42,796 bases of DNA from an uncultured Actinomycetes bacterium (GTDB taxonomy: Bacteria; Actinomycetota; Acidimicrobiia; Acidimicrobiales; RAAP-2), in the NCBI GenBank assembly GCA_903828785.1, contig CAIKNP010000013.1, positions 1 through 42,796 of the forward strand, in the 5' to 3' direction. Under the pieces are notes generated by a model. That model ran no database searches and was not told where the DNA came from. It was given only the letters and a program-made list of their open reading frames with translations. A program made the translations under genes and the position numbers. Shown here piece after piece: positions 1 to 42,796 of the stretch (positions within the stretch are counted from its first letter, which is position 1; each line of letters begins with the position of its first letter).

Positions 1-23
1 ACTTTAGTGATCACACCGAAGCG

Positions 24-965
24 GTGCAGATTGCCCTGATGAGGGCTATGGCGCAAGACATCATGACCCGATTCGATGTCGAGGTCGCATCAATCGACTC
101 AATCAACCACGGCTACAACTCAACCTTCGCGGTGGAGACGGTCGGCGGAGCGAAGTACGCACTTCGGATTAACGTGAACTCGCCCCGCACCCCGGAGAAT
201 CTCTTCGCCGAAGTCGAGTGGATGAACCAGCTGCATCGATCGGGTCGCGTGTCACTCCCGCTGCCGGTCGCCAACGACGAGGGCCAGTTGTTCACCACGA
301 TGTATAGCGAGGCGCTCGACCGCCCGACCTCCGCCGTGCTGTTCACCTGGCTCGAAGGTTCAGAAGTGGCCACCTTGGAGGATAAGTCTGAAGCGCTCTT
401 GGCAACGGGGCGACTACTCGCCACGCTGCACGAGGAGGGTCGGTCCTTCGTCCTGCCAAGGGACGCGGCACTTCCGTCGTTCGACTCCTTGTTCTGGGGC
501 TTTGACGACCTCGTGACGGGGCCGACATCCCTGCTCGATCACGGAGACCAGGTGCTCCTCGGCCGGGCGCTGGACGATATTGCCGAGGTGGTCGCTCGTC
601 ACTACGCCACGACCCGTCCCCACATCATTCACGCCGACGCCAATTGCTACAACCTGATGTGGCACGACGGGGTCGTCTCCATCCTCGACTTCGACGACTG
701 CGGTATCGGCCTGCCGATTCAAGACATCGCCACCGCGATCTACTACCTTCGTCAGCCCAGCGATCGTCAGGCGCTCCTTACCGGGTACCAGCAAGTGGCT
801 GAAGTACCGCTGGGCGAGGCCGCCGACCTCGAAGCCCTTCGATTGCTGCGTCGAATCCAGATGTTGAACTACGTACTTGAGTCCCAGCACCCGGGTCACC
901 GCAGCGAGCTCGATGACTTTTTGCCCCTGGCGCGACACGAGGTCGAGCTCTTTCTCGCTCGATAA
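24..965 (+). CDS. Aminoglycoside phosphotransferase-family (APH) kinase, possibly 5'-partial
   Basis: Small-molecule kinase of the APH/homoserine-kinase-like fold. The C-terminal half holds the Brenner-type catalytic loop HADANCYN, followed about 15 residues later by the metal-binding segment ILDFDDCG. The N-terminal lobe (residues 1-110) has the short strands typical of this fold. The length, about 313 aa, is normal for the family. The substrate cannot be told: the family includes homoserine, choline, fructosamine and protein (SrkA-type) kinases. The GTG at 24 has no clear Shine-Dalgarno site, and the frame stays open upstream to the window edge, so the true start may lie outside. Later in-frame ATGs exist at 39 and 48. 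The next gene on this strand starts about 195 nt downstream, so it probably has its own promoter. Confidence 0.8.
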   Translation: MQIALMRAMAQDIMTRFDVEVASIDSINHGYNSTFAVETVGGAKYALRINVNSPRTPENLFAEVEWMNQLHRSGRVSLPLPVANDEGQLFTTMYSEALDRPTSAVLFTWLEGSEVATLEDKSEALLATGRLLATLHEEGRSFVLPRDAALPSFDSLFWGFDDLVTGPTSLLDHGDQVLLGRALDDIAEVVARHYATTRPHIIHADANCYNLMWHDGVVSILDFDDCGIGLPIQDIATAIYYLRQPSDRQALLTGYQQVAEVPLGEAADLEALRLLRRIQMLNYVLESQHPGHRSELDDFLPLARHEVELFLAR

Positions 966-1147
966 GCCCCCCGAGAAATTGTTTCGCTCTTCTGGGGCCA
1001 AGAGGGGCTCGAAGCGAGCTTCACTGGCAGGGGACTGACCGGGCCCGGGATCGAGCAGTGCTTCGACACTTTTCCTCGTGCGGGGTACAACTGAGGGGTG
1101 AGGGATTTCTCCGACTTTCGGTCACGGCGCCAAATCAGTCAATGACT

Positions 1148-1153
1148 TACAGT
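1148..1153 (+). promoter_or_regulatory. -10 hexamer of leaderless heliorhodopsin promoter
   Basis: TACAGT (TAnnnT type) ends exactly 6 nt before the ATG at 1160, and no Shine-Dalgarno sequence precedes that ATG. Transcription would start at the A of the start codon. No good -35 is visible. The same spacing recurs before other first genes in this window. Confidence 0.55.
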
Positions 1154-1159
1154 TGTCCT

Positions 1160-1921
1160 ATGGCTACTTCTCTCCAGCAACTTCGTCGTTACAACCTCAT
1201 TGCCGCCGCCCTTCACGGCCTTTCGGCCGTCGCGGTGGTGACCCTAGCGAACAGTTTCGCCCTCCCGGTGAGTGCCAACTTCATGGCGGGCCCCCCGGGC
1301 ACCACTGCACGTCAGAGTGTGCTCTTTTTTAACCTGCCAATGGCCTGGTTGATCGGCGCCTTCTTTCTTCTTTCCTGCGTAGCCCACCTTCTCGTGGCCA
1401 CCTCACAACGGTCGCGTTACGAGGCGAATCTGGCCGCGAGTCGCAACCCGTATCGATGGTTGGAGTACTCGCTGTCCTCCTCGCTCATGATTGTGGCCAT
1501 CGCCCAGCTCACCGGTATCGCTGACGTCTCGGCGCTGGTGGCACTGGTGGGCGTAAACGCGTCGATGATCGGTTTTGGCTGGATGCAGGAGCGCTACGAA
1601 GCACCCGGTGGTGGATTACAACCCTTCTGGCTCGGTTGCGTGGCAGGTGTCGTGCCCTGGGTCGCCATTGGTGTGTACCTCATTGGTCCGGGCGCCGCCC
1701 AGCACGCGCCCGGCTTCGTCTACGGCATCTACGTCTCCCTCTTCGCCCTCTTCAACTGCTTCGCGCTGGTGCAGTATCTGCAGTACAAGAAGGTGGGTCG
1801 CTTCAGCGACTACCTGGTGGGGGAAAAGACCTACCTGGTCTTGTCCCTAGTGGCGAAGTCCCTCCTGGCCTGGCAGATCTTCGCATCAACCCTGGCCGCG
1901 ACCCAAGCGGCCGGTCACTAA
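1160..1921 (+). CDS. Heliorhodopsin
   Basis: Seven-helix retinal protein of the heliorhodopsin family, 253 aa from the chosen ATG. Family landmarks are clear: the helix-C segment RWLEYSLSSS with the counterion glutamate E102, the helix-G segment SLVAKSLLAWQIF with the retinal Schiff-base lysine K233, the loop GPPGTT near residue 45, and GFVYGI / FALVQYLQYK before helix G. Histidines at 19 and 76 match the conserved pair in actinobacterial heliorhodopsins such as 48C12. Family members insert with the N terminus in the cytoplasm, opposite to type-1 rhodopsins, and have slow photocycles; most show no ion pumping and their function is unsettled. The frame opens at 1058 and a second ATG lies at 1142, but the ATG at 1160 gives the family N terminus and fits the leaderless promoter. 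No retinal or carotenoid gene is in the window. Confidence 0.96.
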   Translation: MATSLQQLRRYNLIAAALHGLSAVAVVTLANSFALPVSANFMAGPPGTTARQSVLFFNLPMAWLIGAFFLLSCVAHLLVATSQRSRYEANLAASRNPYRWLEYSLSSSLMIVAIAQLTGIADVSALVALVGVNASMIGFGWMQERYEAPGGGLQPFWLGCVAGVVPWVAIGVYLIGPGAAQHAPGFVYGIYVSLFALFNCFALVQYLQYKKVGRFSDYLVGEKTYLVLSLVAKSLLAWQIFASTLAATQAAGH

Positions 1922-1952
1922 TTCGGCACCGAAGCCACTGGCGAACGCGGAC

Positions 1953-2765
1953 TTAGTTCGACGAGGAGTCGGGAGTTGATGCTTTCTTCGGCTCCCACAA
2001 TCGAATCCCGCCCAGGATGCCCGAGAGGTTGTCGACCAGGCTCACGTCACTCGGCAATTGGTGCTCGTGCAAGAAGCGTGAGTTGCCGCCACCGATGTAA
2101 CAGTGATCAAAGTGCATCAAGGTACGCAAGTTGCTGACGGCCTTCATCACTCGCTGATTCCAGCGGTACTCACCAATGCGCTGGCGGGCTTCGTCACCAA
2201 CGCGATCGTCGTAGGTCTGGCCCTTGGCGAAGGGGTGATGGGCAATTTCGAGGTGGGGCAGGAGTTCGCCCAGGTAAAAGAGCCCCGTGCCAAAGCCTGT
2301 CCCCAGGGTCAGCACGAGTTCCAGTCCTCGGCCCTCAATAACGGCGGCGCCCTGCATGTCGGCGTCGTTGGCCACCCTGGTGGGCAGGGCCAGGGACTCG
2401 GCGAGTCTGGCCGCCAGGTCGTAGCCTTCCCACTGCGCCACGAGGAGAGGATCGAGCGCACTACCCGGGCCCTCCGTCGTGCTGAAGCGTTGCGCTTTTA
2501 GAACGACACCCCCACGGACCATGCCGGGGAATCCCACCGAGGCTCTATCGGCGGTGGGCAGTTTCTCGGCGAGTTCCCTCACGACCTCGACGAATCGCGC
2601 GGGGGGCAGGGGGTAGGGAGTGGGGATGCGGACCTGTTCCACCACCATGGCGCCCGCGGCGTCCAGTACTGAGGCCTTCATCTTCGAGCCCCCGATGTCC
2701 ATCGCCAGGGTAAAGGGCCGGGTGGCGTCGTTGGCGAGCTGCGGGGTCGAATCGCTAGAAGTCAC
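1953..2765 (-). CDS. ppgK: ROK-family sugar kinase, polyphosphate glucokinase-like
   Basis: Cytoplasmic ROK kinase of 270 aa, the usual size of polyphosphate/ATP glucokinases, which phosphorylate glucose to glucose-6-phosphate. Visible motifs: phosphate-binding AMDIGGSKMKASV (about residues 21-33), SVGFPGMV, the catalytic region VANDADMQG with its aspartate, TLGTGFGTGLF, the segment HLEIAHH that corresponds to the sugar-binding glutamate/histidine region, and IGGGNS. The zinc-binding cysteine cluster of classical ROK repressors is absent, as in polyphosphate glucokinases. The GTG start is set by a TAGACT hexamer 6 nt upstream. It converges on heliorhodopsin. A diverged paralogue lies at 19475-20224. 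Use of polyphosphate rather than ATP is inferred from family resemblance. Confidence 0.85.
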   Translation of the reverse strand: MTSSDSTPQLANDATRPFTLAMDIGGSKMKASVLDAAGAMVVEQVRIPTPYPLPPARFVEVVRELAEKLPTADRASVGFPGMVRGGVVLKAQRFSTTEGPGSALDPLLVAQWEGYDLAARLAESLALPTRVANDADMQGAAVIEGRGLELVLTLGTGFGTGLFYLGELLPHLEIAHHPFAKGQTYDDRVGDEARQRIGEYRWNQRVMKAVSNLRTLMHFDHCYIGGGNSRFLHEHQLPSDVSLVDNLSGILGGIRLWEPKKASTPDSSSN

Positions 2766-2771
2766 TCGCGA

Positions 2772-2777
2772 AGTCTA
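2772..2777 (-). promoter_or_regulatory. -10 hexamer of leaderless promoter, ROK kinase
   Basis: On the minus strand TAGACT is followed by exactly 6 nt and then the GTG start at 2765. There is no Shine-Dalgarno site, so the transcript probably begins at the start codon. Confidence 0.5.
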
Positions 2778-2847
2778 CGACGCGCCACCATCGCCACCGC
2801 TGCACTCGGACGCACCACGCCGCGACAACTCGCCCATCCGAGTGGGT

Positions 2848-3177
2848 CTAGAGGACTGATCGAAAGTTCGAGCTCTCGAGAGCGAGGTAGTGCTGGGCCG
2901 AACGCTGACAGCGATTGGTCCACCAGGTAGACCATGCGCCAAAGAGGGCGAAGAGGCCGGCGAGGGCCGCCTCGGGGACGAGGTGGCGCCAGAGCAAGAG
3001 TGAACTCAGGCCGGTGAATTCCACGGTGGTGATCGCAATGAGCGCCAGTGCAACGGGACCGTACTCGACGCAGGCCGCGCTCACTCGGGGGTTGGTACTG
3101 GACTGGCGTGACCAGAAGGCGGCCAGCAGCAAGCGCTTCTCTTCTCGCGAACAGTTTTGGTAGTTCGAAAGTTGCAT
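2848..3177 (-). CDS. Small membrane protein of unknown function
   Basis: A 109-aa protein I do not recognise. It has a charged N terminus (NCSREEKRLLLAAF) and two hydrophobic segments, roughly residues 40-60 (GPVALALIAITTVEFTGL) and 67-86 (PEAALAGLFALFGAWSTWW), then a polar tail. It may be a two-helix inner-membrane protein. Support for a real gene comes from its start: an ATG preceded at exactly 6 nt by TAAGGT on the minus strand, the leaderless signature used by neighbouring first genes. It is divergent from the S51-like peptidase and lies just upstream of the ROK kinase on the same strand. Function cannot be inferred. Confidence 0.6.
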   Translation of the reverse strand: MQLSNYQNCSREEKRLLLAAFWSRQSSTNPRVSAACVEYGPVALALIAITTVEFTGLSSLLLWRHLVPEAALAGLFALFGAWSTWWTNRCQRSAQHYLALESSNFRSVL

Positions 3178-3183
3178 AATCGC

Positions 3184-3189
3184 ACCTTA
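3184..3189 (-). promoter_or_regulatory. -10 hexamer of leaderless promoter, small membrane protein
   Basis: TAAGGT on the minus strand, 6 nt before the ATG at 3177, with no Shine-Dalgarno sequence in between. Confidence 0.5.
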
Positions 3190-3246
3190 TCGGGAGCGAC
3201 TTTGCCACACAAGCGATACGGTGGACGTCAGAAAGAAAGGTGTGGC

Positions 3247-3969
3247 GTGACCACCGAGACAGCAAACACCCGTGGCCCCCTCGCCTTTGTCGGTTCCGGC
3301 GAGTACTTGCCCGTCATGGCTCCTATCGAGGGGGAGCTTCTCCGGGGACGAGCGCCCCGTTACGTGCAACTCGCTACAGCGGCCGTTCCCGACGGACCTG
3401 AGGTGGTGGCGAAGTGGCACCGACTTGGAAGCGAGCAGGCCCAGCGCCTGGGTGTTGAGCCCATTATTGTCCCCGTGGCGACTCGCGACGACGCCAATGA
3501 TCCCGCCCTGGCGGCCTTGGTCGAGGGCGCGGGCTTGGTGTATCTCTCGGGCGGTCACCCCGGCTTCTTGGCCGACACCCTCCGTGAAACGCTGGTGTGG
3601 GATACCATCGTGCAGCAATGGCACGCCGGGGCGGCACTCGCTGGTTGTTCCGCCGGCGCCATGGTCATGGGTAGTTGGGTCCCCTCCATACGCCACCCCC
3701 GTGGCGATGGGGGCACCGCGGGCTTGGCGGTGGTCAAGGACCTGCGCATTATTCCGCACTTCGACGCGTACTTTTCGAAGGTCCCTAACATCGTGGCCCG
3801 CTTCATGGCCGGTGGGTCCTCGACGGCGAGCCTCATCGGCATCGACGAAGAGACCGCGTTGCTGGGAGGACCCGGTCACTGGGTGGTCCACGGGAGTGGG
3901 GCCGTCTGGGTGCTCACGGCCGATGGGCAGGTTCCCTACTACGCCGGCTCCGACGTACCCCTGCCCTAA
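3247..3969 (+). CDS. Peptidase S51 / cyanophycinase-like, type 1 glutamine amidotransferase-like fold
   Basis: 240 aa with the class I GATase-like fold of S51 peptidases. The nucleophile elbow GCSAGAMVMG carries serine (S135) instead of the cysteine of true amidotransferases, as in dipeptidase E and cyanophycinase. The conserved segment VYLSGGHPGFL precedes it, and IPHFDAYF with the later GIDEETALL (E within the active-site region) follow. The family hydrolyses aspartyl or beta-aspartyl peptide bonds; the natural substrate here is unknown. The GTG at 3247 is preferred because a purine-rich AGAAAGAAAGG lies just upstream; the frame extends further up to 3157 but that stretch is not family-like. 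It sits 15 nt before the amidase, so the two may be co-expressed in peptide or amide breakdown, though the amidase also has its own leaderless signal. Confidence 0.85.
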   Translation: MTTETANTRGPLAFVGSGEYLPVMAPIEGELLRGRAPRYVQLATAAVPDGPEVVAKWHRLGSEQAQRLGVEPIIVPVATRDDANDPALAALVEGAGLVYLSGGHPGFLADTLRETLVWDTIVQQWHAGAALAGCSAGAMVMGSWVPSIRHPRGDGGTAGLAVVKDLRIIPHFDAYFSKVPNIVARFMAGGSSTASLIGIDEETALLGGPGHWVVHGSGAVWVLTADGQVPYYAGSDVPLP

Positions 3970-3972
3970 ACC

Positions 3973-3978
3973 TATGCT
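3973..3978 (+). promoter_or_regulatory. -10 hexamer of leaderless promoter, amidase
   Basis: TATGCT ends 6 nt before the ATG at 3985, right after the stop codon of the S51-like gene. No Shine-Dalgarno sequence is present. It may give the amidase transcription independent of its upstream neighbour. Confidence 0.5.
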
Positions 3979-3984
3979 GGGCGG

Positions 3985-5430
3985 ATGTCTGATCCGCACG
4001 CGCCGAGCCAGGAGAGGGCGTACCTCAGCGTTCTCGATGCGGCAACGCAGTTCACCAATGCTTCCTTGACCTCGCGGGATTGGGTCGTCACCCTGCTCGA
4101 GCGCGTGGCCGCGCTGGATGCGATGACGGGGCTTAACGCCATGGCTGGTCTCGCGCCCGACGCCGTGCTCGTCGCGCACGAGCGGGACGTCGAACGAGGT
4201 TCCGGCGTCGCACGAGGTCCCCTGCACGGTGTGCCCGTGCTGATCAAAGACAACATTGAAGCACGGGACTTGCCGAGTCTGGCTGGCGCCTCCGCCCTGC
4301 ACGGACGCCCCTCGGGTGACGCCGAACTCGTCACTCGTCTGCGCGAGGCTGGTGCCATTGTTATGGGAAGCACGAATCTGAGTCAATGGGCCAACATGCG
4401 CTCGACCCGTTCGACCTCGGGGTACTCGGCAACGGGTGGTCTCGTGGGTAATCCCTGGTCACTCGGCCACTCGGCCGGGGGGTCGTCGTCGGGGTCGGGC
4501 GCGGCGGTGGCGGCCGGGTTCGCTCCCTTGGCGGTAGGAACCGAGACCGACGGTTCAATAATTTGTCCCGCCTCGTTCAATGGCCTCGTGGGACTGAAGC
4601 CCACGGTGGGGCGTGTTTCTCGTGACGGGGTTGTTCCCATCAGCAGTCGCCAAGACAGTCCGGGCCCGATGGCGCGCACGGTGGCCGACGCCGCCCTGCT
4701 CTACGAAGTGTTAAGTGGCGACGCGAGACCCCCGGTGATCGATCACCCTCGCCTCGTCGAGGCCACGAGCTGGCGAACCGGTCACCCGGCGAGCGACGCA
4801 CTCTTTGAGGAAGTGATGGCCCAGGCTCGCCAGCAGGGCGTCGCCGTGGCGCAGCGCGCCTTCGCGATACCGACGCCGGAGCTCTGGGAAAGTGAGTTCT
4901 TCCTCTTGCTGTGCGAGTTTCGCGACGATCTCACGGCCTATTTGAGTGGGCGCCCGGGAGCGGGTGTTCACTCCATGCAAGAGGTCATGGACTACGAGAA
5001 TGCGCACGCTGAACTCGAACATCGCTACTTTGGCCACGAACTCTTCAGCGCCGCTATGGCCACCCAGGGTCGGACCTCAGCCGATTACGCCCCGAGGCTC
5101 GACGCCCTCACGACCTGGGTGCGTGACGAGTGTCTCGAACCCGGATTAGGGAGTGACGACGTCATCGTGTCCCCCGCCTACGGACCCGCGTGGAAGAGCG
5201 ACCTCGTCGAGGGCGACAGCGACTCGAGGGCGTCCCCCTCGGTATCCATGGCGGCCATCATGGGTTGGCCCATCGCCACGGTGCCCATGGGATGTATTGA
5301 TGGTCTGCCGGTGGGCCTCAGCCTGGTGGGTCGACCCCACCAGGAGTGGTCCCTGTTGGCCGCCGCGACGACCTTTGAAACAGTGGTGCGCCGAAGGGCG
5401 TGGGAGTGCCGTCCCACCTGGCGACGGTAG
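3985..5430 (+). CDS. Amidase signature-family hydrolase
   Basis: Serine amidase of 481 aa with the Ser-cisSer-Lys triad: K88 in GVPVLIKDNIEA, the serine run S167-S169 in the glycine-rich signature GGSSSGSGAAVAAG, and the nucleophile S191 in TDGSIICPASFNGLVGLKPT. These enzymes hydrolyse carboxylic amides, and GatA of the tRNA amidotransferase belongs to the same family. No gatB or gatC lies nearby and the C terminus (PIATVPMG..GLPVGLSLVG) is that of stand-alone amidases, so a catabolic or peptide amidase is more likely than GatA. No signal peptide is seen; it should be cytoplasmic. It ends 2 nt from the convergent cytochrome gene stop. Exact substrate unknown. Confidence 0.9.
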   Translation: MSDPHAPSQERAYLSVLDAATQFTNASLTSRDWVVTLLERVAALDAMTGLNAMAGLAPDAVLVAHERDVERGSGVARGPLHGVPVLIKDNIEARDLPSLAGASALHGRPSGDAELVTRLREAGAIVMGSTNLSQWANMRSTRSTSGYSATGGLVGNPWSLGHSAGGSSSGSGAAVAAGFAPLAVGTETDGSIICPASFNGLVGLKPTVGRVSRDGVVPISSRQDSPGPMARTVADAALLYEVLSGDARPPVIDHPRLVEATSWRTGHPASDALFEEVMAQARQQGVAVAQRAFAIPTPELWESEFFLLLCEFRDDLTAYLSGRPGAGVHSMQEVMDYENAHAELEHRYFGHELFSAAMATQGRTSADYAPRLDALTTWVRDECLEPGLGSDDVIVSPAYGPAWKSDLVEGDSDSRASPSVSMAAIMGWPIATVPMGCIDGLPVGLSLVGRPHQEWSLLAAATTFETVVRRRAWECRPTWRR

Positions 5431-5432
5431 CG

Positions 5433-6374
5433 CTAGGACTGATCGCGGTAGTGCTCGCGCCAAATCAACTTGTAGATGCCGAGTCGTCGAGGCACGCTGC
5501 GCAGCCCCGGAATAAAGGGTACGAAGAGCAGGAAGGCGCTTAGGAGCACCAGCGTGCCAAAGACTTCCACGTCCCCGTTCGACGACTGTGAATAGGGCGG
5601 CACTTGGTACCACAGGGTGTAAAGCCACAACCAGGCCTGACCGGGGTAGCTGCCGGTTTCGTTCATCATGCCCCACTGCGTTCCGAGCAGGTGTTGCTGC
5701 TGCGCGACGTTAGCGAGGTAGGTACCGTCACTGAGCAGCAGAAGCGTCTGGGTGTAGTTCGTGGTGTAGAAGGAGTTTCGCGTGAGCAGCGCTTGGTCGA
5801 GCGCTCCCGAACGGGCCATGGCCGTCAGGTCGTTAATCATCAGCGGCACCGGACCGGCGGCGGTGGTGGGCACGACCACCTGGTCCTTGGCGAAACTCAT
5901 CGTCGCCTCGGCCTTGGTGTAGGCATCGAACCAGGCGTTACGCGTCGCGTCGGACGCCGTCTGGAAAGTGTGCAGGGCCGAGGTCAGCGCGGGTTGACCG
6001 GGGAGCGACTGCAGGGGGCCGAGGACGAAGTCCTGGGCGGCGTTGATGGGAATGCGCACGCCCATCCACTTCTCCAGTTGCAGGGGTCCGAGCCGCTGGG
6101 AGTCTCCCTGGTTGTAGGGGGCTCCGTAGCTGGCCGTTCCCGAAGTGCCATTGAGTTCACTAAAGGCGGTTTGGGCGTAGTCAATTGGCGCGGCGGTGGA
6201 CCAGGCCTTGATGGTGATGGCGGGCTCATCGGGTGATCCGAAAAAGATCGACAGGGTCACGGTGATGAGAAGTACCACCACCAGGGCGATGGTGCCCTCC
6301 TTCAAAATGTCGTAGGGGTAGTGTCCACCGGTCCACTCGGGGACATCGACGTCGGGACGGTAGCGGCGCTTCAT
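5433..6374 (-). CDS. Cytochrome b C-terminal (subunit IV-like) membrane protein with large extracytoplasmic insert
   Basis: 313-aa partner of the b6-type protein encoded just upstream; the two overlap by 4 nt. The N terminus (GGHYPYDILKEGTIALVV) resembles the start of the cytochrome b C-terminal half, followed by a first membrane helix (about 27-45) and the conserved FFGSPDEP. Then come about 210 mostly polar residues without Cys, likely outside the membrane, with a tryptophan-rich WLWLYTLWYQVPPY, and a final helix near 265-285 (GTLVLLSAFLLFVPFIPGL). Subunit IV of b6f is about 160 aa with three helices, so this form is unusual: only two clear helices and a long insert. No heme-binding CxxCH is present. 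Role inferred: quinol-side partner in an electron-transfer complex. Confidence 0.6.
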   Translation of the reverse strand: MKRRYRPDVDVPEWTGGHYPYDILKEGTIALVVVLLITVTLSIFFGSPDEPAITIKAWSTAAPIDYAQTAFSELNGTSGTASYGAPYNQGDSQRLGPLQLEKWMGVRIPINAAQDFVLGPLQSLPGQPALTSALHTFQTASDATRNAWFDAYTKAEATMSFAKDQVVVPTTAAGPVPLMINDLTAMARSGALDQALLTRNSFYTTNYTQTLLLLSDGTYLANVAQQQHLLGTQWGMMNETGSYPGQAWLWLYTLWYQVPPYSQSSNGDVEVFGTLVLLSAFLLFVPFIPGLRSVPRRLGIYKLIWREHYRDQS

Positions 6375-6982
6375 GGGGCGACCTCCGTTTCAATTGGCGG
6401 AACCACACCCTTGATGCGCACCAGCACCACGTGCACCACGGTGAGAAGAACGGCGACGAGGGGAAGCAGTACGATGTGCCACATCAACATCTGGCCCATG
6501 TTGAGGACGTTGAAGAAACCGCCCGCTCCGGTGGCGTTGATACCGTCCTTAGCCTGCGTCGAAATCCATTGGGAGTCGAAGTTGCTCTGACTGAGGTACC
6601 CGGTAAAGGCCGTCACGATGGAGACGAGAAAGGTCACCACACCGGTCATCCAGGTCATGGCTCGACCCCCTCGCCAAGCGGCCATGGCGAACTTGCCCCA
6701 AAGGTGCACGACCATCGCGAAGAAGAAGATCTCAACGCTCCACATGTGCAAGGAGTTACAGAAATTCCCTATCGAGGAGTTGTGCCACCACGAGGGCCCC
6801 CCGATGGCGAGAATGCAACCCGTGCCGATCACGATGATCAGCGAGGCCAGGGTGGCTACCCCGAAGACGTAAACCCACGACGACACGTAGGCCGGCTGGG
6901 TGTCGGGTAGCAGCTTCTGCGGAGGCAGGGTGGCCACCGCTCGCTTGCGAAGGCGCGTCGTCCACTGTTGTTCAACGTTCAT
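6371..6982 (-). CDS. Cytochrome b6-type di-heme cytochrome b, N-terminal half
   Basis: 203-aa four-helix cytochrome b. Heme ligands are visible as two pairs: H79 and H93 in helix B (SLHMW...VVHLW) and H169 and H184 in helix D (MWHIV...VVHVV). The 15-residue step in helix D is the b6-type spacing, where mitochondrial-type cytochrome b has 14. The family takes part in quinol oxidation in bc/b6f complexes. A Shine-Dalgarno GGGGA precedes the ATG, which overlaps the stop of the 55-aa gene upstream (TAATG). No Rieske protein, cytochrome c1 or c gene is in the window, so its electron acceptor is unknown. Expected in the cytoplasmic membrane. Confidence 0.87.
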   Translation of the reverse strand: MNVEQQWTTRLRKRAVATLPPQKLLPDTQPAYVSSWVYVFGVATLASLIIVIGTGCILAIGGPSWWHNSSIGNFCNSLHMWSVEIFFFAMVVHLWGKFAMAAWRGGRAMTWMTGVVTFLVSIVTAFTGYLSQSNFDSQWISTQAKDGINATGAGGFFNVLNMGQMLMWHIVLLPLVAVLLTVVHVVLVRIKGVVPPIETEVAP

Positions 6983-7149
6983 TACTTCCCCTTTCGCTCA
7001 CGTCGCCCCGGGAAGGGCAACGCCACTGCCGCGACGAAAACGGCAATCATCAAAATCATGACCGTCGTATTCGCCACGCTGACATTGATGAAGTGCCAAT
7101 GCAGATAATGACCGAGGTGGTTGAGGGGAAAGAGTGCACCTACCAACAT
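6982..7149 (-). CDS. 55-aa single-helix membrane protein of the cytochrome b operon
   Basis: Short gene with a strong GGAGG site 5 nt before its ATG at 7149 and a stop that overlaps the next start as TAATG, so it is tightly coupled to the cytochrome b gene. The product begins MLVGALFPLNHLGHYLHWHF, then a helix NTTVMILMIAVFVAAVALPF, and ends in a basic tail GRRERKGK. The histidine-rich start followed by one helix vaguely recalls the N terminus of F0 subunit a, but it is too short to be that. The histidines (H11, H14, H17, H19) could bind heme or metal; this is inference. I propose a small accessory subunit of the cytochrome complex. Confidence 0.7.
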   Translation of the reverse strand: MLVGALFPLNHLGHYLHWHFINVSVANTTVMILMIAVFVAAVALPFPGRRERKGK

Positions 7150-7222
7150 GGAAGCCTCCTCAGATAGTGCTACCTACTCGCACCATACGACTGCAGGAGT
7201 AGAAACGCCATTCCTTCAGGAC

Positions 7223-8170
7223 TTACTGAGTGGTAGTTACCATCACTGTTTTAGATGGGGCGATGCCGATTTCACGGTCGTGGGCCGTTTGGCGAAGGTG
7301 GAACTGGGTAACGCCAATGGAGAGGGAAACCGCGCCCAGCACGTGCAGCCCCACCAAGACTGGTGGAACGTGCAAAACATACTGTGTTACCCCAATCAGA
7401 GCCTGCGCGAGTGAGATGAACACCAGGCGTCGCACGCCCATTTGCAGGGGTGCGGGGGCGCTGGTTTTCCAAACACTGACGAAGAGTCCCAGCACAAGAC
7501 CCACGAACAAGGTGGCGGCCACGGAGTGCACCCAGGCGGCGTCCACGAAGGAAAACGGCAGACGGCGGGCGTGGAGCTGCCCCACCGAGGACCCGGCGTG
7601 AGGTCCCGAACCCGTGGTGATGGTGCCGGTCATCAGGAGCATGAGGAAGGGCAGCCACAAGAGTCGGGCAATCCACAGGTAGTGGCGACTACGCACGTCG
7701 GCTCGCGTACCCGGTCCGTATTGGTACTTCGAACGGTGGTACAAGATGGCACTCGTGACCACCATGGCCAGGGACAAGAGCAGATGCAGGGACACCAACC
7801 AGGGGTTGAGCTTGGTGTAGACGACGAAGGCACCCAAGACGGCGTCGAGTAAAACGCCCACGATGAGCAGGCCCGCGAGCAAGGTGAGGTCCCGGCGGCG
7901 GGGCGATCGGAGCAGGGCGGCGACGAAGGTCACTCCCGTCAAGATGACCAGACTCACGGTCACCATGCGGTTGGCGTACTCGATCAGGGGGTGGATGCTC
8001 CAGCTGCCGGCAATCTGGTTATGAAAACAAGTAGGCCAGTCGGGGCAACCCAGACCGGAACCGGTCAGGCGCACGGCCGCCCCCGTGAGCACGATGATGA
8101 TCATCGCCAAGAACGCGGCGTAGGCGAACCAACGAAAAACGGCGGGGCTAATGACCAAGCGGGTACGCAT
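7223..8170 (-). CDS. ctaA: Heme A synthase (CtaA)
   Basis: 315-aa, eight-helix membrane enzyme that oxidises the C8 methyl of heme O to the formyl group of heme A for aa3-type oxidases. Seen: N-terminal helix ending in TGSGLGCPDWPTC, which carries the extracellular cysteine pair C42 and C48; the conserved glutamate E64 in EYANR with H60 nearby; histidine in SLHLLLSLAM in the first half; and WVHSVAATLF and GLHVLGAVSL in the second half supplying the other heme ligands. It is divergent from ctaB, whose product makes the heme O substrate, with only 45 nt between the starts. Heme A synthesis implies a cytochrome aa3 oxidase elsewhere in the genome. Confidence 0.95.
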   Translation of the reverse strand: MRTRLVISPAVFRWFAYAAFLAMIIIVLTGAAVRLTGSGLGCPDWPTCFHNQIAGSWSIHPLIEYANRMVTVSLVILTGVTFVAALLRSPRRRDLTLLAGLLIVGVLLDAVLGAFVVYTKLNPWLVSLHLLLSLAMVVTSAILYHRSKYQYGPGTRADVRSRHYLWIARLLWLPFLMLLMTGTITTGSGPHAGSSVGQLHARRLPFSFVDAAWVHSVAATLFVGLVLGLFVSVWKTSAPAPLQMGVRRLVFISLAQALIGVTQYVLHVPPVLVGLHVLGAVSLSIGVTQFHLRQTAHDREIGIAPSKTVMVTTTQ

Positions 8171-8178
8171 ACCTACTC

Positions 8179-8184
8179 AGCCTA
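8179..8184 (-). promoter_or_regulatory. -10 hexamer of ctaA promoter
   Basis: TAGGCT on the minus strand, 8 nt before the ctaA ATG, with no Shine-Dalgarno site. The leader would be 0-2 nt. It lies 19 nt from the ctaB hexamer on the other strand, so the two heme genes share a compact divergent promoter region. Confidence 0.45.
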
Positions 8185-8203
8185 GAGACTTCGGGCGGCG
8201 TCG

Positions 8204-8209
8204 TAGACT
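8204..8209 (+). promoter_or_regulatory. -10 hexamer of leaderless ctaB promoter
   Basis: TAGACT ends 6 nt before the GTG at 8216. The GGGGGG run between them is too close to serve as a normal ribosome binding site. Confidence 0.5.
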
Positions 8210-8215
8210 AGGGGG

Positions 8216-9130
8216 GTGACAACTTTGGCCACCAACACCTTTAGCGCCACCGAAAAACTCAAGGGATACGTGGCGCTGACCAAGCCCCGCATCATTGAAC
8301 TTCTTTTGGTGACCACCTTGCCCACCATGGTCGTCGCCGACAAGGGTATCCCCGGCGTCAACCTCATCATCTTCACGCTCATCGGTGGCACTTTGGCCGC
8401 CGGCGGAGCGAACGCCATCAACATGGTGGTCGACCGCGACATCGACGCCATCATGAAGCGCACCCAGGGCCGTCCGCTGGTGCGTGGGGTGATGTCCCCA
8501 CGGGCCGCGCTGACTTTCGCCCTGGGTATAGAACTACTGGCCTTCGTCGTGCTCGCCCTCTTCGTGAACCAACTTTCCGCTTGGCTCGCGATGGCCGCCA
8601 CCGCCTTTTACGTCTTTGTCTACACGCTGTGGCTGAAGCGCCGCTCCAAGCAGAACATCGTCATTGGTGGAGCCGCCGGAGCCGTTCCCGTGCTGATTGG
8701 CTGGTCCGCGGTGCAGAACAATGTCACGCTCACGCCCATTCTGCTCTTCCTCGTTATTTTCATCTGGACGCCACCCCACTTCTGGGCCTTGGCCGTGCGC
8801 TACCGCGACGACTACGAAGCGGCCCACGTGCCCATGATGCCGGTAGTGACTTCGCTGCGTCGCACCACGCTCGAGATCTTGGTCTACTCGGTCATCATGT
8901 GGGTCGTCACCATCGCGATTGGCCCCATTGCCAACCTCGGTTGGATTTACGCAATTTCTGCCACCCTGCTGGGGGCCGCATTCACCGTGATGGCCTGGCG
9001 TTTGTACCAGCACGCGCGCGTCGGTACCGCCGACGCCGCGGAAGCCATGAAACTGTTCCACTACTCCATTAGTTACCTGACGGGCCTCTTCGTCCTCATG
9101 GCGGTGGATGTTCTTGTCCGAGGACACTAA
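8216..9130 (+). CDS. ctaB: Protoheme IX farnesyltransferase (heme O synthase, CtaB)
   Basis: 304-aa UbiA-superfamily membrane prenyltransferase that adds a farnesyl group to protoheme IX, giving heme O. The first prenyl-diphosphate motif is complete: N69, D73 and D77 in NMVVDRDID, followed by MKRTQGRPL. The heme O synthase signature LTKPRIIELLLVTT stands at residues 21-34, and the second loop reads WTPPHFWALAVRYRDDY. About nine hydrophobic segments cover the rest. The GTG start is supported by the leaderless hexamer. It is divergent from ctaA and overlaps the following thioredoxin-like gene by 23 nt, which points to co-expression of oxidase assembly functions. Confidence 0.96.
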   Translation: MTTLATNTFSATEKLKGYVALTKPRIIELLLVTTLPTMVVADKGIPGVNLIIFTLIGGTLAAGGANAINMVVDRDIDAIMKRTQGRPLVRGVMSPRAALTFALGIELLAFVVLALFVNQLSAWLAMAATAFYVFVYTLWLKRRSKQNIVIGGAAGAVPVLIGWSAVQNNVTLTPILLFLVIFIWTPPHFWALAVRYRDDYEAAHVPMMPVVTSLRRTTLEILVYSVIMWVVTIAIGPIANLGWIYAISATLLGAAFTVMAWRLYQHARVGTADAAEAMKLFHYSISYLTGLFVLMAVDVLVRGH

Positions 9131-9672
9131 GCAACGCGGGCGCCCGTCGCCCATGATGTTCGTTTCACTGGGCATCGGCCTCGTGATCGCCGTCGCTCTC
9201 ATCGTGGTGGTCTCGATTGCGACCGGTGGAAAGGTGACGAACAATCCTCCCTCGGCCCTCATCGGCAAGGAGATTCCCGCCTTTACGGGTACCGACCTCG
9301 CCGGCCAGCGGGTCAGCGCCCCGTGGAAGAGTGGCCATCCCACGCTGCTCGTTTTCTTGGCGAGTTGGTGCGCCCCCTTGTCGGCAAGAGTTGCCGGGTC
9401 TCAGTGCCTATCTCCTGAGTCACAATCTCGGCCCCACTCGCGTCGTGGGGATCAACTACATTGACAACCCCACGAGTGCCAAGCGTCTCGTCGCCGCCGA
9501 TCACTTTGATTTTCCCGTCCTACCCGATAGCGGCGCAATCACCCAAGGTGACTTCTACTTCAGCGGCTTACCGGACACGGTGCTGATTTCCTCCACCGGC
9601 CACGTCCTGGCGGTGCACTCGGGACCCACGAACAACGCCCAGCTGGCCAGCGAACTGGCCCTGGCTGCCTAG
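9108..9672 (+). pseudogene. TlpA/ResA-like membrane-anchored thioredoxin, frameshifted at the active site
   Basis: Two overlapping frames together make one TlpA-like protein. The first (from ATG 9108) has an N-terminal anchor (about 16-40) and runs through APWKSGHPTLLVFLASWCAP; the second resumes at CRQELPGLSAYLLSHN and continues to 9672 with VVGINYID and FYFSGLPDTVLI, which carries the cis-proline region. Joining them restores the redox motif WCAPC. The break is one extra T at 9378-9379, after a CCCCC run, where GCC CCC TGT is expected. The intact family reduces disulfides outside the membrane during cytochrome or oxidase assembly, fitting its position overlapping ctaB. Either the gene is truly broken or this is a one-base sequence error; the downstream frame still looks well conserved, which favours error or recent mutation. 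Confidence 0.85.
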
Positions 9673-10400
9673 TCGAAGGTAAAGGTTCGGCTCGCCAGCA
9701 GTGGCGCGAGAACGGCCCAGAGGGTGAGCGCAATCCAGTCCTTCGTGCCCGGTGTCGTGCCATTGCCGAGTACCTGGTGGACCACGTCGGCCATGGCCCC
9801 CGAGGGTGTCCACAGCACCACGCTGCGCAGGACGGCGGGCAGGGAACTGAGGGGGATAACGATGCCCGAAAGCATGAGCAAGATCAGGTACAGACCATTG
9901 GCCGCCGCCAGGTTTACTTCGGCTCGCAATCGGCCGGCCAGTAAGAGGCCAATGCCGGCGCAGCCCGCCGAACCAAGCACCAGGGCAGCGGTGACCACGA
10001 CGCCCGCCACCCAGCCACCCACCGGACGCCAGCCCAGGGCCAGGGCGACGAGGCTCAACACCACCACCTGAATGGCTTCGGTGACCAGAACGCTGGCGAT
10101 CTTGGCGGCGATGAGCCGACGCTGCCCCAGCGGCGTGACGTGCAGCCGCCGAAGCACGCCGTAGGAGCGCTCGAAACCGGTGGATATGGACAGGGCCACC
10201 AGCGACGTGGACAAGACGCAGAGCGCCAGAATGCCCGGGGCGAGGAAGTTGACCCGACTACTGCCGGGTACCGTCGTCACCTTAATGAGGGAGAAGAACA
10301 CCAGCAGGCCAACGGGAATGCCGAGGGTCAACAGCAGGGTCTCACCCCGACGGATGTTCATGCGCACCTCGGCGCGCGTCTGCGCCCACCAGGCGTTCAC
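9669..10400 (-). CDS. ABC-2 type transporter permease
   Basis: 243-aa permease with six hydrophobic segments: residues 24-42 (LLLTLGIPVGLLVFFSLI), then around 55, 105, 140, 175 and near the C terminus. It has the ABC-2 layout of DrrB-like exporters, with an amphipathic charged start (RAEVRMNIRRGE). Its GTG overlaps the stop of the ATPase gene as GTGA, so the two are translationally coupled and form one exporter. The pair lies next to ctaB/ctaA; in mycobacteria an equivalent ABC system (Rv1456c-Rv1458c) adjoins heme A assembly genes, which suggests a role in oxidase or heme-related export, but the substrate is not established. Confidence 0.85.
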   Translation of the reverse strand: MNAWWAQTRAEVRMNIRRGETLLLTLGIPVGLLVFFSLIKVTTVPGSSRVNFLAPGILALCVLSTSLVALSISTGFERSYGVLRRLHVTPLGQRRLIAAKIASVLVTEAIQVVVLSLVALALGWRPVGGWVAGVVVTAALVLGSAGCAGIGLLLAGRLRAEVNLAAANGLYLILLMLSGIVIPLSSLPAVLRSVVLWTPSGAMADVVHQVLGNGTTPGTKDWIALTLWAVLAPLLASRTFTFD

Positions 10401-11296
10401 GAGGCCTCCCGGCGGATGAGTTCGAGGTAGCGCTCCTCGAGGGAAGCGCGGGTGCGCATGGCCGTCATGACGACGCCGCGGTCGTGAAGAAAGGCGCTAA
10501 TGGACGCCAAGACCTCGGGCGACGAGGCCGTGGAGCAGGTCAACGTACGGGCGTCGGTGGCGACCACCGGCGCGCCGAGTTGGCCGGCCAGTTCGTCGGC
10601 CGAAACGGCGTCGGAGGTCTCAATGATCAGGACTGCCGCGCCCGCCAATTCGGCCAGGCTGCCCTCAGCGAGCACTTCGCCCCGGTTCAGAATGATCACT
10701 CGGTCGGCACTTCGTTCGGCCTCGACGAGTTCGTGGGTGGTTATCAACAAGGCACAGCCCCGATCACGTTCGGCGCTGAGGAGAGCTCGAATAACCTGGC
10801 GGCCTTCGGGGTCTACCGCGGTGGTGGGTTCATCAAGCAGCAGTACTTTGGGCCTACCAAGCAGGGCCAGGGCGAGGAGCGTGCGTTGCTGTTCGCCACC
10901 GCTGAGTCGACGCCAAGGGGTAGAAGCACAGTCGCGTAGGGCCAAGGTGTCGATCAATTCGTCGGGGTCCCGGGCTTCGGGGTAGTACGTTGCGGTGAGC
11001 TGCAGCACCTGACGGGGCGTCATGGGAAACCACACGCCGCCCCGCTGGAGCAGGGCTCCCGTCCGGGCGACGACGTCTCGGTGTTTCGCCACCGGGTCGA
11101 GTCCGTGGACCCGAGCACTACCGCCCTGGGGGGAGCGAAAGCCGAGCAAGGTCTCCACGAGCGTCGTCTTTCCGGCCCCGTTGGGACCCAGCAAGGTAAC
11201 GATTTCGCCGTAGTCGACGTGAAGCGAGACGTCATTGACCGCGGGCTGGTCGCCGAAGGCAATCAGCAGATTGGTGGTTTCAACGGCGTGGTTCAC
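10397..11296 (-). CDS. ABC transporter ATP-binding protein (DrrA-like)
   Basis: 299-aa nucleotide-binding subunit. Walker A GPNGAGKTT (about residues 38-46), signature LSGGEQQR (about 135), Walker B VLLLDEPTTAVDPEG and the switch histidine in LLITTHELVEAE are all present, so it should be active. A C-terminal extension of about 80 residues follows, as in ABC-2 exporters. Residue Q before the Walker B region was not resolved with certainty. It is divergent from serS, and a TAAGTT hexamer lies 8 nt before the GTG start, so it probably heads the transcript that includes the permease gene. Confidence 0.92.
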   Translation of the reverse strand: MNHAVETTNLLIAFGDQPAVNDVSLHVDYGEIVTLLGPNGAGKTTLVETLLGFRSPQGGSARVHGLDPVAKHRDVVARTGALLQRGGVWFPMTPRQVLQLTATYYPEARDPDELIDTLALRDCASTPWRRLSGGEQQRTLLALALLGRPKVLLLDEPTTAVDPEGRQVIRALLSAERDRGCALLITTHELVEAERSADRVIILNRGEVLAEGSLAELAGAAVLIIETSDAVSADELAGQLGAPVVATDARTLTCSTASSPEVLASISAFLHDRGVVMTAMRTRASLEERYLELIRREAS

Positions 11297-11304
11297 GAAG
11301 AACC

Positions 11305-11310
11305 AACTTA
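11305..11310 (-). promoter_or_regulatory. -10 hexamer, ABC exporter operon
   Basis: TAAGTT on the minus strand, 8 nt before the GTG at 11296. There is no Shine-Dalgarno site; a near-leaderless transcript is expected. Confidence 0.4.
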
Positions 11311-11340
11311 GACGCTCCTCGCGATAAGCAGGGCGTTCAC

Positions 11341-11346
11341 TAGGCT
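11341..11346 (+). promoter_or_regulatory. -10 hexamer of leaderless serS promoter
   Basis: TAGGCT followed by 7 nt and the ATG at 11354. The same hexamer serves ctaA. No Shine-Dalgarno sequence is present. Confidence 0.45.
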
Positions 11347-11353
11347 GAAGGGC

Positions 11354-12655
11354 ATGATTGACCTAACGCAGCTACGTCGTGAGCCCGACGTGGTCAAGAC
11401 CGCCCTGGGTCGTCGGGGTGTGGCCGCAACCCTGATTGACCACGTCATCGCCCTCGACGTCGAACACCGCCGACTCCTCCAAGAAGCCGAGCGTTTGCGG
11501 GCCGAAATCAAGGATCTTTCTCGCCAAGTGGGCGACGCGCGCCGATCCAAGGACACGGACACGGCCGAGGCCCTGACGCTGCGCAGTAGGGAACTGGGCG
11601 AGAGTGAACGCCAGGCCTCCGAAGCGACCGACGAGGTGGCCTCAAATCTTCGCAACGAACTTCTTCTCCTGCCCAACCTGCCCTCGGAAGACACCCCCGA
11701 CGGGGCTGACGAAAATGACAATGTCGAGGTTCGGCGTTGGTGGGTGGGTATGGACGAAGGGGCCCCCTTTCCCACCTACGAGCCCCACCAGCGTCTGTAT
11801 CACTGGGACGTGGCCAAGGAACTCAACATCCTCGACCTCGAGGCGGGCGTCAAATTGGCCGGTTCGATGTTTCCCCTCTACCGGGGAGACGGCTCACGTC
11901 TGCTTCGGGCTTTTGGGGCCTTCGCCCTCGACCAGCACCGTGACGCCTACGAGGAGATTCGTCCCCCAAGTTTTGCGCTCACCGAAACCATGATGTCCAC
12001 CGGCCACTTGCCGAAGTCCCAGGACGACATGTACGCGATTGAGCGAGACGACCTCTGGGCCATTCCCACCGCGGAAGTCCCCCTGACCTCAATGCGGCGT
12101 GGTGAGATTCTCGATGAGGCCGAGTTGCCACTACGCATGACGGCCCAGACGGCCTGCTTCCGTCGAGAGGCCGGTTCGGCTGGACGTGACACCCGAGGTT
12201 TGCTGCGCGTGCACGAATTCGACAAGGTGGAGCTCTTCGCGTATTGCACCCCCGAACAAGCGCCGGCCGCGCACGCCGACATTCTGGCTCGCGCCGAGGC
12301 TCTCCTCCAGGCCTTCGGGCTCACTTACCGGGTGCTCGACCTCTGCGCCGGTGACCTCGGCACCTCCTCGGCTCGCACGGTGGACCTCGAAGTGTTTAGC
12401 CCCGGCGTCGACCGCTGGCTCGAGGTGTCGTCCGTCTCCTGGTTTCGGGACTTTCAAGCCAGGCGGGCCAACGTTCGCTTCCGCAGCGCGGAGGGCACGG
12501 CCTTTGTTCACACGGTGAATGGTTCAGCCCTGGCCTGGGCGCGAATCTGGGCCGCCGTGATTGAAACGAATCGCCAGGCGGACGGTTCGGTAAAAATTCC
12601 CGACTGCCTCGTTCCCTACATGGGTGGGCAGACGCACCTGGTCGCTAGGAAGTAA
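11354..12655 (+). CDS. serS: Seryl-tRNA synthetase
   Basis: 433-aa class II aminoacyl-tRNA synthetase charging tRNA-Ser (and tRNA-Sec where present). Residues about 28-100 form the long charged antiparallel coiled coil that grips the tRNA arm (LLQEAERLRAEIKDLSRQVG). The catalytic domain has TAEVPLTSM, motif 2 around FRREAGSAGRDTRGLLRVHEF, and motif 3 GSALAWARIWAAVIETN with its arginine, then the typical ending DGSVKIPDCLVPYMGG. Length is normal. It overlaps the convergent response regulator gene by 11 nt at the 3' end, leaving no room for a separate terminator. Confidence 0.97.
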   Translation: MIDLTQLRREPDVVKTALGRRGVAATLIDHVIALDVEHRRLLQEAERLRAEIKDLSRQVGDARRSKDTDTAEALTLRSRELGESERQASEATDEVASNLRNELLLLPNLPSEDTPDGADENDNVEVRRWWVGMDEGAPFPTYEPHQRLYHWDVAKELNILDLEAGVKLAGSMFPLYRGDGSRLLRAFGAFALDQHRDAYEEIRPPSFALTETMMSTGHLPKSQDDMYAIERDDLWAIPTAEVPLTSMRRGEILDEAELPLRMTAQTACFRREAGSAGRDTRGLLRVHEFDKVELFAYCTPEQAPAAHADILARAEALLQAFGLTYRVLDLCAGDLGTSSARTVDLEVFSPGVDRWLEVSSVSWFRDFQARRANVRFRSAEGTAFVHTVNGSALAWARIWAAVIETNRQADGSVKIPDCLVPYMGGQTHLVARK

Positions 12656-13361
12656 GGTCCAGGCGATATCCCACACCGCGGACGGTGGTGATGGGTGAGC
12701 TCTTGCCGTCGGCGTCTTCAATCACGCTGCGCAGGCGCTTGATGTGCACGTCGAGGGTCTTGGTATCGCCAAAGTAGTCGCTACCCCACACCCGGTCGAT
12801 TAACACCTCGCGGGTGAGCACCCGCCCGGCGTTCTCGAGGAGCAATTGGAGCAGGGCGAACTCCTTTTTGCGAAGCTTGACCTCGGTGCCGCGCACGAAA
12901 CAGCGGCGAGCATCCACCTCGAGACGGATCTCCTGGTTTTGGAGGACTTCGGCGCTGAGCGCCGGGCTCGCCCCCTCGCGACGACGCAGCACCGCTCGAA
13001 TGCGCGCTACGAGTTCACGCAGGCGATAGGGCTTGGTGACGTAGTCGTCCGCCCCGATTTCGAGCATCAGGACCATATCGATTTCTTCACCCTTGGCACT
13101 GACGATGATGATGGGCGTGTCGCTGATGAGTCGAATTGCTTGGCAGACCTCCATACCGGACTTCTTGGGGAGCATCAGGTCGAGCAGAACGACGTCGATA
13201 GTTTTGGCGTCGAAGCGATCGATGCCCTCCTGGCCGTTTCGAGCGACCACGACGTCGAATCCTTCCCGCTTGAGACCTACCTCGAGCGCGTCAATGAAGG
13301 ATTCCTCGTCCTCAACGACGAGAATGCGCGTACGCCGGTCGTCACTCGAGGATGGACTCAT
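12645..13361 (-). CDS. OmpR-family response regulator, RegX3-like
   Basis: 238-aa transcription factor. Receiver domain (about 10-125): acidic residues in VVEDEESF, phospho-acceptor aspartate in VVLLDLMLPKKSG, and the conserved lysine in YVTKPYRLREL. A winged-helix DNA-binding domain (about 140-235) follows with FALLQLLLENAGRVLTREVL and the ending TVRGVGYRLD. The receiver sequence is close to RegX3, the actinobacterial phosphate-starvation regulator, but PhoP-like functions cannot be excluded and no pst or phoU gene is in the window. Its ATG overlaps the kinase stop as ATGA, so both come from one mRNA. Confidence 0.9.
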   Translation of the reverse strand: MSPSSSDDRRTRILVVEDEESFIDALEVGLKREGFDVVVARNGQEGIDRFDAKTIDVVLLDLMLPKKSGMEVCQAIRLISDTPIIIVSAKGEEIDMVLMLEIGADDYVTKPYRLRELVARIRAVLRRREGASPALSAEVLQNQEIRLEVDARRCFVRGTEVKLRKKEFALLQLLLENAGRVLTREVLIDRVWGSDYFGDTKTLDVHIKRLRSVIEDADGKSSPITTVRGVGYRLDLTS

Positions 13362-14644
13362 GGGTTGGCGATGGGCAGTTCCATCGTGAAGATACTGCCC
13401 TCACCTTCACGAGACTCCACGAGGACCCGCCCACCGTGATTCTGCGCGACGTGGCGAACGATGCTGAGACCGAGTCCGGTTCCTCCGGTGGCTCGAGCGC
13501 GACCCGGGTCGACTCGGTAGAAACGCTCAAAGATGCGGTCCAGATCCTTGGCGGGAATACCTACCCCGTGGTCCGCCACGGTAATGCGCACCACCGGGAC
13601 GTCATTTTCCTCGCTCGCTTCGTGGCGGGTGGTGGTCACGCGCACCTGCCCACCTTCGGGCGAATAGACCACAGCGTTTTCCAGCAGGGCCTGGATGGCG
13701 GAAATGAGCTGGCGACGATCACCGTTGATGACGTAACCAATCTCGGGTTCCTCAAAGGTGATGGTCACGTAATTCTGTTCACTGGCGGTGCGAATTCGTT
13801 CCATGGCGTCGGCGACGATGAGTGACACGGGCACCGGTTCCCGGGTGGCCGAGGACTCGCCCTCGATTCGCGAGAGGTCGAGCAGGTCCTCGATAATGCG
13901 GTTGACGCGAAAGGCCTCCGCGTTGATGCGGTTGGCCAGTCGATTAGCGACGGCGGGGTCGTTCTCGTACTGCAGCGTTTCGGCCAAGAGACCCAGGGCC
14001 CCCATCGGGGTCTTTAGTTCGTGCGAAACGTTCGCGATGAAGTCGCGACGAATCTCTTCGAGACGGCGATGTTCCGATACGTCTTCGATGAAGGCGATAA
14101 CGCCCAGTGGACGTCGGCCGTCGTCGATGACGGTGGCTTGAATATTCAGCGTGCGACGTGGGGGCCCGTAGATGTCGACGGCACGGTAGGCCACACCCTT
14201 GGTCCAGCCCTCGGCCAAGGTGTCGGTGACGGCCTGGGCGGCGATGGCGTCGCCGTACCTACTGACCATAAGGCTCTCGGCCTGAGGATTGCGGTAGAGC
14301 ACGGCCCCCGCTTCGTCACAAAGCACGAGACCCAGGGGCAGGGCGTCGAGAGCTCGACGCAGGCGAATCACGTCAGCACCCGCCTCGTTCACGACGGAGG
14401 TGGCGGCCCCGGCGACTTCCTCGAGCAAGAGCAGCGCCGACTCCACGCGGCCACGGTCGTCACGGGGTTCCACCCCCATACGCGCCGCCAGCGCGGTGAG
14501 GCGTTGGGCGATGGCGCGATTTCCCCGCCAACGATTGATCACTACACCGAAGTAGGCGCCGATGATGAGGATTCCGAGAACGGCGGCGTCGGTGACGGCC
14601 GCCGACCAGTGAGCCGCGAAGTTGTGGCTGAAGACGATGTGCAC
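13358..14644 (-). CDS. Sensor histidine kinase, SenX3-like
   Basis: 428 aa from the GTG at 14644. One N-terminal membrane helix (AAVLGILIIGAYFGVVI) with almost nothing outside the membrane, then a PAS domain (about 90-200, VIRLRRALDALPLGLVLCDE to FIEDVSEH), HisKA with the phospho-accepting histidine in NVSHELKTPMGALG, and HATPase with N box ALLENAVVYS, G1 DHGVGIP, and GTGLGLSIV. The frame stays open further up, but upstream codons look non-family. At the chosen start a GAGAAT hexamer sits 6 nt before the GTG, a weaker form of the leaderless signature. The single helix and cytoplasmic PAS suggest sensing by partner proteins or inside the cell. It is divergent from the secretion-like cluster. 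Confidence 0.88.
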   Translation of the reverse strand: MHIVFSHNFAAHWSAAVTDAAVLGILIIGAYFGVVINRWRGNRAIAQRLTALAARMGVEPRDDRGRVESALLLLEEVAGAATSVVNEAGADVIRLRRALDALPLGLVLCDEAGAVLYRNPQAESLMVSRYGDAIAAQAVTDTLAEGWTKGVAYRAVDIYGPPRRTLNIQATVIDDGRRPLGVIAFIEDVSEHRRLEEIRRDFIANVSHELKTPMGALGLLAETLQYENDPAVANRLANRINAEAFRVNRIIEDLLDLSRIEGESSATREPVPVSLIVADAMERIRTASEQNYVTITFEEPEIGYVINGDRRQLISAIQALLENAVVYSPEGGQVRVTTTRHEASEENDVPVVRITVADHGVGIPAKDLDRIFERFYRVDPGRARATGGTGLGLSIVRHVAQNHGGRVLVESREGEGSIFTMELPIANP

Positions 14645-14682
14645 GCAATCATTCTCGCAGATGTTGGACAAAGTGTCGGCGA

Positions 14683-14697
14683 CCACGACCGTTGTGG
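14683..14697. promoter_or_regulatory. Imperfect palindrome between kinase and secretion-like cluster
   Basis: CCACGAC-C-GTTGTGG, two 7-nt arms with one mismatch around a single central base; the next outer pair (A14682/T14698) also matches. It lies between the divergent starts at 14644 and 14724 and could bind a dimeric regulator. No binding protein can be named. Confidence 0.3.
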
Positions 14698-14723
14698 TGC
14701 CCCTACAAGGAAAGAGAGTTCCC

Positions 14724-15008
14724 ATGCTGTACGCCGGCGTAAGCCTTAATCCATCCAGCACCGCCCTGCCGGGCGGGGCCGTTATTCAGTCACTCATCAA
14801 CGGAGTGGCCTTCTGGGCCCTCATTGCCTCGCTAGCGGCGCTGGTCATCGGCGCGGCGATGTGGGCAATCGGCAACCAGATGCAGAACATGCAGCAGTCC
14901 AGCGCTGGACGTCGAGCGGTGCTCACCTCCGTGGCGTCGGCGATTTTGCTGGGTGCGGCCCCGACCTTGATCAACTTCTTCTTCGCGACGGGCACGACCG
15001 TTAAGTAA
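14724..15008 (+). CDS. Small two-helix membrane protein, type IV secretion/conjugation-associated
   Basis: 94 aa, first gene of a five-gene type IV secretion-like run. After a short polar N terminus with LPGG it has two hydrophobic helices (about 28-48, FWALIASLAALVIGAAMWAIG; and 68-90) separated by a polar loop NQMQNMQQSSAGRR. This two-helix, polar-loop plan is that of VirB2/TrbC pilin-type subunits and of the small membrane proteins encoded ahead of TrbL-like genes in actinobacterial conjugative elements (DUF6112-like, from memory). The ATG at 14724 has GGAAAGAGAG upstream as ribosome binding site, unlike the leaderless genes. Its stop overlaps the next start by one base (TAATG). Confidence 0.7.
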   Translation: MLYAGVSLNPSSTALPGGAVIQSLINGVAFWALIASLAALVIGAAMWAIGNQMQNMQQSSAGRRAVLTSVASAILLGAAPTLINFFFATGTTVK

Positions 15009-16114
15009 TGTCTACCCTTCTCTGTTGGGTGACGCTGAATTGCGTGACCACGAGTCTGGCCAACGCCACGCTGAATGACCTCTTTAACGCCTTCGCGGGC
15101 TGGGTCCTGGCGGCGGTGCAGTGGCTGCTCACAACGGTGGGTGTGGTACTCAACGCCACGAGCGATCCCGGTACGATCGTCAACGCGGCGCAGGGGGAGT
15201 TCACGGCCCTGTTGCCGCTGGCCCCCTGGCTGCTCTTACTGGGTTTGCTCGTGGCGACCATCTCCTGTGTTCGCCACGGGGACCAGGTGGGATTGTGGCG
15301 CCTCTACCTGGGGGTGGCGCCCGTCAGCGTGGCCGCCATTTTTTTGGCCCGCCCGCTCGCCCTCGACGCCTTACGCTTGGTCGACGCCCTGTGTTCGGTG
15401 GCTTCGTCACGCAACGCTATTGACTTTTCCCAACTCGGCAACGCCCTGGTGAACGTGGGGGCCATCCCCGGTTTTGGCATCTTCGTTCTGGCCAGCCTGG
15501 TGACCTTCGCGGCGGTACTGCTATGGGCGGAGTTGCTCTTTCGTTCGGTGGCACTGTCACTCCTACTGGTACTCGTTCCGCTCATCGTTCCGCTTTCGAC
15601 CTTTCCCAGCCTTCGCCGGGTGGCGTGGCGTCTGCTCGAAAGTTTTGTCGCGCTGGCTGGTTCCAAAGTCATCGTGGTGACCACCCTGGCGCTGGGCCTC
15701 AGTGAGCTCAACGGTGACAACGCGACCTCCATTCTCATGGGCGTCGTCACCTTGTTGTTGGCCTGCGCCACGCCCTTTATCATTCTGCGACTGGTTCCGA
15801 TGATGGAACAGTCGGCCCTGCACGCGCTCGACGGATTACGGCAACGAGCGGTACGGGCCGTCATGAATAGTCCACAATCACCCGCGGGCCTCGCGGTGCA
15901 GGCCCTGTGGCCGGCGGCGGCCCCGCCCTCTCCCCCCTCTCCCCGCGAAGACCTGGGGATACCCTTCTGGGAGGGCAGCGGTGATCTGCCTCTTCCCCCG
16001 CTCGACGGCGAACTTCCCGAGGCACCGGTGGGTCTGCCGCAGGTGCGTCACGGCAAAGTGGCCTACTTCAAGGACCGCTGGGGTCCGGTCATTGGTTGGC
16101 ACTGGGATGACTGA
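15008..16114 (+). CDS. Polytopic membrane protein, TrbL/VirB6-like
   Basis: 368 aa with about seven hydrophobic segments between residues 20 and 270, including PLAPWLLLLGLLVATISC, VLASLVTFAAVLLWAELLF and SLLLVLVPLIVPLSTF, then a proline-rich cytoplasmic tail (WPAAAPPSPPSPRED) of about 100 residues. Layout and place in the cluster match TrbL/VirB6-type inner-membrane channel proteins of type IV secretion, which contact the substrate as it crosses the membrane. Sequence identity to that family is not obvious by eye, so the call rests on topology and context. It overlaps the previous gene by 1 nt and the next by 8 nt. Confidence 0.65.
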   Translation: MSTLLCWVTLNCVTTSLANATLNDLFNAFAGWVLAAVQWLLTTVGVVLNATSDPGTIVNAAQGEFTALLPLAPWLLLLGLLVATISCVRHGDQVGLWRLYLGVAPVSVAAIFLARPLALDALRLVDALCSVASSRNAIDFSQLGNALVNVGAIPGFGIFVLASLVTFAAVLLWAELLFRSVALSLLLVLVPLIVPLSTFPSLRRVAWRLLESFVALAGSKVIVVTTLALGLSELNGDNATSILMGVVTLLLACATPFIILRLVPMMEQSALHALDGLRQRAVRAVMNSPQSPAGLAVQALWPAAAPPSPPSPREDLGIPFWEGSGDLPLPPLDGELPEAPVGLPQVRHGKVAYFKDRWGPVIGWHWDD

Positions 16115-17153
16115 GCCAACGCTGCAGGCCAGTGACGCTGAACCACGCTGGGTCGGTGTGCGCCGAGAGTACGTCGTGGCCGCCCTGGTCCTGGGGGCTC
16201 TTGGTATCGACCGCGTCTTCTCGAAACACTGGAATGGGGTCCTCGTCCTGCTGGCCACGCTCGTCGGCTTGGCGGTCACCCCCCTTTCCGCTCACACGAG
16301 TATTGGCCGCGAAGTCGGGGCGCTCTTTCGTTACGCGTTGCGTTCGCGGTGGTTTGTCCTTCGCGTGAAACGCCAGGGGAGCACCCTTCGTCTGGCGCAC
16401 CGTTCGAGCGTCGATCTACGACTCTTCCGCTTTCCCCAGGTGGGGAGGCTCGACCTAGCGGGGCAAGACCACGAGCTGACCGCCTTGTTGCGCAAAGTGA
16501 GTGGCACGCTGGCTCTCGGCAGCGCGCGTAGCCACCTCGGTCAGTTTGTCGTGAGTAGTGACCAGGGGGTGTCGACTTTCCTCGCGCTGCGCGGTTCGGC
16601 GGATGTTGGCTCCCTCGTCGCAGCTGATCAGGTGCCACTGCTGCGCTGCGATGAAGGCGTTCGCGTCATTCGTGAAGGCTGGCGCAGTCTCGACTGCTTA
16701 GACGCCAGCGTCGCGGTACTTCGCGTGGCTCGCTTCGCCAACACCGGCCAGCGACCCCTGCTGGAAATTCTTCAACGAATTGGGGGCCACTCGACGCTGT
16801 GCCTCCAAGCGGCGGTGGTACCCACCCCCCAAGCGCGACGGATGACGGGTCGCGCCGTCCACCGCAGCGGCGTCGACGACGCGGCCAGGGGAGCCATGGG
16901 CTTTCGCCATTCCATCAACCAGGAAATGAACAAGCGACGTTTGCAGCGACGCGAGCAACTGGTGGTCTCGGGTGAAGCCTTGTTGCAGCTCGCCGTCTAC
17001 CTCGTCATCGAAGCGGCTTCCCAGCGCGAGTTGCGCGATCGCGTCGCGGCGGCGCTGCAACAGGCCCGCGAAGTCGGACTGACCTTGGAACGGGGCCACG
17101 GACGACAGGCACAGTGGTTTCGCTGGGCGCTCCCGGGCGGTGTGGAGTGGTGA
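16107..17153 (+). CDS. SCO6880/PrgI-like type IV secretion-associated membrane protein
   Basis: 348 aa. A short basic N terminus is followed by two close membrane helices (about 24-36 and 43-60), the PrgI/VirB3-like plan, then a charged cytoplasmic domain of about 280 residues starting RYALRSRWFVLRVKRQG. The soluble part has no ATPase motif. In actinobacterial conjugation clusters, SCO6880-type proteins combine a PrgI-like head with such a domain and sit directly before the VirB4-like ATPase, as here. It may supply the N-terminal VirB4 region that the next protein lacks; that is inference. The ATG at 16107 overlaps the preceding gene by 8 nt, and its own stop overlaps the next GTG. Confidence 0.6.
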   Translation: MTEPTLQASDAEPRWVGVRREYVVAALVLGALGIDRVFSKHWNGVLVLLATLVGLAVTPLSAHTSIGREVGALFRYALRSRWFVLRVKRQGSTLRLAHRSSVDLRLFRFPQVGRLDLAGQDHELTALLRKVSGTLALGSARSHLGQFVVSSDQGVSTFLALRGSADVGSLVAADQVPLLRCDEGVRVIREGWRSLDCLDASVAVLRVARFANTGQRPLLEILQRIGGHSTLCLQAAVVPTPQARRMTGRAVHRSGVDDAARGAMGFRHSINQEMNKRRLQRREQLVVSGEALLQLAVYLVIEAASQRELRDRVAAALQQAREVGLTLERGHGRQAQWFRWALPGGVEW

Positions 17154-18325
17154 GACCCTGGACGCACTGGGCGACCAGCGATGATTGGTGGTCACTACGT
17201 CTTCCACTACACGACGCGGGCACCGGCATTCCTGGTCGCCCCCTCGGACGAGCCTTTCGCGGTGAATCCTTCGTGTTTGACCCCTTTGACGCCTACCAAC
17301 GAGGATTAACCACGAACCCCAACATGGTGATCGCCGGCGGGATAGGGATGGGTAAGAGCACCCTGGTCAAGATGCTCATCGACCGCGCGCTGGAACGGGG
17401 TCGCCGCGTGGTGGTGGTCGACCCCAAGGGTGAGTACGGCCCTCTCGCCTCCCTCTACGGCACCACGCCCGTGGTCGTGGGTCGCGATGGCTGGTGCAAT
17501 CCCTTCGTGCAGTCGGACAATGAACACCGTGCCCTGGTACGAAGTATTCTCGCCAGCGCCCAGGGAAAGTCGTTGACCCCCGAACAGCATTTTGTACTCG
17601 ACGAGACGTGGCTGACCCTGGAGGGAAAGACCCCGCCACGGGTACTCTGGTCCCTCTTTGACGCGCTGCGCGCCACCTTGGTGGCGTCGACGTCATCGCC
17701 CGAGCGGGCGTTGGCCCTGCTACTGCGGCGTTTTATCTCGGGGGATTACGCGGGCCTCTTCGATGGGGAGGGACCACCGCTGAACTTCGGTGAGCGCTTG
17801 GTCATTTTGGACCTGTCGCAGCAGTGGGCCTCAGCGTCACTGGGCATGGCCGCGTTGAGTGCCGTTTCGGCGGCCCAACAGGTCGCACGGGGGCCCGACG
17901 AACAAGGCCACGTCATCGTCGACGAGGCCTGGGCCCTCTTAGCGGACCCCTACGCGCTGCGCTGGCTTCAGGGATCGTGGAAGCTGGCCCGCGCCCGAGG
18001 AGTGAGTCACCTCCTGGTGCTGCACCGTTGGACGGACGTCGGGGCGGTGGGTGACGAAGGGAGCGCTAACCGAGCTCGGGCGCAGGGTCTCCTGCGCGAG
18101 TGCGAGACCGTGTGGCTCTTTCGTCAGCTCAATGACGAATTAGCGGAGTTGAGCAGGGCCCTGGGACTAAGCGCGGTGGAGCAGGCGTCGCTCAGCCAGC
18201 TCAGCAAGGGTCACGTTCTCGTCCGCTACGGTAACGCTCGGTCCCTGGTGGCTCTGCAGCCCGATGATCGGGACCGCGCATTCATTGACACCGACGCCGC
18301 GATGCGGGGTAGTCGTGAGTCGTAG
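17150..18325 (+). CDS. VirB4/TraC-like ATPase
   Basis: 391-aa P-loop ATPase that would power assembly or transport in the type IV secretion-like apparatus. After a tryptophan-rich start it has PNMVIAGGIGMGKSTLVKML (Walker A about residues 62-69), the conserved VVVVDPKGEYGPLA, and Walker B HVIVDEAWALLAD (about 254-262) followed by the VirB4-type segment ARGVSHLLVLHRWTD. Full VirB4 proteins are about 800 aa; the N-terminal domain is missing here and may be provided by the preceding gene product. GTG at 17150 overlaps the previous stop (GTGA); it overlaps the following gene by 11 nt. Confidence 0.87.
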   Translation: MRPWTHWATSDDWWSLRLPLHDAGTGIPGRPLGRAFRGESFVFDPFDAYQRGLTTNPNMVIAGGIGMGKSTLVKMLIDRALERGRRVVVVDPKGEYGPLASLYGTTPVVVGRDGWCNPFVQSDNEHRALVRSILASAQGKSLTPEQHFVLDETWLTLEGKTPPRVLWSLFDALRATLVASTSSPERALALLLRRFISGDYAGLFDGEGPPLNFGERLVILDLSQQWASASLGMAALSAVSAAQQVARGPDEQGHVIVDEAWALLADPYALRWLQGSWKLARARGVSHLLVLHRWTDVGAVGDEGSANRARAQGLLRECETVWLFRQLNDELAELSRALGLSAVEQASLSQLSKGHVLVRYGNARSLVALQPDDRDRAFIDTDAAMRGSRES

Positions 18326-19472
18326 TCAGCCGGTACTGGGTCGCTGGGCGTGGGGCGGCGTGGGCCTGGGAATGGTGAAGCGGCTGCCCCAGGGACACTC
18401 GATGCTGGTGGTGGGCCCCACGCAGGCGGGCAAAACCACTTCCCTGGTTCTCCCCGCGGTATTGGGGTGGCCTGGTCCCGTGGTCATGACCAGCGTCAAA
18501 CACGACGTGGTGCAAACGTCAATTTCCTGGCGTCAATCGCTGGGTTTGGTGCAGCGACTCGATCCGGGCTCGTCGAGCGGCATGACCTGGAATCCTTTAG
18601 AGGGCGTGGTGGGCATTCGCCACGCGCTGCGGGTGGCGCACTCACTCACGCTGGCGTCCTCGCGAAGTGATGGTGATTTCTGGAACGCGCTGGCGGTCAA
18701 GCTGGTGGGTGGCGTCATGGCGGTTGCCCTGGAAACGGGTCGCTCCATGTTTGACGTGGCGCAAGCTATTGAGGAGCGGACCTGGCTGAGCTGGGACGAC
18801 GAGTCGCCGGCGACCGACTCGCTGCGCTCCTTTCGTTCCTACGACCTCAGGACGCTCGACGGCGTCTCCACGACGGCCGAAGCGATGGTCTTGCCTTGGC
18901 GCTTTGTGCAACCCGTGGCGCGCATTCGCGACACCGTGGCGGGAGCCAACACGCTGTACTTGTGCAGCCCCCGCTACGAGCAGGCCAGTTACGAGCCACT
19001 CTTCCGTGGCGCCCTGCGAATGCTGCTCGAGGAACAGCAGTTGCGCGTGGACGCCGGTACCGACCACGCCCTGTTGATGGTTCTCGACGAGGCCGCCAAC
19101 GTGGCGTCACTGGACGAATTGGACCAGATGGCGGCCACCGTGTCCGGTCTGAACGTGACCCTCGTAAGCGTGGTGCAAGACTTCGCGCAACTGCAGGCCC
19201 GCTGGGGTAAACGAGCGGCCACCATCGTCAACAATCACGCGACTCGAGTAGTACTCAGTGGTCTGGCCGATCCCGCCATCGCCACCTTTCTCCCCGAGTT
19301 GAGTACACCCCGCGCCAAGGACCGTCCCTTGATCCCCCTGCGGCGTCGCGCCGCCGGGACGGCGATGGTGGTGTCGGGTCGCCGGCCGATCTACGCGGTG
19401 CGATTGCGCCCCTGGTGGCGGTCTCGACGGCTCCGCCGACGAGGACGAATGCCCCCATTGACTACGCTTTAA
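18315..19472 (+). CDS. VirD4/TraG-like coupling ATPase
   Basis: 385-aa type IV coupling protein. Walker A GPTQAGKTTSLVLP lies at residues 34-47, followed by the family's VVMTSVKHDVV, a near match to the VirD4 'T(S)xKxD' strand, then WNPLEGV, and Walker B LLMVLDEAANV (about 252-262) with the downstream LVSVVQDFAQLQARWG and NNHATRVVLSG that mark TraG/VirD4 proteins. These hexameric ATPases deliver DNA or protein substrate to the channel. The usual N-terminal membrane anchor is absent, so it may be soluble or recruited by its partners. The GTG at 18315 lies inside the previous gene. No relaxase or origin of transfer was recognised nearby. Confidence 0.88.
   Translation: MSRSQPVLGRWAWGGVGLGMVKRLPQGHSMLVVGPTQAGKTTSLVLPAVLGWPGPVVMTSVKHDVVQTSISWRQSLGLVQRLDPGSSSGMTWNPLEGVVGIRHALRVAHSLTLASSRSDGDFWNALAVKLVGGVMAVALETGRSMFDVAQAIEERTWLSWDDESPATDSLRSFRSYDLRTLDGVSTTAEAMVLPWRFVQPVARIRDTVAGANTLYLCSPRYEQASYEPLFRGALRMLLEEQQLRVDAGTDHALLMVLDEAANVASLDELDQMAATVSGLNVTLVSVVQDFAQLQARWGKRAATIVNNHATRVVLSGLADPAIATFLPELSTPRAKDRPLIPLRRRAAGTAMVVSGRRPIYAVRLRPWWRSRRLRRRGRMPPLTTL
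19463..19468 (+). promoter_or_regulatory. -10 hexamer of leaderless promoter, second ROK gene
   Basis: TACGCT within the last codons of the VirD4-like gene, exactly 6 nt before the GTG at 19475. It supports that GTG over the ATG at 19415, and gives the ROK gene transcription independent of the secretion cluster. Confidence 0.5.
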
Positions 19473-19474
19473 GG

Positions 19475-20224
19475 GTGACTCCGACCCCCGACGACGCTTT
19501 CGTCCTGGCCATTGACATTGGCGCTTCCAGCATCAAGATGGCCGACGTCACCGAGCGGGGCACGATCAAGGGTTCAGTGCGCCGTCGCGTCACGCCCTAC
19601 CCCTGCACGCCGGATCGGCTGGTCACTTTGTTGGCGGCGCGTATTGCGAAGCGTGGTATTCCTCGTGTCGGAGTGGGCTTTCCTGGTGAGTTTCGCGACG
19701 GGGTGGTCATTGCCCCGGGCAATCTGGCCCGCCCGCAGGGCTTCGACTCAGAGGTGGACCCCGATCTCGACGCCCAGTGGCGCGGATTCCCTCTGCAGCA
19801 GGCGCTCAACGAGAGGGTCGACGCCGAGGTCCGCGTGGTGAACGACGCGTCACTGGCGGCCCGGGGGAGCGCCCGGGGCGAGGGACGCGAACTGGTCTTG
19901 ACCCTGGGGACGGGCTTTGGCGTGGCCCTTGTGGTCGACGGGGTCCTGGCCACGATTCCCGACTACGGCCAGTTGACGTTCTTTGACGATGAGTCCTACG
20001 ACGCCAAACTCGGCGAACATGGTCGCGCCGCCGACCCCGACGCCTGGCTGGCCGCCCTGCGCCGCGTCCTCGTCGAACTGTCCGCGCAATGGGATTCGAG
20101 CATCATTCACCTGGGTGGCGGTAACTCGCAGCGCCTGAGCGTTGACGAGGTCGCCACCGAGGGACTCACCCTGATTATTCAGGGTAACGCCGCCCCCCTT
20201 CGCGGAGCAGCCAAGCTCTTTTAG
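19475..20224 (+). CDS. Divergent ROK-family kinase-like protein (polyphosphate glucokinase paralogue)
   Basis: 249 aa, related to the ROK kinase at 1953-2765. It keeps the phosphate motif AIDIGASSIKMADV, GVGFPGEF, the catalytic-type VVNDASLAARG, TLGTGFGVALV and HLGGGNSQ. The segment that in the paralogue reads HLEIAHH is replaced by YGQLTFFDDES, so the glutamate/histidine region expected to contact the sugar is changed. Activity on glucose is therefore doubtful; another sugar or a regulatory role is possible. The start is placed at GTG 19475, two bases after the coupling-protein stop, on the basis of the leaderless hexamer; an ATG at 19415 would give 20 more residues that do not look conserved. 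Confidence 0.8.
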   Translation: MTPTPDDAFVLAIDIGASSIKMADVTERGTIKGSVRRRVTPYPCTPDRLVTLLAARIAKRGIPRVGVGFPGEFRDGVVIAPGNLARPQGFDSEVDPDLDAQWRGFPLQQALNERVDAEVRVVNDASLAARGSARGEGRELVLTLGTGFGVALVVDGVLATIPDYGQLTFFDDESYDAKLGEHGRAADPDAWLAALRRVLVELSAQWDSSIIHLGGGNSQRLSVDEVATEGLTLIIQGNAAPLRGAAKLF

Positions 20225-20282
20225 CGGTGCTTCAGCGCGAGGCTGCTCGTGCGCGGCTGCGAGTGCGCAAGGGCCAAAGGTC

Positions 20283-22280
20283 CTACTTGACGAATTGAAT
20301 GGGCAAAATTGTTGAGTACCCGTAGGGGTAGCCCAGACCAGTGGTGATGAGGTTCGCCTCGAAGTACACCGGGTCAATATCGGGTTGCGTTCCGACGATG
20401 GTGAATGTCGCGACCCCGTTGGCGTCGGTCTTCGCCTCGACGGGCGTTTGGCCGGCGTTGCTCCCGTTGATAACGGCCTGTGAATACTGGATGCCACTCT
20501 GGGCGTAGATGATCTGTCCGAGGAAGATGGGAATACCAGCTCGCTGGACGGCTTGGTTCGTGGCGTTTACCACTTCTACCTTTACCGTTACCGGAACCCC
20601 CACCGTAATCGGGGCGTTCACCGCCTCGGGGACGATTTCGGTGTGCAGGTTGGTCGGGGTGAAGGGTGGGGAGACACTCATGGCGGTAGGCGTAAGCGCC
20701 ACCATCTGGAAGGCGTTGGTCAGCTGGGGCTGGGCGAAATAATTCGGAGCGGCGAGTTGGTAGTTGGCAGTCTGGCCCGCCCCCAGTGTTGAAGGACCAG
20801 AAATAATGTTCCAGGGGGCAGTGATCGCACCACCGTTCTCACTCGAAAACAGGGGCTTCAAGCTTCCGTTGGTTTGGTTCGTGACGTGGACGTCGATGCG
20901 AACGATACTGGCCAACTGACCCGTGGTCTGCAAGCCGGTAATGGTGAGGGCCAGTGGCTGTCCGTAGAAGAGCGTGGCGGCGAAACTGAGGACCACGATA
21001 AAGATCGGGGGCAGAACAAACCACTTCGCCATGTTCCAGTTGGCGAGTGCGCCCATTTTCCCCGAGGGCCGGACGGAGGTCGCCGCTACGAGGAGGGGCA
21101 ACAACAACATCACGAGGTAGCTGGCGAAGGAACGGGAGAGAAAGAAGAGCACTATGGAAGGCAGAAGAAGCACGACGGGCTTGCCTTTGGGGTAGGTGAC
21201 GACGAGTAGGCCGGCCGAGAGAAGCAACATGCCAAATCCCAGCAGGGTGTAAAAACGAAGGTCGCCACCGCCAATACCGAGAAAGTTTGAGATACCTATC
21301 CAACCCTGACCCGCGGGCACGATGCCTCCAGTGAGCGGGGTTAAAACACCACGAATCCAACTCCCGAAGTCCCAGACTATGAAGGGCAGGTTGGGTACGA
21401 AGAAGACCACCAGGGCTCGCCAGAAGTAACGCCACGCCTGTCCCAGCAGGTCCGGAAAGGACTCACCGGCGTTGAAGGCTTCGAGTGCCATGGCTACGAG
21501 CAAGAAGCCCAGCACCAACCACGGGGTTTGCTTAATACCGAGCGCCAACCCCATTGCGGTGGGACCGACCCAGGCTCGCCAGCCCTGCAGTCGCTCGAAA
21601 GAATCCCACTTATATACGGCCAGCATGAGGAGCGGGACGTAGAGGGCGTCGGTTACCCCACCCACCGCAAAGCCTATGTAGAGACCGACGAAACCAAGCA
21701 CCACGATGACCCAGCGCAGCTCGCGCGCCAGCAGGCGCCAGCCGACGAGCAGTCCCAGTGACCAGGCGATGCAGTTGACAATGATGCCGGCCTGGCTGCT
21801 GATTCCCAGAAGGAGGAAGGGCAAGTAGACGAGGAAACTCATCGACGGGTAACTCAACTGCGTGACGGGGGTGCCGTTCAGACGAAAGGTGTAGCCATTG
21901 GGCTGCACGTGAAAGAGATCGAAGGCTGGGGCCAGAGACGAGGTGTAGGGATTGTGGCCATGGAGCAAGAGGGAGGCTGAGTACTGGTCAAAGGACACCT
22001 CGTCGGTGGCGTAGGAGGGGGCCAGACGAATTTGGATCCAGCACCAGATGGCGAAGCCCAAAATAGAGACGGCAATTATTCCCCACTCAACGTAGACCAG
22101 TTGGTCTTCGTCGATCACCCAAATAGCGACAATCGAACCGAGACCCAGGGCGCCAAGCAGTACTTCCGCAATCGACAGGAGCGGGTAGGAATCACTGTAA
22201 CCAAAGAGGAGAAATGCGAAGACGAGTAGTACGGTGGCGGCGGCCGTCCATCCGCACTTCTGCAGCAACTGGTTTTCCAT
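20283..22280 (-). CDS. Polytopic GT-C-like glycosyltransferase with C-terminal extracytoplasmic domain
   Basis: 665 aa. About twelve membrane helices fill residues 10-430, and an acidic pair in the first outer loop (SYATDEVSFDQYSASLLLHG) resembles the catalytic loop of polyprenol-phosphate-sugar-dependent GT-C enzymes (GT87-type mannosyltransferases). The last 230 residues are polar and beta-rich, with Ig-like stretches (VTVKVEVVNATNQAVQRAGIP, TDANGVATFTI) that suggest one or two Ig/invasin-like domains outside the cell. The gene starts 9 nt after the propeller-like gene's stop; ATG 22280 is used, with an in-frame TTG directly before it. Likely role: sugar transfer or envelope assembly. Substrate unknown. 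Confidence 0.65.
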   Translation of the reverse strand: MENQLLQKCGWTAAATVLLVFAFLLFGYSDSYPLLSIAEVLLGALGLGSIVAIWVIDEDQLVYVEWGIIAVSILGFAIWCWIQIRLAPSYATDEVSFDQYSASLLLHGHNPYTSSLAPAFDLFHVQPNGYTFRLNGTPVTQLSYPSMSFLVYLPFLLLGISSQAGIIVNCIAWSLGLLVGWRLLARELRWVIVVLGFVGLYIGFAVGGVTDALYVPLLMLAVYKWDSFERLQGWRAWVGPTAMGLALGIKQTPWLVLGFLLVAMALEAFNAGESFPDLLGQAWRYFWRALVVFFVPNLPFIVWDFGSWIRGVLTPLTGGIVPAGQGWIGISNFLGIGGGDLRFYTLLGFGMLLLSAGLLVVTYPKGKPVVLLLPSIVLFFLSRSFASYLVMLLLPLLVAATSVRPSGKMGALANWNMAKWFVLPPIFIVVLSFAATLFYGQPLALTITGLQTTGQLASIVRIDVHVTNQTNGSLKPLFSSENGGAITAPWNIISGPSTLGAGQTANYQLAAPNYFAQPQLTNAFQMVALTPTAMSVSPPFTPTNLHTEIVPEAVNAPITVGVPVTVKVEVVNATNQAVQRAGIPIFLGQIIYAQSGIQYSQAVINGSNAGQTPVEAKTDANGVATFTIVGTQPDIDPVYFEANLITTGLGYPYGYSTILPIQFVK

Positions 22281-22289
22281 CAATTGTGC

Positions 22290-23216
22290 CTAGGAAGGCA
22301 CAGCGAAAATCTGGATGTTACCGAAAGTTTGCGTGCCGACGTAGTCAATGATCTGTGGCCCGGTGAGGCTGGGCACCGCCCCGACGCAGTTGGCCGGCGA
22401 GGGCACTACTTTGACCACCGCTTCGGTTGCGGTGCTAATCACCGAAACATTCGATGAACCGACCAAATTCTTGAGTTCGTAGAGAACACCGCCGTTGGGG
22501 CTGAGCGTGATGCTGCTTCCGTAGGGGGAGACAACGAAGTGCTGCGTTACGGCCTTGGTACTCAGGTTGACGATTTGGATGGTGCCACCACCAACCAGGG
22601 TGTAGAGATTCTGAATTCCTGGATCGACCACCAACGAAGTTGTCGAACCCGAGAGGGGGACGTTGTTCGTGACGTTGCCAGTGCGCTGATTGACGTCTAG
22701 GGCGGCCGCAACCTGGCCGTACTTGGTTAACGCGAAGAAGTCGTACTGATCACTTGAACCGGTTATTTGCACAACGGGGGCCGGCATAGGGACCGTGCGA
22801 AGCTTCTTACCGGCGAATGAATAAAACGCCACGGAACCCGTTGCCTTAAACGAAGTCCCTACTGCCAGAACGTCTCCGCCCAAGGCAATCGACGTAGCGG
22901 CTACCGAGACGGGGAAAATAGCAACAACTTTGCCCGTGCTGAAGTCAATCTTCTGCACGTTGGCGGCCTTACCACCATTTACCAGTGCGTACACGTCGCC
23001 ATTAGTGTCTTGAGCGGTGCCACCGATGGTATTGGCGGCGGCGGGCATTGTCCGCAGCGGCGTGACGGTAGAGCTGCTCTTCGAGGAAGGGCCCGAAAGT
23101 GACACGCCGACGGCCACCACCACGAGGGCGAGAACGACCACCAGGGCGATAATTGGCGTCGGGGAAAGTTTTCCGGTTTCGGCGTTACGCAAACGAAATT
23201 GCTCGTTAGAGGGCAT
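22290..23216 (-). CDS. Membrane-anchored propeller-like extracytoplasmic protein
   Basis: 308 aa. One N-terminal helix (PTPIIALVVVLALVVVAVGV, about 18-40) follows a short cytoplasmic tail, then about 260 residues outside. These show repeated strands of the YVTN/WD type: DTNGDVYALVNGG, VQKIDFSTGKVVAIF, TSIALGGDVLAVG, TTSLVVDPGIQNLYTLVGG, SSITLSPNGGVLYELKN. A single-chain beta-propeller is likely. No enzyme motif is seen. It lies between a secreted peptidoglycan-binding protein gene (60 nt upstream) and the GT-C-like gene (9 nt downstream), so it probably works with them at the envelope. Function not recognised. Confidence 0.65.
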   Translation of the reverse strand: MPSNEQFRLRNAETGKLSPTPIIALVVVLALVVVAVGVSLSGPSSKSSSTVTPLRTMPAAANTIGGTAQDTNGDVYALVNGGKAANVQKIDFSTGKVVAIFPVSVAATSIALGGDVLAVGTSFKATGSVAFYSFAGKKLRTVPMPAPVVQITGSSDQYDFFALTKYGQVAAALDVNQRTGNVTNNVPLSGSTTSLVVDPGIQNLYTLVGGGTIQIVNLSTKAVTQHFVVSPYGSSITLSPNGGVLYELKNLVGSSNVSVISTATEAVVKVVPSPANCVGAVPSLTGPQIIDYVGTQTFGNIQIFAVPS

Positions 23217-23276
23217 TTTTAATCTTTCACTCGGGGAGGCGCTGGTTAATCAACGCTCTTTCGGGGAACTACAGAA

Positions 23277-24026
23277 CTAGCGAACCTCGAGGTATTCCCA
23301 TACTTCGGTGTAGGTCCGGCCGTTAGGAACGATGCCAAAGTAACGCTGGGCGGCGGCCAGTTTTGACAGCGTCTTACGATCGAAAACACCGGTAATTGGC
23401 GTCGTAAATCCGTCATTTCGCAGGAGGTGCTGGAGGGCTGCAACGAGAGCGCCACGGTTTCCGAACTGCAAGCGACCTGAGTAGCTACTGGTAAAGACCG
23501 TGAAAGTGGATGCCGAAGGGACCGAGTAGCGCAACATTCCGCTGGAGTACGACTGGTATTGCTTCCCGAGCAGAACGTTAGGGAACGGGCTATTGCGGTC
23601 CAAGACCGTAACGAAGGAGTTACGAGGCACCGGCACCGAACCGTGAACTCGAAGGCTGGATCGTTGGGTGTTTTGGATGCTGCCTTTGTAATACACAAAC
23701 TTAAAGGTTGACCAGCGCTTTACACCGCGAGTTATATAGTTGAAAGTCGGGGCGATCAGGGCCGCAGAAACACCCATTGACGTCGAACGAGCCGGGAGCG
23801 TGAACTTAAAGGGGACGTTGTTGTAGAGCACCGTAATAATGGTTGGCACAACTTGCTTAACGGTCACGACGCCAACAATGGTGCCACCACCGGCAGATCC
23901 ACCACCACCGGTGCAGCCGGTGCAGCCGTAACTCGTGCCCGCGGCAAGGGCGGGTGCGGCGCTAATAACGGACGAGGCAGCCAGAGCGACAACCGCCAAA
24001 ATCTTGGTGACGCGAAAAGTTCCCAT
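23277..24026 (-). CDS. Secreted peptidoglycan-binding-domain protein
   Basis: 249 aa with a Sec signal peptide (basic MGTFRVTK, hydrophobic core, cleavage near APALAAG). The mature start has a CTGCTGGGG cysteine-glycine stretch, then a beta-rich unrecognised domain (about 55-175), and at the C terminus a PG_binding_1-type domain (GNRGALVAALQHLLRNDGF..TGVFDRKTLSKLAAAQRYFG). It should bind cell wall peptidoglycan. It heads an apparent operon with the propeller-like and GT-C-like genes. The promoter is unusually complete: TTGCAT (24056-24061), a 17-nt spacer, TAAAGT, 6 nt, ATG. Composition here looks poorer in GC than the flanks. Confidence 0.75.
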   Translation of the reverse strand: MGTFRVTKILAVVALAASSVISAAPALAAGTSYGCTGCTGGGGSAGGGTIVGVVTVKQVVPTIITVLYNNVPFKFTLPARSTSMGVSAALIAPTFNYITRGVKRWSTFKFVYYKGSIQNTQRSSLRVHGSVPVPRNSFVTVLDRNSPFPNVLLGKQYQSYSSGMLRYSVPSASTFTVFTSSYSGRLQFGNRGALVAALQHLLRNDGFTTPITGVFDRKTLSKLAAAQRYFGIVPNGRTYTEVWEYLEVR

Positions 24027-24032
24027 GACGTA

Positions 24033-24061
24033 ACTTTACACAAAAGCCCTAGGTGATGCAA
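24033..24061 (-). promoter_or_regulatory. Leaderless promoter of the envelope cluster
   Basis: On the minus strand: -35 TTGCAT at 24061-24056, 17-nt spacer, -10 TAAAGT at 24038-24033, then 6 nt to the ATG at 24026. Both hexamers and their spacing are good, making this one of the clearest promoters in the window. Confidence 0.6.
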
Positions 24062-24070
24062 ATAGATTTG

Positions 24071-24120
24071 AGCTATCGCAAGCCTTTTTATCAGCACAAA
24101 CACGCTTGTTTCTGATAGCT
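24071..24120. other. Overlapping inverted repeats upstream of envelope promoter
   Basis: AGCTATC (24071-24077) pairs with GATAGCT (24114-24120), and TATCAG (24089-24094) pairs with CTGATA (24112-24117), so the two pairings share a right arm and exclude each other. An inner AAACA/TGTTT pair is also present. They lie upstream of the -35, so an operator is more likely than an mRNA structure for that gene. Confidence 0.3.
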
Positions 24121-24257
24121 GCCACCACCGAAAATCTCCGCGCTCAGTTCCTGGCCCGCTCCGCGAATCCACCCCGCACCTGCTCGAAGAGAGGGGCGAC
24201 CGCTAAGGGCACCACGTGTCCCTTGACCAGCTAGGGGATGACCCGGGAAAACCGCAA

Positions 24258-24713
24258 TTATTTCGACGAACAGTTAGCGGTTCGCCACGTCGCTAAGGCG
24301 CTTCGGGCCTTCTTCCACTTCGTAATTTCGTTGAAGGAGGCGGCATCCTGGGCTTTCGTAAACTTCACCTTCGCAATAATCTTGTCCACAACGTCAATTA
24401 TCGCCTGGCTAGCGCTCGTTGCCGCCACCACATTCGATCGCACCGCGACCGGTGATGTGGTTTGCCCCGCAAATTGGCTGTGATCATAGGTAATGGTGTT
24501 TTTTAGGTCCGGGTAGGTGTGTTTGGGCGGATGCTTTGATTCGTAGCTGGCGATATTGCTTAGGGCGGTGCACAGTTGAGTCCTGGCCACGGCGGATGCT
24601 GATTTTGTCGATTTGCCATTAAGGACGACGAAAACGCTGGCGGCGACGAATGCCGCCACCACAAGAATGGCTACCCGCTGAATGGTCGAGTTAAATCGTT
24701 TGGCTTTCGGCAT
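24258..24713 (-). CDS. Small membrane-anchored extracytoplasmic protein, unknown function
   Basis: 151 aa. A basic N terminus (MPKAKRFNSTIQR) and one hydrophobic helix (VAILVVAAFVAASVFVVLNG) are followed by about 115 residues outside, mainly helical and charged, with one cysteine in TQLCTALSNIASYESKH and one near the end (RTANCSSK) that could form a disulfide. No known family is recognised. The start at 24713 has GAGGGG seven bases upstream; an in-frame ATG at 24743 would add ten residues but lacks a site. The gene lies upstream of and on the same strand as the envelope cluster but is separated from it by 231 nt with a promoter, so it is probably separate. Confidence 0.65.
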   Translation of the reverse strand: MPKAKRFNSTIQRVAILVVAAFVAASVFVVLNGKSTKSASAVARTQLCTALSNIASYESKHPPKHTYPDLKNTITYDHSQFAGQTTSPVAVRSNVVAATSASQAIIDVVDKIIAKVKFTKAQDAASFNEITKWKKARSALATWRTANCSSK

Positions 24714-24947
24714 TGGTTCCCCTCGTGCATTGCTGCTCGCCATCTTAAGGGAATGCTCACCGAGCCCAGAAAATGTGCCTCGGGCTCCTCAGCCTAAAGA
24801 TGGTCCGGGCTTCCCCTTTTTCCTGTTTAGATACTGCCAGTGCGATGATCGAAGCCCTTCGGTCCAGACTGCGACGTTTTGGATGCAGGGCCGTTATGAA
24901 TTGCCCGTGATTGTTGTTACGGGGTGTTTTAAGACTCAACTGCGATG

Positions 24948-24953
24948 TAGGGT
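24948..24953 (+). promoter_or_regulatory. -10 hexamer, desaturase promoter
   Basis: TAGGGT, 8 nt before the GTG at 24962, with no Shine-Dalgarno site between. A 0-2 nt leader is expected. Confidence 0.4.
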
Positions 24954-24961
24954 GACGCTGA

Positions 24962-26107
24962 GTGAGTTCTCTCGAAGACCTTGGGAGCGTTAAGGCGCCG
25001 CCATCCGCGACCGACCGGTCCGGAGTCACCGGCTTCGCTGCGGCCCTGCACCAGGCGGTTGAGGATTGCCTCTCGAATGATGATCTCCTTAGGGCGCGTC
25101 GGCAGCTCCACCGAAAGGCCCTCATCATCAGCTTGTGGTTCGTCGCTGCCTACGTGGGAATCGTGCTCGCCACGGGTTGGATCCAAGGCCTTGCAGCCTG
25201 CACATCCTTCGCCTTCGCCGCGGCGGCCATTGGGTTCAACATTCAACACGACGCTAATCACAACGCCTTTTTTGATACGCACGGCGTCAAGCGCTTGACC
25301 CGGGCGAACCGACTGGTCGGCTGGAGTTTGTTCGCCATTGGGGCTGATGCGAACCGCTGGATATATAGACACGGCACCCTCCACCACGGATCGCCCAACG
25401 TCGTAGGCACCGATGCGGAACTTGATCTGGGTGCTTTGGCCCGCTTCGCCCCCGGGCAGTCCTGGTATTGGTGGCACCGCTACCAACACCTTTATATATG
25501 GCCCCTTTATCTTTTCGCGGCTTTCGAGATAATTTCGAGTGACCTCACTAGCCTCGTCCGCAGTTCACGGCAAGCCAATGGGCGAGCGCGCAAGCCCACC
25601 TTCTCGGATTTCGCGTCGGCCCTAGGTTCCAAACTTCTGGCCGGCTTCCTGCTGATAGGGGTACCGGCTCTGGTGCACCCCATTTGGACGGTAGTCCTGG
25701 GTGGCGTAGCCGTGCTGATGATGGTTGGCTTCTTGTTGGCCATGGTCTTGCAGGTGGCGCACATTGTCGAAGAGGCAGCGTTTGCCGAGGACAAGGCGAG
25801 TGTTCCCTGTCGTTGGCACGAGTGGCAGATTCGCACTTCTATTGACTTCTCACACAGCAGGGGATTTGTGGCCCGCATTATTCGCTGGCTGTGCGGTGGA
25901 CTGGATCACCAGGCAGAGCACCACCTCTATCCCCGCTTGCCGCACACGGCGTATCCCCTGATTACTGACGCCGTGTCGGAAGTCTGCCGGCAATTTGGTA
26001 TTGAGCGCTACACCCACCCCAACTATCGTTCGGCCTTGGCTTCGCACTACCGCCTCCTTCGTCGCCTGGGCAAAGGGCCAAACACCTCGGGTCACGCGAT
26101 CGAGTGA
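24962..26107 (+). CDS. Membrane fatty acid desaturase
   Basis: 381-aa di-iron desaturase that would introduce a double bond into membrane acyl chains. All three histidine boxes are present: HDANH (residues 96-100), HGTLHH (137-142) and HQAEHH (about 317-322, in DHQAEHHLYPRLPHTAYPLI). The form of the third box, beginning with glutamine after the first His, is typical of front-end or acyl-lipid desaturases such as linoleoyl-type enzymes. Hydrophobic helices lie around 53-90, 115-127, 160-178 and 205-250. No fused cytochrome b5 domain is seen, so an external ferredoxin or similar donor is needed. A stand-alone gene divergent from the small anchored protein gene. Regiospecificity cannot be told. 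Confidence 0.93.
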   Translation: MSSLEDLGSVKAPPSATDRSGVTGFAAALHQAVEDCLSNDDLLRARRQLHRKALIISLWFVAAYVGIVLATGWIQGLAACTSFAFAAAAIGFNIQHDANHNAFFDTHGVKRLTRANRLVGWSLFAIGADANRWIYRHGTLHHGSPNVVGTDAELDLGALARFAPGQSWYWWHRYQHLYIWPLYLFAAFEIISSDLTSLVRSSRQANGRARKPTFSDFASALGSKLLAGFLLIGVPALVHPIWTVVLGGVAVLMMVGFLLAMVLQVAHIVEEAAFAEDKASVPCRWHEWQIRTSIDFSHSRGFVARIIRWLCGGLDHQAEHHLYPRLPHTAYPLITDAVSEVCRQFGIERYTHPNYRSALASHYRLLRRLGKGPNTSGHAIE

Positions 26108-26190
26108 AGACTCGGTCCCTGGTGATGGCCTAGGCGCCAGGCTGGGTCGCGCCGCAGCCGTCCTGACGTGGCTAAGGACCCTTGAATGGC

Positions 26191-26196
26191 TATTGT
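26191..26196 (+). promoter_or_regulatory. -10 hexamer, tldD promoter
   Basis: TATTGT, 8 nt before the ATG at 26205, with no Shine-Dalgarno site. A near-leaderless transcript is expected. Confidence 0.4.
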
Positions 26197-26204
26197 AAAA
26201 GTCA

Positions 26205-27707
26205 ATGACCAAAAATGTTGATGCCGATTTTCTCGAATTACCCCTGCGAGAGGTTTCTGACGCCGCCATAGAAACTGCGCTGGCCTTGGGGGCCTCCCAC
26301 GCCGACATCCGGGTTGAACGTGTTCGCACCGGCATCTTGGAGCTGCGCGACACTCGGCCCGAAACGCAAACCGACGACAGTGTTTCCGGCCTGGGCGTGC
26401 GCGTCATCGTCAATGGCGCCTGGGGCTTTGCTTCGTCACCAGAAATTAGTGTCACTAAGGCGAAGGAACTCGCAATGACCGCCGTCGCACTGGCCAGAAC
26501 CAGTGGGCCACTCTCCACCGAAGAGATTGCGCTCGTGACTGAGCCGATCTACGCGAACAAGACCTGGGTGAGCGAGTACCTCATTGACCCCTTCGAGGTC
26601 AGCGCCAGCGAGAAGATTTCGCGTTTGGCCGACCTCAGCGCCACTCTCTTAAAGTCCTCCGCGGTGACCTTCACGTCGGCCGCCACCAAGTTCGTTAAGG
26701 AACAGAAACACTATGCCGACTCCTACGGCACTTCCACCACGCAACAGCGTGTACGCATGCAGACGCAGATAGAAGCCTTCAACGTGAGCGACGCGGGCTT
26801 CGAGGCGATGCGCACTTTGGCCCAGCCCGCCGGCTACGGCTGGGAATGGATGGGTGACGACATCTGGGACTGGACCGCGGAGATTGCCGAATTGCCTAGT
26901 TTGCTCGCCGAAAAAGTTAAGGCCCCCTCGATAGAACCGGGTCGCTACGACCTCCTCATTCACCCCAGCAATTTGTGGCTTACGATTCACGAATCAATTG
27001 GTCACGCCACGGAATTAGACCGCGCCTTGGGTTACGAGGCGAATTACGCGGGTACGTCCTTTGCCACGGTTGACCAGCTGAACAAACTTCAGTATGGGTC
27101 GGCCCTCATGAACGTCACCGGCGATCGCATTACGCCTCACGGACTCAGCACCGTGCATTACGACGACGAAGGTGTGGAGGCGCAGCAGTGGGACATCATC
27201 AAAGATGGACTCCTAGTGGGTTACCAACTCGACCGTCGGATTGCGGCGCGCGCTGGTCGTGACCGCAGCAACGGTTGCGCCTACGCGGACTCACCGAGCC
27301 ACGTGCCAATCCAGCGCATGCCCAATGTGTCGCTGCAGCCCAACCCCAGCGGACCGGACTGGGAGGGGCTGATCGCCAGCATTGACGACGGCATCATGAT
27401 CAAGGGCGACAAGTCCTGGTCCATTGACATGCAGCGCTACAACTTCCAATTCACCGGTCAGCAGTTCCACCGCATTAAAAACGGCAAGGTAGTGGGGCAG
27501 GTGAAGGATGCCGCTTACCAGGCCACGACCACCGATTTCTGGAGGTCCATGAAGTTAGTGGGCGGTCCCTCAACCTACGTTCTCGGTGGCGCGTTTAATT
27601 GCGGCAAGGCTCAGCCGGGTCAGGTCGCAGCGGTCAGTCACGGCTGCCCCGCTGCCGTCTTTGATCAAGTAAATATTCTCAATACTGTCGCGGAGGCCGG
27701 GAAATGA
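26205..27707 (+). CDS. tldD: Metalloprotease TldD
   Basis: 500-aa catalytic subunit of the TldD/TldE protease, which degrades unfolded peptides and matures some modified peptides such as microcins. The zinc motif HExxxH is intact: H262, E263 and H267 in IHESIGHATE. The N-terminal domain shows ADIRVERVRTG and the C-terminal one GGAFNCGKAQPGQVAAVSHGCP with the cysteine typical of the family. Length is normal for the family. Its stop overlaps the start of tldE (ATGA), so both subunits are made together for a heterodimer. No obvious precursor peptide gene was found beside it. Probably cytoplasmic. Confidence 0.95.
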   Translation: MTKNVDADFLELPLREVSDAAIETALALGASHADIRVERVRTGILELRDTRPETQTDDSVSGLGVRVIVNGAWGFASSPEISVTKAKELAMTAVALARTSGPLSTEEIALVTEPIYANKTWVSEYLIDPFEVSASEKISRLADLSATLLKSSAVTFTSAATKFVKEQKHYADSYGTSTTQQRVRMQTQIEAFNVSDAGFEAMRTLAQPAGYGWEWMGDDIWDWTAEIAELPSLLAEKVKAPSIEPGRYDLLIHPSNLWLTIHESIGHATELDRALGYEANYAGTSFATVDQLNKLQYGSALMNVTGDRITPHGLSTVHYDDEGVEAQQWDIIKDGLLVGYQLDRRIAARAGRDRSNGCAYADSPSHVPIQRMPNVSLQPNPSGPDWEGLIASIDDGIMIKGDKSWSIDMQRYNFQFTGQQFHRIKNGKVVGQVKDAAYQATTTDFWRSMKLVGGPSTYVLGGAFNCGKAQPGQVAAVSHGCPAAVFDQVNILNTVAEAGK

Positions 27708-29089
27708 TTTCGCCATCAGAACTCGTCGAAGGCATCATCGCCGAGGCGCAGTACCACGACTGCCTCGTCATTGTTCAGTACAAGACGCAGGCCAATTTGC
27801 GCTGGGCGTGCAGTACCTTGACGACCAACGGAGTTATCGCCGAGCAGCGCGTCACCGTGATTGCCTTCGTGGCCGTCGATGGCGGGATGGCCACTGGCTC
27901 GGTCACCCTTACTGACGTTAAGGCCAGCGAATACGCCGACATCGCCAAGGCCGCGGGCCTGGTGGCCCTCGCCGCGGGAAAGGCCGAAGACGAGGCCGAA
28001 CTCCTGAGTGATGTCCACAGTGGCGACTGGTCCGGTGCGCACCAGGCCACGGGACCGGAGGTATTCACTAGCTTCGCCCCCGATTTAGGCGAAATGTTTC
28101 GCCGATCGCACGCGGACGCTATTGAATTATTTGGCTACGCCGAACACTCCCACGAGAGCACCTGGATTGGTTCGAAGCGAGGATTGCGCCTGCGCTACGA
28201 CCAGCCGTCGGGCCGCGTGGAGATGACCGCCAAGTCGCACGCCCGTACGCGTTCCACCTGGGAAGGACGCGCCACCCGAGACTTCACGAACGTGTCGGTC
28301 GCTGACATGGACGCCAACATTCGACAGCGCCTCGAATGGCAGTCACGCATGAGCGAAGCGAAACCCGGTCGCTACCAGACGGTCGCGCCCTCGGGGGCCG
28401 TGGCCGACTTGATGGGCTACCTCCTCTATTCGGCGCCCGCTCGCGACGCCTTTGAGGGGCGCTCGGTCTTCGCCAAAAAGGGACAGAAGGGAAAGACCAG
28501 AGTTGGCGAGACTCTGGCTCGTTTACCGATAAACCTTTACAGCGATCCCGCATACGCCGGACTGGAGTCAGCCCCCTTCAACGTGGCGACCAGTACCGAC
28601 CCCTTCAATTCGGTGTTCGACAATGGCATCGCCCATAGCCGCTTGAATCTTCTTTCCGACGGGCGACTCGAAAATCTCATCACCTCTCGGGCCAGCAGCA
28701 CGTTCACGGGACTGAACTTCGCGCCCCCCGGCGACAATCTCATTATGGAGTTGCCGGGAGCCTCGGGCGGACTCGACGCCATGGTAGAGAAAGTGACCAG
28801 CGGTCTCCTGCTCACAACTTTTTGGTATGTTCGCGTGGTTGATCCCATCACCTTCTTGCTGACTGGGCTCACCCGTGACGGTATCTACGAAATCAAGGAC
28901 GGTGAAGTGATCGGCGCGGTGAACAACTTCCGTTGGAATGAGTCACCCGTTGATCTCCTGAGCCGCATGGTGGCGGCCGGCAGTACCGAAATCACCGCGA
29001 CCAGAGAACTCGAGCAGTTCATGCGAACCGCGGCGCCCGCCGTGGTTTTTGACGACTTCAATATGTCGACGGTAAGTCCAGCGAACTAG
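27704..29089 (+). CDS. tldE: TldE/PmbA, non-catalytic partner of TldD
   Basis: 461-aa TldD/PmbA-family protein without the HExxxH motif, so it is the partner subunit of the TldD/E protease rather than the catalytic one. Family features are the N-terminal domain with LVIVQYKTQANLRWACSTLTT, SGPEVFTSFAPDLGEM-like central part and the C-terminal domain ending GLTRDGIYEIKDGEVIGAVNNFRWNESPVDLL. Translation is coupled to tldD through the 4-nt overlap. A perfect 10-bp inverted repeat lies about 80 nt after its stop. Confidence in the partner role is high because of the pair arrangement. Confidence 0.93.
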   Translation: MISPSELVEGIIAEAQYHDCLVIVQYKTQANLRWACSTLTTNGVIAEQRVTVIAFVAVDGGMATGSVTLTDVKASEYADIAKAAGLVALAAGKAEDEAELLSDVHSGDWSGAHQATGPEVFTSFAPDLGEMFRRSHADAIELFGYAEHSHESTWIGSKRGLRLRYDQPSGRVEMTAKSHARTRSTWEGRATRDFTNVSVADMDANIRQRLEWQSRMSEAKPGRYQTVAPSGAVADLMGYLLYSAPARDAFEGRSVFAKKGQKGKTRVGETLARLPINLYSDPAYAGLESAPFNVATSTDPFNSVFDNGIAHSRLNLLSDGRLENLITSRASSTFTGLNFAPPGDNLIMELPGASGGLDAMVEKVTSGLLLTTFWYVRVVDPITFLLTGLTRDGIYEIKDGEVIGAVNNFRWNESPVDLLSRMVAAGSTEITATRELEQFMRTAAPAVVFDDFNMSTVSPAN

Positions 29090-29167
29090 GCCGGTCGCCT
29101 CAGCCCGGCCACGTCCGGGGGCTGTTCGCGCCGGGAAAACAGGGATATCCGGAGAATTGCCTCTGGT

Positions 29168-29198
29168 ACCCGCGCTATTGCGTCCCCTTAGCGCGGGT
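29168..29198. terminator. Perfect 10-bp inverted repeat after tldE
   Basis: ACCCGCGCTA, an 11-nt loop, then TAGCGCGGGT, a strong GC stem between tldE (stop 29089) and the SGNH gene (29263). No T run follows, so it is not a classic intrinsic terminator; U-less terminators occur in actinobacteria, and an operator is the alternative. Confidence 0.4.
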
Positions 29199-29242
29199 GG
29201 ATACGCCGAAAATCTCACTCGTTGATTGATGCTCTTATCATC

Positions 29243-29248
29243 TACACT
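29243..29248 (+). promoter_or_regulatory. -10 hexamer, SGNH/acyltransferase pair
   Basis: TACACT, 14 nt before the ATG at 29263, with TTGATT 15 nt upstream of it as a possible -35. The leader would be about 7 nt, longer than in the leaderless genes. Confidence 0.35.
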
Positions 29249-29262
29249 TACCTCGGGTCGAA

Positions 29263-30276
29263 ATGGGAAACATGAACGTCAAAACAACTTCGCGCGCGGC
29301 TGGACTGATTGTTTCTCTGGTCACCTTGCTTTCGCTGGGGGCGGTTCCCTACGCCAACGGTTCCACGCCAAGCAACCCAACGCTGGCGCAGCTGCAGGCC
29401 GACATCGCCACCTCGGCCAGCATTAACAAGGCGCCACCCGCCAACAGCGTGGTTCCCGTCATGAGCACGATGTTGATGACCAACGCTTTCTTGACCGTCC
29501 CCAACATGACCTCGGAGTGCTACGGCTACTCGCGCGCCGTGACCATGACCAACGCCAATGACTGCGTGTGGGGTCAAATTTCGGCCACGAAGTCGATTTT
29601 TGTTTTCGGTGATTCCAACGCCGCGATGTGGCTACCCACCCTCAACATTTTGGGTCAACAACTGGGCTACAAGATTTATTTCCTCGCCGCCCACGGTTGT
29701 GGCCCCTGGGCCTCGGTGCCAAATCTCTTCGGAACCAGTGGCCTCAAGTCAACACCCCTCTGCAATACCTTCGTCAATGACGCCATCGGGCTGGCGAACG
29801 CCCTGCACCCCGCCGTTGTTCTTCCTATCGGTCTCGAAGTTGGTTCGAAGCCGACCAATTCAGCCACGGTGGCGGGCGTCCAAGCGTCGACGGTGCAAAC
29901 TGTTCACGCTCTCGCGCCCAGCGGGGCCAAGGTATTGTTCCTGCAGCCCTTCCCCTGGTCCAGCGGAAGCTACCCGCGGAACTGCTTGGCTCTGCGCCCC
30001 ACCGCGATTACGAGTTGCGAGATGTCGCCCGTGGGCGCCGCCTCGTTTACGCAATGGAGTGCCGCCCTGGGTGTGACCCAGGCCGCCACTGCCCTCAATG
30101 TTCCCATGGTGCCCACCGAGAAGCTCTTTTGCACGGCCACACTTTGTCCGATTCTGGTCCTTGATTCGGGTGTGTACCACGACGTGTATCTGAATAATCG
30201 TCACATGATCAATACCTACGCGCAGTGGATTAGTACCGCCTTCATCCAACTCATCAAGCCCTATTTGCCCGCGTAA
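29263..30276 (+). CDS. Secreted SGNH-domain protein, partner of acyltransferase 3
   Basis: 337 aa with a signal peptide (MNVKTTSRAAGLIVSLVTLLSLG, cleavage near YANGS). The mature domain has the SGNH block I FVFGDSNAAMWLP with the nucleophile serine, AHGCGPWASVP, and near the end YHDVYLNNRHMINTYAQW, which may hold the catalytic Asp/His. Such SGNH domains usually form the C-terminal part of OafB/OatA-type O-acetyltransferases and move the acyl group to a surface sugar. Here the domain is a separate secreted protein encoded 11 nt before an acyltransferase-3 gene, so the enzyme is split in two. ATG 29263 is used; an ATG at 29272 with GGGAAA just before is the alternative. Confidence 0.8.
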   Translation: MGNMNVKTTSRAAGLIVSLVTLLSLGAVPYANGSTPSNPTLAQLQADIATSASINKAPPANSVVPVMSTMLMTNAFLTVPNMTSECYGYSRAVTMTNANDCVWGQISATKSIFVFGDSNAAMWLPTLNILGQQLGYKIYFLAAHGCGPWASVPNLFGTSGLKSTPLCNTFVNDAIGLANALHPAVVLPIGLEVGSKPTNSATVAGVQASTVQTVHALAPSGAKVLFLQPFPWSSGSYPRNCLALRPTAITSCEMSPVGAASFTQWSAALGVTQAATALNVPMVPTEKLFCTATLCPILVLDSGVYHDVYLNNRHMINTYAQWISTAFIQLIKPYLPA

Positions 30277-30287
30277 CGAGTAGCCGA

Positions 30288-31460
30288 ATGCGACGTCGCG
30301 CGACGGAAACGACGGCTTCGTACCGCTACGACATTCAAATCCTCCGAGGACTCAGTGTCCTCATGGTGGTGCTCTATCACGCTCACCTGGGTGGCCTCAG
30401 TGGGGGGTTCATCGGCGTTGACGTTTTCTTCGCTATTTCGGGCTACGTCATTACCAATAGTCTCACGAAATCACCGGGCCCCTTCTTCGCCTACCTGACG
30501 AGTTTCTACGCCCGACGAGTGCGACGCCTCTTGCCGGTCGCGACCATCGTTATCGTGGCCACCGTCTTTTTCGTGTACCACTACCTGACCTATTACACGG
30601 GCCAGGGCGAAGTGACCAGCGCCATATGGGTGGCGCTGTTTGCGGGCAACGTCCACTTCGCCGCCGTCGGCACGCAGTACCTCACCGCCACCGATCCACC
30701 CTCAACGCTGCAACAATTTTGGTCCCTGGCGGTCGAGGAGCAGTTCTACCTCGCGTGGCCCGTCATCTTCTACGGCCTGCGCTCCCTGTCGCGACGCTTC
30801 AGTCACACTCGAGACTGGCTCAGCATCATCGTGCTCGCCCTCCTCTGCGTGACGTCGTTGCTGTGGTGTCATCTCCAAGTGGGACAGAACCCGTCGTGGG
30901 CCTTTTTCTCGCCGCTGACTCGCTTCTGGGAAATTGGCGTGGGTGCCCTGCTCGCCGTGGTGGAAAAGCAGTTGACGATCCTGCGACGACCCTCCCTGGG
31001 CTGGCTCAGCGTCCTGGGCTACGCCGTCATCGCCTATTACGCGTTCACGATTGACGCCAACACGACCTGGCCCGACTTCGTAACGGCCCTGCCGGTGCTC
31101 GGGGCGGTGTTGGTCATTCTCGGTGCCAGCTACGGGCAACCCGACCCCGCCGCGAGGTTACGCACACTCGGCCGGCCCCTGGAGTGGATGGGTGAGATCT
31201 CCTATTCCTGGTACCTGGTTCACTGGCCGGTGACCATGATCGCCACCCTCTATTCCTTCAGTCCCCTGCCCGCCCACAGCCGCGTCGAATTGGCCCTGGC
31301 CTCGGTGGCTATCGCCGCCTTGCTCCACTACCTGGTGGAAAACCCCTTCCGCTACAACTCATTCCTCGCCCAGCGCAAGGGGCTGACGCTGAGCCTGGGC
31401 GCAGTTTTTATTCTGCTCAGCGTGCTGTGCAGCCTCGGGCGTCTCCACAACATTCTCTAG
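30288..31460 (+). CDS. Acyltransferase 3 family membrane protein
   Basis: 390-aa integral membrane O-acyltransferase with about ten helices. It opens with the family sequence YRYDIQILRGLSVLMVVLYH, containing the arginine of the RGL motif and the essential histidine, followed by GGFIGVDVFFAISGYVIT and the conserved RRVRRLLP in the first cytoplasmic loop. The region LQQFWSLAVEEQFYLAWP is also a family hallmark. These proteins carry an acyl group, usually acetyl, across the membrane. The usual fused SGNH domain is missing but is supplied by the preceding gene. Together they would acetylate an exported polysaccharide or cell wall sugar; the target is unknown. Confidence 0.92.
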   Translation: MRRRATETTASYRYDIQILRGLSVLMVVLYHAHLGGLSGGFIGVDVFFAISGYVITNSLTKSPGPFFAYLTSFYARRVRRLLPVATIVIVATVFFVYHYLTYYTGQGEVTSAIWVALFAGNVHFAAVGTQYLTATDPPSTLQQFWSLAVEEQFYLAWPVIFYGLRSLSRRFSHTRDWLSIIVLALLCVTSLLWCHLQVGQNPSWAFFSPLTRFWEIGVGALLAVVEKQLTILRRPSLGWLSVLGYAVIAYYAFTIDANTTWPDFVTALPVLGAVLVILGASYGQPDPAARLRTLGRPLEWMGEISYSWYLVHWPVTMIATLYSFSPLPAHSRVELALASVAIAALLHYLVENPFRYNSFLAQRKGLTLSLGAVFILLSVLCSLGRLHNIL

Positions 31461-31516
31461 ATCAGGTCGAAACACCCGCGCCCCGGATTCATTTCGAACA
31501 AGCCGTGACTCGCTGC

Positions 31517-32788
31517 CTAGCTCTCAATTGACGCCGTGGCGTCGGTGCCGAGCGAGAGGAAGAAGCGAAGGGAGAAAAGAGCGATGAGCGTGGAGACGCT
31601 ACCGCCGATCAGGAAGGGCCAACGCAAACCACCCTTGGCGACCACGCCACCGAGCAGGGCGCCAAAGGGCATCAGCCCCCACACCAGGGTCCGGCGGGTG
31701 CCGTGGATGCGTCCGTAGAGTTCGGGCGGAATGGTGTTTTGGTAGACCGCCATCAACAGAATGTTCCACAGCGTGACGGCGAAGAGCTGAACGGTGATGA
31801 CGACCGCGAAGAAGACAATGTTGGGGGAAAGTCCCGCGACCACGGTCAGCAGTGAACTGACGACAATACCGACGGCCATCACTCGGCTGCGACCAAAGTG
31901 GGCCGAGAGCCGTGGGGCGAGCAGGCCACCAACAATCGCCCCCAGACCCTCGATCGCCAGGAGGGCGCCGAAGAAGGCGGGCTTCAGTTTTAGCTGGTGC
32001 AGAATGAACAGCACCGAGGTGGCATTCGACAGAGAGAAGAAGAAGCCCGTGGCGGCCGTGGTGAGTACCAAGCGCAGTAGTAGTCGGTGGGCCAGCAGGA
32101 ACGAAACGCCGTATTTCATCTCCGTGATAAAACTCGTCCTCGTTTCCTCCACCTTCGCCTCGCGTAGGTCCTGGAGAAACTTGACGGGTATGAGGAGGGC
32201 CAGGACGGCGGCGACGAGGTACCCCACGCCGTTGGCGGCGAAGGGTGAGAAGACCGCGGCGGCGTAGAGAAAACTACTCAGTGGCGCCCCGACAAATCCC
32301 TTGATGACGGTTTCGGAGATCTGGAGTCGGGAGTTCCCGCGCTCGAACTGCGACGCGCGCAGAATCTGAGGAATGAGCGACTGCGAGGTCGTATCGGCCA
32401 CCACTTCGCAGGCCCCAATGACAAAGCTGGCCAGCAGCAAGCCGTAGATGGTGATGGCGTGCTGGGTGATGGTGACGACCACTGCACCGGCCACCAGGCA
32501 ACGCGTGGCGTTGGCCCCCGCGAGTAAGTAGCGGCGGTCCACGCGGTCAACCAATACGCCAATTGGGATGGCGAAGAGTAGCCAGGGCAGCATCAGCAGT
32601 CCACTGAGGGCCGAAATCAAGATGGGATTCTTGGTCAAGGTGACGGCGAGTAGGGGAGCGGCGGCAATCATTACGCCGTCGGCCAGGTTGGAAGCCAGAC
32701 TGGCCCCCCACATGCGATTAAAGGCCGCACCCAGGGCTTTGTCGTGCTCAAGGGCTGTGGTCACCGCACTATTCCTTGAACGAGGCAT
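31517..32788 (-). CDS. MFS transporter (DHA3-type drug/siderophore exporter-like)
   Basis: 423 aa with twelve hydrophobic helices in two sets of six. The loop between helices 2 and 3 has the MFS motif as GVLVDRVDRRYLL, and the second half begins around SFITEMKYGVSFLLAHRLLLRLVL, an arrangement typical of DHA3 exporters such as EntS-like and macrolide efflux proteins. A negatively charged helix-4/5 region (GACEVVADTTSQSLIPQI) is likewise typical. The substrate is unknown. It converges on the acyltransferase gene. A GAAGAT hexamer 6 nt before the ATG may be a degenerate leaderless -10. Confidence 0.88.
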   Translation of the reverse strand: MPRSRNSAVTTALEHDKALGAAFNRMWGASLASNLADGVMIAAAPLLAVTLTKNPILISALSGLLMLPWLLFAIPIGVLVDRVDRRYLLAGANATRCLVAGAVVVTITQHAITIYGLLLASFVIGACEVVADTTSQSLIPQILRASQFERGNSRLQISETVIKGFVGAPLSSFLYAAAVFSPFAANGVGYLVAAVLALLIPVKFLQDLREAKVEETRTSFITEMKYGVSFLLAHRLLLRLVLTTAATGFFFSLSNATSVLFILHQLKLKPAFFGALLAIEGLGAIVGGLLAPRLSAHFGRSRVMAVGIVVSSLLTVVAGLSPNIVFFAVVITVQLFAVTLWNILLMAVYQNTIPPELYGRIHGTRRTLVWGLMPFGALLGGVVAKGGLRWPFLIGGSVSTLIALFSLRFFLSLGTDATASIES

Positions 32789-32891
32789 AGCACCATCTTC
32801 GCACAGCAGGTCGTGACGGAGGCGCTAGAACGACGAGGTGCTCACGCTCGGTCGCTCCCCGCCCTGGCGTCGGCAGCGGTGCAGGTACCTT

Positions 32892-33848
32892 CTACCCGCG
32901 CACGCTACGAATCTGCAGTGAATCACGAAGGGCTTCGCCGATGAAATTGAACGCGAGGACGGTGAGTACGAGCAGGATCCCGGGGAAGTAGGTCTCCCAC
33001 CAGTAGTTGGAGTAGATGTAGGTGGTGCCGGTGCTGAGCATGCCACCCCAGTTGGCGGCCGGCGGCGGAAGGCCCAGTCCGAGAAAGCTGAGAGCGGCTA
33101 ATCCGAGGATGGCGTCGGCCACGCCGAATGCGGCGTTCACGACAATGGTGCCAATCGAGTTCGGGATGATGTGACGAAGGATGATGCGAGTATTTCCGGC
33201 TCCCGACGAGCGCGCCGCCGCGACGAACCCTTTGGCCCGTAGGCCCAGTGTCTCACCTCGTATCAGTCGGGCCAGGCCCTGCCAGCCCAGGAGGGAGAAA
33301 ATGAGGATGACGAACCAGGTGTTGGGGGTGATCACGTCGGCCAGCAGAATCAGGAGCAAGAGGCTAGGAATCGACATAAACACATCGACCACGCGCATCA
33401 TCACGGCATCGAATGCGCCACCAATGAAACCAGCCGCCGCCCCCCACAGAACGCCAATCAGGGTGCTGAGGATACCCACCCCCACCCCCACCTCTAAGGA
33501 ACTCTGCCCGCCCGCCATGAGGCGTCCGAGTTCGTCGTAGCCCGTCGAGTCGGTCCCGAGCGGGTGCAGGGCACTCGGTGGAAGATTGACAAGGGAGGGA
33601 TCCGGAATCTGCTGATTGCTGTGGTACAGAAGTGGCCCCAGGAAACAGAACAGCGACATGGCCACGATGAGGCCGACGCCCGTCAGGGCGAGGCGACTCG
33701 AGGTGAGCACCGTGGTCAGGCGACGGACGTTTCCCGGGCCCGGGGCGACGTTATCACCCTCGACCACCTCGACGAGGGACTGAGGCGCGAGACCGCTCGT
33801 CGAAGCGCGGTGCTCCGCGCCCTTCGGGGTTGGTGGCGTCGGGCTCAC
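32892..33848 (-). CDS. Peptide/nickel ABC importer permease (OppC/DppC-like)
   Basis: 318-aa inner-membrane permease, last gene of the importer operon. A long cytoplasmic N terminus (about 50 residues) precedes the first helix (ALTGVGLIVAMSLFCFLGPLL), the family LGTDSTGYDELGRLMAGGQSSLEVG lies after it, and the EAA-type loop reads AARSSGAGNTRIILRHIIPN. Five to six helices in all. GTG start, seven bases after the OppB stop, with GAGG upstream of it. It forms the channel with the OppB-like protein. Confidence 0.93.
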   Translation of the reverse strand: MSPTPPTPKGAEHRASTSGLAPQSLVEVVEGDNVAPGPGNVRRLTTVLTSSRLALTGVGLIVAMSLFCFLGPLLYHSNQQIPDPSLVNLPPSALHPLGTDSTGYDELGRLMAGGQSSLEVGVGVGILSTLIGVLWGAAAGFIGGAFDAVMMRVVDVFMSIPSLLLLILLADVITPNTWFVILIFSLLGWQGLARLIRGETLGLRAKGFVAAARSSGAGNTRIILRHIIPNSIGTIVVNAAFGVADAILGLAALSFLGLGLPPPAANWGGMLSTGTTYIYSNYWWETYFPGILLVLTVLAFNFIGEALRDSLQIRSVRG

Positions 33849-33855
33849 TGGGACC

Positions 33856-34812
33856 TCACTCTTTCGTCCCGTAGCGGACCTGGGGATTCACCACGACGTA
33901 CATCACGTCGGCGAGCAGGGAGCCCAGCGCCGTCGCGACCGAAGCGACCAAGACGATGGCGAGCAGGACGGGGTAATCCCGGTCACTAGCGGCCGTGTCG
34001 TAGAGCAGGCCTATCCCGGGAAAGTTGAAGATGGTCTCGACGATAACGCTGCCCGAAACGAGGGCCGGCACGCTTAACCCAACGAGGGTTACCAAGGGAA
34101 TAACGGCGTTACGCGCCATGTGACGAAAGAGGACGGTCCACTCCAGCAGTCCCTTGGCCCGGGCCGTGCGCACGTACTCCTTGGCGAGGTTCTCGATCGC
34201 CGACGAGCGCATGTATCGACTCAGCGCCGCCACGGTGCCGATAGTCGTCACGACAATGGGCAGGACCAGGGCCCGGGGATCAGCGAGAATCTGCGCGAGA
34301 CTGTCACTCTGCGGCGCCTCGCTGGGTAAGAGCGAAAGGTGAACAGCGAACACCAGGATGAGAATAATTGCGAGCCAAAAGGCCGGCATTGAATAGACCA
34401 CAAACTCACCGGCCGTGAGCAAGGTATCGATTGGCTTGGATTGTCTGATTGCCTGAAATATGCCCAGCGGAATCGAAATGACGACAGCGATGGCCAGCGA
34501 GACCCCCGACAAGAAGATGGTCTTGGGCATGCGGGTGGCGATCAAGGTGGCCACTGGTTGACCCAGTTTGTACGAATAGCCGAAGTCACCATGGAGGAGG
34601 GCGAGCAGGTAGCGCCCGTACTGGAGCGGAATGGGGAGATTGAGGCCGTGCGCACGATTAAAGGCAGCGATGGCCGCCGGCGAGGCTCGGTTGCCCAAGA
34701 TTGCCTCGGCGCTTCCTCCCGGCAGCAAGCGAGTCATGACGAAGACAATGACCGAGACCGCCAAGACAATCAGGACGGTTTGGCCCAAGCGGGCCGCGAT
34801 GTAGCGCAACAT
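33856..34812 (-). CDS. Peptide/nickel ABC importer permease (OppB/DppB-like)
   Basis: 318 aa from the ATG at 34812, which gives the canonical OppB start MLRYIAARLGQTVLIVLAVS and has GAGGGG seven bases upstream. The frame can be extended to a TTG at 34881, but the added residues are not family-like. The usual RLLPGGSAEAILG follows the first helix, and the EAA loop is RTARAKGLLEWTVLFRHMARN. It partners the OppC-like protein. It is separated by 250 nt from the upstream ATPase gene, more than elsewhere in this operon. Confidence 0.92.
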   Translation of the reverse strand: MLRYIAARLGQTVLIVLAVSVIVFVMTRLLPGGSAEAILGNRASPAAIAAFNRAHGLNLPIPLQYGRYLLALLHGDFGYSYKLGQPVATLIATRMPKTIFLSGVSLAIAVVISIPLGIFQAIRQSKPIDTLLTAGEFVVYSMPAFWLAIILILVFAVHLSLLPSEAPQSDSLAQILADPRALVLPIVVTTIGTVAALSRYMRSSAIENLAKEYVRTARAKGLLEWTVLFRHMARNAVIPLVTLVGLSVPALVSGSVIVETIFNFPGIGLLYDTAASDRDYPVLLAIVLVASVATALGSLLADVMYVVVNPQVRYGTKE

Positions 34813-34877
34813 TTCAAGCCCCTCGTAGGGTGCCCGAAACGCGCCGAGCTCGGGGGAGGGGCTCGGCTCTTCGAGGG

Positions 34878-34976
34878 TCAAGCGACATCGAGAACCCGTA
34901 CTCCCTCGACCAGGGGAGCCTCCGGAGACGGGGCGTGGCCGACGGCTGCACCCTTGCGAGGCGGTCTCGATGACAT
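34878..34976 (-). CDS. Possible 32-aa leader peptide before oppB
   Basis: An ATG at 34976 is preceded at exactly 6 nt by TACAAT, the strongest -10 hexamer with this leaderless spacing in the window. The frame encodes 32 residues beginning MSSRPPRKGAAVGHAPSPEA and ends in a TGA that overlaps a TTG at 34881, itself in the OppB frame. It could be a leader whose translation affects oppB, or simply mark an internal promoter. No similarity is recognised, and it may not be a real protein. Confidence 0.3.
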   Translation of the reverse strand: MSSRPPRKGAAVGHAPSPEAPLVEGVRVLDVA

Positions 34977-34982
34977 GCCGAG

Positions 34983-34988
34983 ATTGTA
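34983..34988 (-). promoter_or_regulatory. -10 hexamer, internal promoter before oppB
   Basis: TACAAT on the minus strand in the 250-nt gap between the ATPase and OppB genes, 6 nt from the ATG at 34976. It suggests the two permease genes can be transcribed apart from the first two genes of the operon. Confidence 0.4.
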
Positions 34989-35062
34989 GCGAGATTCCAC
35001 AGCGGCGCGGAAGCGCGAAAGGGCGCGGGCCTGATCCAAGGCATCAGTGTCGGGGTCTCTTC

Positions 35063-37144
35063 CTAACGCTGGTTGATGGTCACGGGGGTCTGGAGCGGGA
35101 AGTGGCAAGCGGCGAGATGCTCTGCGCCAAAACGCTGCATCGGGGGGACCTCCAGGGCGCAAAGGTCCCGTGCTCGAGGACAGCGCGTTCGAAAGCGACA
35201 ACCCGACGGCGGGTCGAGTGGCGAAGGTAACTCCCCGGAAATTCCTCCGCCCCGCTTCCGTCGTTCGACTTCGGGATTGGGGACGGGAATGGCCTCCAGC
35301 AGGCCGGCGGTGTAGGGGTGGGCGCTGCGCTCGTAAATGTCTGCGCCATTACCTATCTCGACCAGCTGGCCGAGGTACATGACGCCAATGCGATCAGCCA
35401 TGTATCGAATGACCGAGAGATCGTGGGAAATGATGAGATAGGTGAGACCGTGTTCCCCTTGTAGTCGCTTCATCAGATTGAGAATCTGGGAACGCATCGA
35501 CACGTCGAGCGCCGAGACGGGTTCGTCCGCCACGATGAAGCGGGGACTGAGTGAAAGTGCGCGAGCGAGACCAATGCGCTGTCGTTGACCGCCCGAAAAT
35601 TCGTGGGGAAAACGATCGATAGCGTTTTTGCTGAGTCCGACCTCGTCAAGGAGTTCACTGGTCCAGCGCTCCCGGTCACGCGTGGAACCTCGACCTTGCA
35701 CGAGGAGCGGCTCGCTAATGATTGCCCCGACGCGCATGCGCGGGTCGAGCGAGGAATACGGGTCCTGGAACATGATCTGTAGATCGCTGCGGACGCGTCG
35801 CAACTCGCTTCCGTGCAGCTGACTCAGGTCCTGGCCGTCAAAGCTAATTTCCCCGGTCGTTGGTCGCTGTAGCGCCACCATCATCTGGCCAATCGTGGTC
35901 TTGCCGCATCCCGACTCCCCTACCAGTCCGAAGGTTTCTCCCGTTCGGATATCGAGGTTCAGGTCGGTGACCGCCTTTAAGGTGGCGGTCTTTCGTTGCC
36001 GCAGTGATCCCGAAGCCACGGAGAACTCCTTGGACACCGAGCGCAAGGAGATGAGGGTGCTGGGGTTCGTGGCGCGCACGCTGTCACGAAGCCGAGGCGG
36101 CTCGCTCCCGGTCACCGATCCGCCCGGCGTATCCGACGCCTGGTACAGCGCGCTCGTTTCACGCAACTGGTCGACGTCAGTCGACGTGGGGAAGAAGCAG
36201 GCGTAGGGATGCTGTGGATTGTCACCGCCGAGCACCGGGTCCTCGTTGCGGCACTGGTCCTGGGCGTAGCGGCAGCGCGGTGCGAAGCGGCAGCCGGTGG
36301 GCGGGTTGCTGAGCTCGGGGGGCCGTCCGGGAATGGAGTACAAGAGCTGTGAAGGATCCTGGTTGACCTGGGGTATCGACGCCAGCAATGCCTCGGTGTA
36401 GGGGTGGCGCATTTTCGAAAACAACTCGGTCGTGGCGGCCTCTTCGACGATACGACCGCCGTACATGACCAGGGTCCGGTCGGCGCGACCGGCAATGACG
36501 CCGAGGTCGTGAGTGATCAAGATGACCGCCATCTGGAGGCGATCCTTGAGATCGTCCAGAAGATTGAGTATCTGGGCCTGGATGGTCACGTCGAGCGCCG
36601 TCGTCGGTTCGTCAGCGATAAGTATTTTTGGCTCGCAGGCCAGGGCCATCGCAATCATGACTCGTTGGCGCAGTCCACCCGAGAGCTGATGAGGGTAATC
36701 ATTGATTCGCTCGGACGGCCGCGGGACCTTCACCAGGGCGAGGACCTCCGCGGCCCGCACCAGGGCCTCCTTGCGCCCGAGCTTCTGGTGTCGAACGAGC
36801 GCTTCGGAAATCTGTCGGCCGATGGTCATGCTGGGGTTGAGGGAGGTCATCGGGTCCTGAAAGACCATGCCGATCTCGTTGCCCCGGATTTTTCGCATCT
36901 CGGCGTTCGAAAGCCCGACGAGATCTCTTCCGTCGAAGATGATCTCGCCCTGGGTGATCTGGCCTCCTCGAGGGAGGAGGCGCATTATGGAGTTGCCCGT
37001 CATGCTCTTGCCGCAGCCGGACTCACCGACGAGGCCCACCGTTTCGCCGGCGTTGACCGTGAAGCTGACACCGTCGACCGCCCGTACCGTCTCGTGGCGC
37101 AGCCTGATCTGCGTCTTCAGGTTTCTCACCTCGAGCAGGCTCAT
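35063..37144 (-). CDS. Fused double ATPase of peptide ABC importer (OppD-OppF fusion)
   Basis: 693 aa carrying two complete nucleotide-binding domains. Domain 1: Walker A GESGCGKS (40-47), LSGGLRQRV, Walker [13 protein letters not shown], and the oligopeptide-family C-terminal region with [15 protein letters not shown]. Domain 2 (from about 368): [36 protein letters not shown], and a second [15 protein letters not shown]. The cysteine clusters in both tails are those of OppD/OppF/DppD/DppF. OppD and OppF are usually separate genes, so the fusion is a notable but known arrangement. It would energise uptake through the two permeases encoded downstream. The start at 37144 is an ATG with only weak upstream site. 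Confidence 0.94.
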
Positions 37145-37196
37145 GGAGTCTCAGGCCTTAGCCGACGCAGGTCCCCGTTTGGCGGGATCACGAAAG

Positions 37197-37219
37197 TCAC
37201 GTTTCAGATTTCGACGTGA
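37197..37219. other. Hairpin between binding-protein and ATPase genes
   Basis: TCACGT, 11 nt, ACGTGA, a perfect 6-bp stem in the 117-nt gap on the operon. It may stabilise or attenuate the transcript so that more binding protein than ATPase is made, as seen in many importers; that is inference. Confidence 0.3.
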
Positions 37220-37261
37220 ACCAGGATCAACAGATCGCTATGACGCCCGCGCGCCAGTCCC

Positions 37262-39058
37262 TTAATGAGCGAACCGCCACGCCGCCGGGTAAATCTGTCC
37301 TAGGGAGTCCTCGGGCACGCCGCCGAGAAGATTGGCCTTGTAGACGACGACGTTGCTCTCCACCGGGAGCCAGAGCGCGGGCACTTGCGCCGCCAACAGG
37401 TTCTGCACCTTGGTGAGATCGCCCTTCACCCCGAGGCGAGCCCCGACAATGAGGGGATCGGCCACTTTGTTGCAATACGAGCCCGAGTTGTAGGCGGTGT
37501 TGCACCCGAACTCATCGGGCGTCGGGTAGTAATCGGGGAAGTAGGTGAACGATGTTCCCCCCTGCACCATCTGCCAGGAGCAGTCGGCGGAACCCTTCGA
37601 ACACTGCGGATAATTCAGGCTCTGCGTACCGCGAAGAATCAATCGAATGCCGGCGCGCTCGAAGTTACCGGCGACGAACTGCAGCTCGGTCGATAACTCG
37701 GTGATCGCCGAAGCGTACTGGAGTGTGAAGGACAAGGGCGTACCGGCAGCGATGCCGGCCCCACACTGCGTGGGTCCCGAACCCGCTCGCGCGCAGGTGG
37801 TCACGCCACCATCTTTCACATTCCAGCCGTGGCTGCTGAGCAGTGAGACGGCCTTTTGCGGATTGAACGGATAGGGATTGCTTCGCTCGGCGGTACTCGC
37901 AAAGGGGTTGGACGGTTGCACCGGGACCGGACCATAGGTGGGAACGGCCATGCCGTTGAAGGCCTTGGAAATATACGTGGGCTGATCAATCAGCGACTGC
38001 ATAGCCTGGCGCATGTAGAGCTGTGAAACAACGGGGCCCAAGGTTGGATTGTTGAAGTTGAGGGGAATGTAGTTGGTGGCCCAGGGGTGGACGCCCGCAA
38101 TGTTGTAGCCAGCTTGCTTGAGTCGAGCGCTCACCGCTTGCACGTCCAGCGTGGGGATGGAGCCCACCGTCAGGTTCGGCGTCGATAGTAAGTAGTTGAG
38201 TTCGGCGGTACCACTCGTAAAGGGAATCATTTGGTAGGTGGACACGCTGGGCTTGTCGGGACCCGAGTACGCGGCATTCGGATGAAAGACCGCTTCGCCG
38301 GTCGTCGAAAATTGCGAGAGCTTCCAGGGGCCGTCGACCACGCGCCACAGCGGATTCGTCGCGTAGCTCTGGGTCGCATTCGACTGGTCATTCAGGTAGG
38401 TCCAGACTTTCGCCGCCCCCGACGCCGTTAGATCGTAGGACTTGATCGGCGAGCTGGCCGACTCCTTGTCCCAGTAGAAGGCGGGGATTGGGGTGATCTG
38501 GCTCAGCTCGTTGTAGAGAAACCAGGTTGAGTTGTGTCCGTAGGAACGGGTGAGGTGAAAGACCACCTCGTCATTTCCCAGCACCGTGACCTGGCGTACG
38601 TCGTCGGGGAAGTAGCCCGGGACGTAGGTGGGCCAGTGCAAGCGCTCCGCTTTCACCAAATTCATAAAGAACTGCACATCGCGCGCCGTCACGGCGTGAC
38701 CGTCGGACCACTGGTAGTGCTTCAGGCGAACCGTGACGGTGAGACCGTCGGCGGAATACTGCGGCAGGTCGGCGAGGCTGAGGGCGGGATTGAGCAAGGG
38801 TGCGCCCGTTCCCGAGCCGCCAAACCAGTACAGCGGACGGTACATCTGGTAGGAGAACTGTGCGTAACCACCGCTGTAGGCATTAACGGAGAGGGGAAAG
38901 GTGTAGAGCACCGTAGGCGCCGACGAGAGATAGCCGTAGCTGGCGGTTGTGCCCGCGGGGGCCGCGGGGGCGCTCGATGAACTCACCGTGGCGAAAACTC
39001 CCGCCATCAAGGTCACGCCCATCGCCGTCGATGCCGACTGCATTAGTGGTCGCCTCAT
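37262..39058 (-). CDS. Extracellular solute-binding protein, family 5 (peptide-type)
   Basis: 598-aa substrate-binding protein of the importer encoded downstream. A signal peptide opens the chain (MRRPLMQSASTAMGVTLMAG, cleavage near SAPAAPAG); there is no lipobox cysteine, so it is not an obvious lipoprotein, which is uncommon for Gram-positive importers. Family landmarks are LADLPQYSADGLTVTVRLK, the segment YQWSDGHAVTARDVQFFMNL, and RQAMQSLIDQPTYISKAF. Family 5 proteins bind oligopeptides, nickel or sugars. The ATG at 39058 has a GGGAAGGG site upstream; the frame continues to 39298 but the extension is not signal-like. TAGACT at 39096-39091 is a likely -10. Confidence 0.9.
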   Translation of the reverse strand: MRRPLMQSASTAMGVTLMAGVFATVSSSSAPAAPAGTTASYGYLSSAPTVLYTFPLSVNAYSGGYAQFSYQMYRPLYWFGGSGTGAPLLNPALSLADLPQYSADGLTVTVRLKHYQWSDGHAVTARDVQFFMNLVKAERLHWPTYVPGYFPDDVRQVTVLGNDEVVFHLTRSYGHNSTWFLYNELSQITPIPAFYWDKESASSPIKSYDLTASGAAKVWTYLNDQSNATQSYATNPLWRVVDGPWKLSQFSTTGEAVFHPNAAYSGPDKPSVSTYQMIPFTSGTAELNYLLSTPNLTVGSIPTLDVQAVSARLKQAGYNIAGVHPWATNYIPLNFNNPTLGPVVSQLYMRQAMQSLIDQPTYISKAFNGMAVPTYGPVPVQPSNPFASTAERSNPYPFNPQKAVSLLSSHGWNVKDGGVTTCARAGSGPTQCGAGIAAGTPLSFTLQYASAITELSTELQFVAGNFERAGIRLILRGTQSLNYPQCSKGSADCSWQMVQGGTSFTYFPDYYPTPDEFGCNTAYNSGSYCNKVADPLIVGARLGVKGDLTKVQNLLAAQVPALWLPVESNVVVYKANLLGGVPEDSLGQIYPAAWRFAH

Positions 39059-39090
39059 GGTGGACACCCTTCCCGACTGGTTTCGCAGCG

Positions 39091-39096
39091 AGTCTA
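39091..39096 (-). promoter_or_regulatory. -10 hexamer, peptide importer operon
   Basis: TAGACT on the minus strand, 32 nt before the ATG at 39058; with a TSS about 7 nt downstream it leaves a leader long enough for the GGGAAGGG ribosome binding site. No convincing -35. Confidence 0.4.
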
Positions 39097-39297
39097 CTGC
39101 CTCGGTGGAATTGTGAGCATGCGCGCGTGATTGCCCGAAGAGGGTGAACGAGGCGTGGTGAGCGGGGCCAGCCCCCATTTCGAGTCCCGGTGCATCACGA
39201 GACTGGGTTCTCGAAGAGGACGAGGTTGATGCGAGTGTGCGGCGCCGAGACCTGAACTCCCCAGCACGGTGGTAGCGATTCAGCCAACTCTCCCCCA

Positions 39298-39303
39298 TAC
39301 ACT
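39298..39303 (+). promoter_or_regulatory. -10 hexamer, old yellow enzyme gene
   Basis: TACACT, 23 nt before the GTG at 39327. The short leader holds AAGGAG (39316-39321), a standard Shine-Dalgarno site five bases from the start. Confidence 0.4.
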
Positions 39304-39326
39304 GAGGCAGAACCTAAGGAGTCGTT

Positions 39327-40400
39327 GTGTCCATCCTCTTCTCGCCCCTCTCGATTCGATCACTCGTTTTGGCCAACCGACTTTGGATAAGTCCCATGTG
39401 TCAGTACTCCGCGACCGACGGAGTGGTCGGTGACTGGCACCTCGTCCACCTTGGGGCCCTCGCAACGGGGGGTACCGGTCTGGTCATGGCCGAAGCGACG
39501 GCCGTCAGTGCCGAGGGACGTATATCGGTGGGCTGTCCGGGTTTGTGGAATGACGAGCAGGTCGAAGCCTGGTCGCGCGTCACTGCCTTCGTTCACGATC
39601 AGGGCACGCACGTTGGTGTTCAACTCGCCCACGCCGGTCGCAAGGCCTCCACCTTGCGTCCCTGGGATGAAGGACACATGGCGAGCGAGCAAGAAGGGGG
39701 CTGGCGGGCGGTGGCCCCCAGCGCCTTGGCCTTCCCGGGTTATCCGGTGCCCCACGCGCTCACCCTGGAAGAAATTGCCGAGCTGCCGGGCACTTTCGCC
39801 GAGGCCGCCTCGCGGGCCCTGCGGGCCGGCTTTGACGTGCTGGAGATTCACGCAGCGCATGGGTACCTGCTGCACGAATTCTTTTCGCCGCTCTCAAACC
39901 AGCGCGAGGACCAGTATGGCGGAAGCTTTGACAATCGCATTCGCCTCCTGATGGAAGTGGCCACGGCGGTCCGTGCGGTGAGTGCTGAGACGCCGCTCTT
40001 CGTTCGTATTTCGGCGAGTGACTGGACGGAGGGTGGCTGGACGGTGGATGATTCCGTGGCTCTGGCTCGCGAACTGGCCAAGGTCGGTGTGGACCTCATT
40101 GACGTCTCCTCCGGAGGGAACGTCGCGGGCGCCACGATTCCGGTGGGACCCGGCTACCAGGTATCAATGGCGCAACGAATTCGGACCGAGGTGGGCATTG
40201 CGGTAAATGCCGTCGGCCTGATCACGGATCCGCAGCAGGCCGAAGACATCGTGGCCACGGGCGAGGTCGATGCCGTTATGGTTGCCCGCGAGGTGATGCG
40301 CAACCCCCGCTGGCCGTTGCAGGCGGCTGAAGCGCTCGGTTCGTACATAAGCTTGCCGCCCCAATTGGAGCGTGCCCGTACTTTGAGCGCGCCCAAATAG
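39327..40400 (+). CDS. NADH:flavin oxidoreductase, YqjM-type old yellow enzyme
   Basis: 357-aa FMN-dependent ene-reductase of the YqjM (thermophilic-like OYE) group, which reduces activated C=C bonds with NAD(P)H. Motifs: C25 and Y27 in PMCQYSATDG, at the positions of the redox-tuning Cys26 and Tyr28 of YqjM; GVQLAHAGRKAST; the substrate-binding histidine pair in IHAAHGYLLHEFFSPLSNQR; YGGSFDNRIRLL; and the flavin phosphate region VDAVMVAREVMRNPRWP. Start GTG with AAGGAG upstream. It is divergent from the peptide importer. Role possibly in detoxification of enones or quinones; the physiological substrate is unknown. Confidence 0.94.
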   Translation: MSILFSPLSIRSLVLANRLWISPMCQYSATDGVVGDWHLVHLGALATGGTGLVMAEATAVSAEGRISVGCPGLWNDEQVEAWSRVTAFVHDQGTHVGVQLAHAGRKASTLRPWDEGHMASEQEGGWRAVAPSALAFPGYPVPHALTLEEIAELPGTFAEAASRALRAGFDVLEIHAAHGYLLHEFFSPLSNQREDQYGGSFDNRIRLLMEVATAVRAVSAETPLFVRISASDWTEGGWTVDDSVALARELAKVGVDLIDVSSGGNVAGATIPVGPGYQVSMAQRIRTEVGIAVNAVGLITDPQQAEDIVATGEVDAVMVAREVMRNPRWPLQAAEALGSYISLPPQLERARTLSAPK

Positions 40401-40516
40401 TCCCCACCTCCTCCACTAGCGGCCCCCTCTTTGAGACCCGAGACCGAAGCGCCATTTGAGGAGCGATGAGTGCTCGTGGTGGCACGATTGTGGGCGCACC
40501 ACACAATTCGGCCAAG

Positions 40517-40541
40517 GTCTCAGTATCACCAAGACTGAGAC
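40517..40541. other. 8-bp inverted repeat between OYE and photolyase genes
   Basis: GTCTCAGT, 9 nt, ACTGAGAC, a perfect stem in the 208-nt gap, about 55 nt before the photolyase-operon hexamer. No T run follows. It could end the OYE transcript or serve as an operator for the repair genes. Confidence 0.35.
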
Positions 40542-40596
40542 GGGCTCTTGCACCGTGGACGAAGCAAAGCCACGCGTGGTCTTTCGGGGGGAAGGC

Positions 40597-40602
40597 TAAA
40601 GT
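40597..40602 (+). promoter_or_regulatory. -10 hexamer of leaderless DUF2256-photolyase promoter
   Basis: TAAAGT ends exactly 6 nt before the GTG at 40609. The same hexamer and spacing serve the envelope cluster at 24033-24038. It fixes the start of a very small gene that would otherwise be missed. Confidence 0.5.
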
Positions 40603-40608
40603 TCGCTG

Positions 40609-40749
40609 GTGGCTTACACCGCGCGAACGAAGAACGGTTTTGCGCCCAAGATTTGTGCTCGATGCCTTCGCCCCTTCGAGTGGCGTAAGAAGTGGGCCAA
40701 GGAGTGGGAGCACGTGAAGTACTGCTCCGAGGCCTGTCGCCGCTCGTGA
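40609..40749 (+). CDS. DUF2256 small zinc-ribbon-like protein
   Basis: 46-aa protein starting MAYTARTKNGF. It has the DUF2256 pattern: CxxC in KICARCLRPF, the conserved EWRKKWAKEWEHVKY, and CxxxC in YCSEACRRS. The four cysteines probably bind zinc. DUF2256 is known to occur next to, or fused with, cryptochrome/photolyase-related proteins, and here it overlaps the photolyase start by 4 nt (GTGA), so the two are made together. It could help DNA binding or cluster insertion; its molecular role is not established. Start set by a leaderless hexamer. Confidence 0.88.
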   Translation: MAYTARTKNGFAPKICARCLRPFEWRKKWAKEWEHVKYCSEACRRS

Positions 40750-42221
40750 CCCGCTCGCTTCGCTACGTCGCCTTTGATCAACTGCACCGTGACTACGGCG
40801 TTCTCGCCGACGCCAGGCCCGCAGAGGACGTCATCGTGATGGTCGAAAGCTCCGCCATGCTGCGGGGACGCGACTGGCACCCCGAGCGACTCTTCTTTTA
40901 CCGCTCGAGTGCCCGCCACTTTGCGCAGTCCCTCGTCGCTAGCGGATTTCGGGTGGAGTTCCTCAAGGCCGCGTCCTCGCGAGCGGGACTGCTCGAAGTA
41001 AAGGCCCGCTACCCCGGCGTCACGCTCGTCGTAGCTGAACAGTCCTCATTTCGGCAACGGGCTCGGTTGGCCGACCTCGCCGACGAAACCCTGCCCAATG
41101 ACTTTTTCCTCACCCCTAGTGAGGTGTTCCAGTCATGGGCGAACTCGCACGCCACGCACGTCATGGAACACTTTTATCGACAGCAGCGAGTGCGGCTGGG
41201 TGTACTAATGGAGGGGGGCAGCCCCCTCGGCGGCGCCTGGAATTTCGATCACGACAACCGCCTGCCTCCCCCGAAGAACTACCAATGGCCCGAGCCCTTG
41301 CAATTTGCGCTCGACGAAATTGACGAAGCCGTAGCCGAGGAGGTGGCGTACCGGCCCTCGGGGGCGTGGTCCACGACGAGAGCGGGGGCCCTGGCTCAGT
41401 TGGAGAACTTCCTCACGCAGCATTTCGCCGCCTTCGGTCCCTACGAAGACGCCATGGCCTCGACGAGCTGGTCGATGCACCACTCACTGCTCAGTCCCTA
41501 CTTGAACAATGGACTCCTGCACCCGCGCGAGGTCCTCGATGCCGTGCTCGAGCGTTTCTCCCGTGGAGACATTCCTATCGCCTCAGCCGAAGGATTCGTT
41601 CGACAGTTGATTGGATGGCGAGAGTACGTCCACGGCATGTACTGGTTTCAGGGGCCGCAGTACCAAGAAGGCAATGGCTTGGCCGCTACGACGCCCCTGC
41701 TGCCCCTCTTTGACGACGCCACGGCCACCAGCATGAACTGCGTCGGGTCTATCATTCGCGATATCGATGCACGAGCGTGGACGCACCACATTCCTCGACT
41801 CATGGTGCTCAGCAATCTGGCCCTGCTCGCGGGTGTCGACCCCCAGGCCTTTCTGGCGTGGATGCGTCGGCGCTTCATTGACGCGGCCGAGTGGGTCATG
41901 GTGCCCAACGTCATTGGCATGGGCCTGCACGCCGATGGCGGCGCCATGATGACCAAGCCCTACGCGGCGGGTGGGGCTTACATCCACCGCATGGGTTCCT
42001 ACTGCAAGGATTGTCCCTACAACCCCAAACTCCGCATTGGCGAAAGTGCCTGTCCCTTCACCACGCTCTACTGGGATTTTCTGGACCGACACCGAGCAAC
42101 CTTCGCGACCAATCACCGTATGGCGCAACAGGTTCACGGACTTGGTCGTCTAGCGGACCTTCCCCAAGTGCGCCAAAGAGCGCAGGTGGTTCTGCGCGGA
42201 CTCGCCGAGGGGCGCATCTAA
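40746..42221 (+). CDS. Iron-sulfur bacterial cryptochrome/(6-4) photolyase (PhrB/FeS-BCP type)
   Basis: 491-aa photolyase-related flavoprotein that repairs UV (6-4) photoproducts with light in characterised members. The N-terminal half is the Rossmann-type antenna domain (RSLRYVAFDQLHRDYGVL), the C-terminal half the FAD domain (GWREYVHGMYW, HHIPRLMVLSNLALLAG, WVMVPNVIGMG). The four cluster cysteines C332, C420, C423 and C436 have spacings 88, 3 and 13, identical to those of Agrobacterium PhrB (Cys350, 438, 441, 454), so a 4Fe-4S cluster is expected. GTG at 40746 overlaps the DUF2256 stop; an ATG at 40692 lies inside that gene and is rejected. Confidence 0.95.
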   Translation: MTRSLRYVAFDQLHRDYGVLADARPAEDVIVMVESSAMLRGRDWHPERLFFYRSSARHFAQSLVASGFRVEFLKAASSRAGLLEVKARYPGVTLVVAEQSSFRQRARLADLADETLPNDFFLTPSEVFQSWANSHATHVMEHFYRQQRVRLGVLMEGGSPLGGAWNFDHDNRLPPPKNYQWPEPLQFALDEIDEAVAEEVAYRPSGAWSTTRAGALAQLENFLTQHFAAFGPYEDAMASTSWSMHHSLLSPYLNNGLLHPREVLDAVLERFSRGDIPIASAEGFVRQLIGWREYVHGMYWFQGPQYQEGNGLAATTPLLPLFDDATATSMNCVGSIIRDIDARAWTHHIPRLMVLSNLALLAGVDPQAFLAWMRRRFIDAAEWVMVPNVIGMGLHADGGAMMTKPYAAGGAYIHRMGSYCKDCPYNPKLRIGESACPFTTLYWDFLDRHRATFATNHRMAQQVHGLGRLADLPQVRQRAQVVLRGLAEGRI

Positions 42222-42261
42222 TTTTCCGCCGCCACGCTCGGGCGAAGGCAAGCCGCGATGT

Positions 42262-42666
42262 CTAGTGTCCCTGGACGGAGGCGATGTCGGCTTTAATTTG
42301 CGCCACGCGCTGCTGGGCTAGTTTTATCGCACACAGCCCGTATTCGAGGGGGTAGATCGAGCCGCCCTTGAAGGGACTGGCCACCAAGGTGCATTCCGAA
42401 TTGGCATAGATTTGCCAGTTGCGCTGGACGCTGGTGACGGCCCGCGCATTGAAGTGGGCGGCCTTTTCAGCGAGCAAGGCTTTCTGGACGAGAGCGTTTT
42501 CCTGGGCGAGGTACTTCGCCGCACAGCGATTGAGCGATGTCTGCGTGTGCTGGCAGTAGTCGGGCCACTGCTGGGTGGGACTGGCCGCCGACGCCACTGC
42601 GCTACTGGTAGCGACTGTGCTTGCTACCAGTAAAAGGCCGGCACTCCATTGGACGAATTTAAACAT
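42262..42666 (-). CDS. Secreted LprI/DUF1311-like protein
   Basis: 134 aa with a Sec signal peptide (MFKFVQWSAGLLLVASTVA, cleavage near ASAAS). The mature part has four cysteines, in PDYCQHTQTSLNRCAAKY, NSECTLV and YGLCAIKL, plus the RNWQIYANSEC segment, matching the DUF1311 pattern of LprI-type lysozyme inhibitors. Two disulfides are likely. In Mycobacterium LprI inhibits lysozyme; here the same role is inferred only from the family. There is no lipobox, so it is secreted free rather than lipid-anchored. ATG 42666 has GAGGAG at good spacing; an AT-rich stretch (42685-42700) upstream probably holds the promoter. Confidence 0.8.
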   Translation of the reverse strand: MFKFVQWSAGLLLVASTVATSSAVASAASPTQQWPDYCQHTQTSLNRCAAKYLAQENALVQKALLAEKAAHFNARAVTSVQRNWQIYANSECTLVASPFKGGSIYPLEYGLCAIKLAQQRVAQIKADIASVQGH

Positions 42667-42787
42667 GAACGCTCCTCGTAACAATTATCTATATGTCGCA
42701 ACAAGGCAATAAGTTACAGGGGTGCTCTCGTACAAGGGGTTGACCAATGAATGGGGCCTGGCCCGTCCCCTCAGTTGTTTCAGGCCG

Positions 42788-42793
42788 TTGACA
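42788..42793 (+). promoter_or_regulatory. Perfect -35 hexamer at window end
   Basis: TTGACA, the consensus -35, lies four bases from the end of the window, so any -10 and gene would be outside. The 90 bases before it hold nothing else I recognise. Confidence 0.3.
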
Positions 42794-42796
42794 AGA

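Follow-up and report, generated by a model that had tools for sequence, protein, structure and literature searches.

What does a type IV secretion-like gene set do in a housekeeping region of an actinobacterial chromosome, given that conjugation genes normally belong to plasmids and integrative conjugative elements (ICEs)? The question is raised by positions 14724-19472 of a 42,796-nucleotide stretch of DNA (the window), which the first-pass annotation had described as a relaxase-free cluster of five overlapping genes, possibly a domesticated conjugation machine used for protein or DNA transfer. All five open reading frames (locus A) are indeed present on the plus strand, and neighbours overlap by 1 to 11 bases when the likely start codons are used. 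The first gene, g1 (14724..15008), encodes a 94-aa small membrane subunit of the DUF6112 type (Pfam PF19607, 32 bits, cut-off 25) with hydrophobic stretches at 19-50 and 65-83 in a hydropathy scan and a median identity of 62% to 26 copies from the genus; it matches T4SS_pilin weakly (E 0.084, below cut-off), and its role may be VirB2/pilin-like. The second, g2 (15008..16114), encodes a TrbL/VirB6-like (SCO6881-like) polytopic membrane protein of 368 aa with eight hydrophobic stretches in such a scan; its match to TrbL (E 0.0076) and that of its homologue in the family f61 to SCO6881_fam (E 1e-5) are both below cut-off, and its structure model is poor (pLDDT 67). The third, g3 (16107..17153), most likely starts at the ATG at 16107 (348 aa), inside the 390-aa open reading frame and not at its opening codon, and its SCO6880/PrgI-like product combines N-terminal helices, which are probably VirB3-like, with a VirB4 N-terminal domain; the C-terminus matches the NCBIfam SCO6880 family at E 3e-7, under the model cut-off, and the f61 homologue matches SCO6880_fam at E 3.5e-30, over the cut-off.

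The last two genes encode ATPases. The VirB4-like ATPase half (17114..18325, plus strand, likely start GTG 17150) matches AAA_10 (E 4.5e-9) and, in a profile comparison, the VirB4-like structure 4ag5 (E 1e-21), and its Walker A motif is kept in all 27 genus copies. The best NCBIfam models for P0004 are bacterial VirB4/TraC types, CedD reaching only E 0.012, and for the f61 homologue CedB (E 7e-6) ranks behind VirB4/TraC. The VirD4/TraG-like coupling protein (18264..19472, plus strand, likely start GTG 18315) matches T4SS-DNA_transf (E 2.3e-23) and TraG-D_C (E 2.2e-14) and has an intact Walker A motif. A simple hydropathy scan finds no hydrophobic helix in either ATPase, in agreement with the first-pass description of VirD4 as lacking a membrane anchor. 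Neither a VirB8-like protein nor a cell-wall hydrolase is found among the five genes. Family matches to relaxases, integrases, recombinases or transposases are likewise absent among the window proteins scanned (six at E values up to 1, three at 0.01 and 30 further open reading frames at 1e-5), as had been noticed from the letters alone; five of these 30 have no family match of any kind at that cut-off, and Rfam gives no match on the window.

The VirB4 gene had been read as lacking the usual N-terminal domain, which is correct for the gene itself, since it encodes the ATPase half only, but not for the system, since the domain is supplied by g3. The structure-based search proposed at the outset placed g3 with the VirB4 complexes of R388: when its AlphaFold model (pLDDT 87.5) is compared with the PDB by Foldseek, the 14 top-ranking chains all come from entries on the R388 inner-membrane complex or TrwK/VirB4 (E 1.9e-7 for 7o41), with TM-scores by query length of only 0.41-0.51, the 15th match being the ESX-3 translocon. 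In 10 of 80 related loci the g3 and VirB4 parts lie head to tail in a single reading frame. A VirB4 truly without an N-terminal domain is ruled out by these structure matches and one-frame loci; VirB4 is split, its SCO6880-like half and its ATPase half being separate genes, and the VirB4 ATPase with N-terminal domain that belongs to a monoderm, MPF-FATA-like type IV secretion system (T4SS) is present by way of two genes.

Locus A occupies a fixed chromosomal site. Domain matches agree with the flanks named earlier: to the left lies a divergent, conserved two-component system (12645..14761, minus strand), made of a response regulator (12645-13361; Response_reg/Trans_reg_C) and a histidine kinase (13358-14761; HisKA/HATPase_c, true start inside the open reading frame), preceded by the site landmark serS (11354..12655, plus strand; Seryl_tRNA_N, tRNA-synt_2b), and to the right lies, in the genus, a ROK-family gene (19415..20224, plus strand; Pfam ROK, E 8e-10). 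A VirB4 match is present in 33 of 37 genus genomes, and gene order is kept in the 80 best GTDB loci to the extent of their contigs (many of these come from the same genomes as the genus set, and the kinship of the remainder is not told), so that conservation lies far above chance. VirD4 is missing from seven of the 80 loci, where both VirB4 and the ROK gene further downstream are retained. Where contigs reach, the site beside the two-component system and serS is constant in the genus with one exception (27 loci, plus seven more genus genomes), and in relatives the gene order continues unchanged into serS/ABC/cta genes. One lineage (G019, L238) lacks locus A and has a clean empty site. Outside the genus, 12 families were found to have the channel locus close to this kinase, with exceptions, and serS is seen at the site in eight of the 12; the window's ROK gene beside VirD4 has no match in the other families read.

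The label relaxase-free proved wrong for the genome as a whole. A whole-genome TrwC search gave a match only on a contig other than that of the window, where a small MOBF relaxase (E 1e-23) and a second VirD4-like protein (D4b) lie beside a PafBC-like regulator (locus B). The three genes stand in identical order in all 37 genus genomes examined and in seven of seven more, and the catalytic tyrosine and four conserved histidines of the relaxase are intact in all 37. Judged by sequence, locus B thus appears to hold a relaxase with the catalytic tyrosine and histidine triad of conjugative systems, and VirD4-type coupling proteins are represented by both VirD4 and D4b, each anchorless. The missing anchors, the lack of a cell-wall hydrolase in locus A and the empty site in G019 are counted against a conjugation reading. 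The presence of the relaxase narrows the earlier alternative of protein or DNA transfer toward DNA.

Beyond the genus, 38 genomes match both relaxase and PafBC, and in 27 of them, from 15 families, the relaxase follows PafBC within 5 kb downstream and on the same strand. Of 16 genomes in which locus A was seen close to the kinase, five do not show this linkage; G113 (85% complete) has no relaxase match at all, in G140 the two genes are 11.7 kb apart, in G079 the region is cut by a contig end, and PafBC has no match in G095 and G164. D4b is absent from the three stretches of f61 that were read. An inverted repeat upstream of D4b has one strong match within its own genome; since the minus strand folds much more stably (-27.9 kcal/mol over 39 rows) than the plus strand (-4.9 over 28 rows), a reading as oriT is weakened, and the repeat behaves like a structure of the minus strand, possibly an RNA leader. 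Rfam gives only matches below family thresholds on locus B.

The two loci are inherited together. Relaxase and VirB4 protein distances are correlated (r 0.87 across 28 genomes, a value reached in none of 999 permutations), locus distances track neighbouring core genes, and selection on the genes is purifying (median dN/dS 0.20-0.52). All seven genomes behind the VirD4-less loci retain a D4b homologue, and in the family f16 a relaxase directly adjoins a related T4SS cluster in two loci (L340, L071). The suggestion that the cluster is a domesticated conjugation machine is well supported by the fixed site in the genus, the position near one and the same kinase in 12 families, purifying selection and core-gene-like distances. 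ComEC is the usual DNA-uptake channel. It was not found in any of 23 genus genomes searched and was found in all 13 genomes of 13 other families, where no fixed locus was seen (two of the 13 were not examined for it); the contrast reflects one or two events in evolution and does not count as 36 independent observations.

The explanation that we favor, with a probability of roughly 0.6, is a conjugation system of two chromosomal loci, inherited vertically, that would export single-stranded DNA of the chromosome. Locus A would build a minimal monoderm type IV channel, to which locus B would contribute the MOBF relaxase and a second coupling protein; we infer that the two cooperate. The relaxase would nick the chromosome at a putative origin and remain attached to the 5' end. 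The VirD4-like proteins would then deliver the relaxase with its DNA to the channel of split VirB4, TrbL and DUF6112 proteins, and single-stranded chromosomal DNA would be exported to neighbouring cells, taken up and recombined there. Such export may replace ComEC-type transformation, and expression is possibly tied to DNA damage via the adjacent PafBC-like gene. The gonococcal genetic island and Hfr-type transfer likewise combine a relaxase with a T4SS exporting chromosomal DNA, but the island belongs to one bacterium, in which natural competence serves to take up the DNA set free (PMC12857230), whereas the genus studied here gave no ComEC match.

Could the cluster simply be a decaying or dormant ICE? 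Actinobacterial plasmids do carry related gene sets (54 records, none reaching 60% identity; VirB4 identity at most 42% among the 20 listed), as do mobile-looking loci of the same order, phage relatives being limited to one partial match. T4SS plasmids and ICEs of Actinobacteria combine DUF6112, a type IV secretion protein, SCO6880, an ATPase and a TraM-domain coupling protein with MOBF, and five plasmids that were read carry a like set in similar order; MOBF relaxases are well represented in Actinobacteria (PMC3218068). These elements are mobile, and in three of the five plasmids a peptidase gene (C40, CHAP or M23) adjoins the cluster, unlike locus A. A single VirB4 clade for fixed as opposed to mobile loci was not borne out, as the tree has four label changes, at least two of them forced by starred branches (shuffled mean 15.1; 0 of 500 as low), with seven of 59 rows left unlabelled and L303 labelled fixed, yet lacking the histidine kinase and serS in its 7.1 kb upstream. 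The tree is counted against the conjugation reading, together with the lack of D4b in f61, the five genomes without relaxase-PafBC linkage and the RNA-like inverted repeat. Decay had been expected to betray itself by a relaxase and integration boundaries beside related loci or by poor conservation; instead the relaxase lies elsewhere in the genome, gene order is continuous and conservation is high. One site throughout the genus, a position close to this kinase in 12 families, no match to an integrase family among the window proteins scanned, intact VirB4 and VirD4 Walker A motifs and dN/dS below 1 all speak against a mobile or decaying element. For the genus the fixed site, the constant locus B and dN/dS refute this explanation, and overall it is very improbable.

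Three other functions deserve weight, each of them improbable. A DNA motor for segregation, septation or differentiation within one cell, its relaxase recruited for topology or repair, would fit the core-like, vertically inherited locus A and has a precedent in the chromosomal cmdABCDEF cluster (SCO4126-4131) of Streptomyces, which encodes a VirB4-like ATPase and whose cmdB/C/D of S. coelicolor resemble SCO6878/SCO6880/SCO6881; cmd occurs in three Streptomyces species, and its deletion causes chromosome-segregation and sporulation defects and leaves transfer of an SLP2-derived plasmid unchanged (PMC2782261). The Cmd genes are putative counterparts of those in locus A, and the consulted part of that paper mentions no relaxase, in contrast to locus B in all 37 genus genomes; moreover, one lineage does without locus A, which argues against a segregation motor. 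This function is unlikely, and import of DNA by a Ced/ComB-like machine that replaces ComEC in the recipient, its relaxase working on DNA that enters the cell or is damaged, is unlikely to much the same extent. Import is consistent with the missing ComEC and the PafBC-like neighbour of the relaxase. However, the relaxase and VirD4-type coupling proteins are kept throughout the genus, and in characterised systems these proteins belong to DNA export. The archaeal Ced and Ted systems are, like locus A, domesticated chromosomal T4SSs (VirB4, VirB6 and VirB2 homologues) that move cellular DNA, the damage-induced Ced importing it, but no relaxase is known for them (PMC9905601), whereas the actinobacterial genus keeps a MOBF relaxase and two VirD4-like proteins. 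The relaxase in the genome and the closeness of P0004 to VirB4/TraC models set the present loci apart from Ced/Ted.

Less probable still is protein secretion, in which the channel and the VirD4 of locus A would deliver effectors to other cells and locus B would be an unrelated relic. Many domesticated T4SSs secrete proteins, and VirD4 is clustered with the channel genes. Against this, VirD4 is lost from some loci while the channel stays and D4b remains, no window gene beyond ROK accompanies the cluster in genus loci (in a search not aimed at effectors), and within the genus the two loci are equally constant. The Patescibacteria offer a precedent in their chromosomal, widespread, MPF-FATA-related T4SS with VirB4, PrgI/VirB3, VirB6 and VirB2-like parts, whose genes are reported essential for epibiotic growth in Saccharimonadia; that system is described as mostly relaxase-free (PMC12102498), whereas the actinobacterial genus has a relaxase throughout.

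Among the matches listed in open-licence PMC text, none describes a T4SS or a relaxase on the chromosomes of these bacteria. A T4SS and a catalytically intact-looking relaxase stand at two fixed core-genome sites in many families, the tested genus being without detectable ComEC, and the channel half appears to be a permanent chromosomal gene set of a large group of environmental actinobacteria. Bacteria with both loci may use them to exchange their own chromosomes. A wider idea, to which we give somewhat less than an even chance, is clade-wide cellular conjugation, in which a machine encoded at two core-genome loci, including a relaxase of its own and controlled through the DNA-damage regulator PafBC, moves chromosomal DNA between cells and has replaced ComEC transformation. 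If true, archaeal Ced/Ted would have their first counterpart in bacteria, one driven by a relaxase, and the finding makes cellular, sex-like conjugation owned by bacteria themselves a directly testable question in cultured relatives.

The first-pass annotation described five overlapping type IV secretion-like genes at 14724-19472 of the window (locus A: g1, g2, g3 and the genes of a VirB4-like ATPase and a VirD4-like protein), and ORF calls and a family scan recovered all five. The g1 product belongs to the DUF6112 family; g2 resembles TrbL with a score under the Pfam cut-off, and the family f61 homologue of g2 tends towards SCO6881, likewise with a sub-threshold score. The g3 product matches the end of SCO6880 below the cut-off (E 3e-7), and its f61 homologue matches SCO6880 above it (E 3.5e-30). 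For the g3 structure model (pLDDT 87.5), all 14 top PDB matches are chains from entries of the R388 inner-membrane complex or of TrwK/VirB4; the TM-scores, taken by query length, are modest (0.41-0.51). The genes g3 and VirB4 are consecutive in one reading frame in 10 of 80 GTDB loci (L193, L197, L198, L201-L203, L205, L208, L214 and L221). VirB4, which had been thought to lack its N-terminal domain, is therefore split rather than truncated. The one-frame loci are a natural experiment for the split VirB4. As had been noticed, VirD4 is devoid of hydrophobic N-terminal stretches by hydropathy, and its f61 homologue still has them.

The source genome is 1.56 Mb long, 96.5% complete and divided into 28 contigs, of which the window is one. 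A protein family scan of 30 further window ORFs found ordinary families and no mobile-element families, so the description of the cluster as relaxase-free stands for the window; it fails for the genome, which encodes a MOBF relaxase at a second chromosomal site (locus B). The window also contains a heliorhodopsin gene (1058-1921, Pfam E 6e-92) and encodes a photolyase-related protein (40692-42221).

Locus B was reached through a second VirD4-like match in the same genome. This protein, D4b (443 aa), is encoded convergently with a TrwC/MOBF relaxase ORF (TrwC E 1e-23), the two together spanning L067:9549-12325; the PDB matches of the relaxase are TraI and TrwC (E 8e-6 to 3e-5). The relaxase is about 355 aa long, and the family scan found no helicase family in it. 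All 37 genus genomes keep its N-terminal Tyr as well as all four His of the TH...PHLHDH motif; a stricter pattern is found in 36, because L136 reads HEH. The relaxase lies immediately downstream of a fused regulator (both genes within L067:10832-13943), which among PDB structures matches PafBC best (6sj9, E 8e-15). In mycobacteria PafBC activates the DNA-damage response. In 36 loci the regulator gene and the aligned relaxase start are 27-40 bp apart, in L126 169 bp, and the two genes likely share one transcript. PF08751 matches and the order PafBC-like gene, relaxase, D4b occur in all 37 genus genomes, with cofC next in line in 28 (several other contigs stop before it), and the same three genes are present in 7 further genus genomes. 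Some genus members, with strong TrwC matches in G008, G012, G015, G028 and G034, have canonical MOBF relaxases in addition to the two fixed loci.

The synteny survey proposed at the outset found locus A conserved as well: it is fixed in the genus, with a VirB4 match in 33/37 genomes and a common gene order. Two genomes without the match (G001, G004) have g1 and g2 at contig ends, in G027 the contig breaks off inside serS, and the G026 assembly has no serS beyond a 3e-4 match. Gene order is identical in the first 27 loci fetched as far as contigs extend, except that L042 and L054 are without VirD4 and L058 is without a g3 match; L041, L052 and L057 have an extra kilobase between two neighbours. 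Locus A is also present in 7 more genus genomes outside this set, in one of which (L316) VirD4 is missing. Among the best 80 of 145 GTDB matches, many of which are the same genomes as the genus set and for which kinship is not given, 56 have the full order serS-RR-HK-g1-g2-g3-VirB4-VirD4-ROK (RR, response regulator; HK, histidine kinase), 7 are without VirD4 (one, L190, begins inside g2), in 2 no g3 is detectable, and 15 are truncated where the contig ends. The closest records are titled Acidimicrobiaceae, Acidimicrobiales, Actinomycetes or uncultured actinobacteria, of which many come from bog or permafrost samples going by their isolate names, and a few are titled otherwise (L174 Saccharibacteria; L199, L204, L206, L224 and L228 Acidobacteria). 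An exception to this constancy is bin G019, which has a pair of serS regions with 78% DNA identity. In one of them (L238, contig C8, ~11318-11419) HK and ROK are about 100 bp apart; because this region is cleanly without locus A, either at least one lineage can do without the cluster or the bin is mixed. The bin also holds a contig with locus A genes. Additional mobile-looking VirB4 loci (L068, L069, L070) exist in some genus members besides the fixed ones.

Both loci bear signs of vertical inheritance. Protein distances of the relaxase and VirB4 correlate across 28 genomes (r 0.87), as do those of VirB4 and serS across 25 (r 0.69), with 0/999 permutations as high in either case. The correlation of g1 with serS is only 0.15 (179/999 permutations as high), probably because some g1 ORFs had long N-terminal extensions. 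Median dN/dS is 0.25 for g1, 0.36 for g2, 0.52 for g3, 0.28 for VirB4, 0.26 for VirD4, 0.32 for the relaxase, 0.20 for D4b and 0.17 for serS; these medians cover non-independent pairs with dS < 1.5 (34-70% of all pairs), single pairs reach 0.93, and some values are blurred by overlapping frames.

The cofC-D4b gap (L067:9102-9548 and homologous genus gaps) holds a small minus-strand ORF, Lys/Ala/Pro-rich like a histone tail, in 28/28 cases, together with an inverted repeat, some 63 bp long, upstream of D4b. On its own genome the repeat model scores 72.6 bits, with the runner-up at 14.1 (150 of 782 first-look candidates scored). The repeat is present in the 28 model-building loci and 11 more; L296 also reaches the gap and scores only 16.3 bits, and there is no match in the gap of genus g26, genus g27, f61 and f21 loci. 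Covariation of its pairs is strong, with 48 double-change cells where shuffled alignments average 14.9 (0/500 shuffles as high). On the minus strand (39 rows) the fold has 24 pairs and an energy of -27.9 kcal/mol, far lower than on the plus strand (-4.9 kcal/mol, 28 rows), which points to a putative minus-strand RNA, perhaps the small-ORF leader, or to a one-strand DNA hairpin such as oriT. That the repeat is in fact oriT seems to us rather unlikely.

Outside the genus as well, no more than 2 kb separate locus A from a matching histidine kinase, in 12 families altogether: f1, f61 (2 loci), f21 (2 loci), f31, f9, f50, f47, f28, f38, f39, f49 and f43. In f1 this concerns genera g1 and g26 and, of the two genomes in g27, one; for the second (G263/L303), the 7.1 kb fetched upstream contain neither kinase nor serS. 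In 8 of the 12 families (f1, f61, f50, f47, f28, f38, f39, f43) the stretch also includes serS, and L331 (f28) has an additional gene match between kinase and g1. The set of 20 loci that yielded the families from f9 to f43 in this list was picked among the high-scoring VirB4 matches (E no greater than about 4e-79; 65/148 genomes had a match), so that lower-scoring families are under-sampled; 16 have the kinase, 3 are contigs of 3.6-4.3 kb, and 1 (L340, f16) has a relaxase instead. Kinase and serS are absent from the stretches read of L059, L061-L066, L071 and L312. In both f16 loci (L340, L071) the relaxase adjoins g1, where other families have the kinase, a layout that may be mobile or ancestral. 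In the VirB4 tree fixed copies group mostly by family and do not form one clade against mobile copies; therefore there may have been several captures, or escapes to mobile elements.

Among 50 genomes examined, 38 have both relaxase and PafBC matches, and in 27 of these, from 15 families, the two are linked (coordinates within 5 kb, one strand); the unlinked ones are G140 (11.7 kb apart), G079 (PafBC match at a contig end), G057, G114, G117, G138, G108, G088, G127, G149 and G038. All 12 families with a fixed locus A have at least one linked genome, not always the one carrying locus A. Linkage was found in 11 of the 16 genomes of the 20-locus set that have locus A near the kinase; the other five are G140 and G079, G113 with no relaxase match, and G095 and G164 with no PafBC match. 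In f61, the three stretches read contain no D4b.

The strongest pointer to DNA as the substrate of the channel is the relaxase. All 12 genomes asked have a match to D4b, and each of the 7 whose locus A is without VirD4 has exactly one, closely homologous to D4b. ComEC, a widespread DNA-uptake channel (PF03772), is found in 0/23 genus genomes (G000-G022) and 0/1 f9 genome, the groups with the two loci that the search covered, and in 13/13 genomes of 13 other families and 10/14 controls. No VirB4 is matched at 1e-30 in 8 of these 13, and in 3 it occurs exclusively away from the fixed site (L063-L066), G040 and G043 being left out of this check; on the tree, the ComEC contrast is one or two events. 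Less probable alternatives are chromosome segregation, as in Streptomyces cmdABCDEF (PMC2782261), DNA import, as in the archaeal Ced system (PMC9905601), and protein secretion. Taken together, the relaxase, the retention of D4b where VirD4 was lost, the f16 adjacency and the ComEC pattern favour a system that would export chromosomal single-stranded DNA to neighbouring cells, possibly in connection with DNA damage.
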